Assembly (NCBI RefSeq): GCF_014252075.1
Contig: NZ_CP059209.1
Location: forward strand, 482,818 to 546,817
Reading direction: 5' to 3'
Source: Blattabacterium cuenoti
Lineage (GTDB): Bacteria; Bacteroidota; Bacteroidia; Flavobacteriales; Blattabacteriaceae
DNA length: 64,000 nucleotides
The notes beneath the pieces are model-generated. The model ran no database searches and had not been told where the DNA came from. It saw nothing but the letters and a program-made list of their open reading frames with translations. Of this stretch, positions 1 to 64,000 are shown in pieces. The translations under genes and the position numbers were made by a program. Every line of letters starts with the position of its first letter. The stretch's first letter is position 1.

Positions 1-567
1 TGCAGCAGGAGAATAAGGTTGAATAGCAAGCCCTTTATAAATAAAATTTTTATAATAAAAATTTTTAATCAACCACCATACACTTTCTATATATTTTGCA
101 TCACAAGTTAAAAAAGAATCATCTAAATCTATCCAATAACCTATTATTTCTGTAAATAATAACCATTCTTTTAATGATTTATCGACAAAATTTTTGCAAA
201 TTTGATTATATTCTTTTACACTAATTTTTTTTCCTACATCATTTTTAGTAATTCCCATTTCTTTTTCAACATTCAGTTCTATAGGAAGTCCATGAGCATC
301 CCAGCCTGCTTTTTTAAATACTTTTTTCCCTTTTAAAGTATGATATCTGCAAAAAATATCCTTTATAGTTCTAGATAATATGTGATGTATTCCTGGTTTC
401 CCATTTAAAGAAGGAGGCCCTTCATACAAAACATATAAAAATGATTCTTTTTTATTAGAAAAATTAAAGTTATTTTGAATAATCTTATTTTTTTTCCAGT
501 ATTGAGATATTTCTATGGTTATCTTATTAAGATCCAGCTTTTTATATTCTCTAAATCTTTTTAACAT
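1..567 (-). CDS. ileS: Isoleucyl-tRNA synthetase, N-terminal part (runs off left edge)
   Basis: Class I aminoacyl-tRNA synthetase that charges tRNA-Ile in the cytoplasm. Only the first 189 codons are in the window, starting from the ATG at 565-567. Residues 49-62 carry the signature EGPPSLNGKPGIHH, which holds the HIGH-type ATP-binding motif in the form used by IleRS of this phylum, followed by the GWDAHGLPIE block near residue 90. The frame stays open to base 1. The editing domain and KMSKS loop lie outside the window, so neither can be judged. It is divergent from mutS with a 63-base gap. The family call is firm because the catalytic N-terminus is very characteristic. Confidence 0.95.
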   Translation of the reverse strand, partial: MLKRFREYKKLDLNKITIEISQYWKKNKIIQNNFNFSNKKESFLYVLYEGPPSLNGKPGIHHILSRTIKDIFCRYHTLKGKKVFKKAGWDAHGLPIELNVEKEMGITKNDVGKKISVKEYNQICKNFVDKSLKEWLLFTEIIGYWIDLDDSFLTCDAKYIESVWWLIKNFYYKNFIYKGLAIQPYSPAA

Positions 568-630
568 AAGGGGTTTATTGTAATAATAAATTAAAAATCT
601 TCTATTTTACTCTAAATAAATACATTTTGT

Positions 631-3204
631 ATGAATAAAAATAAAAACGATAACTTTTATTGTGAAAAAAAAGAAGAAACACCATTAATCAAGCAATATA
701 ATGATATAAAAAATAAATATCCAAATACAATTTTATTATTTCAAGTTGGAGACTTTTATGAAATTTTTGGAAAAGATGCTGTTAAATGTTCTAAAATATT
801 AAATATTATTTTAACGAAGCGATCTTCTATTCATCTAGCAGGGTTTCCTTATCATTCATTAAATACTTATTTACCAAAATTAATACGTTCAGGATTACGC
901 GTAGCAATTTGTGATCAATTAGAAGAACCAAAAAAAGGAAAAAATATAGTTAAAAGAGGAGTTACTGAACTTGTAACTCCGGGTATAGCTATAAATGAAA
1001 ATATTCTAAAAACAAAATCGAATAATTTTTTAGCTTCTATTCACGTGGGGATAAACAACTTAGGATTAAGCTTTTTAGATATTTCTACAGGAGAATTTTT
1101 TATAACGGAAGATAAAAAAAATAATGTATTACAATATTTAAAACTTTTTAACCCCAGCGAAATTCTTTTTCAAAGAAAAGAAAAGAAATTTTTTGAACAA
1201 TTATTAAAAAATAAGTATTATACTTTTTTAATGGAAGATTGGATATTTGATTATAGATTCGCATATGAAAAATTAATATCCCATTTTAAAACCAATTCTC
1301 TAAAAGGGTTTGGAATTGATGATTTAAAATTGGGCATTGTTTCTTCTGGAGTAATATTGTCTTATTTACATAATACACAACATTTTAAAATTAAACATAT
1401 TTCTAACATACGAAGGATAAAAAAAGAAGAACATATGTGGATTGACGACTTTACTTTTCAAAATTTAGAAATATTTCATTCTTTGAACAAAGAAGGAGTC
1501 CCTTTAATTAACGTTCTTGACCATACAATCACACCCATGGGAGGAAGATTATTGAAAAATTGGATTATTTTCCCTTTAATAAATGTATTTCATATAAAAA
1601 AACGTCATAAAATAGTTCAAGAATTATATTCCAATAATTCTATCCGAAATTTTATAAAAAAAAAACTTAAAGAGATTCATGATATCGAAAGAATGATTTC
1701 TAAAATGGTTATTGGGAAAGTCTCTCCTCGTGAGATATATGCACTTCATAAATCTTTGATTTCTATCTCTAAAATAAAAAAAAATTTTTTATCTCAGAAA
1801 TCAAAAGTCCTTGTAGATCTTGCAAATTCTTTTCAAGAATGCAATATTATATCTGAAAAAATCGTTAATACCATACAGAAAAATCCTCCACATCAAATTG
1901 AAAAAGGAAAAGAAAATGTAATCATTAAAGGGTTTTCTAAAGAATTAGATGAAATTCGTCTTCTATATTTTTCGCAAAAAGAATATTTGGAAAAACTTTG
2001 CAAAACAGAACAATTAAATACAGGAATCAATAATTTAAAAATTGGATACAATAATATTTTTGGATATTTTTTTGAAGTGAAAACTTCAAAAAAATATAAG
2101 GTTCCATCTCACTGGACTCAAAAACAAACGTTAGCTAATTCTGTTAGATATATAACCGAAGAATTAAAAAATTATGAATTAAAAATTTTGAATGCTGAAC
2201 AAAAAATATTCTCTTTAGAAAAAGAAATATTCAATAACTTAATTGATCAAATTCTAGAAAAAATAAAACATCTGCAAAAAAATGCAAAAGCAATTGCAGA
2301 ATTAGATGTTTTATGCTCTTTTTCTAACCTAGCATTAGAAAACAATTATATCAAACCAAAAATTAATCACTCTTTAAAAATAGACATTAAAAAAGGAAGA
2401 CATCCAGTAATTGAAAAACAGTTTATCTCAAAAATATCTTACATTCCAAATGATATTATTTTAAATAAGTTAGATCAACAAATTATGATCATAACAGGGC
2501 CAAATATGTCCGGTAAATCTGCTATTTTACGTCAAACAGCTATTATCATACTAATGGCTCATATTGGAAGTTTTATTCCAGCTGAATATGCAGAAATAGG
2601 ATTAATAGATAAAATATTTAGCCGAGTAGGAGCTTCCGATAATATTTCTTTGGGAGAATCCACTTTTATGGTAGAAATGAACGAAACAGCAAGTATACTC
2701 AATAATATTTCTAAAAGAAGTTTTCTTATATTAGATGAAATAGGAAGAGGAACAAGCACTTATGATGGAATTTCAATAGCGAAATCTATTGTTGAATTTT
2801 TACACGAAAATAGTTTCCGACCTCTAACTTTATTTGCTACACATTATCATGAGTTAAATGAAATGAGTTCTCTTTTTAAAAGAATAAAAAATTATCATGT
2901 TTCCGTTAAGAAAATTGATGAGAACATTATTTTTATGCGGAAATTGATGGTTGGAGGAAGTGAGCATAGTTTTGGAATTCACGTGGCAAAGATATCTGGA
3001 ATGCCCATAAAAATCGTTGATAGAGCAAAAAAAATATTAAAAACATTAAGAAACGAAAATAATAAAAAAATAAACAAAAAAAAAGCTTTCTTTTTATTAA
3101 AAAAAATTCTTTTTTCCTTAAAAGAAATAGATCACATAAATTCTCTTTCTCTTGAAGATGCATATGTCAAAATGAATGAAATTAAAAATTTATTAGATCA
3201 TTAA
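631..3204 (+). CDS. mutS: DNA mismatch repair protein MutS
   Basis: Recognises mismatches and small indel loops and starts mismatch repair. The protein has 857 residues, full length for the family. The mismatch-wedge Phe and Glu lie at residues 42 and 44 (GDFYEIFG), the Walker A motif GPNMSGKS at 623-630 with Lys629, and the Walker B ILDEIGRG around 700-707. The ATG at 631 gives a normal N-terminus. An in-frame A10 tract at 1656-1665 encodes part of a Lys-Lys-Lys run, a slippage-prone site inside the gene that itself corrects slippage. The protein ends in the usual short C-terminal extension. No mutL is seen in this window. Two tRNA genes follow downstream. Confidence 0.97.
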   Translation: MNKNKNDNFYCEKKEETPLIKQYNDIKNKYPNTILLFQVGDFYEIFGKDAVKCSKILNIILTKRSSIHLAGFPYHSLNTYLPKLIRSGLRVAICDQLEEPKKGKNIVKRGVTELVTPGIAINENILKTKSNNFLASIHVGINNLGLSFLDISTGEFFITEDKKNNVLQYLKLFNPSEILFQRKEKKFFEQLLKNKYYTFLMEDWIFDYRFAYEKLISHFKTNSLKGFGIDDLKLGIVSSGVILSYLHNTQHFKIKHISNIRRIKKEEHMWIDDFTFQNLEIFHSLNKEGVPLINVLDHTITPMGGRLLKNWIIFPLINVFHIKKRHKIVQELYSNNSIRNFIKKKLKEIHDIERMISKMVIGKVSPREIYALHKSLISISKIKKNFLSQKSKVLVDLANSFQECNIISEKIVNTIQKNPPHQIEKGKENVIIKGFSKELDEIRLLYFSQKEYLEKLCKTEQLNTGINNLKIGYNNIFGYFFEVKTSKKYKVPSHWTQKQTLANSVRYITEELKNYELKILNAEQKIFSLEKEIFNNLIDQILEKIKHLQKNAKAIAELDVLCSFSNLALENNYIKPKINHSLKIDIKKGRHPVIEKQFISKISYIPNDIILNKLDQQIMIITGPNMSGKSAILRQTAIIILMAHIGSFIPAEYAEIGLIDKIFSRVGASDNISLGESTFMVEMNETASILNNISKRSFLILDEIGRGTSTYDGISIAKSIVEFLHENSFRPLTLFATHYHELNEMSSLFKRIKNYHVSVKKIDENIIFMRKLMVGGSEHSFGIHVAKISGMPIKIVDRAKKILKTLRNENNKKINKKKAFFLLKKILFSLKEIDHINSLSLEDAYVKMNEIKNLLDH

Positions 3205-3254
3205 AATAATTTGTTCTATGTAAAAAACTATTTTTAAATTAGTTTATACAATTG

Positions 3255-3327
<73 letters not shown>

Positions 3328-3336
3328 TTCAAAAAA

Positions 3337-3421
3337 ATCCGGGTGGTGGAATTGGTAGACACACAGGACTTAAAATCCTGTGATCATTGCGATCGTACGG
3401 GTTCAAATCCCGTCCCGGGTA
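3337..3421 (+). tRNA. tRNA-Leu (UAA anticodon)
   Basis: An 85-base class II tRNA. The acceptor ATCCGGG pairs with CCCGGGT (including one T-G pair), with discriminator A at 3421. The anticodon stem CAGGA/TCCTG holds loop CTTAAAA with anticodon TAA. A short variable arm (TGATC, ATTGC, GATCG region) precedes the T-arm ACGGG/CCCGT. CCA is not encoded. The last 19 bases overlap the 3' end of guaB on the opposite strand, so the T-arm and acceptor strand also serve, in antisense, as the final guaB codons. Confidence 0.97.
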
Positions 3422-4878
3422 TTTAGATAATAATTTGGAGTTTCTTTTGTAATTCTGACACTGTGTGGATGGTTTTCTTTTAACCCTGAATTAGTTATTC
3501 GTACAAATTTTCCTGTTTTCATTAACTCTGTAATGGATGAAACTCCACAATATCCCATACCAGAACGCAATCCTCCACAAATTTGATAAATAGTATCTTT
3601 CATTTTCCCTTTGTAAGGAACTATAGCTTCTATTCCTTCTGGAACAGATTTTTCACTAAATTGAAAATAACGATCTTTACTTCCTCTTTTCATAGCAATT
3701 AAAGACCCCATTCCAACATAAGTTTTAAATTTTCTTCCTTGAAAAATAACTTCCTCTCCAGGAGCTTCATCTGTCCCTGCAAATAAACTTCCAATCATCA
3801 CAGAACTAGCCCCTGCAGCAATAGCTTTTACTACGTCTCCTGAATATCTAATCCCTCCATCAGAAATCACATTAACATTTCTTCTCTTTGCGTATTCATA
3901 CACATCATTAATGGCTGTTATTTGAGGCATTCCTACTCCAGCTATTACTCTTGTTGTACAAATAGAACCAGATCCTATTCCTACTTTTAAAACAGTAGAA
4001 CCAGCATCTATTAAACATTTAGCACCTTCTTTTGTTACTACATTACCTGCTAGTAATGGAATTCTTGGAAAAAAAGAACGAATTGATTTAATAACTTGTA
4101 ATATCCTAGAAGAATGACCATGAGCTGAATCTATAGTGATGAGATCTGCTCCTACTTTAACTAAAGATTCTACTCTATCTAAAGTTTGTTTATCTATCCC
4201 CACTGCCGCTCCTACACGAAGACGGCCTCTAGAATCTTTGCAAGCATTAGGGTACTCAATTAAATTATCTATATCTCTAATTGTGATTAACCCTACCAAT
4301 TTATTATTATCATCTACAATAGGCAATTTTTCTATTCTCTCTCTCAATAAAATATTTTTTGCTTTTTCCAGAGTAATATTCTTTTTAGAAGTAATCAAAT
4401 TTTCTCTTGTCATTACTTCTTCTACTAAAGAATCCAAATTTGTTCGATATTTGATATCTCTTCTCGTAATAATTCCTACTAATGAATGATCTTTTTCGAT
4501 AACAGGAAGTCCAGATATTTGATATCTTTTCATAAGATATTGAGCATGTTTCAGTGTAGAATTTCTGGAAAGAGTGATAGGATCATCTATCATTCCACTT
4601 TCACTTCTTTTTACCCTGTAAACTTCTTCTGATTGATTTTTTATACTCATATTTTTATGAATGATTCCTATTCCTCCTTCTCTAGCTATAGATATAGCTA
4701 AAGAAAATTCAGTTACAGTATCCATGGCTGCACTCAATATGGGAATGTTTAGAGAGATATCAGGAGTCAGATAAGTTTTAAGAGAGACTTCTGATGGAAG
4801 AATTGAAGAAAAGGAAGGAACAAGCAAAACATCATCGAAAGTTAGAGCCTCTTTTAAAATCTTTTTGTTTAAGGACAT
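3403..4878 (-). CDS. guaB: Inosine-5'-monophosphate dehydrogenase
   Basis: Oxidises IMP to XMP with NAD+, the committed step to GMP. The protein has 491 residues. The N-terminus shows [10 protein letters not shown], two CBS motifs lie between about residues 95 and 200 ([20 protein letters not shown]), and the catalytic loop is GSGSICTTR with Cys307. The GGIRYSGD and GMGS phosphate-binding segments follow. Flavobacterial GuaB usually ends soon after the KExPNY motif. Here about ten extra residues ([10 protein letters not shown]) are read, and the last ones, including the TGA stop at 3403-3405, come from sequence antisense to tRNA-Leu. This suggests the original stop was lost and the next one lies in the tRNA gene. 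Confidence 0.97.
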
Positions 4879-4970
4879 AATTTTTTATTTGTTTATAAAA
4901 ATATATAATTTTGTTTAGTTCAATAAAAAAACGTAATTTTATAATGTTCTTATTTTCAAACTTGAAAAGT

Positions 4971-4990
4971 TGGTTCTATTTGGTTCTATT
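4971..4990. repeat. Perfect tandem repeat, 2 x 10 bp
   Basis: The unit TGGTTCTATT occurs twice back to back in the 205-base gap between guaB and the lipoprotein gene. It has no obvious function and could be replication slippage. Confidence 0.7.
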
Positions 4991-5018
4991 TTGAGTAAAA
5001 AATACAAATGATGATATA

Positions 5019-5049
5019 TTTTTTCATTCCAAATTTTTATATAAATTTG
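5019..5049 (+). promoter_or_regulatory. Possible Bacteroidota-type promoter for the lipoprotein gene
   Basis: The bases TAAATTTG at 5042-5049 match the phylum's -7 consensus TAnnTTTG exactly. A TTTT at 5019-5022 lies 19 bases upstream where TTTG is expected. The ATG of the small lipoprotein gene follows 35 bases later. In such AT-rich DNA the match could be chance. Confidence 0.3.
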
Positions 5050-5083
5050 CCCAGAATATGTAATAATTGAAATACTATTGATT

Positions 5084-5362
5084 ATGATGAAAAAATTAAG
5101 AATTACTGTTACTACGATCCTATTGGCAATATTTTTGTTTACTATCAGTTGTAATAACAAAAATAAAAATGAAAATCCCTCTACTACAACAGAAGAGGAA
5201 AAAACAGCTAATAATAATGAAAGTCAAACAGATTCCAGTAATACAAACACCCCTCCTGCAACTTCTAGTGAGGAATCCTCAAAAAATAATAATGAGGAAA
5301 ACGGACATACATCTGAAAAAGAAAAAGTAACTACTGAAGAAAACGGAAAAAATAATAAATAA
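5084..5362 (+). CDS. Small putative lipoprotein with low-complexity tail
   Basis: I do not recognise a family. The ORF encodes about 92 residues from ATG 5084 (ATG 5087 is equally possible; a TTG at 5078 is less likely). Residues 1-22 look like a lipoprotein signal peptide: MMKKLR, a hydrophobic core, then FTISC, with Cys as the likely lipidated residue. The rest is an almost purely hydrophilic tail rich in Asn, Ser, Thr, Glu and Lys, with no predicted fold visible by eye. The gene stands alone between guaB and the convergent rplS, with a candidate promoter upstream and a strong terminator downstream, so it looks like a real transcription unit. It would be exposed at a membrane surface. The function is unknown. 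Confidence 0.6.
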   Translation: MMKKLRITVTTILLAIFLFTISCNNKNKNENPSTTTEEEKTANNNESQTDSSNTNTPPATSSEESSKNNNEENGHTSEKEKVTTEENGKNNK

Positions 5363-5381
5363 TTAGGATTGATTTTAAAAA

Positions 5382-5425
5382 AAAAGCAAAAAAGAGAGAC
5401 TTATTGTGCGCTCTTTTTTGCTTTT
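5382..5425. terminator. Bidirectional rho-independent terminator
   Basis: Perfect 15-bp inverted repeat: arms at 5382-5396 (AAAAGCAAAAAAGAG) and 5411-5425, with a 14-base loop. The A-rich left arm and T-rich right arm provide a T-tract in either direction. It sits between the convergent lipoprotein gene (stop at 5362) and rplS (stop at 5436), exactly where a shared terminator is expected. Confidence 0.85.
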
Positions 5426-5435
5426 CATTTTTCAG

Positions 5436-5780
5436 TTAGCTTTTAACTCTTGCTTTCTTTCCCTTAAGAAATCTAAAATAATAAATTTTAGATCTACGAA
5501 CTTTTCCTTTTTTGTTAACTTCTATTTTTTGTATGTTTGGTTGATTGAAAATAAATATACGTTCTATTCCTATCCCAATACTTATTTTTCGAATAGTAAA
5601 TGTTTTAGTTAATCCTTTTCCCTGTTTTTTTATAACTACTCCTTTAAAAGATTGTATTCTTTTTTTTTCTCCTTCTTTAATTTCAAAAAAAACAGTAATT
5701 GTATCTCCGGAATTAAATAACGGAAATTTATTTTTAGAAATAAATTTATTTTCTGTGTATCTAATAAGATATTGTAACAT
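5436..5780 (-). CDS. rplS: 50S ribosomal protein L19
   Basis: Ribosomal protein at the 30S-50S interface. The 114-residue length is normal for the family. Family segments are visible: FNSGDTITVFFEIKEG near residues 22-38, the IQSFKGVVIKKQGKG region, and GIGIERIFIFNQP; the C-terminus is basic (KVRRSKIYYFRFLKGKKAR). The start is the ATG at 5778-5780. The gene is the last of a long minus-strand run, 6 bases after glmM, and is followed by the shared terminator. Confidence 0.96.
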   Translation of the reverse strand: MLQYLIRYTENKFISKNKFPLFNSGDTITVFFEIKEGEKKRIQSFKGVVIKKQGKGLTKTFTIRKISIGIGIERIFIFNQPNIQKIEVNKKGKVRRSKIYYFRFLKGKKARVKS

Positions 5781-5786
5781 AAATTT

Positions 5787-7175
5787 TTATAATTTTTTTA
5801 CTTCAAACACAATTTCTTTTGCTAAGAAATCAGCTCTTGTTTTTGAAAAACTTTCTGTATGTATTCTAATAATATTTTCAGTATTAGATTCTCTTATATG
5901 TATCCATTCATTATTTAATAAATCAATTTTAATTCCATCACTCAAATTCATTTTTTTTCCTTTATACTTTTTCTTTATTCTTTTTAGTAGCATTTTAATT
6001 TTTTCATGAGAAGAAAGTTGTATTTTCTTTTTCGACATAAAAAAATTAGAATATTTTTTCTTCAATTTAGATAATGAAATATTATAGAGTTTAGCTATTT
6101 GAGTTAAAAACAAAGCAATTCCTACTAATGCATCCCTCCCATAACGTAATTCAGGATAAACAATTCCTCCATTTCCTTCTCCTCCAATTACAGCATGAAC
6201 TTCTTTCATTTTTTTGATAACATGAACTTCTCCTACAGAAGTAGAATGATAAGGAACTCCTTTTTTTATAGCAAGATCTTTTAATGCATGAGAAGAAGAG
6301 AATGTAGAAACAACAGGACCCAATTTATTTTCCAATACATAATCAGCTATGGATACTAAAGTATATTCTTCTCCAAAAAAATCTCCATTTTCACAAATAA
6401 ATACCACACGATCAACATCTGGATCCACAGAAATCCCCAAATTTGCTTTGATTTCCGGAACTTTATTGCATATTTCTTTTAAATTTTTTTTAATAGGTTC
6501 AGGATTGTGAACAAAATCACCGTGAGGATCGCAATGCATCTCAATGACATGAACTCCCAAATGTTTTAAAAGAATAGGAACTGCTATTCCTCCTGATGAG
6601 TTAATTCCATCTATTACAATTTTTAATCTTGCTTTTTGAATAATATTTCTATCTATAATAGGTAATGAAAGAATTTTTTCTATATGTTTTTGAATATAAT
6701 CCTTTCTATGAAAAAGATTTCCTAATTTTTTATAAGAGGAAAATCTAAAATTTTCTTTTTCTGTTATATAAAATAATTTTTGAAAATCCTCTTCAGATAA
6801 AAACTCTCCACAAGAATTAAACATTTTTAATCCATTCCAATTTTTAGGATTATGGCTAGCCGTTAACATGACTCCTCCATCAGCTTTCTCATTCATAACG
6901 GCTATTCCAACAGTAGGAGTTGTAGATAAACCAATATTTATAACATCTACTCCAAGACTTCTAAAAGTAATTATTAAAAACTCTTGGAATAAAACAGAAG
7001 TAACTCTACCATCTCTACCAAAGATTATGACATATTTTTTTTTTCTTTTATATTTCCTTTTCATCCAGGAAACATATCCTGCAGAAAATTTAATTATATC
7101 TATAGGAGAAAAACCTTCTCCTGCTTTTCCTCCCAATGTTCCCCTTATTCCTGATGAAGATTTTACAAGTGTCAA
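5787..7175 (-). CDS. glmM: Phosphoglucosamine mutase / phosphohexomutase
   Basis: Converts glucosamine-6-phosphate to glucosamine-1-phosphate on the way to UDP-GlcNAc. The 462-residue protein has the four-domain alpha-D-phosphohexomutase plan: phosphoserine loop TASHNP with Ser107, metal loop DPDVDR at 251-256, sugar-binding GEGNGG near 334, and C-terminal phosphate loop RESNTENIIRIH. The N-terminus MTLVKSSSGIRGT matches Bacteroidota GlmM only if the TTG at 7173-7175 is the start, so I accept a TTG start codon. An in-frame A10 tract (T10 on the plus strand near 7035-7044) encodes Lys residues. Phosphomannomutase activity cannot be excluded, but the GlmU-like gene in this window supports the GlcNAc role. 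Confidence 0.88.
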   Translation of the reverse strand: MTLVKSSSGIRGTLGGKAGEGFSPIDIIKFSAGYVSWMKRKYKRKKKYVIIFGRDGRVTSVLFQEFLIITFRSLGVDVINIGLSTTPTVGIAVMNEKADGGVMLTASHNPKNWNGLKMFNSCGEFLSEEDFQKLFYITEKENFRFSSYKKLGNLFHRKDYIQKHIEKILSLPIIDRNIIQKARLKIVIDGINSSGGIAVPILLKHLGVHVIEMHCDPHGDFVHNPEPIKKNLKEICNKVPEIKANLGISVDPDVDRVVFICENGDFFGEEYTLVSIADYVLENKLGPVVSTFSSSHALKDLAIKKGVPYHSTSVGEVHVIKKMKEVHAVIGGEGNGGIVYPELRYGRDALVGIALFLTQIAKLYNISLSKLKKKYSNFFMSKKKIQLSSHEKIKMLLKRIKKKYKGKKMNLSDGIKIDLLNNEWIHIRESNTENIIRIHTESFSKTRADFLAKEIVFEVKKL

Positions 7176-7231
7176 GAACTAATTGAATTTTTTTTTATCA
7201 TAAACAAAAATACAAAATTAAATTTTGAGAT

Positions 7232-8470
7232 TTATTCAAATTCTACTACTTTAATAACAGGAATTTTATTAATAATAAATAAAGTAGGAAAAAATATTGT
7301 CAAAAAACAAATAAAAGTAATAGATAAATTTATAATGAAAATATGGCTTATATTAATACAAATTGGGACAAAATCCACAAAATATTGTATTTTGTCTAGT
7401 AATACTAAATGAAATTTTTTTTGAAGAATCAATAAGGTTATCCCTATAGTATTTCCTATGATTAATGATGGAATAAATGTTTGCAGAACATAAAACAAAA
7501 ATATTTTTTGTATAACCTTATTTTGAGCCCCCAAAGTTTTTAAAATACCTATAGTTCTGATTCTTTCCAAAAGAAGGATTAGAATAAATACAATCATATT
7601 TATGACTAATGATATAAAAATAATAAAACTAATAACAAGTATATTTTTATCAAATACATTTATCCATTCTGTAATATCACGATTCTTTTTATCATAGATA
7701 GTTTTAACTAAAAAATTACTAGGTATTTTTTTAAAAATTTTTTTCTTAATATTTTCTTTTTTGTAAAGAAAAGAAGATAAAAAAATTTCAAATTTCTCTG
7801 AAAAATCTTTTTTCCATCCATAAATATTTTGAATAGATTTTATATTTCCAATAACGTATAGATCATCAAATTCTGGAATTCCTGTTTCGTATAAACCAGA
7901 AACTATAAATTTTTTGGATACAAAAGAAGGAACCCCATTTTCTTTAAAAAAAAGGAAATCTATTTTCACATTTGATCCAATATTTAATCCTAATGATAAG
8001 GATATTTTTTTGGATAAAATAATGTTTTTATTGCAATCGTAATTTTTTTTTTTGTCAAAAAAATTTCCCTCGACTAAAAAATATTTAAAAAAAATAGGAT
8101 TATAATCTTCATATAATCCTTTATATATATACCTTTCTGTTTTCTTATTTGTTCCAATAATTATGTTTTTTTCAAAAATTTTATAAACTTTTTCCACATA
8201 ATTCAAGTTAATATATTTTTTTTTAAAAAAAAATATATTTTCATCATGAAAATCTGAATTTTTCTTTTCTAAGAAAACTTGTCCTCTAATATTTAACAAT
8301 TTATCTTTTACAATATTTTTGAATCCAAATCCTATAGAAAAAGTTAAAATAGAAAGAATTAAACCGAAAGTTATTGTTGTTTGTGTTATTATAACTATTG
8401 TTCGAAAAGTTCTATTTTTACTAGAATCTTTCCAAATTGTTTTTTTAGAAAAAAACCATTCAAAATTCAA
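7232..8470 (-). CDS. FtsX/LolC-family ABC transporter permease
   Basis: Membrane subunit of the MacB/FtsX/LolCE superfamily, probably for lipoprotein release or a related envelope task. The 412 residues show one N-terminal membrane segment (about 24-50), a long periplasmic domain (about 55-270), and three C-terminal segments (about 275-300, 320-350, 375-405), the FtsX layout. The motif RIRTIGILKTLGA after the second segment is typical of the cytoplasmic coupling helix. The start is TTG at 8468-8470, right after the dnaB stop; no in-frame ATG fits the family N-terminus. An A11 tract (T11 at 8043-8053) lies in frame. No ATPase partner is in the window, so the substrate is uncertain. Confidence 0.8.
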   Translation of the reverse strand: MNFEWFFSKKTIWKDSSKNRTFRTIVIITQTTITFGLILSILTFSIGFGFKNIVKDKLLNIRGQVFLEKKNSDFHDENIFFFKKKYINLNYVEKVYKIFEKNIIIGTNKKTERYIYKGLYEDYNPIFFKYFLVEGNFFDKKKNYDCNKNIILSKKISLSLGLNIGSNVKIDFLFFKENGVPSFVSKKFIVSGLYETGIPEFDDLYVIGNIKSIQNIYGWKKDFSEKFEIFLSSFLYKKENIKKKIFKKIPSNFLVKTIYDKKNRDITEWINVFDKNILVISFIIFISLVINMIVFILILLLERIRTIGILKTLGAQNKVIQKIFLFYVLQTFIPSLIIGNTIGITLLILQKKFHLVLLDKIQYFVDFVPICINISHIFIINLSITFICFLTIFFPTLFIINKIPVIKVVEFE

Positions 8471-8477
8471 TATACTT

Positions 8478-9995
8478 TCATTTTATGTCCTCATCCAAAT
8501 AATTTTCATTATCAAAATCACCATAAGGCGATAAAAATAAATTTTCTTGATCAAGAATATTTTTTTTATAATCCTCTTCCCAAATTAATGAGGTCCGTTC
8601 TTTTTCTTCCAAATTGATAAATTTGGCTTGATCACTTATAAATTTTAAACGAAATTTATCCAACCCTCCATTTCTATGTTTAGCTATTATAATTTCTGCT
8701 TGACCAATACAAGAATCATTCTCTTCATCAGAATCCCAAGTTTTAAATCCATAATACTCTGGTCTATATATAAATAAAACTATGTCTGCATCTTGCTCAA
8801 TCGCTCCTGATTCACGTAAATCAGATAATAAAGGACGTTTACTTCCTCCTCTTGTTTCAACAGCTCTAGAAAGCTGTGATAAAGCTATAATAGGAATATC
8901 AAGTTCCTTAGATATAGACTTTAAATTTCTAGAAATAACTGAGATCTCTTGCTCTCTATTTTGCAATTTAGAACCATGATCATTGATCACCATTAATTGC
9001 ATATAATCTATCAATATTAATTTTATTCCATTCTGAGATATAGAACGACGGCATTTTGCACGAAAACTAAATATAGATAAAGAAGGAGTATCATCTATAA
9101 ATAAAGGGGCATTCTTCAAATTTTTTGTTTTATTAATCAAGCACTCCCAATCTGAACTAGACAAACTAGCTCTTTTTATTTTTTCTGAAGAAATACCGGT
9201 TTCTGATGAAATCAGTCTTGTTATTAATTGAATAGAAGACATTTCTAATGAAAAAATTAAAACTGGAATCTTTTGTTGTACTGCAATATTTTTAACCATG
9301 GACAACATAAAGGTTGTTTTTCCCATACCAGGCCTAGAAGCTAGTATTATTAAATCAGAATTTTGCCATCCGGAAGTAATATGATCCAGATTGTGAAATC
9401 CAGAAGAAATTCCACTTAATCCTTCTTTTTCTGCTTTTTTTATTTTATCAATAGCTTTTTTGATAAGACATTGAGTAGTTTCATATTTTTTTGTGATTAA
9501 ATATTTCTGGTTAATCTCAAAAAGTTTTGATTCTGCATGATCTAAAAGATCAAATACATCTGTACTATCCTCATAACATTTTTGAATTATATCAGAAGAT
9601 ATACTGATTAATTTTCTTAAAAAGAACTTTTGTAATATTATTCGACTATGGTACTCTATATGTGCAGAAGAAATAACTTTTTGTGTTAATTCTATCAAAT
9701 AAAATTCTCCTCCTACTAATTCCAATTTTCCAATCTTACGAAGTTCGTTCGAAACAGTATATAAATCAATTGGTTTAGAATGATGATATAATCTTTGCAC
9801 AGCACCAAATATTTCTTGATGTGCTTTTTTATAAAAAACTTCAGGAAAAAGTATATCAATAATTTCATCTAACCCCTTTTTATCTATCATTATTGCTCCT
9901 ATTACGGCTTCTTCCAAATCTAATGCTTGAGGTGGTATTTTTCCTTTTTGAAAATTATTATCTTCTCCTTGTCTGATCCAATTCATATGATTCAT
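8478..9995 (-). CDS. dnaB: Replicative DNA helicase DnaB
   Basis: Hexameric helicase that unwinds DNA at the replication fork. The 505-residue protein has the N-terminal DnaB domain (PPQALDLEEAVIGAIMID near 22-40) and the RecA-like ATPase with Walker A SRPGMGKTT, followed by the MSMM-like FSLEM and the Walker B region LILIDYMQL. The tail RPEYYGF and IIAKHRNGG segments are intact. No intein is present. The start is ATG at 9993-9995; an ATG three codons downstream is possible. It lies in the minus-strand run between accA and the FtsX-like gene. Confidence 0.97.
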   Translation of the reverse strand: MNHMNWIRQGEDNNFQKGKIPPQALDLEEAVIGAIMIDKKGLDEIIDILFPEVFYKKAHQEIFGAVQRLYHHSKPIDLYTVSNELRKIGKLELVGGEFYLIELTQKVISSAHIEYHSRIILQKFFLRKLISISSDIIQKCYEDSTDVFDLLDHAESKLFEINQKYLITKKYETTQCLIKKAIDKIKKAEKEGLSGISSGFHNLDHITSGWQNSDLIILASRPGMGKTTFMLSMVKNIAVQQKIPVLIFSLEMSSIQLITRLISSETGISSEKIKRASLSSSDWECLINKTKNLKNAPLFIDDTPSLSIFSFRAKCRRSISQNGIKLILIDYMQLMVINDHGSKLQNREQEISVISRNLKSISKELDIPIIALSQLSRAVETRGGSKRPLLSDLRESGAIEQDADIVLFIYRPEYYGFKTWDSDEENDSCIGQAEIIIAKHRNGGLDKFRLKFISDQAKFINLEEKERTSLIWEEDYKKNILDQENLFLSPYGDFDNENYLDEDIK

Positions 9996-10042
9996 AAAAT
10001 CATTTTAAATAAAGCACTACTATACGTAAAAAAAATTTACGG

Positions 10043-10993
10043 TTATTCATCAAAATAACCCATGGAAATATACTTATTTTTTCTTTTTCTAATAAGAGAT
10101 TCTATATCAATAATAGATAATTGTTTATCATATTTTATGATCTTTTTTTTAACTATCTTATACGCTTTTTTTGGACAAAAATGAGCTCCTCCTAAAGGTT
10201 CTTTAATAATATCATCTATAAGATTTAACTTATACATATCTTCTGCCGTTAATTTTAATGCTTCTGATGATTTTTCTTTTTTTTCCCATTTTCCCCAAAG
10301 AATTGTGGAACAACTTTCAGGAGAAATAACAGAAAACCATGAATTTTCCATCATAGAAACTTTATCACCTATTCCAATTCCTAAAGCGCCTCCACTAGCC
10401 CCTTCACCTATAATTAAAACAATAATCGGAACTTTTAAACACATCATTTCATAAATATTTTTTCCAATAGCTTCTCCTTGACCTCTTTTTTCCGCTTCAA
10501 TTCCAGGAAAAGCTCCTGGTGTATCAACAAGAGTAACAACAGGTTTTCGAAATTTTTCCGCTAGTTTCATAAGACGCAAAGCTTTTCTATATCCTTCAGG
10601 ATTAGGCATTCCAAATCTTCTGTATTGTCTGTCCTTAGTGTTTTTTCCTTTCTGTGTTCCTATCAACATAAAAGTCTTATCTTCTATTTTCCCAAAACCT
10701 CCAACTATGGCTTTGTCATCTCCAAAATGACGATCTCCATGTAACTCGACAAAAGATTTCGTTATAGACTGTATATAATCTAAAGTATAAGGTCTATTTG
10801 GATGTCTAGATAATTGAACTCTTTGCCAAGGAGTTAAATTTTTGTGCAACTTTTTAATTGTTTTTTCCAATTTAGATTGTAATTGGGCACAAACTTCTTT
10901 CATGTCTATTCCACTTTTCTTTTCTATAAGAACACATTTAATATACTGATCCTTAATTTCTTGTATAGGTTTTTCAAAATCTAAGTATTCCAT
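10043..10993 (-). CDS. accA: Acetyl-CoA carboxylase carboxyltransferase, alpha subunit
   Basis: Transfers the carboxyl group from carboxybiotin to acetyl-CoA, making malonyl-CoA, the first step of fatty-acid synthesis. The protein has about 316 residues from ATG 10991-10993, giving [10 protein letters not shown], the standard flavobacterial N-terminus; the frame can be read back two codons to a TTG but that is not needed. Diagnostic segments: [36 protein letters not shown] and [15 protein letters not shown]. It needs AccD, AccB and AccC, none of which is in this window. It lies 15 bases after sdhB. Confidence 0.97.
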
Positions 10994-11008
10994 TATCAAG
11001 AAAATTAA

Positions 11009-11770
11009 TTAAGTAGTGAATGAACAAATGTATTCTTTATTCATCAAAGAAATATACTCTGTCGATATTCCTTTTGGACATTCTCCTTCACATGCTCTAG
11101 TATTAGTACAAGAACCAAAACCTTCTTCATCCATTTTATTCACCATATTTAATACTCTCTTTTTTCTTTCTATTTTCCCTTGAGGAAGAAAGGAAAATTG
11201 TGAAACTTTTGCTGAAACAAATAACATGGCTGATCTATTTTTACATGCAGAAACACAGGCTCCACAACCAATACATGTAGCCGCGTCAAAAGCTTTATCT
11301 GCTTCATCTTTTGGAATAGGAATCATATTTCCATCTATTGTTTTTCCTAATGTGTTTACAGAAATAAAACCACCTGATATAATTATTCTATCAAAAGATG
11401 ATCTATCTACAACAAGATCCTTAATTATAGGAAAAGGTTTAGCTCTCCAAGGTTCAATATATATAGTCTCTCCATTCCGAAAACGACGCATGTGTAATTG
11501 ACAAGTAGTAATTAAATTATCTGGACCATGAGCTCTTCCATTGATATATAAAGAACACATTCCACAAATTCCTTCACGACAATCATGATCAAATGCTATA
11601 GTAGAAGATTCCTTCTTCTCACATATAATTTGATTGTTCAAAAGATCTAGCATTTCTAAAAAAGAACTGTTAGGAGATATATCATAAACTTGATAAGTTT
11701 TAAAATAACCTTTTTCTTTATTATTTTTTTGTCTCCATATTTTTAATTTGAAATTCAGAAGTTTTTTCAT
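11009..11770 (-). CDS. sdhB: Succinate dehydrogenase/fumarate reductase iron-sulfur subunit
   Basis: Carries electrons from the flavoprotein to the membrane cytochrome b. The 253-residue protein has a [2Fe-2S] ferredoxin-type N-terminal domain with CREGICGMC near residues 64-72 and a further Cys in TTCQLHM. The C-terminal domain has [13 protein letters not shown] and [14 protein letters not shown] for the [4Fe-4S] and [3Fe-4S] centres. The start is ATG at 11768-11770, 3 bases after sdhA. Order sdhC-sdhA-sdhB is the Bacteroidota arrangement of the three-subunit complex. Confidence 0.96.
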
Positions 11771-11773
11771 ATT

Positions 11774-13810
11774 CTATTTATAAGAACGTGATTGCACTTT
11801 CACAAAAGTATAATTTAAATTTTCTTTATGCATAATTTCATTACTAACAGACTTATTTTCTATATATTCCCATACGGATACATATTTATAATGAAGATCA
11901 TCTCGAAGAGCTTCTCCTTCTTTCGTTTGATATTCTTCTCTGAAATGACTTCCACAAGATTCTTTTCTATTTAAAGCATCCATAGCCATCAATTCCCCCA
12001 ATTCTAAAAAATCAGCTACACGTCCAGCTTTTTCTAATTCAGAATTTAATCCATCCTCTATTTTTCCAGGAACAAAAACATTTTTCCAAAATTCATCACG
12101 AAGTTCTTGTATCCTTTTTATGGCTTTAGATAATCCAACATGATTTCTGCTCATTCCTACATGTTCCCACATAATATTTCCAAGTCTTTTATGAAAAAAA
12201 TCAACAGACATGCTCCCATTGTTTTGAACAAGTTTTTTAATTCTGTCTTTTACTTTCTTTTCTGAATTATCAAATTCTTTATGTTGTGTAGATATTTTTT
12301 TTGAAACTATTATGTATCTAGATAAATAATCTGCAATGGTGTATGGCAAAATAAAATATCCATCAGCTAATCCTTGCATTAATGCAGATGCTCCAAGTCT
12401 ATTAGATCCATGATCAGAAAAGTTAGCTTCCCCTATAACATAACATCCAGGAATGGATGACATTAAATTGTAGTCTACCCACAAACCACCCATTGTATAA
12501 TGAACTGCAGGATAAATCTTCATAGGATTTTTGTAAGGATTTTGATTGGTAATTTTTTCATACATATGAAATAAATTTCCATATTTAGATTCTAAGACCT
12601 CTTCTCCAAAATTCATTTTTTCTGACTCCCTAGGGTTTATAATTCCAAGTTCATTCGCTTTTTCTTTTCCATATTTCTTTATGGAAGAATGAAAATCTAA
12701 AAACACACCTTCTTTGGCCTCATTTTCTTCTATTCCAAATCCTTTGTCACAGCGTTCTTTAGCAGCTCTGGAAGCAACATCTCTTGGGACAAGATTTCCA
12801 AATGAAGGATAACGTCTTTCTAGGTAATAATCTCTTTCTTCTTCACTTATATTTTCAGGCTTTTTAATTCCATTTCTAACAGAAATAGCGTCTTCCAATT
12901 TTTTGGGGACCCATATTCGTCCATCATTTCTCAATGATTCAGACATCAACGTTAATTTAGATTGATAACTTCCATGCACTGGAATACAAGTAGGATGTAT
13001 TTGTGTGTAACAAGGATTAGCAAAAAATCCTCCTTTTTTATGAACTTTCCATATAGCGCTTGCATTAGATCCCATTGCGTTAGTGGATAAGAAAAATACA
13101 TTTCCATAACCTCCTGATGCTATTATTACAGCGTGTGCTGTATGCCTTTCTATTTTTCCAGAAATCAAATCTCTAGCAATAATCCCTCTAGCTACACCTT
13201 CTATAATTACTAAATCAAGCATTTCATGACGATTATACATCTTAATTCTACCTTTTCCTATTTGTCTAGACATAGCAGAATAACAAGATAATAACAGTTG
13301 TTGACCTGTTTGTCCTTTTGCATAAAAAGTTCTGGAAACTTTTGTTCCACCAAAAGATCTAGTTTCTAAATATCCAGCATAATCACGAGCAAATGGAACC
13401 CCTTGAGCTACACATTGATCAATAATATTAGAAGAAATTTCCGATAAACGATAAACATTAGCCTCTCTAGATCTGTAATCCCCTCCTTTAATTGTATCAT
13501 AAAAAAGTTGATAAATAGAATCATTATCTCCTTTATAATTTTTAGAAGCATTGATTCCGCCTTGAGCTGCTACAGAATGTGCTCTTCTAGGAGAATCTTG
13601 ATAACAAAAAGCTTTAACCTTATAACCCAATTCAGATAATGAAGCACAAGCAGAACCTCCAGCTAATCCAGTTCCTACAACAATAATTTCCATATTAGAT
13701 CTGTTATTAGGAGATACTAATTTTAAAGTTGACTTGTGATTTTCCCATTTTTGATTGATAGTCCCACGTGCTGGAACTTTTGAATTTAACTTCAAATAAT
13801 TTTTAGTCAT
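11774..13810 (-). CDS. sdhA: Succinate dehydrogenase/fumarate reductase flavoprotein subunit
   Basis: Covalently FAD-bound subunit that oxidises succinate. The protein has about 678 residues from ATG 13808-13810; a TTG two codons upstream is possible but unneeded. The FAD-binding motif [13 protein letters not shown] is near residue 47, the FAD-attachment region [11 protein letters not shown] near 80, and the dicarboxylate site includes HPTCIPVHG and the [19 protein letters not shown] segment. The length and the [10 protein letters not shown]-type block match the long Bacteroidota form. It is translated between sdhC and sdhB in one unit. Confidence 0.97.
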
Positions 13811-13824
13811 TAACAAGAAAAGTA

Positions 13825-14496
13825 TTAATTACCATTGAAAAAAAACCAAATAGCGATAATAGAAAATCCAGAACAAATGATCCAAAAATAAAAAGAACCA
13901 AATTTCTGTATCCAAATCAATCTCTTTTTATTGGACAATCCTAAAGATTGGAAAGAAGACTGAAATCCATGATTCAAATGAATTCCTAAAATAAAAAAGG
14001 AAAATACATATATGAATGTGTACAAAGGATTTTTAAATAAAGAAATAACTATATTATAATCCGAAGTTAAATGATGATTTGAATATTTCATGGGGATCAT
14101 GAAGTTTATGAGATGTAAAATTAAAAAACATAAGATCAAAACTCCTGTATATATCATTGTCCGGCTGCTAAATGAAGTAGTTAAATGAGTATTCATAGCA
14201 TAATCTACTTCTCCTTTTACTCTCTTATTTTTAAAATGCAATTTTACTCCAAATAAAATGTGAATCAAAAAACCTGTAGCAAGAGCATATTCCATAATTC
14301 GAACAAATAAATTTTTTCTCATAAAAGAAACAGCTTCATTAAAAGATTCTTCTCCTGAAAAAAGAAAAAGATTGACACACAAATGCAATAGTAAGAAAAT
14401 CATTAAAAAAATCCCTGTAGTTGCCATAACCACTTTTTTTCCAATAGAAGATCTAAAGAAATTACCCTTATTCACTGACTGAACTGACTTGATCAT
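13825..14496 (-). CDS. sdhC: Succinate dehydrogenase cytochrome b subunit
   Basis: Membrane anchor of the di-haem or single-subunit type found in Bacteroidota, passing electrons to menaquinone. The 223 residues contain about five hydrophobic segments (near 22-45, 62-82, 112-132, 152-172, 198-220). Histidines placed in or beside them ([31 protein letters not shown]) are good candidates for haem ligands. The start is ATG at 14494-14496. It is the promoter-proximal member of sdhCAB and follows the cysteine desulfurase gene by 33 bases. Confidence 0.93.
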
Positions 14497-14529
14497 CGTT
14501 AGGTAGTAAATATAATAAGATATTTGAAT

Positions 14530-15702
14530 TTACGATAAATTTTTTTGTTTTCTGATTTTTTGTAGGGCTTCTATTAATAAATCTATATCTTTTTTTTCAT
14601 TAAAAATTCCAAAAGAAATTCTAATAGGCATCATTTTATTTAGTAATTTTTCATTTGTGATCGATTGAATGACATGAGACATTTTCTTCACGTTATTATT
14701 ACAAGAACTTCCGTTAGAAACGGAGACCCCCATTAAATCCAAATGAAAATATAATAAATAATCTTTTTTTTTTGTTGGATATAAAAAATTTAATATGGAA
14801 GGAATACTTTGATCAGGACAAAATGATAGTCCGTTGAAAATAATATTTGGGATAATTTTTTTCAATTCTGAAATACAATAAAGTTTTAAATCTTGTATTT
14901 TCTTCGTGTGATGTAAAAAATTACAAGAAGATAACTGCAAAGCTTTTGAAAGGCCTGCTATTCCATATGTATTTTCTGTTCCAGAACGAATTCCATATTC
15001 CTGAAACCCTCCAGTAATAAAATGTTTTATTTTTTTTATAATATGATTTCGAATAAAAACAAAACCTACTCCTTTTGGTCCATAGAACTTATGGGCACTT
15101 GCAGTGGCAAAATCGAAAGATAATTTTTTCATATCAATAGGAAAATTCCCGATAATCTGAATCGTATCTGAATGAAAATAAGCATTGTATTTTTGACATA
15201 AAAATATAACTTTATCGACCTCCAACAAATTTCCAATTTCATTGTTTGCATACATTAAACTTACAAGTGTTTTTTTAGAAGAATTTCTTTTTAAAAGATC
15301 TTCCATATGATTTAAATTAAGAACTCCTTTTTCTTGAATTTGAATGAAATTCACACAGACTTTATCTTTGTTAGATAAATCTAAAACAGTTTTTAAAACA
15401 GAAAAATGTTCTAATTGAGAAGTCAAAATATGCTTTACTCCTAAGTATAATATAGAAGATCTTAATACAAGATTATTTGCCTCAGTTCCTCCAGAAGTAA
15501 AAATAATTTCAGAAGGAGATGCCATAATGTTCTTTGCTATACGAATTCTAGATTCTTCTATTATAGAAAAAGCTTCTCTTCCATAACTATGTTGTACGGA
15601 AGAAGGATTTCCGAATGAATACTTTAATGCATTTACCATGACTTTTATGACTTCATTCCTGACAGGAGTTGTAGCCGCATTATCTAAATATGCTCTTTTC
15701 AT
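14530..15702 (-). CDS. iscS: Cysteine desulfurase (NifS/IscS family)
   Basis: PLP enzyme that takes sulfur from cysteine for Fe-S clusters and tRNA thiolation. The 390-residue protein begins YLDNAATTPVRNEV, has FTSGGTEANN near residue 70, the PLP-Lys motif SAHKFYGPKGVGF near 202, and the active-site Cys in SNGSSCNN near 330. The short loop around that Cys suggests a NifS/IscS-like rather than a SufS form, but symbol choice is uncertain. A T10 (A10 in the message) at about 14764-14773 is in frame. A SufE gene lies 37 kb away in this window. Confidence 0.88.
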   Translation of the reverse strand: MKRAYLDNAATTPVRNEVIKVMVNALKYSFGNPSSVQHSYGREAFSIIEESRIRIAKNIMASPSEIIFTSGGTEANNLVLRSSILYLGVKHILTSQLEHFSVLKTVLDLSNKDKVCVNFIQIQEKGVLNLNHMEDLLKRNSSKKTLVSLMYANNEIGNLLEVDKVIFLCQKYNAYFHSDTIQIIGNFPIDMKKLSFDFATASAHKFYGPKGVGFVFIRNHIIKKIKHFITGGFQEYGIRSGTENTYGIAGLSKALQLSSCNFLHHTKKIQDLKLYCISELKKIIPNIIFNGLSFCPDQSIPSILNFLYPTKKKDYLLYFHLDLMGVSVSNGSSCNNNVKKMSHVIQSITNEKLLNKMMPIRISFGIFNEKKDIDLLIEALQKIRKQKNLS

Positions 15703-15925
15703 TAAAAAATTTCATTTTTACATACAAATATATAATGTATTCAAATTCCGTTTGTTAAAAATGTGTTTAAAAAAAACTCATCTTTAATTTCGTATATTTA
15801 TCATAGTAATCCTTGATTCAGTTAAAGTATTTTTGAAAAAGAAATTTTATAGTTTCTATTAAGTATTTTTTGTTTTAAAAATGTTATTAAAATGTCTATT
15901 TTATTTTTATTTAAATTGAGTAAAT

Positions 15926-17497
15926 ATGAAAATAAATGTTGGATTTTCGGTTTTCATGGGGTTTGTGATTGGAATTATTATATCTTATTTTTTTGGAAAA
16001 AAAACCATATTAAGAAAATATATTCAATTATTAGATAAAGCTAATTTTCAATCTAAAAAAATCATAAAAAATGCGGAAAAAGAAGGTGAATCCATAAAAA
16101 AAAAGAAAATGCTTCAAGCAAAAGAAAAATTTATAGAACTTAAATCAAAACATGAAAAAGATGTTCATCTTAGAGAGAGAAAAATAATAGACATAGAAAA
16201 TAAAACAAAAGAAAAAGAAAATAGATTGTCTAGAGAAATAGAAATTTACTTTAAAAGAAACAATCGTTTAGAAACACAAATCCATGATTATGAAAAAAAG
16301 TCTAAGTTTCTGAAAAATAAACAAGAAGAATTTAAAAATATGCACATAAAGCAAATAGAATTGCTTGAAAAAATATCTAACTATTCTTCTGAAGAAGCTA
16401 AAAACGAATTGATTGAAATTCTTAAAAGTGAAGCAAAAATCAAAGCACAATCTCACATTCAAAATATTATAGAAGAATCACAGTTAACTGCAAAAATAGA
16501 AGCTACAAAAATTGTGATTCAAGCTATTCAAAGAATTGGAACAGAACAAGCCGTAGAAAACGCTGTATCTGTTTTTAATATAGGATCAGATGATGTTAAA
16601 GGTCGTATCATTGGTAGAGAAGGAAGAAATATAAGAGCTTTAGAAAAAGCAACAGGAGTAGAAATTATTGTAGATGACACTCCAGAAGCTATTCTTTTAT
16701 CTTGCTTCAATCCTATTCGTAGAGAAGTAGCTAGATTAGCTCTTCACAAATTAGTGATTGATGGACGAATCCATCCTGCAAGGATAGAAGAGATAGTAGC
16801 AAAAACGGAAAAACAAATTGAAGAAGAAATAGTAGAAATAGGAAAAAAGAATATAATAGATTTAGGAATTCATGGGATTCATCCAGAATTAATAAGAATG
16901 ATAGGAAGAATGAAATATCGATCTTCTTATGGTCAGAACCTGTTACAACATTCTAGAGAAGTAGCACATTTGTCAGGAATATTAGCTTCTGAATTGGGGT
17001 TGAATGCAAAGTTAGCGAAACGTGCAGGTCTATTACATGATATAGGAAAAGTTCCTGAAAGCGAATCAGAACTTCCTCATGCTATTTTAGGAATGCAATG
17101 GGCAGAGAAATATGGAGAAAATATGGAAGTTTGTAATGCTATAGGATCACATCATGATGAAATAGAGATGAAAGTTCTAATATCTCCTATAGTACAAGTT
17201 TCAGATTCCATTAGTGGAGCTCGTCCTGGAGTAAGAAGGAATACTTTCGAATCCTATTCAAAAAGACTAAAAAACTTGGAAAATATAGCCTTTAGTTTTG
17301 ATGGAGTTAATAAAGCCTTTGCTATACAAGCAGGAAGAGAATTACGTGTTTTAGTAGAGAGCAATAAAATTGATGATAAAAAAGCTTTTCAGTTATCTTG
17401 TGATATAACAGAAAAAATAAAGAATGAGATGACTTATCCTGGTCAAATAAAAGTAACAGTGATTAGAGAAACAAGAGCCGTGCAAATAGCTAGATAA
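15926..17497 (+). CDS. rny: Ribonuclease Y
   Basis: Membrane-anchored endoribonuclease that starts mRNA decay. The 523 residues show an N-terminal membrane segment (about 5-25), a long Lys/Glu-rich coiled coil (about 30-200), a KH RNA-binding domain with [15 protein letters not shown] (about 228-242), and an HD phosphohydrolase domain with HSREVAHL and the metal pair in LLHDIGK (about 345-375). The C-terminus ends in the usual [13 protein letters not shown]-type segment. The start ATG at 15926 gives a normal anchor. The 223-base gap to iscS is divergent and must hold promoters for both; I see only weak -7-like matches. PNPase, a typical partner, is at the right end of the window. Confidence 0.96.
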
Positions 17498-17509
17498 AAA
17501 ATAAAAATT

Positions 17510-18484
17510 ATGAAAGAATCTTCTATTACTTCTTTTATTGAAAAATACTTTCTTCATTTTAACGCTTTAACTTTATCAGAAGCTGCTAAGGCATATAAAT
17601 ATCATATTAAAAATAATGGAAAAATGATGATTACACTAGCGGGGGCAATGAGTACTGCAGAATTAGGTAAGATATTAGCTGAAATGATTCGAAAAGATAA
17701 AGTTCACATTATTTCTTGTACAGGTGCTAATTTAGAAGAAGATATATTAAACTTGATAGCTCATTCTCATTATAAAAAAATACCTAATTACAGAGATTTA
17801 ACCCCGGATAATGAAAAAGATTTTTTAAAAAAAGGGTATTATAGAGTTACAGATACCTGCATTCCAGAAGAACAAGCTTTTAAAAAATTACAAAGGTATA
17901 TTTTCCAAGTATGGAAAAAAGCTCAAGAAAAATCAAAACGTTATTTTCCTCATGAATATATTTATCAATTGTTATTAGAAAATTTTTTAGAACCTTATTA
18001 CAACATAAATCCGGAAAATAGTTGGGTATTAGCTGCTGCAAAAAAAAATATCCCCATGATAGTTCCAGGTTGGGAAGATAGCACCATAGGAAATATTTTT
18101 GCTTCATATTGTATGAAAAAACAATTTCAAACTTTTCTTGTCAAAAATGGAATAGAATATATGATGTATTTAGCTAAATGGTACCAGAAAGAATCTATGA
18201 AACATAAAATAGGTTTTTTTCAGATTGGAGGAGGAATATCTGGAGATTTTCCTATTTGTGTAGTCCCTATGCTCTCTCAAGACATAGGATTTTATCCTAC
18301 TCCTTTTTGGGCTTATTTTTGTCAAATTTCAGATTCTACTACGAGTTATGGGTCTTATTCAGGTGCTATTCCAAATGAAAAAATAACTTGGGGAAAACTT
18401 GATAAGGATACTCCAAAATTTATTATAGAATCAGACGCAACCATAGTTGCTCCACTTGTTTTTGCATATGTGTTAGATATGTAA
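17510..18484 (+). CDS. Deoxyhypusine-synthase-like protein
   Basis: Homologous to deoxyhypusine synthase, the NAD- and spermidine-dependent enzyme that modifies eIF5A in eukaryotes and archaea. Bacteria have no eIF5A, so another substrate, probably a polyamine, is likely. The 324 residues carry the NAD and spermidine site segments: TLAGAMSTAELG (about 42-53), ISCTGANLEED (about 74-84), QIGGGISGDFP (about 241-251), DSTTSYGSYSGA (about 277-288) and WGK in ITWGKL, which aligns with the catalytic lysine loop of human DHS. The active site therefore looks intact. It lies 12 bases after rny and 40 before lpdA, on the same strand. Confidence 0.9.
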   Translation: MKESSITSFIEKYFLHFNALTLSEAAKAYKYHIKNNGKMMITLAGAMSTAELGKILAEMIRKDKVHIISCTGANLEEDILNLIAHSHYKKIPNYRDLTPDNEKDFLKKGYYRVTDTCIPEEQAFKKLQRYIFQVWKKAQEKSKRYFPHEYIYQLLLENFLEPYYNINPENSWVLAAAKKNIPMIVPGWEDSTIGNIFASYCMKKQFQTFLVKNGIEYMMYLAKWYQKESMKHKIGFFQIGGGISGDFPICVVPMLSQDIGFYPTPFWAYFCQISDSTTSYGSYSGAIPNEKITWGKLDKDTPKFIIESDATIVAPLVFAYVLDM

Positions 18485-18524
18485 TTATGTATGTAAATTT
18501 GAATATAATATAAAATATTTTATA

Positions 18525-19943
18525 ATGAATAATGTATATGATCTCGTTGTTATTGGATCTGGTCCAGGGGGTTACATTTCCGCTATTAGAGCTAGTCAAT
18601 TAGGGCTTCGTACTGCAATTGTAGAAAAATACCAAGAATTAGGTGGAACATGTTTGAATGTAGGATGCATTCCTTCTAAATCTCTTTTAGATTCTTCTAA
18701 ATATTTTTTTTTAGCTAAAAATCATTATTCTTCACACGGAATTTTTTTTGAAAAATTATTTTTTGATTTCAAAAAAATGATGAATAGAAAAAATGATATC
18801 GTCAAAAATATTAATAGAGGAATTAAATTTTTAATGAAAAAAAACAAAATTATTTTGTATCAAGGAATCGGTTCATTTAAGACAGTGAATTCACTTTCTG
18901 TAAAGGAAATCAAATCATTAAAAGAAAAACAAGAAATAAAATTTAAATATTGTATAATATCTACAGGTTCTATTCCTTCATGTTTTCCAAATTTAAATTT
19001 TGGAAATCAAATCATTTCTTCTACAGAAGCTCTTTCTTTGAATGAAGTTCCCAATAAATTAATAATCATTGGAGGAGGGATCATTGGATTGGAATTAGGT
19101 TCTATTTTCAATCGACTAGGAAGTCAAATAACTATTATAGAAGTTATGGACAAAATCATATCAAATATGGACGATTCATTAAGTCAAGAAATTAGGAAAA
19201 TTCTAGAAAAATCTTCTATCCAAATAGAAACATCTTTATCCATTACCAATATTCTTGTGGAAAAGAACAAAAAAGAAATATCAGTTTTTGTGAAGTCTAA
19301 GAATGAAAAAGAAATGAAATTTACAGGAGATTATTGTTTATTATCAATTGGGAGAACCCCATATACGAAAAATCTAGGATTAGAAAATATAGGAATTCAT
19401 CAAGATCAAAAAGGATTTATCCTAGTGAATGATTCGTTGCAAAGTAATATAAAAAATATATATGCAATTGGAGACGTTATAGGAGGAAAAATGTTGGCAC
19501 ACAAAGCTGAAGAAGAAGGTTTATATGCAGTAGAACACATTATTGGACAAAAACCAAATAAACTAAATTATGATTTAATCCCATCAGTAATTTATACATA
19601 TCCTGAAGTAGCTAGTGTTGGACGTACAGAAAATGAAATTAAAAAAGAAAAAATGGAATATAATGTAGGGACTTTTCCTATGAAAGTCTTAGGAAGAGCT
19701 CACACAAGTGGCTGTACAGAAGGTTTTTTAAAAATGATTACCCATAAAAAAACAGATGAAATACTAGGAGTTCATATAATAGGAGATCATGCTGCAGATA
19801 TGATAATGGAAGCATCCATTGCTATGGAATTCCGTTCCTCTTCAGAGGATATCTATAGAATTTGCCATCCTCATCCTACTTTTAGTGAATCCTTTAAAGA
19901 AGCAGCTTTACTAAATTTTGAAAACCGTTCTATCCATATGTAG
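18525..19943 (+). CDS. lpdA: Dihydrolipoamide dehydrogenase (E3)
   Basis: Reoxidises the lipoamide arm of the 2-oxoacid dehydrogenase complexes and passes electrons to NAD+. The 472 residues have the FAD motif VIGSGPGGYISA at 9-20, the redox disulfide GGTCLNVGC with Cys43 and Cys48, the NAD motif IIGGGIIGLELG near 183, the second FAD segment YAIGDVIGGKMLAHKA near 315, and the C-terminal HPHPTFSESFKEA with the catalytic His/Glu pair. No E1 or E2 gene is in the window. It converges on ung with a gap of 9 bases; a small hairpin spans the junction. Confidence 0.96.
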   Translation: MNNVYDLVVIGSGPGGYISAIRASQLGLRTAIVEKYQELGGTCLNVGCIPSKSLLDSSKYFFLAKNHYSSHGIFFEKLFFDFKKMMNRKNDIVKNINRGIKFLMKKNKIILYQGIGSFKTVNSLSVKEIKSLKEKQEIKFKYCIISTGSIPSCFPNLNFGNQIISSTEALSLNEVPNKLIIIGGGIIGLELGSIFNRLGSQITIIEVMDKIISNMDDSLSQEIRKILEKSSIQIETSLSITNILVEKNKKEISVFVKSKNEKEMKFTGDYCLLSIGRTPYTKNLGLENIGIHQDQKGFILVNDSLQSNIKNIYAIGDVIGGKMLAHKAEEEGLYAVEHIIGQKPNKLNYDLIPSVIYTYPEVASVGRTENEIKKEKMEYNVGTFPMKVLGRAHTSGCTEGFLKMITHKKTDEILGVHIIGDHAADMIMEASIAMEFRSSSEDIYRICHPHPTFSESFKEAALLNFENRSIHM

Positions 19944-19959
19944 AGATATGTGTTATCTC
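19943..19959. terminator. Short hairpin between convergent lpdA and ung
   Basis: Arms GAGATA (19943-19948) and TATCTC (19954-19959) form a perfect 6-bp stem with a 5-base loop. It starts on the last base of the lpdA stop and includes the ung stop. There is no T-tract, so terminator function is only a guess from position. Confidence 0.3.
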
Positions 19960-20609
19960 CAAATAATGGGGGGGACCCCTTTATTCTCCAAAAACTCATT
20001 GGTTTTCAAAAAATGTTTAGAACCCAAAAATCCAAGATGAGCAGAAAAAGGAGACGGATGTGAAGTTTTTAAAATATAATGATTATGAAAAGAATTAATT
20101 AAAAATATTTTCTTTTGAGCATATTTCCCCCATAGAAGAAAAACAATATTTTTTTTCTCATTAGAAACAGTTTTTATAATTTGATCTGTGAAAAATTCCC
20201 ATCCCATATTTTTATGAGAACCAGGATAACCTTTTCTAACTGTTAATATAGAATTAAGCAATAAAACTCCTTGTTTTGCCCAATGAATTAAAGAACCACT
20301 AGAAGGAAATGAACAGTCAAAACAACTCTTGATTTCTATAAAAATGTTTCTTAATGAAGGAGGGAAAGGAATTCCATTTGGAACAGAAAAACAAAGCCCA
20401 TCAGCTTGATTTTCTTTGTAATAAGGATCTTGTCCTAAAATTACTACTTTTAATTCTTGAAAATGACAGTATTTTAAAGAAGAAAATATGTTGTCTTTTT
20501 TTGGGAAACAAATAAATTTATTGTATTCTATATGAATGGATTTCATTAATCTTCTAAAATAAGGTTTTCCCCATTCTTTTTTTAGAAAAAACCTCCAATC
20601 ATAATTCAT
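19953..20609 (-). CDS. ung: Uracil-DNA glycosylase
   Basis: Removes uracil from DNA, starting base-excision repair. The 218-residue protein has the water-activating loop GQDPYY with Asp61, the LLLNSILTVR uracil-recognition block, and the HPSPFSAH minor-groove loop near residue 184. Length and start (ATG 20607-20609) are normal. Its last codons include a run of seven C, very rare in this AT-rich DNA, encoding the Val-Pro-Pro before IIWR. The gene is retained even though genome reduction often removes it. Confidence 0.97.
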   Translation of the reverse strand: MNYDWRFFLKKEWGKPYFRRLMKSIHIEYNKFICFPKKDNIFSSLKYCHFQELKVVILGQDPYYKENQADGLCFSVPNGIPFPPSLRNIFIEIKSCFDCSFPSSGSLIHWAKQGVLLLNSILTVRKGYPGSHKNMGWEFFTDQIIKTVSNEKKNIVFLLWGKYAQKKIFLINSFHNHYILKTSHPSPFSAHLGFLGSKHFLKTNEFLENKGVPPIIWR

Positions 20610-20663
20610 AGTTTTTTTATATTTTTATTTAATCGTTATCTATTTATGTTATGCATAAATATT

Positions 20664-20996
20664 TTAATTGATTCCATGCAAAAAATTCTTTTTTTCAATA
20701 AGTTTTTCTTTAGTTTCCATCTTATTTTTATCTGGGACGCAGCAATGTACTGGGCAAATCACAATACATTGTGGTTGATCATAAAAACCAACACATTCTG
20801 TACATTTTTCTGAAACAATAAAGTATATATCCTTTTCTTTCGGTTCTTGATCCATAGATAGAAAAGTTTCCTTTTTTTTTAAGGAAGTTCCATCTGACAT
20901 TCTCCATTTTTTTCCCCCTTCATAAATTGCATTATTAGGACATTCAGATTCACAAGCCCCACAATTAATGCATTCTTCTGTAATTTTTATGGACAT
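20664..20996 (-). CDS. 4Fe-4S ferredoxin
   Basis: Small electron carrier with two cluster sites. The 110 residues start with CINCGACESECP (Cys 9, 12, 15, 19), then a Bacteroidota-type insert of about 45 residues, then CTECVGFYDQPQCIVICP. This is the 2[4Fe-4S] form common in the phylum. The start is ATG at 20994-20996. It is divergent from the LuxC-type acyl-CoA reductase, with only 32 bases between the start codons. Its redox partner is unknown. Confidence 0.93.
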   Translation of the reverse strand: MSIKITEECINCGACESECPNNAIYEGGKKWRMSDGTSLKKKETFLSMDQEPKEKDIYFIVSEKCTECVGFYDQPQCIVICPVHCCVPDKNKMETKEKLIEKKNFLHGIN

Positions 20997-21028
20997 TGGA
21001 TTATACTTTAAAATTAAATTAAAAAATA

Positions 21029-22078
21029 ATGATTAAAACTTTTGATGAATTAGGTTCTTTCTTAAGAAAATTTAAGAAATTTTATGCACATAAAAAATAT
21101 ATTGCTCTACGTTCTAAAAAGTTATTTTCTGACTTACAAAAAATTATTCAAAAAATAACTATTGTAAATAGTTGGTTTAGAGAAGAAGATTTATTAATAG
21201 CCATAGATCAATGGGGAAAAATTCTTAAAAAAGAAAAATTAGAATTTTTGATAAAAAAATACTCTTTGAATAATAATAAAAAAAAAGAATCAAAAAAAGT
21301 TCTTGTCATTATGCCTGGAAACATTCCAATAGTAGGATTTCATGACTTTATATGTGTTCTTTTATCAGGACATAATATCATAATTAAATTATCTAAAGAA
21401 GACAATTTACTACTTCCTTTTTTATGCAAAATAATAACACATAAAAAACCTATTTTAAAACATAAAATAAAATTTACCAATAATATTTTTCATGAAAAAT
21501 TCGATTATGTAATAGCCAGTGGAAACAACAATACCGCTCGTTATTTTGAGTATTATTTTAGAAAACATCCTCTACTACTTAGAAAAAGAAAAACATCCAT
21601 TGCTGTATTAAAAGGAAATGAAAAAGAAAAAGAATTAATTGCTTTAAACAAAGATATCCTTACTTATTCTGGAAGAGGATGTAGAAATGTAGGAAAAATA
21701 TTTGTTCCTTATAATTATGATATTCAATTGATTTTAGAAAAATCATTTGTATCTGAATATGTCACAAACAATTACAAATATATAGACAATTATAAATATT
21801 GTCTTTCTATTTATACCATGAACAAAATATCTATTCAAAAAAATCACTTTCTTATTTTCAAAGAAGAAAATGATTTTCATAGTCCAATATCTGTAGTTTA
21901 TTATGAATTTTATGATGATTTAAATCAATTGAGAGAAATTATTATAAAAAATGATCAATATATACAATGTATAGTATCTAAAAATTTTTTAAAAAAAGAA
22001 GTTTATTTTGGAAAAACACAATATCCAGAATTAGAAGATTATGCAGACGGAATTGATACAATTCAATTTTTGAATTGA
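21029..22078 (+). CDS. LuxC-type acyl-CoA reductase
   Basis: Member of the acyl-CoA reductase family, aldehyde-dehydrogenase-like enzymes that reduce an acyl thioester to an aldehyde. The 349 residues include VLVIMPGNIPIVGFHD (about 91-106), an ASGNNNTARYFEYYF segment (about 163-177) and YSGRGCRNVGK with Cys218, the expected acyl-accepting cysteine. The start is ATG at 21029. The product is much diverged and Lys-rich, as its neighbours are. No luciferase or fatty-acid reductase genes lie nearby, so light production is not implied. Fatty-aldehyde or lipid-head metabolism is possible but unproven. Confidence 0.82.
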   Translation: MIKTFDELGSFLRKFKKFYAHKKYIALRSKKLFSDLQKIIQKITIVNSWFREEDLLIAIDQWGKILKKEKLEFLIKKYSLNNNKKKESKKVLVIMPGNIPIVGFHDFICVLLSGHNIIIKLSKEDNLLLPFLCKIITHKKPILKHKIKFTNNIFHEKFDYVIASGNNNTARYFEYYFRKHPLLLRKRKTSIAVLKGNEKEKELIALNKDILTYSGRGCRNVGKIFVPYNYDIQLILEKSFVSEYVTNNYKYIDNYKYCLSIYTMNKISIQKNHFLIFKEENDFHSPISVVYYEFYDDLNQLREIIIKNDQYIQCIVSKNFLKKEVYFGKTQYPELEDYADGIDTIQFLN

Positions 22079-22091
22079 TCTTTTTAATTCT

Positions 22092-23120
22092 TTAATAAGA
22101 AATTTTGATAAAAAGTTGATCCTTTCCAATATCCATTTTTTTTAATATTTTTCCACCTATTCTAGGTGCTCTGATTCCATTTTTCAATGTAACATCACAT
22201 ATGAAAATTCTACATTCATCCCAAATATTTTCTTTTATAAAACTTTCCAAGGTTTTTTTTCCTCCTTCCACTATTAAGGATAATATATTTTTTTTATACA
22301 AAAAATCTAATATATGATTGATTATTCTTTTGTCAAAAGAGATTTGAACATATTCTGTATTTTTTTTATTCTCTTTTTTTTTTTCTGTAAAAACAATAGT
22401 TTTTTGTGAATCGTCTAAAATAAAATAAGAAGTAGATATATTTAGTTCTTTATCAAGAAAAATTCTAATAGGATTGGATCCAAACCATTCTCTAACATTT
22501 AATTTTGGATTATCATTTAATACAGTATTTTTCCCTACTAAAATACTATCTTCTTCAGATCTCCATTTATGATTCAATTGTCTAGCATATATTCCACTAA
22601 TCCAATCATTTTTTTTATTTTTAGAATCTATAAAACCGTCATGGCTTTGAGCCCATTTTAAGATAATATAAGGACGATTTTTTTCATGAAAAGTAAAAAA
22701 TCGTTTATTTAAAATACGACATTGATCTTTTAAAATGTCTTCTATGACTTCTATTCCAAATTCTTTAAGCTTCTGGATTCCAGTTCCTCTAACTTTATTA
22801 CATGGGTCTTGTATTCCAATCACTACTCTTGGTATATTATTTTTAATTATTAAATCAACACAAGGAGGTGTTTCCCCAAAATGAACACACGGTTCTAATG
22901 TAACATAAAGAGTTGAATCCAAAAATAAGTATTTATTTTTTATTCTATTGATTGCATTAACTTCTGCATGATTCATTCCCTTTTTATAATGCCACCCCTC
23001 TGAGATGATGAATCCATTTCTTTCTATAACACAACCAACCATAGGATTAGGAGAGGTCACACCTAATCCATTTTTAGCTAATTGAATAGCTCTTTTCATA
23101 AAAATTTCTTTATCATTCAT
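22092..23120 (-). CDS. ribD: Riboflavin biosynthesis deaminase/reductase RibD
   Basis: Bifunctional enzyme for the second and third steps of riboflavin synthesis. The N-terminal deaminase domain (about 1-145) has the zinc motif HAEVNAI (His51, Glu53) and PCVHFGETPPC (Cys78, Cys87). The C-terminal reductase domain (about 150-342) contains RPYIILKWAQSHDGFI, WRSEEDSILVGKNT and VEGG. Start ATG 23118-23120 overlaps the aroE stop by four bases (ATGA), so the two are coupled, aroE first. An A11 tract (T11 at 22374-22384) lies in frame in the reductase domain. RibA, B, E and C/F are not in the window. Confidence 0.95.
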   Translation of the reverse strand: MNDKEIFMKRAIQLAKNGLGVTSPNPMVGCVIERNGFIISEGWHYKKGMNHAEVNAINRIKNKYLFLDSTLYVTLEPCVHFGETPPCVDLIIKNNIPRVVIGIQDPCNKVRGTGIQKLKEFGIEVIEDILKDQCRILNKRFFTFHEKNRPYIILKWAQSHDGFIDSKNKKNDWISGIYARQLNHKWRSEEDSILVGKNTVLNDNPKLNVREWFGSNPIRIFLDKELNISTSYFILDDSQKTIVFTEKKKENKKNTEYVQISFDKRIINHILDFLYKKNILSLIVEGGKKTLESFIKENIWDECRIFICDVTLKNGIRAPRIGGKILKKMDIGKDQLFIKISY

Positions 23121-23893
23121 TCATCAATTAGTGAATTCCATATTTTCCAAGATTCTTCCGCTTGAAGATACAACATTTCCAATCCATTTTTAATTAAAGC
23201 TCCTTTTTTTTCGGCTTTTTTTAAGAATAAAGTTTTATTTGGATTATAAACTAAATCATAAAAATAATGTTCTGAAGAAATATATTGATAAGGTAAAGAA
23301 GGACATGAATTGATATTAGGAAATGTTCCTAAAGGTGTGCAATTGATAATTATTTTATATTTTTTTAACAAATCTTCATTTATGTCTTCATAAACGATGA
23401 AGCCCTTTTTTCTGGTTCTAGAAACATATTGATATGAAATTCGTAATTTGTTTAAAACAAAAGAAATAGTTTTGGATACTCCTCCAGTTCCTAAAATTAA
23501 TGCTTTTAAGTTATTTTTATGAGATAACCTATTGAGATCCTTTTTAAAGGATGACTCAAAACCTAAAAAATCTGTGTTATATCCAATTCTATGTCCATTT
23601 TTATCAATTTTTACAACATTCACAGAATGTATAGATTCTGCTTCTGCAACTATTTTGTTTAAAAAAGGAATAATGCTTGTTTTATAAGGAATAGTCACGT
23701 TACATCCTTTCAGACAAGGATTCTGAAATATTCGTGAAACATTCTCTATTTTTGGAATATCAAAAATTTTGTAATCTGCATGAAAAATGGATTCTTTTTC
23801 AAATTTTTCTAAAAAAAACTTTCTCGAAAAAGAATAATTGATCCCTCTTCCAATTAATCCAAAAATAAATTTACAATTTCTTATTTTTTTCAT
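23117..23893 (-). CDS. aroE: Shikimate dehydrogenase
   Basis: Reduces 3-dehydroshikimate to shikimate in the chorismate pathway for aromatic amino acids, a supply role typical of nutritional symbionts. The protein has about 258 residues from ATG 23891-23893; an upstream in-frame TTG at 23905 would add four residues of no evident use. Substrate motifs are present: GRGINYSFSRKFF near 13-25, CNVTIPYK with the catalytic Lys, NTDFLG with Asp, and the NADP loop LGTGGVSKT. The C-terminal GLEMLYLQAEESWKIW is typical. It overlaps ribD by four bases. Confidence 0.95.
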   Translation of the reverse strand: MKKIRNCKFIFGLIGRGINYSFSRKFFLEKFEKESIFHADYKIFDIPKIENVSRIFQNPCLKGCNVTIPYKTSIIPFLNKIVAEAESIHSVNVVKIDKNGHRIGYNTDFLGFESSFKKDLNRLSHKNNLKALILGTGGVSKTISFVLNKLRISYQYVSRTRKKGFIVYEDINEDLLKKYKIIINCTPLGTFPNINSCPSLPYQYISSEHYFYDLVYNPNKTLFLKKAEKKGALIKNGLEMLYLQAEESWKIWNSLIDE

Positions 23894-23926
23894 ATAGAAA
23901 ATCAATATTTTATAAGAAGAAAAAAC

Positions 23927-24124
23927 TTATTCTTCTTTTTTGAGTTTCATACGTTCTCTATATATTGCTCTCAATATTTCATTTCTTCTTCCTTCAGAAG
24001 GTTTTATATATTGTTGTTTCTCTCTAAACTCTTTTAATATGCGAGTTTTATCAAATTTTTTTTTACACTTCTTTAAAGCTTTATCAATAGACTCTCCTTC
24101 TCTAACTGTAGTAATTAAAACCAT
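23927..24124 (-). CDS. rpsU: 30S ribosomal protein S21
   Basis: The 65-residue, highly basic protein (VREGESIDKALKKCKKKF, RREILRAIYRERMKL-type body) is S21, which binds near the 3' end of 16S rRNA at the anti-Shine-Dalgarno region. The start is ATG at 24122-24124. The leader is A/T only, with no AGGAGG-like site. It follows tRNA-Val by 39 bases on the same strand and precedes aroE by 33 bases, so it may be cotranscribed with both. Confidence 0.95.
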   Translation of the reverse strand: MVLITTVREGESIDKALKKCKKKFDKTRILKEFREKQQYIKPSEGRRNEILRAIYRERMKLKKEE

Positions 24125-24163
24125 AAAAAATAAATAACTAATTAATTGAAATAATAATTTTTG

Positions 24164-24238
24164 TGGACATTATCGGATTCGAACCGACGACCTCTACTCT
24201 GTCAAAGTAGCGCTCTAAACCAACTGAGCTAAATGTCC
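24164..24238 (-). tRNA. tRNA-Val (GAC anticodon)
   Basis: On the minus strand the acceptor GGACATT (24238-24232) pairs with AATGTCC (24171-24165), discriminator A at 24164. The D-arm is GCTC/GAGC. The anticodon stem CTACT/AGTAG holds loop TTGACAG, anticodon GAC. The T-arm is TCGG/CCGA around TTCGAAT. CCA is not encoded. The gene is 75 bases long and divergent from recG. Confidence 0.96.
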
Positions 24239-24300
24239 TTTTAAATCAACAAAATTAAGTATTTTTTAAAAATAGAACGGATCATAATCTATTTTAAAAT

Positions 24301-26367
24301 ATGTCCTGCAATATTTTTCAAAAATCTATAGAACATTTAAAAGGATTAAATTTAAAAAAGGCTCATTTATTTAATAATGAATTAAAACTTCACACATACG
24401 AAGATTTATTATTTTTTTATCCAAAAGGATATATACATCTACCTTCATTAAAAAACATATCAGAATTATCAAAAAATAATAATAATAATTATGTACAAAT
24501 ATTAGGAAAAATAACAAATATAGAAGAAATAAATTATAAAAATAAAAAAGGGAAAATATGGAGAGCCCGTTTAGAAGATCAAACAGGGGGAATCGAATTA
24601 GTATGGTTTAAAAAAATCAATTTATTAAAAAATGTAAAAAAAAACATTACAATAATAGTTTCCGGTAAAATAAAATGTTTTCAAGAAAAAATTCAGATCA
24701 TTCATCCTAATATCCAATATTCAGAAAAAAATTATTCCATATATCCAGTCTATTCTATTCCCAGTAATTTGAAAAAAAAAGGAATTAGTAATTCTTTCAT
24801 GATCAATTTATTAAAAAATCTGATAGAAGAATCAAAAAATGACATAGATGAATTTTTTTTCCAAGAGTTTCTTGAAAAAAAATTAATGTCAAGAAAAAAG
24901 GCTTTGATTCAAATTCACTTTCCTGAATCTTTAGATAGCTTATTCAAAGCACAATATTCCTTAAAATTTGAAGAATTATTTTTGTTGAAATTATTCTTTT
25001 TATCGAAAAGAAAAACAGCATACAGTCGTCCTTTTTCAAAATTAGGAAAAAATTTTCATAATTTTTACAAACATTTTTTGCCTTTTTCTCTAACAGAAGA
25101 ACAAAAAAAAGTACTTAAGGAAATATGGAATGATTTGAAAAAACCTATTCAAATGAATAGATTGTTACAAGGAGAGGTAGGATGTGGAAAAACTATAATA
25201 GCTATATTATCAATGCTAATTGCTTTAGACAACGGATTTCAATCTTGTTTAATGGCTCCTACTGAAGTCTTAGCTATACAACATTATTTTTCTATAAAAA
25301 AAATGTTTTCAAAAATTGGAATTAAAATAGCTTTGTTAACAAGTTCTACTTCTGATTCTATACGAAAATGTCTTTATCATGAGATTTTCACAGGAAAAAT
25401 TTCCATTTTAATAGGGACTCATGCTTTGATTCAAGAAAAAGTTCAATTTAAAAATTTGGGATTAGCAATTATAGATGAAGAACAACGTTTCGGAGTGGAA
25501 CAAAGAGCTAAAATTTGGAAAAAAGAAGATAATCTTCCTCATATTCTGATTATGACTGCTACACCTATTCCTAGAACCCTAGCAAAAATTATTTATCATG
25601 ATTTAAACATTTCAATAATCAAAGAATTACCTTTAGGAAGAAAACCTGTTAAAACCATCCATTTTTTGAGAAAAGACAGAGATAAAGCTTTTGAAATAGT
25701 AAAAGATCAAATTTCAAAAGGGAGACAAGTATATATTATATATCCCACTATAAATACTTCTTTAAAAAATAAGAATATGAATTTAATGAAAGGATATCAA
25801 GAAATTAAAGAAAAATTTAAAAAATTAGGAAACAGAATTGGAATTCTGCATGGAGAAATGAATTTTCAAGAGAAAAATATACAAATGAGCCGATTTTTAC
25901 GTGGAGAAACTAAAATTATGATAGCTACTACAGTTATAGAAGTCGGAGTAGATGCCCCCAATGCGTCAGTTATTTTAATAGAAAATGCAAATTTTTTTGG
26001 ACTATCTCAATTACATCAATTAAGAGGAAGAGTAGGAAGAGGAATCCATAAAAGTTATTGTCTTCTTATTACTGATCAAGAAATAAGTATAGAAGGTTTT
26101 TTTAGAATCAAAAAAATGTGTGAAACAAATGAAGGTTTAGAAATAGCAAAAGAAGATCTGAAATTGCGTGGAGGAGGAGATTTAATAGGAACTCAACAAA
26201 GCGGAAAAAATTATTTTCGTATTGTAAATCTTATAAAAGATTATAAATTGATAAAAGATGTTTTTCCAATTGCTAAAAATTTTTTTCACAAAAATCCTGA
26301 TTTCTTAAAAAAGACAAAAAATATTTTTTATAAATATTATAAAATGAATGGAAAAGACAAAAAATAA
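24301..26367 (+). CDS. recG: ATP-dependent DNA helicase RecG
   Basis: Branch-migration helicase that remodels stalled forks and Holliday junctions. The 688 residues show the N-terminal wedge/OB domain (VQILGKITNIEEI, about 62-75), Walker A in LLQGEVGCGKTI (about 285-297), the DEEQ box in AIIDEEQRFGVEQR (about 391-404), TATPIPRT, and the C-terminal LRGRVGRG and LRGGGDLIGTQQSG blocks. Full length. The start is ATG at 24301. It is followed 12 bases later by the UvrD-family helicase. Confidence 0.96.
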   Translation: MSCNIFQKSIEHLKGLNLKKAHLFNNELKLHTYEDLLFFYPKGYIHLPSLKNISELSKNNNNNYVQILGKITNIEEINYKNKKGKIWRARLEDQTGGIELVWFKKINLLKNVKKNITIIVSGKIKCFQEKIQIIHPNIQYSEKNYSIYPVYSIPSNLKKKGISNSFMINLLKNLIEESKNDIDEFFFQEFLEKKLMSRKKALIQIHFPESLDSLFKAQYSLKFEELFLLKLFFLSKRKTAYSRPFSKLGKNFHNFYKHFLPFSLTEEQKKVLKEIWNDLKKPIQMNRLLQGEVGCGKTIIAILSMLIALDNGFQSCLMAPTEVLAIQHYFSIKKMFSKIGIKIALLTSSTSDSIRKCLYHEIFTGKISILIGTHALIQEKVQFKNLGLAIIDEEQRFGVEQRAKIWKKEDNLPHILIMTATPIPRTLAKIIYHDLNISIIKELPLGRKPVKTIHFLRKDRDKAFEIVKDQISKGRQVYIIYPTINTSLKNKNMNLMKGYQEIKEKFKKLGNRIGILHGEMNFQEKNIQMSRFLRGETKIMIATTVIEVGVDAPNASVILIENANFFGLSQLHQLRGRVGRGIHKSYCLLITDQEISIEGFFRIKKMCETNEGLEIAKEDLKLRGGGDLIGTQQSGKNYFRIVNLIKDYKLIKDVFPIAKNFFHKNPDFLKKTKNIFYKYYKMNGKDKK

Positions 26368-26379
26368 TAAGTTTTTTTT

Positions 26380-28503
26380 ATGTGTCTAAATAGTTTTCAA
26401 CGGAAAATTATAGAAACCATAAGTGGCCCTATTCTCGTTATTGCTGGGGCTGGGTCTGGAAAAACTCGTGTAATTACATATCGTATTGTTCATATGATTC
26501 AAAATATAGGAATTAGTCCTTCTAATATATTGGCTTTAACTTTTACTAAAAAAGCTGCTAAAGAAATGAAGGATAGAATTTCTAATCTGATAGATCCAAA
26601 AAATATGGATCAAATCACATTGGGAACTTTTCATTCCATATTTTCTATTCTTTTGAGAAAAGAATCTCATTGGTTAGGATACAAACCAAATTACACTATT
26701 TATGATCAGAGAGATTCAGAAAATGTGATAAAAAAAATATTAGAGGATATTAATTTTGACATCTCTTTGACTCCTAAAGAAATAAGAAGAATAATATCTG
26801 AATACAAAAACAACTTATACATCAAGAAAAAAAATAATAGAGAATCAGAATGTTTAGCAAAAATATACAAATGTTACACAGAACGTTGTTTACAAGCAGA
26901 AGCATTAGATTTTGACGACATTTTGTTACACACTAATCGTTTGTTCTCTCATTTTCCAAATGTCCTAAAAAAATACCAAGATAAATTTAAATACATATTA
27001 ATTGATGAATATCAAGACACTAATTTTTCTCAAAATACAATCATAAAAAGTTTAGCTTCTCAACATCAAAACCTTTTTGTAGTAGGAGATGATGCTCAAA
27101 GTATTTATGCTTTTCGTGGTGCAAATATTTTGAATATTTTAAATTTTCATCTTGATTATAAAAATGCTAAGATTTTTCGTTTAGAGCAAAATTATCGTTC
27201 TACCCATCACATAGTTCAAGCTTCTAATAATATTATTTCTTTTAACAAAAATCAAATTTTAAAAAAAATATGGACAAACAATGAAAAAGGAGAAAAAGTA
27301 AAAATATATTGTGCTTTTTCCGAAAAAGAAGAAGCACAATATATTGCTTCTTCTATTCTTTCAATCAAAGAAAAAACAAAATATCATTATAAAAACTTCG
27401 TTGTTCTTTATAGAGCAAATGTTCAATCAAATATTATAGAATATGCACTGAAAGAAAAAAATATACCTTATAAGATTTATGGTTCCATTTCATTTGAAAA
27501 ACGAAAAGAAATCAGAGATTTATTGGCTTATTTGAGGATTATTACTAATTCAAATGATGAAGAATCTTTATTACGAATTCTTAAAAAGGTAAATAAAAAA
27601 ACTATAAAAACTATATTAGATTTATCTAAAAAGATAAAAATAACAGTTTACAAAATAATAAAGAATATAGAGAACTATCAATATTTATTGGATATAAACA
27701 AAAAAACAAAAGATAAACTTAAAAATCTAATTCTTATAATAGAAAAATTACATCTAAAGATAAATAAAAAAGATGCATATACAATAGCAAAAGAGATTGT
27801 GGATTTCTTATTAGTAGAAGATCCGAAAAATTACAAGAGTCAAGATTTCCAATATATACTTAACAATATATTTTTTTACGTAAAGGAACAGAAAAAATTA
27901 AAAAATAATGGAAATATCAGCATATATGGATTTTTACAATATTTTTATTTGGAAATTGATGAAGACATAAATCATGATGAAAATGAAGGAAATAAGGTTT
28001 CATTAATGACGGTTCATTTATCTAAAGGATTAGAATTTTCTATTGTTTTTATTGCAGGATTAGAAGAAAATCTATTTCCTTCAAAATCCAGTTTTTTAGA
28101 CAAAAAAAAAATAGAAGAAGAACGTCGTTTATTCTATGTAGCTTTAACTAGAGCTCAAAAAAAAGCTGTTCTTACTTATGCAAAATCTAGATTTTTATGG
28201 GGAGAAAGAAAAAAGAATATTCCTAGTCGTTTTATTAATGAACTGGATAAAAATTTTCTTGATATAGAAAATCAGAATTCTATATCTTCAGAAAAAGAAG
28301 AAAAAAATACTCTATTGAATCAAAAATGTTCTGAAGAAAAAGATTTCAAAATAGGAGTAAAAGTTTTTCACAAAAATTTTGGAATTGGTCTAATTTTAGA
28401 TTTACAAAATGGAAAAAAAATAGCTCTAATTAAATTTAAAAAAACAGGAGAAAAAAGAATACTACTCAAATTAGCATTAGATAAATTGATTGTTTATTCA
28501 TAA
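26380..28503 (+). CDS. uvrD: UvrD/PcrA-family DNA helicase
   Basis: Superfamily 1 3'-5' helicase for repair and fork maintenance. The 707 residues contain Walker A GAGSGKTR near 23-30, the Q-motif NSFQRKII at the N-terminus, DEYQDTN near 209-215, DDAQSIYAFRGA, the TVHLSKGLEF motif near 547, and ALTRAQ near 588. The C-terminal 40 residues (IGVKVFHKNFGIGLIL) form the Tudor-like domain typical of PcrA/UvrD. An in-frame A10 lies at 28102-28111. The choice between pcrA and uvrD as symbol is conventional. Confidence 0.93.
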   Translation: MCLNSFQRKIIETISGPILVIAGAGSGKTRVITYRIVHMIQNIGISPSNILALTFTKKAAKEMKDRISNLIDPKNMDQITLGTFHSIFSILLRKESHWLGYKPNYTIYDQRDSENVIKKILEDINFDISLTPKEIRRIISEYKNNLYIKKKNNRESECLAKIYKCYTERCLQAEALDFDDILLHTNRLFSHFPNVLKKYQDKFKYILIDEYQDTNFSQNTIIKSLASQHQNLFVVGDDAQSIYAFRGANILNILNFHLDYKNAKIFRLEQNYRSTHHIVQASNNIISFNKNQILKKIWTNNEKGEKVKIYCAFSEKEEAQYIASSILSIKEKTKYHYKNFVVLYRANVQSNIIEYALKEKNIPYKIYGSISFEKRKEIRDLLAYLRIITNSNDEESLLRILKKVNKKTIKTILDLSKKIKITVYKIIKNIENYQYLLDINKKTKDKLKNLILIIEKLHLKINKKDAYTIAKEIVDFLLVEDPKNYKSQDFQYILNNIFFYVKEQKKLKNNGNISIYGFLQYFYLEIDEDINHDENEGNKVSLMTVHLSKGLEFSIVFIAGLEENLFPSKSSFLDKKKIEEERRLFYVALTRAQKKAVLTYAKSRFLWGERKKNIPSRFINELDKNFLDIENQNSISSEKEEKNTLLNQKCSEEKDFKIGVKVFHKNFGIGLILDLQNGKKIALIKFKKTGEKRILLKLALDKLIVYS

Positions 28504-28520
28504 AATGATATTGATAGATT

Positions 28521-29531
28521 ATGGATGATTCAAAAAAAATTAAGCTGAATCTTAATTTGCAGAAAATAATTTGTTTTGTAGCTATTGTTTTCTTTTTGAT
28601 AAAATTAATTAGTTGGTATATGACTTCTTCACTTTCCATATTTAGTGACGCAATGGAAAGCTTGATCAATATAATTAGTGGATTTATTGGATTATGTAGT
28701 CTTTATATATCTTCTTTACCTAAAGATCAAAATCATCCATATGGTCATGGAAAAATAGAATTTATATCAACTGCAATAGAAGGTGTATTAATTTTTATTG
28801 TAGGGATAACAATTTTTATAAACACTTTTATACGTGTTAAACATAATATGCATGGAGTTTTTTTATCTAGATTAAATTATGGAGTGATTTTAATGTCTTT
28901 TACAGCTATTATTAACTATTTTTTAGGATTTTTGGCATGTAAAATAGGACATAAAAATGGAGCTTTAACATTGGTAGCCAGCGGAAAACATCTTCAAATC
29001 GATACTTACTCTACTTTTGGGATTGTTATAGGACTAATTTTATTAAATATCACTAAATGGATATGGATAGACCCTATTATTTCTATTATTTTTTCATCCG
29101 TAATTTTGTATACGGGATTAAAATTATTAAGAAATGCTACAGCTGGAATTATGGATGAATCCGATAAAAAACTTTTAAAAAAGTTGTCTTCCTATCTCAA
29201 TGAAAAAAGGGATGTTAATTGGATAGATCTTCATCATTTAAAAGTTATTAAATACGGTAGTGCTTTGCATGTTGATTGTCATCTAACTGTTCCATGGTTT
29301 TTTAATATAAAAGAGGCGAATCAAGAAGTGAATAAATTGACTCAATTAACTAAAAATGAATTCGGATCTAAAGTAGAATTGTCTGTTCATGTAGAAGCTT
29401 GTTCCAATAATCATTGCATATTTTGTTTTAATCATTCTTGTCAAGTAAGACAAGCTTTTTTCCAAAAAAAAATTCTTTGGACTTTAGATAAAACATCATA
29501 TTATAATAATGACAACACTAAATCTTATTAG
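28521..29531 (+). CDS. Cation diffusion facilitator family transporter
   Basis: Proton-coupled exporter of divalent metals such as zinc or manganese. The 336 residues have about six membrane segments (near 14-34, 44-64, 86-106, 120-138, 163-183, 186-204). The metal site is recognisable: SIFSDAMES in segment 2 (Asp pair) and SGKHLQIDTYS in segment 5 (His and Asp), with the HPYGHGKIEF loop between. The cytoplasmic domain follows (about 215-300). A Cys-rich tail (CSNNHCIFCFNHSC) resembles flavobacterial members. It overlaps the longest reading of the next ORF. Confidence 0.92.
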   Translation: MDDSKKIKLNLNLQKIICFVAIVFFLIKLISWYMTSSLSIFSDAMESLINIISGFIGLCSLYISSLPKDQNHPYGHGKIEFISTAIEGVLIFIVGITIFINTFIRVKHNMHGVFLSRLNYGVILMSFTAIINYFLGFLACKIGHKNGALTLVASGKHLQIDTYSTFGIVIGLILLNITKWIWIDPIISIIFSSVILYTGLKLLRNATAGIMDESDKKLLKKLSSYLNEKRDVNWIDLHHLKVIKYGSALHVDCHLTVPWFFNIKEANQEVNKLTQLTKNEFGSKVELSVHVEACSNNHCIFCFNHSCQVRQAFFQKKILWTLDKTSYYNNDNTKSY

Positions 29532-29550
29532 ATCTTTAAATATAAATAAT

Positions 29551-30159
29551 ATGGAATATAACACTAGTCGTTTCAAATTGGTGATACCAGAATATGGTAG
29601 AAACATTCATAAAATGATAGACTATGCAATCCAAATAAAAAATAGAAAAAAAAGAAATCTTTGTGCATGGAGTATTATAAAATTAATGACAGATTCTACT
29701 CATCCTAGGCTCAACAAATCAATTCCTTATTTTCAACATAAATTGTGGAATCAATTATTTATAATGTCTAATTATCAGCTAGATATAGATCCTCCTTTCC
29801 CTAAACCAAGTCCAGAAAAAATAAAAATTTTATCTTATAAAAGAGTAGTGTATCCTGAATATTTAACTGATTTTAGATATTATGGAAAAATAATTAGAAA
29901 CATGATCCATGTAGCAATACATTGTAAAAATGGGCAAAAAAAAGAAGGATTGTTTTATGCAATAGCTAATACAATGAAGAAAAATTATTTGAGATGGAAT
30001 AAAAATATAGTAGAAGACGATATAATATTTAAAGATTTAAAAGAACTTTCTAAAGGAAAGATATGTTTAATGAATACAGATCCATTGCTACAATGTTCTC
30101 ATATTTTTAAGTCTAAAAGAAAAAAATCATTAAAAAAACAAAAAGAAAAAGTTGTATAA
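29551..30159 (+). CDS. DUF4290 family protein
   Basis: Conserved protein of unknown function restricted, as far as I know, to Bacteroidota. The start is placed at ATG 29551, giving MEYNTSRFKLVIPEYGRNI, the family's usual opening. An upstream ATG at 29509 would add 14 residues and overlap the CDF gene by 23 bases. The length is about 202 residues. The protein is mostly hydrophilic, with repeated motifs such as EYGRNIHKMIDYAI and FRYYGKIIRNMIHVAI that look like two related helices, and a Lys-rich C-terminus. It sits 2 bases before murA, a pairing that hints at a cell-wall link but does not prove it. Confidence 0.85.
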   Translation: MEYNTSRFKLVIPEYGRNIHKMIDYAIQIKNRKKRNLCAWSIIKLMTDSTHPRLNKSIPYFQHKLWNQLFIMSNYQLDIDPPFPKPSPEKIKILSYKRVVYPEYLTDFRYYGKIIRNMIHVAIHCKNGQKKEGLFYAIANTMKKNYLRWNKNIVEDDIIFKDLKELSKGKICLMNTDPLLQCSHIFKSKRKKSLKKQKEKVV

Positions 30160-30161
30160 TA

Positions 30162-31478
30162 ATGGGAACTTTTAAAATTAAAGGAGGGTTTCCTTTAAAA
30201 GGAGAAATAAAACCACAAGGAGCTAAGAATGAGTCTTTACAGGTTTTATGTGCCGTATTATTAACTCAAGAGAAATTAAGAATCAAAAATATTCCAGAAA
30301 TAGGGGATGTAAAGTGTTTAATGCTAATTCTTAAAGATTTAGGAGTTTTAATAAAGAAAAATGATATTGGAGATTACACTTTTCAAGCTAAAAACATAAA
30401 TATTGAATATTTAAACACAAAAAAATTTCGTGAATATGGAAAATCAATTAGAGGTTCAATTATGATAGCAGGCCCTTTACTTGCTAGATTCGGTAAGGTT
30501 TGTATTCCTATTCCTGGAGGAGATAGGATAGGAAGAAGACGTTTGGATCCTCATTTAACAGGATTAAAATCATTAGGAAGTCATATATTTTATCATAATG
30601 AATACAAATACTTTAATTTGCATACAAATAATAAAATTTTGAACGGAAGTTATATTTTAATGGAAGAAGCTTCTGTGACTGGAACAGCTAATATTATAAT
30701 GGCTGCAACTTTAGCTAAAGGGGAAACTACTATTTATAATGCTGCTTGTGAACCCTATATTCAACAATTATGCAAATTGTTAAATAAAATGGGAGCTAAA
30801 ATAAGAGGAATAGGATCTAATTTGATTAATATCATCGGAGTGAAAGAATTAGGAGGATATTGTACACACACCATATTACCGGATATGGTAGAAATAGGGA
30901 GTTGGATAGGTTTAGCTGCTATTACTTGTTCTGAAATACGAATTAAAAATGTGAGTTGGAAAAATTTAGGGATCATTCCAAAAACATTCCAAAAAATGGG
31001 AATCAAATTAGAAAAAAAAAAAGATGATATTTATATACCATCACAAAAATCTTATCGAATTAAAAAATTATTAAATAATGCGATATTAACAATATCTGAT
31101 TCTCCATGGCCAGGTTTGACTCCCGATCTATTAAGTATTTTGACTGTGGTCGCTACTCAAGCTAAAGGAAGTGTTTTAATTCATCAAAAAATGTTCGAAA
31201 GTAGATTATTTTTTGTGGATAAACTTATTGAAATGGGAGCACAAATCATACTATGTGATCCTCATAGAGCAACTGTTATTGGATTAAATCATAAATCTCA
31301 TTTACGAGGATCCATACTAAATTCTCCAGATATAAGAGCAGGAATATCTCTTTTGATAGCGGCTCTTTCTGCTAAAGGAACTAGTCTAATTAAAAACATA
31401 GAACAAATAGATAGAGGATATGAAAATATAGATAAAAGACTACGCATTTTGGGTGCGAATATTTTAAGAATGGAATAA
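30162..31478 (+). CDS. murA: UDP-N-acetylglucosamine 1-carboxyvinyltransferase MurA
   Basis: First committed step of peptidoglycan synthesis, transferring enolpyruvate to UDP-GlcNAc. The 438 residues show GAKNESLQVLCA (Lys22, Asn23), the GSIMIAGPLLARFG segment, the active-site loop PGGDRIGRRRLDPH with Asp121 where most bacteria have the fosfomycin-sensitive Cys115, and the C-terminal DIRAGISLLIAALSA. An A11 tract at 31012-31022 encodes a Lys run in frame. Together with ddl, glmM and the GlmU-like gene it shows that wall precursors are still made. Confidence 0.96.
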   Translation: MGTFKIKGGFPLKGEIKPQGAKNESLQVLCAVLLTQEKLRIKNIPEIGDVKCLMLILKDLGVLIKKNDIGDYTFQAKNINIEYLNTKKFREYGKSIRGSIMIAGPLLARFGKVCIPIPGGDRIGRRRLDPHLTGLKSLGSHIFYHNEYKYFNLHTNNKILNGSYILMEEASVTGTANIIMAATLAKGETTIYNAACEPYIQQLCKLLNKMGAKIRGIGSNLINIIGVKELGGYCTHTILPDMVEIGSWIGLAAITCSEIRIKNVSWKNLGIIPKTFQKMGIKLEKKKDDIYIPSQKSYRIKKLLNNAILTISDSPWPGLTPDLLSILTVVATQAKGSVLIHQKMFESRLFFVDKLIEMGAQIILCDPHRATVIGLNHKSHLRGSILNSPDIRAGISLLIAALSAKGTSLIKNIEQIDRGYENIDKRLRILGANILRME

Positions 31479-31492
31479 AAAACGTTTTTTAT
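31475..31492. repeat. 18-bp perfect palindrome at the murA stop
   Basis: ATAAAAAACGTTTTTTAT reads the same on both strands and covers the murA stop codon. There is no loop, so it is unlikely to be an ordinary terminator stem. It could be a binding site or chance. Confidence 0.4.
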
Positions 31493-31767
31493 ATTCTCCA
31501 ATCATACATAGTATGATAATAAAATTTGATAGATTTTTGGACAATAATTTTTGATGAAAACAATGAAAAAAGAAGAAAAAAAATGAAACAAAAACACAAA
31601 AATTCGTAATTTTAGAACATAAAAATCTGAATATAAAACAATCAAAATCAATGTCATTATAATAAAATAAAATGTTGTATTTTTTGTTCATAAAATCACA
31701 TAACTTTATGTTTTATATAATAAACAGATAAATGAAAAAGATCCGGAAAAAATAATAATGAAAAATT
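31479..31767. other. Longest intergenic stretch (289 bases), murA to greA
   Basis: No supported gene on either strand. A 75-codon antisense frame here is almost all Phe, Ile and Lys and resembles no family. It contains the palindrome at its left end and a 7-bp hairpin at 31501-31517. A TAACTTTA near 31701 weakly resembles the -7 promoter element of greA. It may be a decayed gene, but no recognisable remnant remains. Confidence 0.5.
31501..31517 (+). terminator. Hairpin downstream of murA
   Basis: Arms ATCATAC and GTATGAT form a perfect 7-bp stem with a 3-base loop, 22 bases after the murA stop. The following bases are A-rich (AATAAAATTT) rather than a clean T-tract, so it may protect the message end or terminate weakly. 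Confidence 0.35.
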
Positions 31768-32250
31768 ATGGCAAAATTTGAATATATAACTAAAGAAGGA
31801 TTAAAAAAATTGCAAAAAGAAATAGAACGATTAGAAAATATAGAACGTCCAAAAATATCTATGCAAATCGCAGAAGCAAGAGATAAAGGGGATATTTCAG
31901 AAAATGCAGAATATGATGCAATAAAAGAAGCACAAGGATTCTTAGAAATGAATATAGCTAAGTTAAAAAAAAAACTATCCAATGCACGTATTATAGACGG
32001 GTCACAAATAAATAGGACCAGAGTCTCTATTCTTTCTACAGTAAAAGTGAAGAATTTAACTTATGGAGGTGAACAAATATACACTTTAGTTCCAGAAGGA
32101 GAAGCTGATTTAAAATCAGGGAAAATATCCATAAATACTCCTATATCCACAGGATTACTTGGGAAACAAGTAGGACAAATTGCTCATATTAAATTGCCTA
32201 ATAAAATGATACTTGATTATGAAATTTTAGAAATAGCATTTAGTGAATGA
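31768..32250 (+). CDS. greA: Transcription elongation factor GreA
   Basis: Rescues backtracked RNA polymerase by stimulating transcript cleavage. The 160 residues match the two-domain fold: an N-terminal coiled coil (about 8-75) with the acidic tip region ARDKGDISENAEYDA, and a C-terminal FKBP-like domain with VPEGEADLKSGKISINTPISTGLLGK. The start is ATG at 31768. The stop TGA at 32248-32250 overlaps the start of the HIT gene by 8 bases. Its role in backtracking is of interest here because polymerase slippage at A-tracts is likely. Confidence 0.95.
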   Translation: MAKFEYITKEGLKKLQKEIERLENIERPKISMQIAEARDKGDISENAEYDAIKEAQGFLEMNIAKLKKKLSNARIIDGSQINRTRVSILSTVKVKNLTYGGEQIYTLVPEGEADLKSGKISINTPISTGLLGKQVGQIAHIKLPNKMILDYEILEIAFSE

Positions 32251-32647
32251 TAATATTTTTCATAAAATAATTAATAACGAAATTTCTGCTTACAAAGTAG
32301 CAGAAAATTCCGATCACTTGGCTTTTTTAGATATTTATCCTATCAAAATAGGACATACTTTAGTAATCACCAAAAAAAGCAATAGAGATAAAATCTTTTC
32401 TCTTCCCGAAAAAGAATTTATCTCTATTATGTCTTTCACGAGAAAAGTAGCTGTTGGGATAGAAAAAATTATTCCTTGCAATCGTGTAGGTATATTTGTT
32501 ATGGGATTTGAAATTCCTCATGTACACGTTCATCTCATACCTATGGATCAAGAAAGCGATGGTAATTTTTCTAAAAGAAGAATGATTTTATCTGCAAAAA
32601 AATTTCAAGTTTTGTCCGAAAAAATAAAAAAATCTATTGATATATAA
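32243..32647 (+). CDS. HIT family nucleotide-binding protein
   Basis: Histidine-triad hydrolase acting on nucleotide phosphoramidates or similar adenylates. The 134 residues open with NIFHKIINNEISAYKVAE and end with the triad HVHVHLIPM (about 92-100). The start must be GTG at 32243, because no in-frame ATG fits the N-terminus; it overlaps greA by 8 bases, suggesting coupled translation. The precise substrate is unknown. Confidence 0.92.
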   Translation: MNDNIFHKIINNEISAYKVAENSDHLAFLDIYPIKIGHTLVITKKSNRDKIFSLPEKEFISIMSFTRKVAVGIEKIIPCNRVGIFVMGFEIPHVHVHLIPMDQESDGNFSKRRMILSAKKFQVLSEKIKKSIDI

Positions 32648-32652
32648 TTTTA

Positions 32653-33423
32653 TTAATGATTCCAATGGAATAAAATTTTTAAACCTTTTATTGTATGTAA
32701 TTTATCTTTAAGATGAATTTTTTTTGTTAAAGGGGTATATATATGGGAAAGACCTCCAGTTGCAATCACAAAACAATTTATTCTCAACTCTTTATTGACT
32801 CTATTAATTAATCCTTCAACCATACTTAAGTACCCATAAATAATTCCACTTTGAATACATGTCTCTGTATACTGTCCTAATACGCTAGGAGGTTTTTTTA
32901 ATTCTATCTGTGATAATTGAGCAGTGTTTCCAATTAATGCTGTTAAAGAACTATTTACTCCTGGAGCAATAATAACACCTTGAAGGATTCCATATTTATC
33001 AATACAAGTCAAACTTAATGCAGTTCCAAAATCTACTACTAAAGTAGTATTCTTATTATTATATAATGTATATGCAGCTATAGCGTTGGCATATAAATCT
33101 GTTCCTAATTGGTGAGAAGAATGTTTTATAGGAGAAGATGAATATCTATCTACTATTAGAGGTTTTATTTTATGTATTTCATATAAAGATTGTTCTACAA
33201 TATTTGTAAGTGGAGGAACTACTGATCCTATTACAATATTTTGTATTAATTTAGAGAAAATCCCATACTGTTGATATATATTCCTAAATAATAAAATATA
33301 TTCATCTAATGATCTATGTGGATTACTATTAATAATCCACGAACAATTACATTTTAAATTATAATTATTATTAAATAGTCCAAAACGAATACTGGAATTT
33401 CCAATATTTATTGTTAACAACAT
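32653..33423 (-). CDS. coaX: Type III pantothenate kinase
   Basis: Phosphorylates pantothenate in the first step of CoA synthesis. The 256 residues show the ATP-binding NIGNSSIRFGLF at 6-17, the LGTDLYANAIAAY segment (about 106-118), VVDFGTALSLTCID with the catalytic-site Asp (about 129-142), the GVIIAPGVNSSLTAL loop and TGGLSHIY near 223-230. This is the ASKHA-fold type III enzyme, distinct from CoaA. The start is ATG at 33421-33423. It converges on the HIT gene with a 5-base gap. Confidence 0.95.
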   Translation of the reverse strand: MLLTINIGNSSIRFGLFNNNYNLKCNCSWIINSNPHRSLDEYILLFRNIYQQYGIFSKLIQNIVIGSVVPPLTNIVEQSLYEIHKIKPLIVDRYSSSPIKHSSHQLGTDLYANAIAAYTLYNNKNTTLVVDFGTALSLTCIDKYGILQGVIIAPGVNSSLTALIGNTAQLSQIELKKPPSVLGQYTETCIQSGIIYGYLSMVEGLINRVNKELRINCFVIATGGLSHIYTPLTKKIHLKDKLHTIKGLKILFHWNH

Positions 33424-33547
33424 GATTCATTTCATTTTTGAAAAATAAAAACGTATTTTGAATCAAACAATTGTTTTTTCACAATTTATTATATCTATAA
33501 AAAATTTATAATTTATAAAAGTATTTAACTTTCATAGTTATTATCAT

Positions 33548-34363
33548 ATGAGCATAGATAATATTTACTACAAAAAAACAAATTTTAAGATAGAAGGGAA
33601 AGGAGTCCCAATTGTACTATTACATGGATTTATGGAAAGTTTAGAAATATGGAATTATATATATTCCGACATTTCTAATAAATATAAAGTTCTTTCAATT
33701 GATTTCCCAGGTCATGGAAAAAGTTTTTCTACATTAAATCATGATACCATTTTTACTATGGAAAGAGCTGCAGAAATTGTGAAAAAAATTGTAGAAAAAG
33801 AGAACATCCAAAAAGCAGTTTTTGTTGGTCATTCTATGGGAGGTTATATTGCCTTAGCTTTGGCAGAAAAATATCCAGATATTTTTTTTGGATTGTGTTT
33901 GCTTCATTCTACAGCAGAATCAGATTCTGATGATAAAAAGAAAATTCGTATGCAATCTATACGTCTATCTATTAATAATTATCCCATGCTTGTCGATACA
34001 AGTGTAAATAAATTATTTAATATTAAAGAATTATCTTTTTTGCAAGAAAAAATTTTTTTTGTCAAAAAAATAGCTTTATCCACTTCTGTGAATAGTGTTA
34101 TTTCTTTTTTAAAAGGAATGAAAATTCGTAAAGATAGAAGATTTTTACTAAAAGAAACTACTTTTCCAAAGTTACATATAATTGGTTTATACGATTTAAT
34201 TCTTGATCCAAAAAAAATTCGTGAAGAAGCTAAAAATGGAAATAAAACTAATTTCATTGAAATTCCTACAGGTCATATGGGACACATAGAAAAACCTAAA
34301 AAAATAACAAAAATATTAGAAAATTTTATGGATCACGTGATTCTAAAAAACTATCGAATTTGA
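33548..34363 (+). CDS. Alpha/beta hydrolase
   Basis: Serine hydrolase of the alpha/beta fold; the substrate cannot be named. The 271 residues have the oxyanion-hole segment PIVLLHGFMES (about 20-30), the nucleophile elbow GHSMGGY (about 97-103), a likely acid Asp in GLYDLILDP (about 217-225), and the catalytic His in TGHMGHIEKP (about 240-249). The start is ATG at 33548. The stop overlaps a TTG frame of the next gene; the true next start is 5 bases downstream. Confidence 0.88.
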   Translation: MSIDNIYYKKTNFKIEGKGVPIVLLHGFMESLEIWNYIYSDISNKYKVLSIDFPGHGKSFSTLNHDTIFTMERAAEIVKKIVEKENIQKAVFVGHSMGGYIALALAEKYPDIFFGLCLLHSTAESDSDDKKKIRMQSIRLSINNYPMLVDTSVNKLFNIKELSFLQEKIFFVKKIALSTSVNSVISFLKGMKIRKDRRFLLKETTFPKLHIIGLYDLILDPKKIREEAKNGNKTNFIEIPTGHMGHIEKPKKITKILENFMDHVILKNYRI

Positions 34364-34368
34364 CAATA

Positions 34369-34956
34369 ATGAATAAAAAAAAATTGCGTAAAAAATATTT
34401 TTTTTACAGAAAAACTCTGTCTCAGAAAGAAGTCTTTGAGAAGAGTTATGAAATTTTTTTTCATCTGAAAAAAATATCTTTTATCTGGGAAAAAAAATAT
34501 TATCATATTTTTTTACCTATACGTGAATATAAAGAAGTGGATACATTTATTATTGTCAATTTTTTATTAAAAATAGGGAAATATGTAACTATTCCTTATT
34601 CTAATTTTCATATAATTTCTATAGATAATTGTTTATTTGATAAAAAAACTTTATTAAAAAAAAACAAATATGGAATTTTTGAACCGATTTCTACACATAA
34701 ATATGTAGTTTCACCTTATTTTATTGAAGTAATGTTTATCCCATTATTAATATTTGATTTAAGAGGTTATCGTATTGGTTATGGAAAAGGTTTTTATGAC
34801 AGATTTATTCCTTTCTGTAAAAAAAATGTTATTAAAATAGGTTTGAGTTTTTTTACTCCTATAAAAAAGATTGTAGATATTCATGAAAACGATCTATCCC
34901 TAGATATAGGGATCACTCCCGATAATATTTTTTTATTTGATGATATCAAGAAATAA
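34369..34956 (+). CDS. 5-formyltetrahydrofolate cyclo-ligase
   Basis: Converts 5-formyl-THF to 5,10-methenyl-THF with ATP. About 195 residues from ATG 34369 (a TTG nine bases upstream is less likely). Conserved parts are the basic N-terminus KKKLRKKYFFYRKTL, the central FLPIREYKEVDT folate-binding segment, and the C-terminal ATP/phosphate loop RIGYGKGFYDRF (about 140-151), which is diagnostic. The 3' end overlaps the end of rseP on the other strand by 11 bases. Folate one-carbon supply connects with metE in this window. Confidence 0.9.
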   Translation: MNKKKLRKKYFFYRKTLSQKEVFEKSYEIFFHLKKISFIWEKKYYHIFLPIREYKEVDTFIIVNFLLKIGKYVTIPYSNFHIISIDNCLFDKKTLLKKNKYGIFEPISTHKYVVSPYFIEVMFIPLLIFDLRGYRIGYGKGFYDRFIPFCKKNVIKIGLSFFTPIKKIVDIHENDLSLDIGITPDNIFLFDDIKK

Positions 34957-36277
34957 ATACTTTGAAAATATCCCAAATAATAATAAAAATCATAATTAAA
35001 CTAATTATTACAAATCCAAAAATAGTACAACGTTCAAGAATCTCTTCATGAACTTTCTTTCTTGTGATCATTTCTATCAAAATAAATAATATGTAACCTC
35101 CATCCAATGATGGAATGGGAAATAAATTCAAAAAAGCTAACCAAATGGACAAAGTAGCAGTTAAAGTCCAAAAAATATCCCAATTCCATTTAGAAGAAAA
35201 TTCTTTTGCCATAGAAAAAAAACTCCCTATTTGTTTATAAGCTTTGGTTTCTATATGAAATACATTTTTGAAAAAAAATATTTGGTTTTTTAAAACTTCC
35301 AAAGATTTTGTGACTCCATGAGGAATACTTTCAAAAAAAGAATAATTCATTTTTTCAAATGAAAAAATTTTATCCAAATCCATAAAATTTTTTAAGTAAA
35401 TTCCCAAGATTCCTTTTGAATCTATAAAAACATTTTTTTGAATTAATTTTCCATTTCTATTAATCGATATTGCTATATTTTCATTATTATATTTTGATAA
35501 TAAATCCTTTAATTGATCAGAAAAAAGAATGGATTCAGAATTTATAGATAATATTTCATCATTATTTTTTAAACCATATTTTTCCGCTTCAGAATTTTGT
35601 ATGACATGATTTATAATAGGAGGGACACGAGGTTTAATAAAGAAACTGATTTTTTTTCTGTCAAAAAGAAATCTTTTTTTATCGTTATTTAGTGACAATT
35701 TTATAATCTTTCCCATCCTATCTACAGTCACAGAATTTCCCAAAAGGATTGCTTTAGGAATATCATTGAAATATGGAATATATTTTTCATTTACAAATAA
35801 AATTTTATCTCCATTTTTGAATCCTATTTTTTCTCCTAAAGAATCAACTTCTATCCCATATTTAACATTTTTTGTGGGAAGATATGTTTCTCCATATTTA
35901 AATAATAAACAAGTAAAAATAAAAATAGATAATAATATATTGGAAATAATTCCTCCAGAAATAATTAATAGCCTTTTTATTGCTGATTTTGAACGAAACT
36001 CCCAATTTTTTTCAGTTTCTTTTGAAGAAACATTTTTTTCATCTATCATCATTCCAGATATTTTTACGTATCCTCCTAAAGGCAACCATCCTATTCCATA
36101 AATAGTGTGTCCAATCTTTTTTTTAAAAAGTGAAAACCAAGGATCAAAAAATAAAAAAAATTTTTCAACTCTTACTTTAAATATTTGAGCTAAAGTAAAA
36201 TGACCTAATTCATGAATAACGATTAATATAGAAATGCTAAGAAGCAATTGTATAGATCTAACCAAAATAGATGTCAT
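34946..36277 (-). CDS. rseP: Site-2 intramembrane metalloprotease RseP
   Basis: Cleaves membrane substrates such as anti-sigma factors or signal-peptide remnants inside the membrane. About 443 residues from ATG 36275-36277. The zinc motif HELGH is at residues 22-26 in the first membrane segment. The periplasmic part holds two PDZ-like regions (about 120-200 and 205-285). The C-terminal LNLFPIPSLDGGYI gives the third metal ligand Asp. An upstream TTG two codons earlier is possible. No RseA-like or ECF sigma gene lies beside it, so its substrate here is unknown. Confidence 0.94.
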   Translation of the reverse strand: MTSILVRSIQLLLSISILIVIHELGHFTLAQIFKVRVEKFFLFFDPWFSLFKKKIGHTIYGIGWLPLGGYVKISGMMIDEKNVSSKETEKNWEFRSKSAIKRLLIISGGIISNILLSIFIFTCLLFKYGETYLPTKNVKYGIEVDSLGEKIGFKNGDKILFVNEKYIPYFNDIPKAILLGNSVTVDRMGKIIKLSLNNDKKRFLFDRKKISFFIKPRVPPIINHVIQNSEAEKYGLKNNDEILSINSESILFSDQLKDLLSKYNNENIAISINRNGKLIQKNVFIDSKGILGIYLKNFMDLDKIFSFEKMNYSFFESIPHGVTKSLEVLKNQIFFFKNVFHIETKAYKQIGSFFSMAKEFSSKWNWDIFWTLTATLSIWLAFLNLFPIPSLDGGYILFILIEMITRKKVHEEILERCTIFGFVIISLIMIFIIIWDIFKVFIS

Positions 36278-36382
36278 TTCCAAAACTTAAAAAAATAAAA
36301 GAAATAAATTTAAACCTTTATTTCATTTTTTTTCATTACTAAAAATTTATTTTTTATTTTTCTAATATAAAATATATAAATT

Positions 36383-36628
36383 TTGAATTTATCTAACCTT
36401 AAAAAAGGAGAAAAAGGAATTATCAAGGGATATAAAAACGAAGATTTTCCTATCAAATTATTAGAATTAGGTGTTTTACCTGGAGTAGAATTCGAGATAC
36501 TTTTTGTTTCTATTTTTTATGATCCATTATGTATAAGTTATAATCAGTCTTGTTTAGCATTACGTAGAAAAGAAGCAGAAAACATTATAATAGAACCTAA
36601 AATTTTAAAATGCAAAGAAGAAGAATAA
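36383..36628 (+). CDS. feoA: Ferrous iron transport protein A
   Basis: Small SH3-like cytoplasmic partner of FeoB. The 81 residues NLSNLKKGEKGIIKGY, LLELGVLPGVEFEIL and CLALRRKEAENI match the family. The start is TTG at 36383-36385; no in-frame ATG or GTG lies nearby and the family N-terminus begins here. Its last 19 bases overlap the feoB start, so translation is coupled. It is the first gene of feoA-feoB-small Cys-rich peptide. Confidence 0.92.
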   Translation: MNLSNLKKGEKGIIKGYKNEDFPIKLLELGVLPGVEFEILFVSIFYDPLCISYNQSCLALRRKEAENIIIEPKILKCKEEE

Positions 36629-38667
36629 AATTAGCGCTTATTGGAAATCCAAATGTAGGAAAAACTTCTTTGTTCAATAAATTGACTGGACTTAACCAAA
36701 AAGTAGGCAATTATTTAGGAGTTACAGTAGACAAAAAAATAGGATATTTCTATTATGAAAATAGATGTTATCAAATTATAGACCTTCCTGGAACTTACAG
36801 TATATATCCTTCATCTGAAAATGAAGAAGTAGTCAGCAAATTGCTTATTAATAATAAGGATTATTTGGATTATCCTGATAAAATTATGGTTGTAGCAGAT
36901 TATTCTAATATAAAAAAAAGTCTTCTTTTATTTAGACAAGTGCAAGATTTAGGATTTCCTGTTTTATTTATCCTAAATATGTTGGATGAAGCAAAAAAAA
37001 AGGGAATCTCTATTGAGATAGAAAAACTAAAAAAATTTCTTATAACAGAAATAGTCTTGATCAATGCAAGAGAAGGAATAGGATTGGAAAAAGTTAAAAA
37101 AGAAATCAAAAATTTAAATAAAAAAACAAAAAAATTGGATTTTTTCAATCCAGGATTACGTTATTCTATTGCTGTTAATGATGTAAAAAAGAATTACAAA
37201 GTAAATACTTATAAGGCTTGGTGTTATTTAGCTTATAATGGAAAATTTTTGAAAGAAGATTATTTATTAAATAAAATAAAAAAGAAACACAATATTATAT
37301 CCAAAAGATTACAAATTAAGGAAACATTAGATAGATATGAAGAAATAGGAAAAATTTTTATCGAAACAGTTTCCGAATTGGTTTCAGATAAAGAAAAAAA
37401 TTATTTAGAATTTTCAAAAAAAATAGATAATAATTTAATTGTTCATCCTTTTTGGGGTTATTTTATTTTTTTCTTTTTTTTATTTTTTATTTTTCAATGT
37501 GTTTTTTTCTGGGCAGAAAAACCTAAAGAGATTATAGAATTTTTTTTTTCTTTTCTTCAAAAAAAACTAGAAAATATTTATCCAGGTCCTTTAAATAATT
37601 TTTTATTGCAAGGAATATTGCCTGGAATTAGTACTATTATCACTTTTATTCCACAAATTTTTATTTTACTATTTTTTCTTCTTCTTATGGAAGAAAGTGG
37701 TTACATAAGCAGAGTAATATTTTTAATGGATAGAATTATGAGACCCTTTGGGTTAAATGGAAAAAGTGTTGTTCCTCTTATTTCTAGCATAGCTTGCGCT
37801 ATTCCAGCTATCATGTCAGCTAGACATATTGAAAATCCAAGAGATCGTTTAATTACTATTTTAGCCACTCCTTTTATGACCTGTTCTGCAAGATTACCTG
37901 TTTATACTTTGATTATATCTCTTGTCATACCAAATTATAGATGGTATTTCATTCAATTAAGAGGGCTAGTCCTTATGATTATGTATTTATTAGGGATAGT
38001 CTCTGCTCTAGGTGTATCGATGATTTTACATCAATTTTTGAAAAAAAATTATCAAAGTCATCTGATTATGGAAATCCCTACTTACAAATTTCCTATATTT
38101 AGAAACATTTTGATTACCTTATGGATTAATCTAAAATCATTCATTATCAATGCAGGAAAAATGATTTTATTGATCAATATATTAATTTGGGTTTTAGGAT
38201 CTTTTGGTCCTTCAGAAAATTTATCATATCAAAACTCAATCGTATTAAAATATATGCAAAAAAAAGAATTATCTCATTCATATTTGGGTTTGATCGGTAA
38301 GAAAATAGAACCTATAATTCGTCCATTAGGATACGATTGGAAAATTGGAATAGGATTGCTATCATCTCTTGTAGCGAGAGAAGTCTTTGTTAGTACTATG
38401 GCTTCTGTCTATAAGATAGAAGGAAAAGAAAATTTTTTGAAAGAAAAAATGAAAGAAGAAGTGTTTAATAGCACCAAAAAACCTATTTATAATTTATCAA
38501 CAGGAATTTCTTTGCTATTTTTTTATGCATTATCTATGCAGTGTATGAGTACTTTATCTATAATAAAAAAAGAAACGAAATCTTGGAAATGGCCAATAAT
38601 ACAATTTTTTTTTATGACTTCTCTAGCTTATATCGCTTCATTTTTAACATATCAAATTTTAATATAA
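36610..38667 (+). CDS. feoB: Ferrous iron transport protein B
   Basis: GTP-dependent inner-membrane Fe(II) importer. The 685 residues begin with a G domain: G1 GNPNVGKT at 12-19, the switch region NYLGVTVDK, G3 DLPGTYS near 59-65, and G4 NMLD near 119. A helical spacer follows, then the membrane domain from about residue 280, with the gate repeats GISTIITFIPQIFILLFFLLLMEESGYISR and VPLISSIACAIPAIMSAR. Cys in the latter is a possible metal contact. A T10 in the membrane part is in frame. Start ATG 36610 lies inside feoA. Confidence 0.96.
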   Translation: MQRRRIKLALIGNPNVGKTSLFNKLTGLNQKVGNYLGVTVDKKIGYFYYENRCYQIIDLPGTYSIYPSSENEEVVSKLLINNKDYLDYPDKIMVVADYSNIKKSLLLFRQVQDLGFPVLFILNMLDEAKKKGISIEIEKLKKFLITEIVLINAREGIGLEKVKKEIKNLNKKTKKLDFFNPGLRYSIAVNDVKKNYKVNTYKAWCYLAYNGKFLKEDYLLNKIKKKHNIISKRLQIKETLDRYEEIGKIFIETVSELVSDKEKNYLEFSKKIDNNLIVHPFWGYFIFFFFLFFIFQCVFFWAEKPKEIIEFFFSFLQKKLENIYPGPLNNFLLQGILPGISTIITFIPQIFILLFFLLLMEESGYISRVIFLMDRIMRPFGLNGKSVVPLISSIACAIPAIMSARHIENPRDRLITILATPFMTCSARLPVYTLIISLVIPNYRWYFIQLRGLVLMIMYLLGIVSALGVSMILHQFLKKNYQSHLIMEIPTYKFPIFRNILITLWINLKSFIINAGKMILLINILIWVLGSFGPSENLSYQNSIVLKYMQKKELSHSYLGLIGKKIEPIIRPLGYDWKIGIGLLSSLVAREVFVSTMASVYKIEGKENFLKEKMKEEVFNSTKKPIYNLSTGISLLFFYALSMQCMSTLSIIKKETKSWKWPIIQFFFMTSLAYIASFLTYQILI

Positions 38668-38668
38668 A

Positions 38669-38794
38669 ATGTGTCAATATCTAATAATAGGAATATTTTT
38701 TTTGATATCAATTGCATTTTTGATCAAAAAATTTTTGAACTTTTTTTCAGACGAAAAAATTTTTTGCAAAAAAAAATGCAATTGTAAATTATAA
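38669..38794 (+). CDS. Small Cys-rich membrane peptide following feoB
   Basis: A 41-residue ORF starting one base after the feoB stop (ATG 38669, stop 38792-38794). It has Cys2, a single hydrophobic segment (about 4-19), a KKF junction, and a C-terminal cluster of three Cys: FCKKKCNCKL. The layout resembles the FeoB-associated Cys-rich membrane protein family seen after feoB in other Bacteroidota: short N-terminus, one membrane helix, Lys-rich linker, terminal Cys cluster. It could help FeoB assembly or iron handover. Position and composition support a real gene; the sequence match is by eye only. Confidence 0.7.
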   Translation: MCQYLIIGIFFLISIAFLIKKFLNFFSDEKIFCKKKCNCKL

Positions 38795-38800
38795 AAATTT

Positions 38801-39790
38801 TTACGATTTTCTTTTCACTCTTTCAATAGAAAAATTAATAGAATCTTTAAATAAATCAGACAAAGATATACCTGCTATTTTCAATTGCTTTGGAAAAATA
38901 CTTTCTTCCGAAAGTCCTGGAACTGTATTAATTTCCAAAAAAAAAGGGTTCCCGTTTACAATGATATACTCTGATCTAGAGATTCCTGATAGATTTAAAT
39001 AATTATATACTTTTTTTGCAATTTTTTGTATTCTATTTTTAACATTTGGAAGCAATTTTGCCGGTGTTATTTCTTGAGATTTTCCAGAATATTTAGATTC
39101 AAAATCAAAAAAATCATTTTGACTAATTATTTCTGTTATAGGCAAAACAAAAATTTCATTTTTGAATGAAAAAACTCCTACTGAGACTTCCCTCCCTTCA
39201 AGAAAAGATTCAATAATAATTTCCTCATCTTCTTTAAAAGCGTTTTCCACTGCATTGAATAAATCTTTTTTTTCATAAACTTTACTGATTCCTAAACTAG
39301 ATCCAGATCTATTAGGTTTAACAAAACAAGGAAGTCCTACTTTTTTTAAAATTTTTTCCTCATCAAAAATTTGATTTTTATTTAAAAAAATAGATACGGC
39401 AGTATTAATTCCAAAATGTTTCAATAAAGTTAAACAATACTTTTTGTTAAAAGTCACATTAGCATGATTAAAATTACATCCTGTATATGGAATTTTTAAT
39501 AATTCAAAATAGGCTTGTAATATCCCGTCTTCTCCTGGAGTTCCATGAATCGCATTAAAAATACAATCAAACTGTATACGCTTTATTCCCACTTTGACGG
39601 AAAAATCACATTTATCAATAATATATTCTTTGTCTTTTTTATCTTTCATAAACCATTTTTCTTTGAAAATATACACTTTATAAGGTTCAAATTCTTTTCT
39701 GCACAAATTTTCATAAACTACTTTTCCGCTTTCTAGTGAAATTGCAGACTCTTTTGTATATCCACCCATAATCACAGCTATTTTTTTCAT
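38801..39790 (-). CDS. ddl: D-alanine--D-alanine ligase
   Basis: ATP-grasp enzyme that makes D-Ala-D-Ala for peptidoglycan. The 329 residues open with IAVIMGGYTKESAISLESG, followed by NAIHGTPGEDG (about 84-94), the ATP-binding FVKPNRSGSSLGISKV (about 155-170), EGREVSVGV, and the Mg2+ site FLEINTVPGLSEESIFPKQ (about 284-302). The start is ATG at 39788-39790. It converges on the small Cys-rich peptide with a 6-base gap and is divergent from the PASTA gene. Confidence 0.96.
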   Translation of the reverse strand: MKKIAVIMGGYTKESAISLESGKVVYENLCRKEFEPYKVYIFKEKWFMKDKKDKEYIIDKCDFSVKVGIKRIQFDCIFNAIHGTPGEDGILQAYFELLKIPYTGCNFNHANVTFNKKYCLTLLKHFGINTAVSIFLNKNQIFDEEKILKKVGLPCFVKPNRSGSSLGISKVYEKKDLFNAVENAFKEDEEIIIESFLEGREVSVGVFSFKNEIFVLPITEIISQNDFFDFESKYSGKSQEITPAKLLPNVKNRIQKIAKKVYNYLNLSGISRSEYIIVNGNPFFLEINTVPGLSEESIFPKQLKIAGISLSDLFKDSINFSIERVKRKS

Positions 39791-39808
39791 GATTTATTTT
39801 TTATTAAT

Positions 39809-39832
39809 GAATGTAGAAATGAATGTAGAAAT
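39809..39832. repeat. Perfect tandem repeat, 2 x 12 bp
   Basis: GAATGTAGAAAT occurs twice back to back in the 73-base divergent gap between ddl and the PASTA gene. It may be slippage; a regulatory role cannot be judged. Confidence 0.7.
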
Positions 39833-39863
39833 GATTCTTTATATTTAAATAAATATTTTCTTC

Positions 39864-40745
39864 ATGAATTATTCAAAGTATTTTGTAATATTCATCATAA
39901 ATTTATTAATTTCCATATTTTTTTTATACAAGATCACTCAACTTGCATTAAAATGGGTTGATGGTTACACAAAACATGGATCTTATGTTGTTGTGCCAAA
40001 TTTGCGTTATTTAACTTTATCTCAATCTATATCTATTTTAAAAAAGTTAGGGTTAAAATATGATATAGATACATCACATTATGATCCAAATTTGAAAAAA
40101 AATCAAATTATTTCTTTTTCCCCAGAAGCTGGAGGTTCTGTAAAAGAAGGAAGACATATATATCTAAAAGTCAATTCTCAATCTCAATATACTACTTCTC
40201 TGCCCAATATTATAAATAAAAATAAATACATTGCCATGAAATTACTTCATGATAATCATATTCCCGTCAAAGAAATCAAGAGTATTAATGATTTGACTAA
40301 AGATACAGTGTTAAAAGTTTTTTATAATAAAAAATCAATTCAATCTGGATACAGATTCCCTTCTCCATCCATTCAAAATGGAATAACTTTGATAATTGGA
40401 AAAGGATATGAAAAAAATAATTTAGTGGTTCCAAATGTAATTGGAATGTCATTGCATACTGCAACTTTAACTTTAAAAAACAAATTATTTCGTGTTATTA
40501 ATTTTTACTATGATCATCCAATAATAGATCCTGATAGAAATGCAAAAGTATATCGTCAAAAACCTTCTCCTGGAGAAATTCAGGATAAAAATAAATCTAT
40601 TGAACTTTGGTTGACTCCAAAAGAATTATTGGACAACTTAATAAAAACAGAAGAAAAAGATAAAGAAATTGACAAGAAAACAGAAGAAAAAGATAAAGAA
40701 ATTGACAAGAAAACAGAAGAAAAAGAAATGAACCCTACGAATTAA
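39864..40745 (+). CDS. PASTA-domain membrane protein
   Basis: Single-pass envelope protein. The 293 residues have an N-terminal membrane segment (about 8-30) and then three PASTA-like domains (about 40-110, 111-185, 186-252), seen in VPNLRYLTLSQSISILKKLGL, SLPNIINKNKYIAMKLLHD and VVPNVIGMSLHTATLTLKN. PASTA domains bind peptidoglycan or beta-lactams. No kinase domain is present. The C-terminal 40 residues are a charged Lys/Glu repeat encoded by a DNA tandem repeat. The place between ddl and rluD is conserved in Bacteroidota, fitting a role in the cell wall. Confidence 0.88.
   Translation: MNYSKYFVIFIINLLISIFFLYKITQLALKWVDGYTKHGSYVVVPNLRYLTLSQSISILKKLGLKYDIDTSHYDPNLKKNQIISFSPEAGGSVKEGRHIYLKVNSQSQYTTSLPNIINKNKYIAMKLLHDNHIPVKEIKSINDLTKDTVLKVFYNKKSIQSGYRFPSPSIQNGITLIIGKGYEKNNLVVPNVIGMSLHTATLTLKNKLFRVINFYYDHPIIDPDRNAKVYRQKPSPGEIQDKNKSIELWLTPKELLDNLIKTEEKDKEIDKKTEEKDKEIDKKTEEKEMNPTN
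40644..40726 (+). repeat. In-frame 33-bp tandem repeat in the PASTA gene
   Basis: Two identical 33-base units (40644-40676 and 40677-40709) plus about 17 bases of a third. Each encodes KTEEKDKEIDK, so the number of copies can change without frameshift. It forms a highly charged tail. Confidence 0.92.
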
Positions 40746-41771
40746 ATGAACAGTTCTACATCTAAAATTAAAATTATTACAGACAAAAATCAAAAAGAAA
40801 TTCGCATTGACAAATTTTTAAAAAATTATATACAAAATATCAGCAGAAATCAAATTCAAAAGTGGACAAATTCAGGAAAAATTTTAGTAAACAGAAACAT
40901 TATAAAAAAAAATTATAAAATAAAGCCTTTAGATTTTGTTGAAATAGAAATTTATAGACCAACTGTTCTAGATCATTTAGAATATAAAAATATTACTGCA
41001 GAAAAAATAAATCTAGATATTCTTCATGAAGATGAAGACGTAATTGTAGTTAATAAGCCTGCAGGAATGGTAGTTCATCCTGGGTTTGGGAATGAAACAG
41101 GAACATTAATTCATGGAATTAAATATCATTTAATAAATTCAAATTTTAATAAATTCAACCTCTATAGATGTGGATTAGTTCATAGATTGGATAAAGATAC
41201 ATCAGGTTTACTGGTTTTAGCTAAAAATGAATATTCTCAAAAACATTTATTTCAACAATTTTATTCTAGAACAATTCAAAGAAAATACATAGCTTTAATA
41301 TGGGGTGATTTAATTGAAAAAGAAGGAATCATAACTGGATTCATTGGAAGAGATCCTAGAAATAGAAAAAAAATGACAATTTTTAAACAAAATCAAGAAA
41401 TCAATAAAAATAAAGGAAAGTATTCTATTACACATTACAAAGTATTAGAAAGATTTAAACATTTAACATATATATCTTGCTATATAAAAACGGGAAAAAC
41501 TCATCAAATAAGAGCTCATTTCAAACATTTAGGACATCCATTATTTCATGACTCAATTTATGGAGGAAATAGAATTTTTATGAAAAAAAAATGCTCAAAT
41601 CAAAATATAGAATTTTTTAAAAATTGTTTAAAAATTTTACGAAGACAAGCGTTGCATGCCATTTCTCTTTCTTTTATCCATCCTAAAAATGGAAAATGTT
41701 ATTTTTATTGTCCAATTCCTGAAGATTTTAAATCTGTTTTGAAAAATTGTAGAAATATGTTATCACAATAA
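40746..41771 (+). CDS. rluD: Ribosomal large subunit pseudouridine synthase (RluD type)
   Basis: Isomerises uridines in 23S rRNA. The 341 residues have an S4 RNA-binding domain (about 15-75: RIDKFLKNYI, SRNQIQKWTNSGKILVN), the catalytic GLVHRLDKDTSGLLVLAKN with its Asp (about 139-157), and KTGKTHQIRAHFKHLGHPLFHD (about 245-266). The start is ATG at 40746, immediately after the PASTA stop. RluD is the best fit by length and S4 domain; RluC cannot be strictly excluded. The 3' end overlaps the end of mgtE by nine bases. Confidence 0.92.
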   Translation: MNSSTSKIKIITDKNQKEIRIDKFLKNYIQNISRNQIQKWTNSGKILVNRNIIKKNYKIKPLDFVEIEIYRPTVLDHLEYKNITAEKINLDILHEDEDVIVVNKPAGMVVHPGFGNETGTLIHGIKYHLINSNFNKFNLYRCGLVHRLDKDTSGLLVLAKNEYSQKHLFQQFYSRTIQRKYIALIWGDLIEKEGIITGFIGRDPRNRKKMTIFKQNQEINKNKGKYSITHYKVLERFKHLTYISCYIKTGKTHQIRAHFKHLGHPLFHDSIYGGNRIFMKKKCSNQNIEFFKNCLKILRRQALHAISLSFIHPKNGKCYFYCPIPEDFKSVLKNCRNMLSQ

Positions 41772-43115
41772 GGTCCCACGTAAAAGAATATAAGACATAG
41801 AAAAATATATAATTAATCCAATAACATCTACTAATGTAGCAACAAAAGGAACAGAGGAACTAGCGGGATCTCCTCTAAACTTTTTAATTATAAAAGGTAA
41901 CATAGAACCGCTCAACGTCCCCCATAACACAACTCCGACCAAAGAGAAAAAAACAGTTAATCCAACTAATATCCAATGAGGACCATAATTAAATAAATTG
42001 ATCTTATGCCAAGCTATCACACGGATAAAACCAGTTAATCCTAAAATACTACCTAAAAAAAACCCACAAATAATTTCTCTCTGCATGACAATCCACCAAT
42101 CTTTTATTTTAACCTCTCCCAAAGCCATTGCTTGAATAATTAAACTTGCAGCTTGAGCCCCACTATTTCCTCCACTTGAAACAACCAAAGGAATAAACAA
42201 AGCAAGAACTACTGCTTTTTCGATAACGCTTGAAAATTCTTGCATCACTGTTGTTGTTAACATTTCTCCTATAAACAACAAGATTAACCATCCGGCTCTT
42301 TTTTTAATTAATCGATATAAAGGTTCATTAAGATAAGATTGATTTAATGCTTCCATCCCTCCTATTTTTTGAAGATCTTCTCTATAATTTTCATTTAAAA
42401 TCAATAAAAGATCGGACACAGTTACTATTCCTAATAAAAAATTATGATCATCAATAACTGGAAGTGATACTCTATTATTCATAGAAAATATTTTAGAAGC
42501 TTTTTCTTCTGTATCTTTTAGATTTAAAGCAGAAGAAGATTGACTTTCCATTAAATCTGAGACTCTTGTATTTGGATCTACTAATAAAAAATCCCTGAGT
42601 TTGATATCATCGACCAATTTTCCTTTTTGATCAACTATATATACAATTTCTACTATATCACTATTTTTCACCTCTTTACGGATATAATCAAAAACTTCTT
42701 GCACTTTCCAAGTTTTTTGAACCGAAAGATAATATGGAATCATCAAACAACCTATGCTATTTTCTGGATATCCTAATGATACTAATATTTTTCTTTTTTC
42801 TTCTGGATTTAAATATTTAATTAGATCTTTTAATAGATTTTTAGGAATCTTTTCTAAAAAAGAAAAACGATCCTTTACTGACAAATTATTTAATAACTCC
42901 ATCCTTTTAATTGAAGAAAACTCTTCTATAATTTTTTTTTTTATAGAAAAATCCAATTCATTAAAAACAGAAATAGCTTTGCATAATTTTAACAAATTAA
43001 ATATTTTGACAACATCATTTGGATGATGATGAATAATTTTCATTAAGCTATTAATAGTTTGATTATTTAGAAATTTATCATCGTTTATCAAATAATAATG
43101 ATGCTCATTAAACAT
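41763..43115 (-). CDS. mgtE: Magnesium transporter MgtE
   Basis: Mg2+ channel gated by its cytosolic domain. The 450 residues have an N-terminal superhelical domain (about 10-130), paired CBS domains (about 135-255; IPYYLSVQKTWKVQEVFDYI and LPVIDDHNFLLGIVTVSDLL), a connecting helix, and five C-terminal membrane segments from about residue 285, with the pore motif SSGGNSGAQAASLI and a PFVATLVDVIGLIIYF helix carrying the pore Asp. An A11 tract (T11 at 42932-42942) is in frame. The start is ATG at 43113-43115. Confidence 0.95.
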   Translation of the reverse strand: MFNEHHYYLINDDKFLNNQTINSLMKIIHHHPNDVVKIFNLLKLCKAISVFNELDFSIKKKIIEEFSSIKRMELLNNLSVKDRFSFLEKIPKNLLKDLIKYLNPEEKRKILVSLGYPENSIGCLMIPYYLSVQKTWKVQEVFDYIRKEVKNSDIVEIVYIVDQKGKLVDDIKLRDFLLVDPNTRVSDLMESQSSSALNLKDTEEKASKIFSMNNRVSLPVIDDHNFLLGIVTVSDLLLILNENYREDLQKIGGMEALNQSYLNEPLYRLIKKRAGWLILLFIGEMLTTTVMQEFSSVIEKAVVLALFIPLVVSSGGNSGAQAASLIIQAMALGEVKIKDWWIVMQREIICGFFLGSILGLTGFIRVIAWHKINLFNYGPHWILVGLTVFFSLVGVVLWGTLSGSMLPFIIKKFRGDPASSSVPFVATLVDVIGLIIYFSMSYILLRGTLL

Positions 43116-43235
43116 TTTTTTCTTTTTTTGTAGATACTTTTTTTGAATATTTATATGATGGTTTCATTTCATCAGTATAAAAGTTAAAATTACGTAATCA
43201 TTGCAATTTTTGTATAAATAAAGTTTAAAATAGAA

Positions 43236-46034
43236 ATGGAATATAATTTTAGAGAAATAGAAAAACGTTGGCAAATATACTGGAAAAAAAATAATGTTTT
43301 TCATACTAAGGAAAACGGAAAAAAGAAATACTACATTCTAAATATGTTTCCTTATCCTTCTGGAGCAGGACTTCATGTCGGACATTGTTTAGGTTATATT
43401 GCATCAGATATTTATGCCAGATATAAACGTTCAAAAGGATATAACGTTTTAAACCCTATCGGATTTGATTCTTTTGGATTACCTGCAGAACAATATGCAA
43501 TTCAAACAGGGAAACACCCTTATGATACCACTCGTCAAAATTCACAAAAGTATAGAGATCAAATGAATAAAATAGGACTTTCTTTTGACTGGAATCGTGA
43601 ATTGTGCACTAGCAATCCAAATTATTATCGTTGGACTCAATGGATGTTTATTCAAATTTTTAATTCTTGGTACGACAAAAACTGTGAAAAAGCCAAACCT
43701 ATAGATCTTTTAATTGAAGAATTTAATAAAAACGGAAATGATTTTATCAATGCAAAGACTTCTTTTAATTATAGATTTAATTCAAAAACATGGAATGAAC
43801 TAAGTATTCATGAAAAAGAATCTATTCTTTTAGATTATCGTTTAGCTTATTTATGCAATAATATAGTAAACTGGTGTCCAGATTTAGGGACTGTTTTGGC
43901 TAATGATGAAATAAAAAATGGAAAAAGTCAAAGAGGAGGATATCCAGTCTATAAAAAAAAAATGTTACAATGGCACATAAGAATTAGCGCATATGCAGAA
44001 AGACTCATAAAAGGATTAAATTTGATTGATTGTTCTCAATCTCTAAAAAAATTACAATTTAACTGGATAGGAAAATCTATTGGAATTGATATTTCATTGA
44101 ATATAACACATCCCACTAATAACATCAACAAAATAAAATTATTTATTTCTCGTCCAGAAATGATATTTGGAATAACTTTTATTGTATTATCTCCAGATCA
44201 TCCACTTGCAGATCAAATAGGTGTTTTTTCCCATAAAAAAAGTGTTTTAACATATCTTATGCAAGAATTTTCTATTGATGAAAATAGAAAAAATGTTTCC
44301 GGTGTTTTTACAGGAAATTATGTTTTTCATCCTTTTATTCAAAAAAAAAAAATTCCTATTTATATTAGTACCTATTTTACAGTAGATAATCATACAAAAT
44401 CAATGATAGGAATTCCTGGGTATGAAGAAAGAAGTAAAAAATTTTCTCAAAAATTTGGATTAGATATTATTCCAATTTGTGAAAAAAAGAACATAAACAT
44501 AAATACGAATGAGTATATCTGTATTAATTCTGATTTTTTAAATGGATTAAATAGAAAAGAGGCAAGAGAAAAAATAATAGAAATATTAGTGGAAAAAAAA
44601 ATAGGAAAAATAAATACAAGTTACAAAATACGTGATGCTATTTTTTCTAGACAAAGATATTGGGGAGAGCCAATTCCTATTTATTTTAAAAATAGAATTC
44701 CAAAAACAATTCCTATAGATCAATTACCTATTCTTCTTCCTAAAATAGATAATTATCATCCTAAGGATGGAAAATCTTCATTAATTAGAGCAAAAAATTG
44801 GGCTTGGGATGAAATAAATATGAAAATTGTTTCAAAAAACCTTATTGATTATATAAATGTATTTCCTATAGAAACTAGCACAATGCCAAGTTGGGCAGGA
44901 TCTAGTTGGTATTTTCTTAGATATATGGATGTTAATAATCATCAATTTTTTCTTGATAAAAGAAAAGAAAATTATTGGAAGAATGTTGATTTATATATTG
45001 GAGGATCTGAACATAGTACTGGACATTTAATTTATGCAAGATTTTGGCACAAATTTTTGAAAGATAGAGGATGGATAACAACTGAAGAACCTTTTAAAAA
45101 GGTATTAAATCAAGGAATGATCCTCAGTTATTCTGCTTCTATACTAAAGATTATAGGAGAAAATATCTTTGTATCTTATGGATTAAGAAATCAAAAAAAT
45201 TATTCATTTCAAGAGGTATATGTAGATCTATCCTTAATAAAAAAGAACAACGAATTGAATATAGAAAAATTTCAAAAAACACGACCAGAATTTAATTCTT
45301 CTGTTTTTCTATTAGAAAAAGGAACTTTTCTTTGTAAGAGAAAATTGGAAAAAATGTCTAAATCCAAATATAATGTCATAAATCCTGATGATATATATGA
45401 AAAATATGGATCAGATGTATTTCGAATTTATGAAATGTTTTTAGGTCCTATTACTCAATCTAAACCTTGGGACGAAGAAAAAATAAATGGGATAAAAAAT
45501 TTTATAAACAAATTCTGGCGTCTCTTTCATAAAAATGAAAAATTTAAAGTCAGTGAAGTCAATCCAACATTTAAAGAACTACAAATTTTACATCATACTA
45601 TAAAGAAAATACAGGATAAAATGCAATCTTTTTCTTTGAATACATCTATTAGTTCATTTATGATTGTTGTGAATCAATTAACAATGTTAAAATGCAATAA
45701 AAGAAAAATATTAGAACCTTTAGTTCAATTGATAGCGCCATTTGCTCCTCATATAGCTGAGGAATTATGGTATAAATTAGGAAAAAACAAATCTATTATT
45801 CATTATCCAATTCCTTTTTTAAATTCAAAGTATCTAATAGTAGATCAAATCACATATCCAATTATGTTTAATGGTAAATTAAAATTTATAGAAAAATTTG
45901 ATTCTAATATTTCAATAAAAGAAATAAAAAATAAGATTTTAAATCACCCCAAAACAAAATCTTTTTTAAGAGAAAAAATTTTTAAAAAGTTAATTTTAGT
46001 CCCAAAAAAAATAATAAATATTTTATACTATTGA
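43236..46034 (+). CDS. leuS: Leucyl-tRNA synthetase with degenerate editing site
   Basis: Charges tRNA-Leu. The 932 residues have the HIGH motif HVGH at 47-50 in PYPSGAGLHVGH and KMSKS at 706-710, so aminoacylation should be intact. The CP1 editing domain (about 280-430) is diverged: the Thr-rich motif usually written TTRPDT reads ISRPEM at 304-309, and the AVPxxDERD motif reads GIPGYEERS at 392-400, with Ser400 in place of the near-universal Asp. Two long A-tracts are in frame, A10 (43953-43962) and A12 (44341-44352). The start is ATG at 43236. Confidence 0.96.
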   Translation: MEYNFREIEKRWQIYWKKNNVFHTKENGKKKYYILNMFPYPSGAGLHVGHCLGYIASDIYARYKRSKGYNVLNPIGFDSFGLPAEQYAIQTGKHPYDTTRQNSQKYRDQMNKIGLSFDWNRELCTSNPNYYRWTQWMFIQIFNSWYDKNCEKAKPIDLLIEEFNKNGNDFINAKTSFNYRFNSKTWNELSIHEKESILLDYRLAYLCNNIVNWCPDLGTVLANDEIKNGKSQRGGYPVYKKKMLQWHIRISAYAERLIKGLNLIDCSQSLKKLQFNWIGKSIGIDISLNITHPTNNINKIKLFISRPEMIFGITFIVLSPDHPLADQIGVFSHKKSVLTYLMQEFSIDENRKNVSGVFTGNYVFHPFIQKKKIPIYISTYFTVDNHTKSMIGIPGYEERSKKFSQKFGLDIIPICEKKNININTNEYICINSDFLNGLNRKEAREKIIEILVEKKIGKINTSYKIRDAIFSRQRYWGEPIPIYFKNRIPKTIPIDQLPILLPKIDNYHPKDGKSSLIRAKNWAWDEINMKIVSKNLIDYINVFPIETSTMPSWAGSSWYFLRYMDVNNHQFFLDKRKENYWKNVDLYIGGSEHSTGHLIYARFWHKFLKDRGWITTEEPFKKVLNQGMILSYSASILKIIGENIFVSYGLRNQKNYSFQEVYVDLSLIKKNNELNIEKFQKTRPEFNSSVFLLEKGTFLCKRKLEKMSKSKYNVINPDDIYEKYGSDVFRIYEMFLGPITQSKPWDEEKINGIKNFINKFWRLFHKNEKFKVSEVNPTFKELQILHHTIKKIQDKMQSFSLNTSISSFMIVVNQLTMLKCNKRKILEPLVQLIAPFAPHIAEELWYKLGKNKSIIHYPIPFLNSKYLIVDQITYPIMFNGKLKFIEKFDSNISIKEIKNKILNHPKTKSFLREKIFKKLILVPKKIINILYY

Positions 46035-46145
46035 TTTTTTAAACTCAAACAAGTTTTGTATTAAAATTTGTACATAAAACGTAGATTTGCATTCGATAAT
46101 ATAATTGTATTTTTTCGTTCTATAGAAATGTGTAAAAACTTTTTT

Positions 46146-47576
46146 ATGTCAAAAAACAACCAAAATAAAACTGGTAAATATAGTTTTTTTAATTGTATAG
46201 AAAAAAATTTTGATAAAGCGGCACAATTTCTTTCTATTGAAAAAGGTCTTTTAGAACAAATTAAAGCTTGTAATGCTGTATATCGAATGCATTTTCCTGT
46301 AAAAATAGGAAAAGAAATCAAAGTGATTGAGGCTTATAGGGTTCAACATTCTCATCATAAACTTCCCTGTAAAGGAGGTATTAGATATAGCATAAAAGTT
46401 AATCAAGATGAAATTATGACTTTGGCTGCTTTGATGACTTACAAATGCGCTATAGTTGATGTTCCTTTTGGAGGATCTAAAGGCGGTATTAAAATTGATC
46501 CACAAACTATATCAATAGAAAATATAGAAAAAATAACTCGTCGTTATACTTCTGAATTAATTAAGAAAAATTTTATTGGTCCAGGAATAGATGTTCCTGC
46601 ACCTGATTATGGAACTGGAGAAAAAGAAATGAGTTGGATTTTTGATACATTTCTATCTATTCGTCCTGGAGATGTGGACGCATTAGCTTGTGTTACAGGA
46701 AAACCTGTATCTCAAGGAGGGGTTAGAGGAAGAAAAGAAGCAACAGGATTAGGTGTTTTTTATGGTATTAGAGAATTATGTAGTCTGAAAGAAGATATGT
46801 TATCTGTAGGTCTTGATGTTGGACTAGTTGGAAAAAAAATTATAATACAAGGTTTAGGAAACGTTGGTTATCATGCTGCTACTTTTTTTCATGAAGCAGG
46901 AGCAATTATTGTGGCTTTAGCAGAAAGAGAAGGAGCCATTTATAATCAAAAAGGATTGAATGTTTCCAAAGTTATTCTCCATTTGAAAAACACTGGATCT
47001 ATATTAAATTTTCCAGAAGCAAAGAATATTGAGAATACAGAAAATGCTTTAGAATTGGAATGTGATATTTTAATCCCTGCAGCATTAGAAAATGTAATCC
47101 ATAAGAATAATGCGAATCGTATTAAAGCTAAAATTATTGGAGAAGCGGCAAATGGACCTATCACTCCAGAAGCGGATGAAATATTAGAAAAAAAAGGAGT
47201 TATTATAGTTCCTGACATTTATTTAAATGCAGGAGGAGTCACTGTTTCCTATTTTGAGTGGCTAAAAAATTTAAGCCACGTACGTTATGGACGTATGGAA
47301 AAGAAATTCAGCGAAAATATGAATGCAGAATTACTACAAGTTATTGAAAATGTTTGCAAAAAACAAATTTCAACAAAAGAAAAAAAAATTATATTGAGAG
47401 GGCCAAGGGAAATAGACCTAGTGCGCAGTGGTTTAGAAGATACAATGATTAGTGGATTCCATAAGATTAGTGATCTCAAAAAATCATCAAGAATAGAAAA
47501 CATGCGAACTGCAGCATTTGTACTTGCTATAAATAAAATTGTAGATTCTTATGAAAAATTAGGAATTTTTCCATAA
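46146..47576 (+). CDS. gdhA: Glutamate dehydrogenase (Glu/Leu/Phe/Val family)
   Basis: Interconverts glutamate and 2-oxoglutarate plus ammonia. About 476 residues from ATG 46146; ATG 46128 and a TTG at 46068 lie upstream in frame but the extra residues look like translated leader. Substrate-binding Lys motifs HKLPCKGGIRYS and TYKCAIVDVPFGGSKGGI, then IDVPAPDYGTG, and the NAD(P) motif IQGLGNVGYHAA are present. In Blattabacterium this enzyme is thought to assimilate ammonia released by urease from host waste; the urease genes are not in this window. Paralog specificity (Glu versus branched-chain) rests on family resemblance. Confidence 0.9.
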   Translation: MSKNNQNKTGKYSFFNCIEKNFDKAAQFLSIEKGLLEQIKACNAVYRMHFPVKIGKEIKVIEAYRVQHSHHKLPCKGGIRYSIKVNQDEIMTLAALMTYKCAIVDVPFGGSKGGIKIDPQTISIENIEKITRRYTSELIKKNFIGPGIDVPAPDYGTGEKEMSWIFDTFLSIRPGDVDALACVTGKPVSQGGVRGRKEATGLGVFYGIRELCSLKEDMLSVGLDVGLVGKKIIIQGLGNVGYHAATFFHEAGAIIVALAEREGAIYNQKGLNVSKVILHLKNTGSILNFPEAKNIENTENALELECDILIPAALENVIHKNNANRIKAKIIGEAANGPITPEADEILEKKGVIIVPDIYLNAGGVTVSYFEWLKNLSHVRYGRMEKKFSENMNAELLQVIENVCKKQISTKEKKIILRGPREIDLVRSGLEDTMISGFHKISDLKKSSRIENMRTAAFVLAINKIVDSYEKLGIFP

Positions 47577-47592
47577 CATCCTTTTTATGATT

Positions 47593-47623
47593 TTTGAAAA
47601 AAATGTTAAAAATATATTTTTTG
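47593..47623 (+). promoter_or_regulatory. Possible promoter of pyrH-frr-asnS-rpoN
   Basis: A TTTG at 47593-47596 and TATTTTTTG at 47615-47623, 18 bases apart, resemble the Bacteroidota -33/-7 pair (TTTG and TAnnTTTG, here with one extra T). They lie in the 64-base gap before pyrH. Weak support in AT-rich DNA. Confidence 0.3.
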
Positions 47624-47640
47624 AATAAATATCTTTTTTC

Positions 47641-48357
47641 ATGAAGTACAAAAGATCATTATTGAAATTAAGCGGAGAAGCTTTGATGGGAAACAACGAA
47701 TTTGGACTTCATTCTACTTGTCTTCAACAATATGCTGAAGAAGTAAAAAAAGTAGTAGATATGGGGGCTCAAGTAGCTATAGTAATTGGAGGAGGAAATA
47801 TATTTAGAGGTTTTTCTAGAATAAAAGAAAAAACAATAAATCGTATAGAAGGAGATTACATGGGCATGTTGGCCACCGTTATCAACGGAATCGCTTTTCA
47901 ATCGTATTTAGAAAATTTAGGAATATGTTCTTATATTCAAACAGCTATTAGAATGGATCAAATAGCAGAACCTTTTGGTAAAGATAGAGCTATTCATCAT
48001 CTTGAAAAAGGAAGAGTTGTAATATTTGTAGCAGGATTAGGAAATCCTTATTTTACTACAGATACAGCTGCTGTATTACGTGCTATAGAAATCAACGCTG
48101 ATGTATTATTAAAAGGAACTAGAGTGGATGGTATTTATACCACAGACCCGGAAAAAGATAAATATGCTAAAAAACTTAAAAATATATCCTTTGACATGGT
48201 ATACAAAATGGGGATCAAAGTTATGGATCAAACTGCTTTTATTTTGGGAAATGAAAACAATTTACCGATTATTATTTTTGATATCAACAGAAAAGGGAAT
48301 TTTCAAAAAGTAATTTCTGGAGAAGAAATAGGGACTCTAGTTTCCAAAAAAAAATAA
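47641..48357 (+). CDS. pyrH: Uridylate kinase
   Basis: Hexameric bacterial UMP kinase making UDP. The 238 residues show YKRSLLKLSGEALMG at the start, the phosphate loop VIGGGNIFRG (about 48-57), the acceptor region VIFVAGLGNPYFTTDTAAVLRA (about 128-150) and LKGTRVDGIYTTDPEKD (about 158-174). The start is ATG at 47641. The gene is followed by frr 5 bases later, the common bacterial order. Confidence 0.96.
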   Translation: MKYKRSLLKLSGEALMGNNEFGLHSTCLQQYAEEVKKVVDMGAQVAIVIGGGNIFRGFSRIKEKTINRIEGDYMGMLATVINGIAFQSYLENLGICSYIQTAIRMDQIAEPFGKDRAIHHLEKGRVVIFVAGLGNPYFTTDTAAVLRAIEINADVLLKGTRVDGIYTTDPEKDKYAKKLKNISFDMVYKMGIKVMDQTAFILGNENNLPIIIFDINRKGNFQKVISGEEIGTLVSKKK

Positions 48358-48362
48358 AAATT

Positions 48363-48917
48363 ATGGATGAATTAAACGATATTTTTTTTTCTTGTAAAAA
48401 AAATATGGAAAAAATTTTTAAACAACTAAAGGAAGAAATTCATCGTATTCGATTAGGTAGCAAATCTATAGTTTCTATTTTGGAAAAAATAAAAATAAAG
48501 TGTTATGGAAGTACTTTTCCTCTTATAGAAATAGCAAATATTACTATTGTAGATAACATGAATATTACGATTCTTCCTTGGGATCGTTCTACCATTACAC
48601 ATATAGATAAAGCGATCATAGATTCTAATCTAGGTTTTATGCCAACTAATAAAGGAGAATCCATTCATATACATTTACCCATTATTACAGAAGAAGGAAG
48701 AAAAAATTTGATGAAAAAAATCAAATTGCAAACAGAAAACGCAAAAGTACTCATAAGGAATGTCCGAAAAAAAAATAATCAAAATATAAGAAAATTAAAA
48801 ATATCCGAAGATTTTTCTAAGTCAGGAGAAAACCGTATACAAAAAATAACAAGTGAATATATACAAAAAATAGAAGATTTATTCCTTTATAAAGAAAAAG
48901 AAATACTGAGAATATAA
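48363..48917 (+). CDS. frr: Ribosome recycling factor
   Basis: Splits post-termination ribosomes together with EF-G. The 184 residues have the two-domain tRNA-like plan: N-terminal helix KNMEKIFKQLKEEIHRIRLGSKS, the beta domain around YGSTFPLIEIANITIVDNMNITILPWD, IHLPIITEEGRKNLMKKI, and the C-terminal helix. The start is ATG at 48363. The stop overlaps the asnS start by one base, implying coupled translation. Confidence 0.95.
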   Translation: MDELNDIFFSCKKNMEKIFKQLKEEIHRIRLGSKSIVSILEKIKIKCYGSTFPLIEIANITIVDNMNITILPWDRSTITHIDKAIIDSNLGFMPTNKGESIHIHLPIITEEGRKNLMKKIKLQTENAKVLIRNVRKKNNQNIRKLKISEDFSKSGENRIQKITSEYIQKIEDLFLYKEKEILRI

Positions 48918-50326
48918 TGATAAAAAAATATTCAATTAAAGAATTATTAAATAAAGGAAAATTTTTTATAAACAAAAAAGTATTGGTTGAAGGATGGATT
49001 CGTTCTTTTCGTTATTCTATTTTTATCACTTTAAATGACGGATCTACAATCAGGAATCTGCAAATTATTTTATCCAAAGAATTTAGAAAGAAAATTACAA
49101 AAGAAATAACAATTGGAACTTCAATTCAAGTTATAGGAATTATAAAAGAAAGTATAGGGGCAAAACAATGTATAGAACTGCATTCTTTAGAGATTAACAT
49201 ATATGGATCTGTTCCTTCGTCTATTCTTCAAAAAACTATTTTACAACCTAAAAAACATAGTTTTGAAAAACTTCGTAAACAGGCTCATTTACGTTTTCGA
49301 ACAAATATTTTTAGCTGTATCATGCGAATTCGTCATCATATGGCTTTTTGTATCCATAAATATTTCCATGAAAATGGATTTTTTTACCTTCATACTCCAA
49401 TAATTACTACTTCAAATTGTGAAGGAAGTGGAAAGATGTTTCAAATTACTACTATAGATTTAAAAAATAATCCAATAGATTATAAAAAAGATTTTTTTAA
49501 ATGTAAAACTTATTTAAGTGTATCCGGACAACTAGAAGCTGAAACAGCTGCTTTGGGATTAGGAAAAGTGTATACATTTGGACCTGTATTTCGCGCAGAA
49601 AATTCCAATACTTCACGGCATTTATCCGAATTTTGGATGATAGAACCAGAAATAGCATTTTATCATCTAGAAGAAAATATGAATTTAGCTGAAGATTTTT
49701 TAAAATTTATTATCAGATACATTCTTGATAAGAATATGGAAGATTTATCATTTTTAAATGAACACTTAAAAAAATGGAAAAAGAAGGAGAAAGAATCCCT
49801 TTTAAAAAAATTAGAACTTGTACTAAAATTTCCATTTCAAAGAATCAGTTATACAGAAGCTGTCAAAATTCTTATTCAAGAAGAAAAAAAACAAAAAATA
49901 AAATTTTTTAATCCTGTTGTTTGGGGAATGGATTTGCAATCTGAACATGAACAATATTTAGTCGATAAGTATTTTAAGATTCCTGTTATTGTGTTTGATT
50001 ATCCTTCTTGTATAAAAGCTTTTTATATGCGTATAAATAATGATGGGAAAACAGTTAGAGCTATGGATATTTTATTTCCAGAAATAGGAGAGGTTATTGG
50101 GGGGTCTCAAAGAGAAGAACGTTATGAAATTTTATTACAACGCATAAAAGATACAAATACGGATAAAAATAAACTTTGGTGGTATTTAGATACACGTCGT
50201 TTCGGTTCTGTTCCTCATAGTGGATTTGGTTTAGGTTTTGATCGTTTAGTTCAATTCATAACAGGAATGAATAATATTCGTGATGTTATTCCATTTCCAA
50301 GAACTCCAAATAATGCAGAGTTTTAA
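48917..50326 (+). CDS. asnS: Asparaginyl-tRNA synthetase
   Basis: Class IIb synthetase. The 469 residues have an N-terminal OB-fold anticodon-binding domain (VLVEGWIRSFRYSIFITLNDGS, about 22-43), motif 2 region FGPVFRAENSNTSRHLSEFWMIEPEIAF (about 221-248), and motif 3 in SGFGLGFDRLVQFITG (about 436-451). The EGSGKMFQ and VSGQLEAE blocks mark AsnRS rather than AspRS. The start is ATG at 48917. Direct Asn-tRNA charging means asparagine must be made or imported. Confidence 0.95.
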   Translation: MIKKYSIKELLNKGKFFINKKVLVEGWIRSFRYSIFITLNDGSTIRNLQIILSKEFRKKITKEITIGTSIQVIGIIKESIGAKQCIELHSLEINIYGSVPSSILQKTILQPKKHSFEKLRKQAHLRFRTNIFSCIMRIRHHMAFCIHKYFHENGFFYLHTPIITTSNCEGSGKMFQITTIDLKNNPIDYKKDFFKCKTYLSVSGQLEAETAALGLGKVYTFGPVFRAENSNTSRHLSEFWMIEPEIAFYHLEENMNLAEDFLKFIIRYILDKNMEDLSFLNEHLKKWKKKEKESLLKKLELVLKFPFQRISYTEAVKILIQEEKKQKIKFFNPVVWGMDLQSEHEQYLVDKYFKIPVIVFDYPSCIKAFYMRINNDGKTVRAMDILFPEIGEVIGGSQREERYEILLQRIKDTNTDKNKLWWYLDTRRFGSVPHSGFGLGFDRLVQFITGMNNIRDVIPFPRTPNNAEF

Positions 50327-50339
50327 AACATATTTTTTT

Positions 50340-51809
50340 ATGTTAAAACAGCAATTATCACAAAAAGGACAACACAAACTATCTCCACAACAAATTAAAC
50401 TCATGAAATTAGTTCAGTTATCTACTTTAGATTTTGAACAAAGAGTAAAACAAGAATTGGAAGAAAATCCAGCATTAGAAGAAGAAAATTCTTCTGAATT
50501 AGAAGAAGAATTTTCAGAATCAGAAACATCTGAAAATGATTTTGATCTTCTAGAAGATCAAAATCAATCCATAGATATTTCAGAAATAGATGAATATTTG
50601 AGTGATGATGAAATTGAAGATTATAAAAATAATATCAATCATCAAAATTACGGTGTAGAAAAACATATTCCTATTATTTCTGGAATTTCTTTTCAAGAAT
50701 ATTTGAAAAATCAATTGCATACTTTTCGTTTGAACGAAGAAGATTTACTGATAGCAGATTTTGTATTAGGAAATATAGATGATGACGGTTATATAAGAAG
50801 AAAGATCACATCTATAGCAGATGATATTCTTTTAATACTTGGAATATCAGTTAATTCAGAAAAAATAGAACAATTAATTTTAAACTATATACAAAAATTA
50901 GACCCTGTGGGTGTAGGATCCAGAAACTTACAAGAATGTCTACTTATTCAATTGGAAAAAAAAAAAATGACAAAAGAGGTTCTTATCGCCAAAAAAATTA
51001 TACAATATAATTTTGAATCTTTTGTAAAAAAACATTATCAAAAACTGCAAAAAAAGTTAGGAATAACAAAAAAAAATTTAAGAAAATCTATTTATCAAAT
51101 AGAAAAATTAAATCCAAAACCAGGAAAAATTTATTCAGAAAATACCAAAAATTTAAATCACATCATTCCAGATTTTACTATTTGTATTTTAGATAATAAA
51201 CTAGAACTTTCTTTAAATCAAAGAAATATACCAGAAATAAAGATATCACCTATATATTTAGATATGTTAAAATCTTATAAATCTTCAAAAAATAAAAATT
51301 TAAAGAAAAATGAGGAAACCATTGTTTTTCTGAAACAAAAAATAGATTCTGCGAAATGGTTTGTAGATGCAATCAAAAAACGTCAAAATACGTTGATGTT
51401 AACAATGAATGCTATTATGGATTATCAAAAAGAATATTTTTTAACTGGAGATCCAGTTAAAATAAAACCTATGATCTTAAAAAACATTTCACAAAAAATT
51501 GGAGTAGGAATTTCTACCGTTTCACGTGTAGCTAATAGAAAATATGTTAATACACCATACGGTACTTTTTTGATTAAAAGTTTTTTTTCTGAGAAAATGA
51601 AAAACAAAGAAGGAGAAGAAATATCCTCTATTGAAATCAAAAAACTTTTAGGAGAATCCATAGATAAGGAAAATAAAAAAAAACCTCTTACCGATGAAAA
51701 ACTATCTAAAATACTCAAAAAAAAAGGCTATCTAGTAGCTAGAAGAACTGTTGCTAAATATAGAGATCAAATGCATATTCCTGTTGCAAGAATGCGAAAA
51801 AATTTATAA
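50340..51809 (+). CDS. rpoN: RNA polymerase sigma-54 factor
   Basis: Alternative sigma factor that needs AAA+ activators. About 489 residues from ATG 50340, giving MLKQQLSQKGQHKLSPQQIKLMKLVQ, the usual region I opening with the Gln-rich helix; the frame stays open upstream into asnS. The acidic region II is near 35-95, core-binding domain near 110-330, the helix-turn-helix VGISTVSRVANRKYVNTPYGTF near 384-405, and the RpoN box ARRTVAKYRD at 467-476. An A12 tract at 50956-50967 is in frame. No activator gene is in the window. Confidence 0.96.
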   Translation: MLKQQLSQKGQHKLSPQQIKLMKLVQLSTLDFEQRVKQELEENPALEEENSSELEEEFSESETSENDFDLLEDQNQSIDISEIDEYLSDDEIEDYKNNINHQNYGVEKHIPIISGISFQEYLKNQLHTFRLNEEDLLIADFVLGNIDDDGYIRRKITSIADDILLILGISVNSEKIEQLILNYIQKLDPVGVGSRNLQECLLIQLEKKKMTKEVLIAKKIIQYNFESFVKKHYQKLQKKLGITKKNLRKSIYQIEKLNPKPGKIYSENTKNLNHIIPDFTICILDNKLELSLNQRNIPEIKISPIYLDMLKSYKSSKNKNLKKNEETIVFLKQKIDSAKWFVDAIKKRQNTLMLTMNAIMDYQKEYFLTGDPVKIKPMILKNISQKIGVGISTVSRVANRKYVNTPYGTFLIKSFFSEKMKNKEGEEISSIEIKKLLGESIDKENKKKPLTDEKLSKILKKKGYLVARRTVAKYRDQMHIPVARMRKNL

Positions 51810-53162
51810 TTTTTTTATAATCACCGTTTTCCAATTGGACAATTCTTTTATAGATAAAATAGATAGTTCTCTTCCATATCCAGATTTCTTGACTCCTCCA
51901 AAAGGAAAACGAACATCTGATTTCACAATATCATTAATAAAAATCATTCCAGTATCTATTTTCTTGGATAATTTTTCAGCTTTTTCCAAATCTTTTGTCC
52001 AAATAGATGCTCCTAACCCATAACATGTATTATTAACAATATCAGGAATTTCTTCTTCTCTAGAAAAAATAGAAACAATTCCTATTGGTCCAAAAATTTC
52101 TTCTTTTTTCACAATAAAATTATCTTTTTCTATTCTTAATAAAGAGGGAGAAAAAAAATTTCCATCTTTATTAGTTTCTAAACAGATTTTTCCTCCATTT
52201 AATATGATATTTTTATATTGATGATATAATTTTTCAGATAAATCATAACGAGATATATAACCAATCTTGGTAGATTCATTATATAAATCTCCTTTTTGAT
52301 ATTCTTTCATTTCTTGGATAACTATATCTATAAAATCATTTACTATAGATTGATCTACAATAAACCTTTTTGCCGAAATACATGTTTGTCCTGTATTATT
52401 TAATCGGGATTCTGTAGCTAATTTAGCTGTTTTTTTAATATCTTCAACATCTTTCATGACTACAAAAGCATCATTTCCTCCCAACTCCAAAACGGATTTT
52501 TTGATATATTTTCCAGATAATGATCCTATAATACTTCCAGAAAAAGAACTTCCAGTAAATGTCACTCCTTGTATCACTGTATTAGCTATAACTGATTCTA
52601 TTTTGGGAATATCTATTAATAAAATTTGAAAAACACCTTCAGGAAAACCAGCCTTTATAAATATTTTTTCCAAAATCATAGAGCATCCTGCTGTATTTAT
52701 AGCTGGTTTAATAAGAATTACATTTCCTAATAATAAATTAGGAATAGAAGATCTTATGGTTTGCCAAATAGGATAGTTCCAAGGCATGATTCCTAATATA
52801 GGACCTATAGATTCAAATCTTACATAAGATTTTTCATATTCAGTAGATATTTTTTGAAAAAAAATGGACTCTTTCTGTTGACAATAATATTTACACAAAT
52901 TTATGCTCTTATTTACTTCTAAACGAGACTGAGTGATAGGCTTTCCCATTTCTTGGGTAATTAAATAGGATGTAATATCTATAGTTTTTTGCATGCAAGA
53001 GTATAATGTCGTTAAACATTGAACTTTAGATTCAAAAGAATAATCTTTCCACTTTTTGTATGCATGATGAGCTATAGATAATTTAGTTCTAATATCCTTT
53101 TCAGATAGAAAATAATAAGTATTTAAAATATTATTGTCTACAGGATTAATAGTTTGAAACAT
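51804..53162 (-). CDS. Aldehyde dehydrogenase, succinate-semialdehyde type
   Basis: NAD(P)-dependent oxidation of an aldehyde to an acid; succinate semialdehyde is the likely substrate. The 452 residues include PWNYPIWQTIR (about 127-137), the cofactor loop FTGSSFSGSIIG, LELGGNDAFVV with the catalytic Glu (about 218-228), NTGQTCISAKRF with the catalytic Cys (about 248-259), and EEIFGPIG. The shortened N-terminus is like flavobacterial members of this class. The start is ATG at 53160-53162. Converges on rpoN with a 6-base overlap. Confidence 0.88.
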   Translation of the reverse strand: MFQTINPVDNNILNTYYFLSEKDIRTKLSIAHHAYKKWKDYSFESKVQCLTTLYSCMQKTIDITSYLITQEMGKPITQSRLEVNKSINLCKYYCQQKESIFFQKISTEYEKSYVRFESIGPILGIMPWNYPIWQTIRSSIPNLLLGNVILIKPAINTAGCSMILEKIFIKAGFPEGVFQILLIDIPKIESVIANTVIQGVTFTGSSFSGSIIGSLSGKYIKKSVLELGGNDAFVVMKDVEDIKKTAKLATESRLNNTGQTCISAKRFIVDQSIVNDFIDIVIQEMKEYQKGDLYNESTKIGYISRYDLSEKLYHQYKNIILNGGKICLETNKDGNFFSPSLLRIEKDNFIVKKEEIFGPIGIVSIFSREEEIPDIVNNTCYGLGASIWTKDLEKAEKLSKKIDTGMIFINDIVKSDVRFPFGGVKKSGYGRELSILSIKELSNWKTVIIKKL

Positions 53163-53173
53163 CTCATTTTTTT

Positions 53174-53620
53174 TTAAATTTGATCATTTGATCCAATAGA
53201 AATTTTGGCATTAAGAGCTATGGCATAAATTTTTATTTTTTTTAAAAATAAAAGCATGCCATTGGCTCTAATAGGGGATAAAAAAGTTTGAAATCCTATT
53301 TCATGAATAAAATTAGTAGTGTTCGAATAAATAATTTCAAAGGGGAAAAGTCCTGAATAAACACGAACCATAAGAGCCGCCATTCCTCTAGGTAATAAAG
53401 CATCACCATCTGCATCAAAGAAAATACGCGAACCTTTCAACTCAGCATCTAACCAAACTTTTGATTGACATCCATAAATTAATTTTTCATCTGATCTAAA
53501 TTCATCTGGTTTTTTTGGCAATTTTTTTCCCAAATCTATTAAATATTCATATTTTTCTTCCCAATTTTTTAGAAGATGAAATTCTTTTTTTATTATTTCC
53601 TCTTTCTTATACAAATTCAT
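53174..53620 (-). CDS. sufE: SufE sulfur-acceptor protein
   Basis: Takes persulfide sulfur from a cysteine desulfurase for Fe-S cluster assembly. About 148 residues from ATG 53618-53620; an upstream TTG at 53638 would add six residues. The family core is clear: LKNWEEKYEYLIDLGKKLP, then IYGCQSKVWLDAEL with the acceptor Cys, and MAALMVRVYSGLFPFEI. The partner desulfurase may be the gene at 14530-15702 or a SufS outside the window. It lies between the aldehyde dehydrogenase and metE, with no evident functional link. Confidence 0.93.
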   Translation of the reverse strand: MNLYKKEEIIKKEFHLLKNWEEKYEYLIDLGKKLPKKPDEFRSDEKLIYGCQSKVWLDAELKGSRIFFDADGDALLPRGMAALMVRVYSGLFPFEIIYSNTTNFIHEIGFQTFLSPIRANGMLLFLKKIKIYAIALNAKISIGSNDQI

Positions 53621-53670
53621 TTCTAAATTTTTACACAAATATAGAAATATACTTTTATTTAATTCTTAAA

Positions 53671-55974
53671 TTAAGAAGAGTGATTGGTCAGTTTCATTCT
53701 AGCTATTTTTGCCGCTTTTGTCATATTTTTTAAGGACTTCAAAACTTCTTCCCATTTTCTAGTTTTTAACCCACAATCTGGATTCACCCAAATATTTCTG
53801 ATTGGTAATTTTTTTGAAGCTTTTTCTATTAAATCAAAAATTTCTTCTACAGTAGGAATTCTAGGTGAATGAATGTCATATACACCTGGACCTATTTCAT
53901 TAGGATAAGAAAAAGTAGAAAAGGCTTTCAACAATTCCATTCTGGATCTAGAAGTCTCCATAGTAATTACATCTGCATCTAGATCTGCTATATGTTCTAA
54001 TATATCGTTAAATTCACTATAACACATATGTGTATGAATCTGAGTCTCATCTTTCACTCCACTTGAAGAAATACGAAAAGCCTTAATCGCCCAATGAAAA
54101 TAAGACTTCCAATTCTTTTTTTTCAAAGGTAATCCTTCTCTAATAGCAGGTTCATCAATTTGAATGACCTGGATTCCAGATTTTTCTAAAGAAAGAACTT
54201 CTTCTCTAATCGCCCAAGCTATTTGATATGCTGTATGAGAAATAGGCTGATCGTTCCGAACAAAAGACCATTGCAAGATAGTAACTGGTCCAGTTAACAT
54301 CCCTTTCATTAACTTTCTGGTTTTAGATTGAGCAAAACATATCCAATCCACAGTCATGTCTCCAGTACGACTAACGTCTCCATAAATAATAGGAGGTTTA
54401 ACACACCTACTTCCATAACTTTGGACCCATCCATTTTCAGTAGAAAGGGTTCCTTTAAGTTTGTTTGAAAAATATTCCACCATATCAGTTCTCTCAAATT
54501 CACCATGAACTAAAACATCCAAATCGATTTCTTCTTGTTTTTTGATAAGATCTACAATAAAGGATTGTGTTTTTTGATCATATTCCTCTTTGCTTAATTC
54601 TTTTTTACGAAATTTATTTCGCAAATTACGTATTTCTTTTGTTTGAGGAAAAGATCCTATAGTAGTAGTTGGAAACAAGGGAAGATTAAATTTTTCTTTT
54701 TGTTTTCTTTGTCGAATATGAAAAGGATTTTTTCTTTGTGTGTCTTTCTCTTTTATTTTTATTGCTCTCTCTTTGATTTTTTTATCATAAAAAAAAGAAG
54801 ATTTCTTATATTTTTCTAGTAAGGAAAAATTATTTAATAAAATATCTTTATCTCCTTTTATAATACATTCTAAATCATTTAATTCATCGATTTTTTGTCT
54901 TGCAAAAGACATTCTTTTTTTTACATCATCATGAATGAAGTGTTCATATTCTATATTTATAGGAACATGTAAAAGAGAACAATTCGGAGCAATCATAACG
55001 CGATCTTCTCCTATGGATTCTATTGTTTTTTCAATTTTCTTGATTGAATCAGTGTAATTATTTTTCCATATATTTCTTCCATCAATAATTCCTAAAGACA
55101 AAATCATTTTTGATTCTTTGACAAAAGAAAGTATTTTTTCCAATTGTTCTGAATCTTCTACCAAATCTATATGTAAAGCTTTTACAAAAAAGCCTCTAAG
55201 AAGAGAAATATTTTCTGAAACCCCATCAAAGTAAGAGGTTAATAAAATATTGGTATCTGAACAAAATTTAGATATTTTTTTATAAGCATATTGAAACGCT
55301 TCTTTTTCTTTTTCAGACATATCTAAAACTAAAATAGGTTCATCTAATTGAATCCAATTAGTTCCTTGATTTTTTAAATCATTGATAATCTGTATATAAA
55401 CAGGAACAATTTTTTCAATTAAATCCATTTTATGAAAGGATTTATCCTTTTCTTTTCCCAAGAAAAGGTAAGAGACTGGTCCTATTAATACAGGTTTTAT
55501 TTTTTTTATTGATTTTAATAACCTTTTTGATTCTTCTAATTCATCAAAGATTTTCTTTGAAAAAATAGAAAATTTTTGATTTTTATCAAATTCTGGAACT
55601 ATATAATGATAATTAGTGTTAAACCATTTCGTCATTTCCATAGCTTTTATGTCCCATCCATTTTTTTGAAATCCCCTAGCCATAGAAAAATATAGATCAA
55701 TACTGTTTTGAATAATTGGAACGGAAAGATAAGACTCTGGAATGACTCCTAATAACAACGACATATCTAAAACGTGATCATAAAAACTAAAATCATTGCA
55801 TGGAATCAAATCCAAATTTGCCATTTCCTGCATCTTCCAATTTTCTTTCCTTATTTTTTTTCCGACTTCAAATAAAGTTTCCGAATCTATTTTTTTCGAC
55901 CAATAAGATTCACAAGCTTTTTTTAACTCTCTTTGTATTCCTATACGAGGATAACCCAGGTTATGTTTCAGCAT
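53671..55974 (-). CDS. metE: Cobalamin-independent methionine synthase
   Basis: Transfers methyl from 5-methyl-THF-triglutamate to homocysteine without B12. The 767 residues show the duplicated barrel structure. The N-terminus NLGYPRIGIQRELKKACESYW, the IGSFPQTKEIR block of the second barrel near 443, IDEPAIREGLPL, the zinc ligands in THMCYSEFND and VNPDCGLKTR, and the DVITMETSRS strand are intact. The start is ATG at 55972-55974. Length is normal. A short inverted repeat lies 44 bases upstream. Confidence 0.97.
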   Translation of the reverse strand: MLKHNLGYPRIGIQRELKKACESYWSKKIDSETLFEVGKKIRKENWKMQEMANLDLIPCNDFSFYDHVLDMSLLLGVIPESYLSVPIIQNSIDLYFSMARGFQKNGWDIKAMEMTKWFNTNYHYIVPEFDKNQKFSIFSKKIFDELEESKRLLKSIKKIKPVLIGPVSYLFLGKEKDKSFHKMDLIEKIVPVYIQIINDLKNQGTNWIQLDEPILVLDMSEKEKEAFQYAYKKISKFCSDTNILLTSYFDGVSENISLLRGFFVKALHIDLVEDSEQLEKILSFVKESKMILSLGIIDGRNIWKNNYTDSIKKIEKTIESIGEDRVMIAPNCSLLHVPINIEYEHFIHDDVKKRMSFARQKIDELNDLECIIKGDKDILLNNFSLLEKYKKSSFFYDKKIKERAIKIKEKDTQRKNPFHIRQRKQKEKFNLPLFPTTTIGSFPQTKEIRNLRNKFRKKELSKEEYDQKTQSFIVDLIKKQEEIDLDVLVHGEFERTDMVEYFSNKLKGTLSTENGWVQSYGSRCVKPPIIYGDVSRTGDMTVDWICFAQSKTRKLMKGMLTGPVTILQWSFVRNDQPISHTAYQIAWAIREEVLSLEKSGIQVIQIDEPAIREGLPLKKKNWKSYFHWAIKAFRISSSGVKDETQIHTHMCYSEFNDILEHIADLDADVITMETSRSRMELLKAFSTFSYPNEIGPGVYDIHSPRIPTVEEIFDLIEKASKKLPIRNIWVNPDCGLKTRKWEEVLKSLKNMTKAAKIARMKLTNHSS

Positions 55975-56017
55975 ATTTTATTTAATTAAATCTATTTTAA
56001 TCACTTTATCCTTTCTC

Positions 56018-56031
56018 CATGGAACTCCATG
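56018..56031. promoter_or_regulatory. Inverted repeat upstream of metE
   Basis: CATGGA and TCCATG arms separated by two bases form a 14-bp dyad, 44 to 57 bases before the metE start codon, in the 73-base gap after the GlmU-like gene. It could be an operator. It does not match the enterobacterial MetR or MetJ consensus. Confidence 0.35.
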
Positions 56032-56047
56032 TAATTTTTTTAAAAAA

Positions 56048-57238
56048 CTAAATATCCAATAATTGATACAAATATTGTAAAATTTTTTTATCTAAAACAG
56101 AAAAGTTAACCTTTCTCCTTTTCATCATAATTTCAGCTGTTTCACAAACTTGATGAAAAGGTATTTTTTTTCTGTTTTGTATTCCCCCCAAAGAAAAAGA
56201 AGGAATATATCTAGGCGGAAATCCATATCCAAAAATACTATTGCTAACTCCTACTACCGTAGCTGTATTAAATTGAGTATTTATCCCTGATTTAGAATAA
56301 TCTCCCATGATCATTCCAAAAAATTGTACATCAACAGGAATAAAATCTTTTTTTTCATAATTCCAAACTGTTACTTTACGATAATCATTTCTCAAATTAG
56401 AAATATTAGTTCCAGCTCCTAAATTACACCACTCTCCTAAAATAGTATTTCCTAAAAATCCATCGTGAGCTTTATTAGAATAGGAAAAAACTACAGAATT
56501 TATAATTTCTCCACCTACTTTACAAGAATGACCAATAGTTGTTCCTCCATATATTTTTGAACCTATATTCAAGGTAGATTTTTTTCCAATGGCTGCTGGA
56601 CCCCTAACTACAGACCCTTCCATGATTTCAACTCCTTTTTCAATATATATTGGGCCCAATTGAGCATTTAATACAACATTATTTGCTTTTATATCTTCTT
56701 CCAAAAAAATTGCTTTTTTGCAAAGAACATGATTTTTACCCAATAAAGAAAAAGATTTTTTTCCTTTTGTGAAAAACATGAAATCTTTTTTCAACACAGT
56801 TTCATTATTCATAAATATATCCCATGGATATTGTATATGGATAATTTTTTTGATATTATATTTTTTTTTAAAAGAGAGAACATTTTCTTTTTCTTTTCTT
56901 TCACAGGAAAAAAAACTCTTTTTTACAGCTACAATTTTTTCTTTAAAAAAAATAGCTTCGTTTTCCTTTAAGGAAAAAATCATCTGAATTAATTCTTCGT
57001 TTGGCAAATATGAAGAATTAATTAATAATATATTTTTAAAAAAAGAATCATTATTTATCAATGAATATTTCTTTGAAAGAAATGATTGTGTAATAATGCC
57101 TGAAATTTTTTTTCCAATATATTTTTCCCATCTTTCTTTCATTGTGAATAAACCCAAACGAATTTCTGATACAGGTCTAGTAAATGTTATAGGAAATAAA
57201 TTTCTCCATTCTATTCCATCATATAATATGAAATTCAT
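56048..57238 (-). CDS. GlmU-like sugar nucleotidyltransferase/acetyltransferase (Bacteroidota type)
   Basis: Likely makes UDP-GlcNAc from GlcN-1-P, replacing classical GlmU. About 396 residues from ATG 57236-57238; the frame is open upstream to a TTG. The N-terminal half (about 1-190) is very diverged and opens MNFILYDGIEWRNLFPITFTRPVSEIRLG instead of the classical LAAGxGTRM loop. The C-terminal half is a left-handed beta-helix of hexapeptide repeats (about 200-340: IYIEKGVEIMEGSVVRGPAAIG, LNIGSKIYGGTTIGHSCKVGGEI). It matches the alternative GlmU group known from this phylum. Function is inferred from that family and from glmM and murA nearby. Confidence 0.82.
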   Translation of the reverse strand: MNFILYDGIEWRNLFPITFTRPVSEIRLGLFTMKERWEKYIGKKISGIITQSFLSKKYSLINNDSFFKNILLINSSYLPNEELIQMIFSLKENEAIFFKEKIVAVKKSFFSCERKEKENVLSFKKKYNIKKIIHIQYPWDIFMNNETVLKKDFMFFTKGKKSFSLLGKNHVLCKKAIFLEEDIKANNVVLNAQLGPIYIEKGVEIMEGSVVRGPAAIGKKSTLNIGSKIYGGTTIGHSCKVGGEIINSVVFSYSNKAHDGFLGNTILGEWCNLGAGTNISNLRNDYRKVTVWNYEKKDFIPVDVQFFGMIMGDYSKSGINTQFNTATVVGVSNSIFGYGFPPRYIPSFSLGGIQNRKKIPFHQVCETAEIMMKRRKVNFSVLDKKILQYLYQLLDI

Positions 57239-57272
57239 ATTACATATTAGTTTAGTTGATCTGATCAATTAT

Positions 57273-57527
57273 TCACATTTTTTTATATTTTTCATATTTT
57301 CTTTTAAATCTTTCTGCCGGTCCTGTTTTTCCTAAAAACCTTTTTTCTCCAGTAAAAAATGGATGAGAATAACTAGATATTTCCATTTTATATAACGGAT
57401 AATCGCATCCATCTATTTGAATGGAATCTTTTGTTTTTACTGTTGATCTGCAAATCAAAATTTTTTCATTATTAATATCTTTAAAAACAACAGGTCTATA
57501 ATTTTCCGGATGTATTTTTTTTCTCAT
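57273..57527 (-). CDS. rpmE: 50S ribosomal protein L31, type B
   Basis: The 84 residues MRKKIHPENYRPVVFKDIN and SSYSHPFFTGEKRFLGKTGPAERFKRKYEKY are characteristic of the long L31 form. The zinc-binding Cys pairs of type A are absent, so this is the zinc-independent type. The start is ATG at 57525-57527. It lies 34 bases upstream of the GlmU-like gene and 12 after the FabH-like gene. Confidence 0.95.
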   Translation of the reverse strand: MRKKIHPENYRPVVFKDINNEKILICRSTVKTKDSIQIDGCDYPLYKMEISSYSHPFFTGEKRFLGKTGPAERFKRKYEKYKKM

Positions 57528-57539
57528 ATTTTTTCATTT

Positions 57540-58640
57540 TTATTTTTTTAGTGGGAAACGATAAATCATTCCATTAATATTCATTCCTGCTCCTAGAGAT
57601 GCCATTAATATAGTGTCTCCAGGTTCTATTTCATGAGGAGGCATTTTCCCCTGAATAATCAAATCCAACAAAGTAGGGACAGTAGCTACAGAAGAATTTC
57701 CAAATTTTCTTATTGTCATTGGCATTATTTTTGATATAATTCCTTTATTTAGAGATGTATAATTATACAATTTCAATAATCTTTTTAAGATTGCATAATC
57801 CATTTTTGCATTAGCTTGATGAATAAGAATTTTCTTAATATCTTTCAAATGCAAATTTGCATGATCAAGTATATTTTTTAACATATTTGGAACTTCTGTC
57901 AATGCGTATTCATAAATTCTTCTTCCATTCATTCTAATATTCACTAGAGATTTTTTATAATTTTGATTTAAAGAAGGACCATTAGTTAAGTAATACAACT
58001 CATCGTTATTATTGCATTGAGTCTCATAATGAATAATTCCATTTTTTTCATTCTCCAAATCTTCTATAGCTGATAAAACAGCTGCTCCAGCTCCATCCGA
58101 AAAAATCATAGCATTTCTATCATGTGGATCTATAACTTTAGATAAAGTTTCTGAACTGGTAACTAATATATTCTTAGCATATTTAGCTTGTAAAAGCTGA
58201 TCGGCAAGAATCATACCTTCTATCCATCCTGGACAACCAAAAATCATATCATATGGTCTACATTTTTTATTCTTTATTTGAAGTTTGTTCTTTACTCTAG
58301 CGGCTATAGAGGGCATAAAATCAGATTGACAAGAAATAGGATGAATATCTCCATAATTATGAGCAGATATAATATAATCTATTTTTTCTTTATAAATTTT
58401 AGAATTAATCAAAGCTCTTTTTGCTGCAATCGTAGCAATATCCGAATTCAATAATCCTTTATTAATATATCTTCTTTCCTCTATTTCCGTAATTTTTTGA
58501 AACTTATTAATAATTTCTTCATTAGACTTATCAATTTTTAATCCTTTTTTATCGTAAAATTTATGTCTTAAAAAATGATCACTTTTTATAATTTTTTTGG
58601 GCAAATAGTGCCCAGTTCCTGTAATGATTGATCGAATCAT
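57540..58640 (-). CDS. 3-oxoacyl-ACP synthase III family protein (FabH-like)
   Basis: Condenses an acyl-CoA starter with malonyl-ACP or a related acyl carrier. About 366 residues from ATG 58638-58640. The thiolase-fold triad is visible: Cys in MIFGCPGWIEG (about 136-146), His in LIHQANAKMD (about 272-281) and Asn in KFGNSSVATVPTLLD (about 308-322). FSDGAGAAVLSA is typical. It is longer than E. coli FabH (about 317), and the sequence is closer to the divergent Bacteroidota KAS III group than to a standard FabH, so its exact substrate is uncertain. The start codon is divergent from menG. Confidence 0.85.
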   Translation of the reverse strand: MIRSIITGTGHYLPKKIIKSDHFLRHKFYDKKGLKIDKSNEEIINKFQKITEIEERRYINKGLLNSDIATIAAKRALINSKIYKEKIDYIISAHNYGDIHPISCQSDFMPSIAARVKNKLQIKNKKCRPYDMIFGCPGWIEGMILADQLLQAKYAKNILVTSSETLSKVIDPHDRNAMIFSDGAGAAVLSAIEDLENEKNGIIHYETQCNNNDELYYLTNGPSLNQNYKKSLVNIRMNGRRIYEYALTEVPNMLKNILDHANLHLKDIKKILIHQANAKMDYAILKRLLKLYNYTSLNKGIISKIMPMTIRKFGNSSVATVPTLLDLIIQGKMPPHEIEPGDTILMASLGAGMNINGMIYRFPLKK

Positions 58641-58747
58641 TTTTTTCAAAAATAAAAATTAATGATAAAATAAAAAAAATAAAATTATTTAAAAGAGTTA
58701 AAGAACCGTTTTTTCTTCATAATTTAAAAGGTAAATTATACAACATT

Positions 58748-59469
58748 ATGAACAAACATTCTATAAAAGAAGAAAAAATAAAAAATATGTTTGATCACAT
58801 TTCTCATAAATATGATTTGATAAATCATATATTGTCTTTTGGGATAGATTTTTTTTGGAGAAGAAAAATAATTCATTTATTAGATAAATTTAATAAAAAA
58901 AAAAGATTCAAAATATACTAGATTTAGCTACTGGAACCGGAGATTTGGCTATTCTTTTAGCAAATAGATTTGATGATGCTTACATTATAGGATTAGATCC
59001 ATCGGAAAAAATGCTAGAAGTAGCTCAAAATAAAATAAGAAATAATTTTTTGGAAAAAAGAATCAAATTAATTCAAGGATATTCTCAACATATTCCATTT
59101 GGAAATAGAACTTTCGATGCAGTGACTGTAGCTTTTGGAATAAGAAATTTTCAATATATTCACCTTTCTTTCAAAGAAATATATAGAATACTGAAACCTT
59201 TAGGAATATTAGGAATATTAGAATTCTCTAAACCTTCCAATTATTGGATTAAAAAAATTTACTATTTCTATTCTCATTTTATCCTAAATAAAATAGGAAG
59301 TTCCCTATCAAATAATCATATTGCATATAATTATTTAAAAGAGTCTATTAGATCATTTTCTTATTGTGGAAAAAGGATGAATAAACTTTTAAAGTTTCAT
59401 AAATTTAACACAATATATATGAAAAAATTAACTTTTGAAATTGCTTCTATTTATTTGTCAAATAAATAA
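58748..59469 (+). pseudogene. menG: Demethylmenaquinone methyltransferase, frameshifted at an A10 tract
   Basis: Last step of menaquinone synthesis, SAM-dependent methylation. From ATG 58748 the frame reads MNKHSIKEEKIKNMF and FDHISHKYDLINHILSFGIDFFW, the family N-terminus, then hits a TAG at 58918-58920 after an A10 tract (58894-58903). The rest continues one frame away with the SAM motif LDLATGTGD directly after the break, then GLDPSEKMLEVAQ, VAFGIRNFQ and LEFSKP to a stop at 59467-59469. One extra A gives an uninterrupted 240-residue protein, the normal family length. No other lesion is seen. It may be a new pseudogene, a sequencing error, or a gene rescued by slippage. Confidence 0.85.
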
Positions 59470-59510
59470 AATTCATTTTTTTGCATTTATAACTAACATT
59501 CTTTATCGTA

Positions 59511-61028
59511 ATGATAAAATATTTATCCGGGTATTTAACATCTTCTTTTCTCAAAAAAAGAATTAAAAACATAGAATTTTTCATGCGTTATCCAACAGAA
59601 ATACAAAATCAATTGATTAATCGATTGATTTTGTATGCAAAAGACACTGAATTTGGAAAAAAACATGGGTTTCGTGACATTAAGAAATATCAGCAATTTT
59701 CTGAAAGAATACCCATATGTAAATATGAAGATTTAAAATATGTAATCAAAAGAATTCGTAGAGGAGAAAAAGATATATTATGGCCAGGAACAGTAAAATG
59801 GTTTGCCAGATCTTCTGGAACTACAAATACAAAAAGTAAATATATTCCTGTGACCAAACTCTCCATGAATGAGTGTCATTACAAAGCAGGAAAAGATATG
59901 TTATCTATTTATATTCATAATCATCCAAAAACGAAAATTTTTTTCGGAAAAGCTGTTCGTTTAGGAGGAAGTCATGAATTATATAAAAATTACAACACTT
60001 TTTATGGGGATTTATCTTCTATTTTGATCAAAAATATGCCTTTTTGGGCGGAAAATATTTGTATTCCTGGTAAAAAAACAGCTTTAATGAGCGAATGGGA
60101 AACAAAACTGGAAAATATAGTAAAAGAAACAGGATGCAAGGATGTTCGAATTTTGTTGGGAGTTTGTTCTTGGTTATTAATATTTTTAAACAAATTGCTA
60201 AAAAAATTTGACAAAAAAAGAATTAACGAAATATGGCCTAATATAGAAGTCATATTTCATGGAGGAATGAGTTTAAAACCTTATATACATCAATATCAGA
60301 ACTTATTCGAAAAATCTATTAATTATTACGACATATATAGTGCTTCAGAAGGTTTTTTTGCTATTCAAGATCAAAGAAATGTTGAAGATCTTTTGCTTTT
60401 ATTAAATCATGGAATTTTTTATGAATTTATTCCTGCAGAAGACATAGATAAAAAAAATCCTAAAATAATCTCCATTGAGAATGTGGAATTGAATAAAAAT
60501 TATGCATTAGTTGTTTCTACTAATGCCGGATTATGGAGATATATTGTTGGAGACACTATTAAATTTACTAATTTATCACCATATAGAATTTCTATTTCAG
60601 GAAGAACCACTCTTTACATTAATTCCTTTGGGGAAGAATTAATTATTGAAAATGCGGAGGAAGCTTTGAATAAAACTTGCCTAAAAACAAATTCTATTAT
60701 TCATGAATATACAGCAGGTCCCATTTATATGAATCAAAACAATTCTGGTGCTCACGAATGGATTATAGAATTCAAGAAACATCCGAAAAATTTGTGCAAT
60801 TTTAGAAACATTTTGGATAACGAATTAAAATCTCTGAATTCCGATTATGAAATTAAACGATATAAAAATATTGTTTTGGGGCCTCCTATTATACATGTAG
60901 CTAGAAATGGGTTATTTTATAATTGGTTGAAAAAAAATAAAAAATTAGGTGGACAAAATAAAATTCCTCGTTTATCTAATGATAGAAAATATATAGATTC
61001 CATTCTCAAAATGGAAAAAAATTTTTAG
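59511..61028 (+). CDS. GH3 auxin-responsive-promoter family protein
   Basis: Member of the GH3 family, ANL-type adenylating enzymes that in plants join acyl acids to amino acids. The 505 residues contain the adenylate-forming loop FARSSGTTNTKSKYIPVT (about 92-109), FHGGMSLKPY (about 249-258), the YSASEGFFAIQD acyl-adenylate motif (about 279-290), and a C-terminal domain with YIVGDTIKF and ISGRT. ATP-binding residues look preserved, so activity is likely. Substrate unknown. A nearly perfect 36-bp palindrome lies at codons 31-42. The start is ATG at 59511. Confidence 0.85.
   Translation: MIKYLSGYLTSSFLKKRIKNIEFFMRYPTEIQNQLINRLILYAKDTEFGKKHGFRDIKKYQQFSERIPICKYEDLKYVIKRIRRGEKDILWPGTVKWFARSSGTTNTKSKYIPVTKLSMNECHYKAGKDMLSIYIHNHPKTKIFFGKAVRLGGSHELYKNYNTFYGDLSSILIKNMPFWAENICIPGKKTALMSEWETKLENIVKETGCKDVRILLGVCSWLLIFLNKLLKKFDKKRINEIWPNIEVIFHGGMSLKPYIHQYQNLFEKSINYYDIYSASEGFFAIQDQRNVEDLLLLLNHGIFYEFIPAEDIDKKNPKIISIENVELNKNYALVVSTNAGLWRYIVGDTIKFTNLSPYRISISGRTTLYINSFGEELIIENAEEALNKTCLKTNSIIHEYTAGPIYMNQNNSGAHEWIIEFKKHPKNLCNFRNILDNELKSLNSDYEIKRYKNIVLGPPIIHVARNGLFYNWLKKNKKLGGQNKIPRLSNDRKYIDSILKMEKNF
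59601..59636 (+). repeat. Near-perfect 36-bp palindrome inside the GH3 gene
   Basis: Outer arms of 13 bases (59601-59613 and 59624-59636) are exact inverse complements. The inner ten bases pair except for one T/G position. In RNA it would form a strong hairpin beginning 90 bases into the coding sequence. Confidence 0.85.
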
Positions 61029-61052
61029 TAGAAATATTTTTAACTTTATATC

Positions 61053-61316
61053 ATGACTGCAGAGAAAAAAAAAGAAATATTCAAGATCTATGGAACATCT
61101 GTTAACGATACAGGTTCTTCAAAAGTACAAGTAACCTTGTTCACTTACCGGATTAATCACTTAAGCAATCATCTGAAAAACAATAAAAAAGACTTTAATA
61201 CAGAAAGAGCTTTGGTAAAATTAGTGGGTAAAAGAAAAAAACTATTAAAATATATAGAAAAACGTGATATTAATTGTTATAAAAAAATAATTAAACATCT
61301 AGGATTGAGAAAATGA
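61053..61316 (+). CDS. rpsO: 30S ribosomal protein S15
   Basis: The 87 residues EKKKEIFKIYG, DTGSSKVQVTLFTYRINHLSNHLKNN and LVKLVGKRKKLLKYIEKRDINCYKKIIKHLGLRK are S15, a primary 16S rRNA-binding protein. Length and order before pnp are normal. The start is ATG at 61053. An A9 tract follows the start codon closely. It is 32 bases before pnp. Confidence 0.97.
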   Translation: MTAEKKKEIFKIYGTSVNDTGSSKVQVTLFTYRINHLSNHLKNNKKDFNTERALVKLVGKRKKLLKYIEKRDINCYKKIIKHLGLRK

Positions 61317-61348
61317 TATAGTATTTCTAGATAGAAAAAAAATAAAAT

Positions 61349-63496
61349 ATGCCAGATATAGTTAAAGAAACCATATCTCTTAAAGATGGTCGTACTATCA
61401 TTATTGAAACAGGAGAGTTAGCTAGACAAGCAGATGGAGCTGCTGTAGTACGTATAGGAGATACAATGCTATTGGCTACTGTAGTTGTTTCCAAAGAAAT
61501 AAAAAATGAAAAAAATTTTTTTCCTTTAACAGTAGATTATAGAGAAAAATATTCCGCAGGCGGAAAAATTCCTGGGGGGTTTATAAAAAGGGAAGGAAGA
61601 CCTTCCGATGAAGAAATATTAACAATGAGATTAGTTGATCGAGTTTTAAGGCCAACATTTCCAGAATGGTTCAAAAATGAAATACAGATAATGATTTCTT
61701 TATTGTCATATGATAAAAATGTTTTGCCGGATGGATTAGCTGGATTAGCCGCATCAACAGCTCTATCTGTAGCAGGAATCCCTTTCAATGGTCCTATATC
61801 AGAAATACGTATTATACGTTTAAAAAAAAAATTTATTATTAATCCTAGTTTAGATCAATTGAAAGAAGCAGATATAGATTTGATAGTGGGTGCTTCTATA
61901 AACTCTATTATCATGATAGAAGGAGAAATGAAAGAAATAAAAGAAAGTGAATTATTGAATACTATAATTCAAGCTCATGAAGAGATTAAACCTCAGATAG
62001 AAGCTCAAATACGTTTATCTGAAAAATTATCCAAAAAAAATAAATTTTTTTTTGAAGATCAAGAAGAAAAAATAGAAAAATCAGAAAATGAATTTTTCAA
62101 AAAAGAACTTTTTTCTTTTTCTTACGAAAAAATTGAAAAAATTTACAATGATTTTTTAGAAAAAAAAACTAGATCTATTCAAGAAAAAATTATCTTAAAT
62201 AATTTCAAAAAAAAATTTTTAACAGAAGAAAAAATAGAAAAAGAAAAAAAAGAAGCTATCATTGATCAATTTTATGAAGAAATCAAAAAAAAAGTAACCA
62301 GAAATTTGATTTTAGAAAAAGGAATTCGATTGGATGGTAGAACTAATAAACAAATACGTCCAATATATAGTGTTGTAGATTACTTACCAGGAGTCCATGG
62401 TTCTGCTTTATTTTCTAGAGGAGAAACTCAATCACTCACAACTGTCACTTTAGGGTCATCTTTAGATGCTAATAAAATAGATAATGTTGTTGTGGAAAAT
62501 CAGGAAAAATTTTATCTACATTACAATTTTCCACCTTTTTCAACAGGAGAAATACGTCCAATCAGGGGGGTTTCTAGACGTGAAGTTGGTCATGGTAATT
62601 TAGCTCAACGTGCATTGAAAAATATTATACCTGATAATCCATATACGATACGTGTTGTATCAGACATTTTAGAATCTAATGGATCTTCTTCTATGGCTAC
62701 AGTTTGTGCTGCAAGTTTAGCTTTGATGGATGCTGGTATTTCTATTAAAAATCCAGTTTCTGGAATTGCAATGGGATTATTGATGGAAAAAGAAAAAAAA
62801 ATTATTATATCGGATATAATAGGTGAGGAAGATCACTTTGGAGATTTAGATTTTAAAATAACGGGAACCCAGTATGGAATTACAGCTTGTCAAATGGATG
62901 TAAAAAAAACACATGGATTAACATATGATCTTTTAAATCAAATTTTGATGCAAGCTTTAGAAGGACGAATTTTCATCTTAAAAAAAATGATAGAAGTCTT
63001 ACCAAAATATAGAAAAAAAATGAAACCTAATGCTCCAAAAATATACACTTTTAATATTCCCAAAGATTTCATTGGATCAGTCATAGGACCAGGAGGGAAA
63101 GTTATTCAAGAAATACAATCATACACAAACACTAACATACTAATTGAAGAAAAAGGAGATTTTGGTTACATTGAAATTGTCGGTAAAGATTATGAAAAAA
63201 TAGAAAAAGCTATTGATAGAATTAAACAAATTACTTTCGTTCCAGAATTAGGAAAAGTTTATAAGGCAAAAGTGAAATCTATAAAAGATTTTGGAGCTTT
63301 TGTTGAAATAGCTAAAGGGGTAGAAGGATTACTACATATTTCAGAAATCAGATGGAAAAGATTGAATCGCATAGAAGAAGAGTTACATATTGGTGACATT
63401 ATTGATGTAAAATTTATGGGAATGGATGAAAAAAATAAAAAAATGAAACTTTCTAGAAAAGTTCTTTTTCCTCGTCCAGGAAAAAAAAATGATTAA
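61349..63496 (+). CDS. pnp: Polyribonucleotide nucleotidyltransferase
   Basis: Phosphorolytic 3'-5' exoribonuclease. The 715 residues have two RNase PH domains (about 10-230, with [16 protein letters not shown] and [13 protein letters not shown]; and about 325-550, with [14 protein letters not shown] and [24 protein letters not shown]), the KH domain with [15 protein letters not shown] (about 575-589) and an S1 domain (about 635-705, [14 protein letters not shown]). The C-terminus is complete. The A10 at 61822-61831 is in frame. RNase Y is also in this window. Confidence 0.97.
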
Positions 63497-63515
63497 AAAA
63501 AAATATGATAAAACT

Positions 63516-64000
63516 ATGAGACAACTTAAAATTACTAAACAAGTAACAAATCGTGAATCTGAATCATTGGATAAATACCTTCATGAGATAGGAAAAATTC
63601 CATTACTAACGCCAGAAGAAGAAGTAGAATATGCTCGTAGAGCAAGAGAAGGAGATGCATCTGCTATAAATAAACTTGTAAATGCAAATTTACGTTTTGT
63701 AGTATCTGTCGCTAAACAATACCAAAATCAAGGATTAAGTTTATGTGATTTAATTAATGAAGGAAATTTAGGTTTGATAAAAGGAATATTGCGCTTTGAT
63801 GAAACAAGAGGTTTTAAATGTATATCCTATGTTGTATGGTGGATAAGACAAGCAATTTTACAAGCCATAGCTGAACAATCACGTTCTATTAGACAACCCA
63901 CAAACAAATTAGCTTTATTAAATAAAATTTTAAAAACTCTTGCTCAATTAGAGCAAGAATTGCAAAGAACTCCTTCTTCCAGAGAAATAGCAGAACATCT
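63516..64000 (+). CDS. rpoD: Housekeeping sigma factor RpoD, N-terminal part (runs off right edge)
   Basis: Main sigma factor. From ATG 63516 the frame [29 protein letters not shown] is open to the end, about 161 codons. Region 1.2 (about 18-50) starts almost at once, so the long 1.1 region of proteobacterial sigma-70 is missing, as in the short Bacteroidota form. Region 2 follows, with [31 protein letters not shown] and [15 protein letters not shown]. An upstream ATG at 63505 is not usable because it hits a stop after four codons. It lies 19 bases after pnp. Confidence 0.95.

Follow-up and report, generated by a model that had tools for sequence, protein, structure and literature searches.

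A retained but degenerate CP1 editing domain in the leucyl-tRNA synthetase of Blattabacterium, very probably no longer able to proofread

The leuS gene of Blattabacterium cuenoti encodes a leucyl-tRNA synthetase (LeuRS) with altered motifs in its proofreading domain, which raises the question of whether this enzyme can still remove wrong amino acids from tRNA-Leu. The gene lies in the analyzed stretch of 64,000 nucleotides (the window), a part of the 636 kb, single-contig, reduced genome of this obligate cockroach endosymbiont. That host-restricted bacteria with reduced genomes can lose the editing sites of their synthetases is already published (Melnikov et al. 2018, PNAS 115:E11505; cited in PMC7373986 and PMC11020763), and the sequence-only reading of this DNA was right to call such losses reported. 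The Blattabacterium LeuRS adds a case of a known type. The following features were located in the window:

43236..46034, plus strand: leuS, leucyl-tRNA synthetase of the bacterial type, 932 aa (open reading frame; TIGR00396, E 2.1e-233, above the curated cut-off)
43374..43385, plus strand: HVGH (HIGH-class) motif of the synthetic site, residues 47-50, intact (translation, alignment)
44061..44588, plus strand: CP1 editing domain, residues 276-451, kept as a domain (PF13603, E 6.7e-36, profile positions 2-184 of 185)
44145..44162, plus strand: degenerate threonine-rich motif ISRPEM, residues 304-309, corresponding to TTRPDT at 247-252 of E. coli (alignment)
44388..44402, plus strand: degenerate Y330-G331-T-G333-A334 loop, here NHTKS, residues 385-389 (alignment)
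44409..44435, plus strand: degenerate GIPGYEERS, residues 392-400, with Ser400 in place of the editing-site Asp345 (alignment)
45351..45365, plus strand: KMSKS motif of the synthetic site, residues 706-710, intact (translation, alignment)

The open reading frame was matched over its full length by the LeuRS equivalog and carries both the HIGH-class and the KMSKS motifs, which the earlier reading had already called intact. Relative to the ancestral residues (E. coli numbering), the window LeuRS shows the replacements T247I, T248S, D251E, T252M, Y330N, G333K, D342E, and D345S; the counterparts of ISRPEM and GIPGYEERS in the free-living relatives are TTRPDT and AVPxxDxRD. The two degenerate motifs, on which the sequence-only reading was built, were found in the translation and in the HMMER alignment. 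Of the span 44142-44435 given there, the end was right, but the start corresponds to residue 303, one codon ahead of ISRPEM. The HMMER alignment to the Thermus LeuRS (1h3n) paired FISRPEMIFG with FTTRPDTLFG and GIPGYEERS with AVPAHDQRD without gaps. Hence, the substitutions fall on genuine editing-site positions, and no catalytic Asp or Thr sits displaced close by; the alignment revealed none elsewhere in the domain either. An editing-competent LeuRS is recognized by the conserved Asp (D345) and the threonine-rich TTRPDT including T252, and the window enzyme has neither. The CP1 structure predicted from five sequences (pLDDT 41, pTM 0.28) was unusable for pocket geometry.

The LeuRS sequences from 49 Blattabacterium genomes (species), 19 other members of the family, and 29 free-living Flavobacteriales were aligned with that of E. 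coli. D345 was absent from all 49 Blattabacterium enzymes (Ser in 43, Cys in six) and invariant in the 29 free-living ones, a pattern beyond chance; the Asp-to-Ser change proposed earlier from the single gene thus holds in the wider set. D251 was replaced by Glu in 49/49. The threonine cluster was lost as claimed, T248 being kept in one and T252 in five of the 49 (lost in 48 and 44, respectively). The loop residues Y330, G333, and A334 were retained in no Blattabacterium species and G331 in one, all four being invariant in the free-living relatives. The residues that never varied in the 29 free-living enzymes included T248, R249, D251, T252, Y330, G331, G333, D342, R344, and D345. A column was scored as lost when the invariant residue was kept in no more than 10% of Blattabacterium. 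In all, 168 columns were invariant across E. coli and the free-living enzymes; in CP1, 11 of 31 such columns were lost vs. three of 137 elsewhere (Fisher p = 4e-7).

A degenerate CP1 might also be explained by sequencing error, by decay of the gene to a pseudogene, or by a second, intact copy at another place in the genome. We regard this reading, for which no support was found, as practically impossible, as 49 separate genomes, all with open frames, show these losses. Profile searches of the window's genome found no second LeuRS or spare CP1, the sole other PF13603 match being the valyl-tRNA synthetase (ValRS).

The synthetic site presented a different picture from CP1. The residues HVGH (a HIGH-class motif in which one position is V or I), M40, Y43, D80, S496, Y527, E532, H533, H537, and KMSKS were conserved in 49/49, and among the residues examined only a few flanking positions showed conservative changes. 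No compensating, tighter synthetic site was found, nearly all of the checked residues being identical to those of the free-living relatives. Lys occupies residues 749 and 795 (E. coli G662 and D715; nt 45480-45482 and 45618-45620) in nearly all Blattabacterium; the free-living relatives are invariant at both.

The evolution of CP1 was followed on a tree built without this domain, on which the residue changes in CP1 were counted. Blattabacterium came out as a single group with support. The simplest reading is hence that D345, D251, and Y330 were lost before the genus radiated. Across the whole tree, parsimony required four changes of D345, with the deep branches unsure because of the AT-rich composition. 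The divergence of CP1 relative to the rest of LeuRS (median of pairs) was 1.73 in Blattabacterium vs. 1.20 in the free-living relatives. Such acceleration, together with the largely eroded state of CP1 in related genomes of 180-200 kb, is what one would expect if the domain were unconstrained junk heading for deletion. Against this, CP1 is open-framed and essentially full length in 49/49 species, 16 of its 179 columns never change within the genus, and the pairwise dN/dS of the Blattabacterium domain (0.17-0.59 vs. about 0.19-0.34 elsewhere in LeuRS) stayed below 1 in all pairs tested. The chance that CP1 is mere junk is in our estimate very slim.

The changes were unevenly spread over the former pocket. 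Positions 248, 249, 252, 330, 331, and 344 underwent 12-22 changes on the tree (mean 10.2 in CP1 and 5.7 elsewhere), while position 251 was Glu with no change and position 345 alternated between Ser and Cys only, with five changes. That part of the pocket has therefore not simply drifted, which leaves a small chance that a remodelled CP1 still edits, Ser or Cys at 345 and Glu at 251 having taken over from the ancestral residues; a dN/dS below 1 would also fit such a site. The free drift of Y330, T248, T252, R249, and R344 (12-19 changes) is unlike a working pocket, and Ser or Cys at 345 may be a mere structural replacement beside the following helix. Moreover, in E. coli editing is crippled by D345A and abolished by Y330D. 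The faster-changing pocket within a retained, constrained domain fits a CP1 whose catalysis would have been lost and whose scaffold was kept.

Altogether, these data suggest that the Blattabacterium LeuRS is very probably unable to remove wrong amino acids although its proofreading domain is present, and the earlier claim of editing loss in a host-restricted bacterium is supported as far as sequence evidence reaches. The residue losses, their spread through the whole genus, the intact synthetic site, and the relaxed but non-neutral evolution of CP1 were observed here directly. The proposal that we put forward, with a probability of roughly 87% overall, is that LeuRS charges tRNA-Leu normally but CP1 would no longer hydrolyze mischarged tRNA-Leu. 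This capacity would have disappeared when selection was relaxed in a host-restricted lineage, ahead of the crown radiation of Blattabacterium. Purifying selection, though weakened, would have retained CP1 as a module for structure or tRNA handling. Fidelity for leucine would then rest on discrimination in the unchanged synthetic site, possibly with tRNA-independent pre-transfer editing there, and low-level norvaline would be expected at Leu codons.

The nature of the error may be predicted by analogy with E. coli. D345 is critical for deacylating Nva-tRNA-Leu, and the D345A-LeuRS strain incorporates norvaline at Leu positions at 1.65% in aerobic and up to 8.8% in microaerobic conditions; the residue misincorporated in its proteome was almost exclusively norvaline, with negligible Ile (PMC4932531). 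The same key Asp is lost in both enzymes, but D345A is a laboratory single mutant whereas the Blattabacterium enzyme carries a naturally fixed, multi-residue loss. The error expected in Blattabacterium is likewise mainly norvaline, with Ile negligible, which narrows the earlier suggestion of norvaline or Ile at Leu positions. Genes for LeuA and threonine ammonia-lyase are present in the window's genome and in principle open a route to norvaline. LeuA (L265:1441-2655, minus strand) is 404 aa long, and its profile match stops at position 382 of 494, short of the C-terminal part. The missing part is the site of the leucine feedback domain, and judging from this truncation the enzyme may be feedback-insensitive.

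A retained but defunct CP1 has a precedent in the human mitochondrial LeuRS, in which the domain is present, the editing site is degenerate, and post-transfer editing is defunct (PMC3834818). Both enzymes combine a CP1 domain with a degenerate site; the human one is organellar and of another lineage, so the losses were presumably independent. In M. mobile LeuRS, CP1 is wholly absent, unlike in Blattabacterium.

Other synthetases were found by family searches and compared in 19 Blattabacterium genomes; for IleRS, ValRS, AlaRS, and ThrRS the residues counted were those taken as the editing residues of these families. ThrRS had 400-431 aa, with the match starting at positions 146-171 of the 565-position profile, and the editing-domain residues were absent in 19/19. 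The ThrRS of the window's genome (contig 192036-193238; L175:1465-2724, minus strand) has 419 aa vs. 642 in E. coli, and its whole N-terminal editing region is gone. Immediately upstream of thrS is a glycerol-facilitator-like gene, which leaves no room there for a separate editing ORF, and a PF07973 search of the same genome for a free-standing threonyl editing domain matched only AlaRS. In the PheRS beta subunit, Glu334 was replaced by Gly in 18/19 and by Leu in 1/19, and Gly318 was also lost. In Thermus PheRS, Glu334 and Gly315 recognize tyrosine (PMC3275996). PheRS beta of the window's genome (contig 606704-608770; L239:1372-3447, plus strand), with Gly for Glu334, also lacks profile positions of about 45-155, the tRNA-binding region. 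The editing residues of IleRS (D342), ValRS (D286), and AlaRS (four residues) were kept in 19/19.

The loss cannot be put down to genome size alone. Smaller genomes of the same family, of about 340 kb (G049, G050) and 309 kb (G067), have a LeuRS with D345 and T252, in contrast to the larger Blattabacterium; G049 and G067 also encode full-length ThrRS with the editing residues, and LeuRS is intact in a 1.3 Mb relative (G053). It seems fairly probable that editing by LeuRS, ThrRS, and PheRS was lost together before the radiation while that of IleRS, ValRS, and AlaRS was kept. In that case amino acid chemistry and metabolism, and not genome size alone, would determine the errors that are tolerated.

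Editing variants of the same three synthetases in a reduced genome are known from Mycoplasma (Li et al. 2011, cited in PMC4014445 and PMC7373986). A 2020 review knew of no Mycoplasma genome with the three losses at once (PMC7373986), whereas all three are predicted within one Blattabacterium genome. The loss is of the same kind as those in Melnikov et al. (2018), and that survey may already include Blattabacterium; what was worked out here is the depth of 49 species, the loss of Leu/Thr/Phe editing with Ile/Val/Ala editing kept, and the intact relatives with smaller genomes. The combined loss, its depth, and these relatives are worth following. An ancient, genus-wide loss beside intact related lineages would serve as a natural experiment, showing what level of translation error is tolerable in the long term and which proofreading steps are indispensable. 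The proteomic prediction (norvaline at Leu, Ser at Thr, Tyr at Phe, and little Val at Ile) is testable on symbionts from the cockroach fat body.

Further deviations were noticed among the synthetases. In the Karelsulcia-like relative G055, no ThrRS match above the cut-off was obtained. AlaRS of G055 (L222) and of another such relative, G057 (L224), is cut to about 440-450 aa and lacks the editing domain. Finally, ValRS carries KISKS instead of KMSKS in 19/19 Blattabacterium (L142 in the window's genome).
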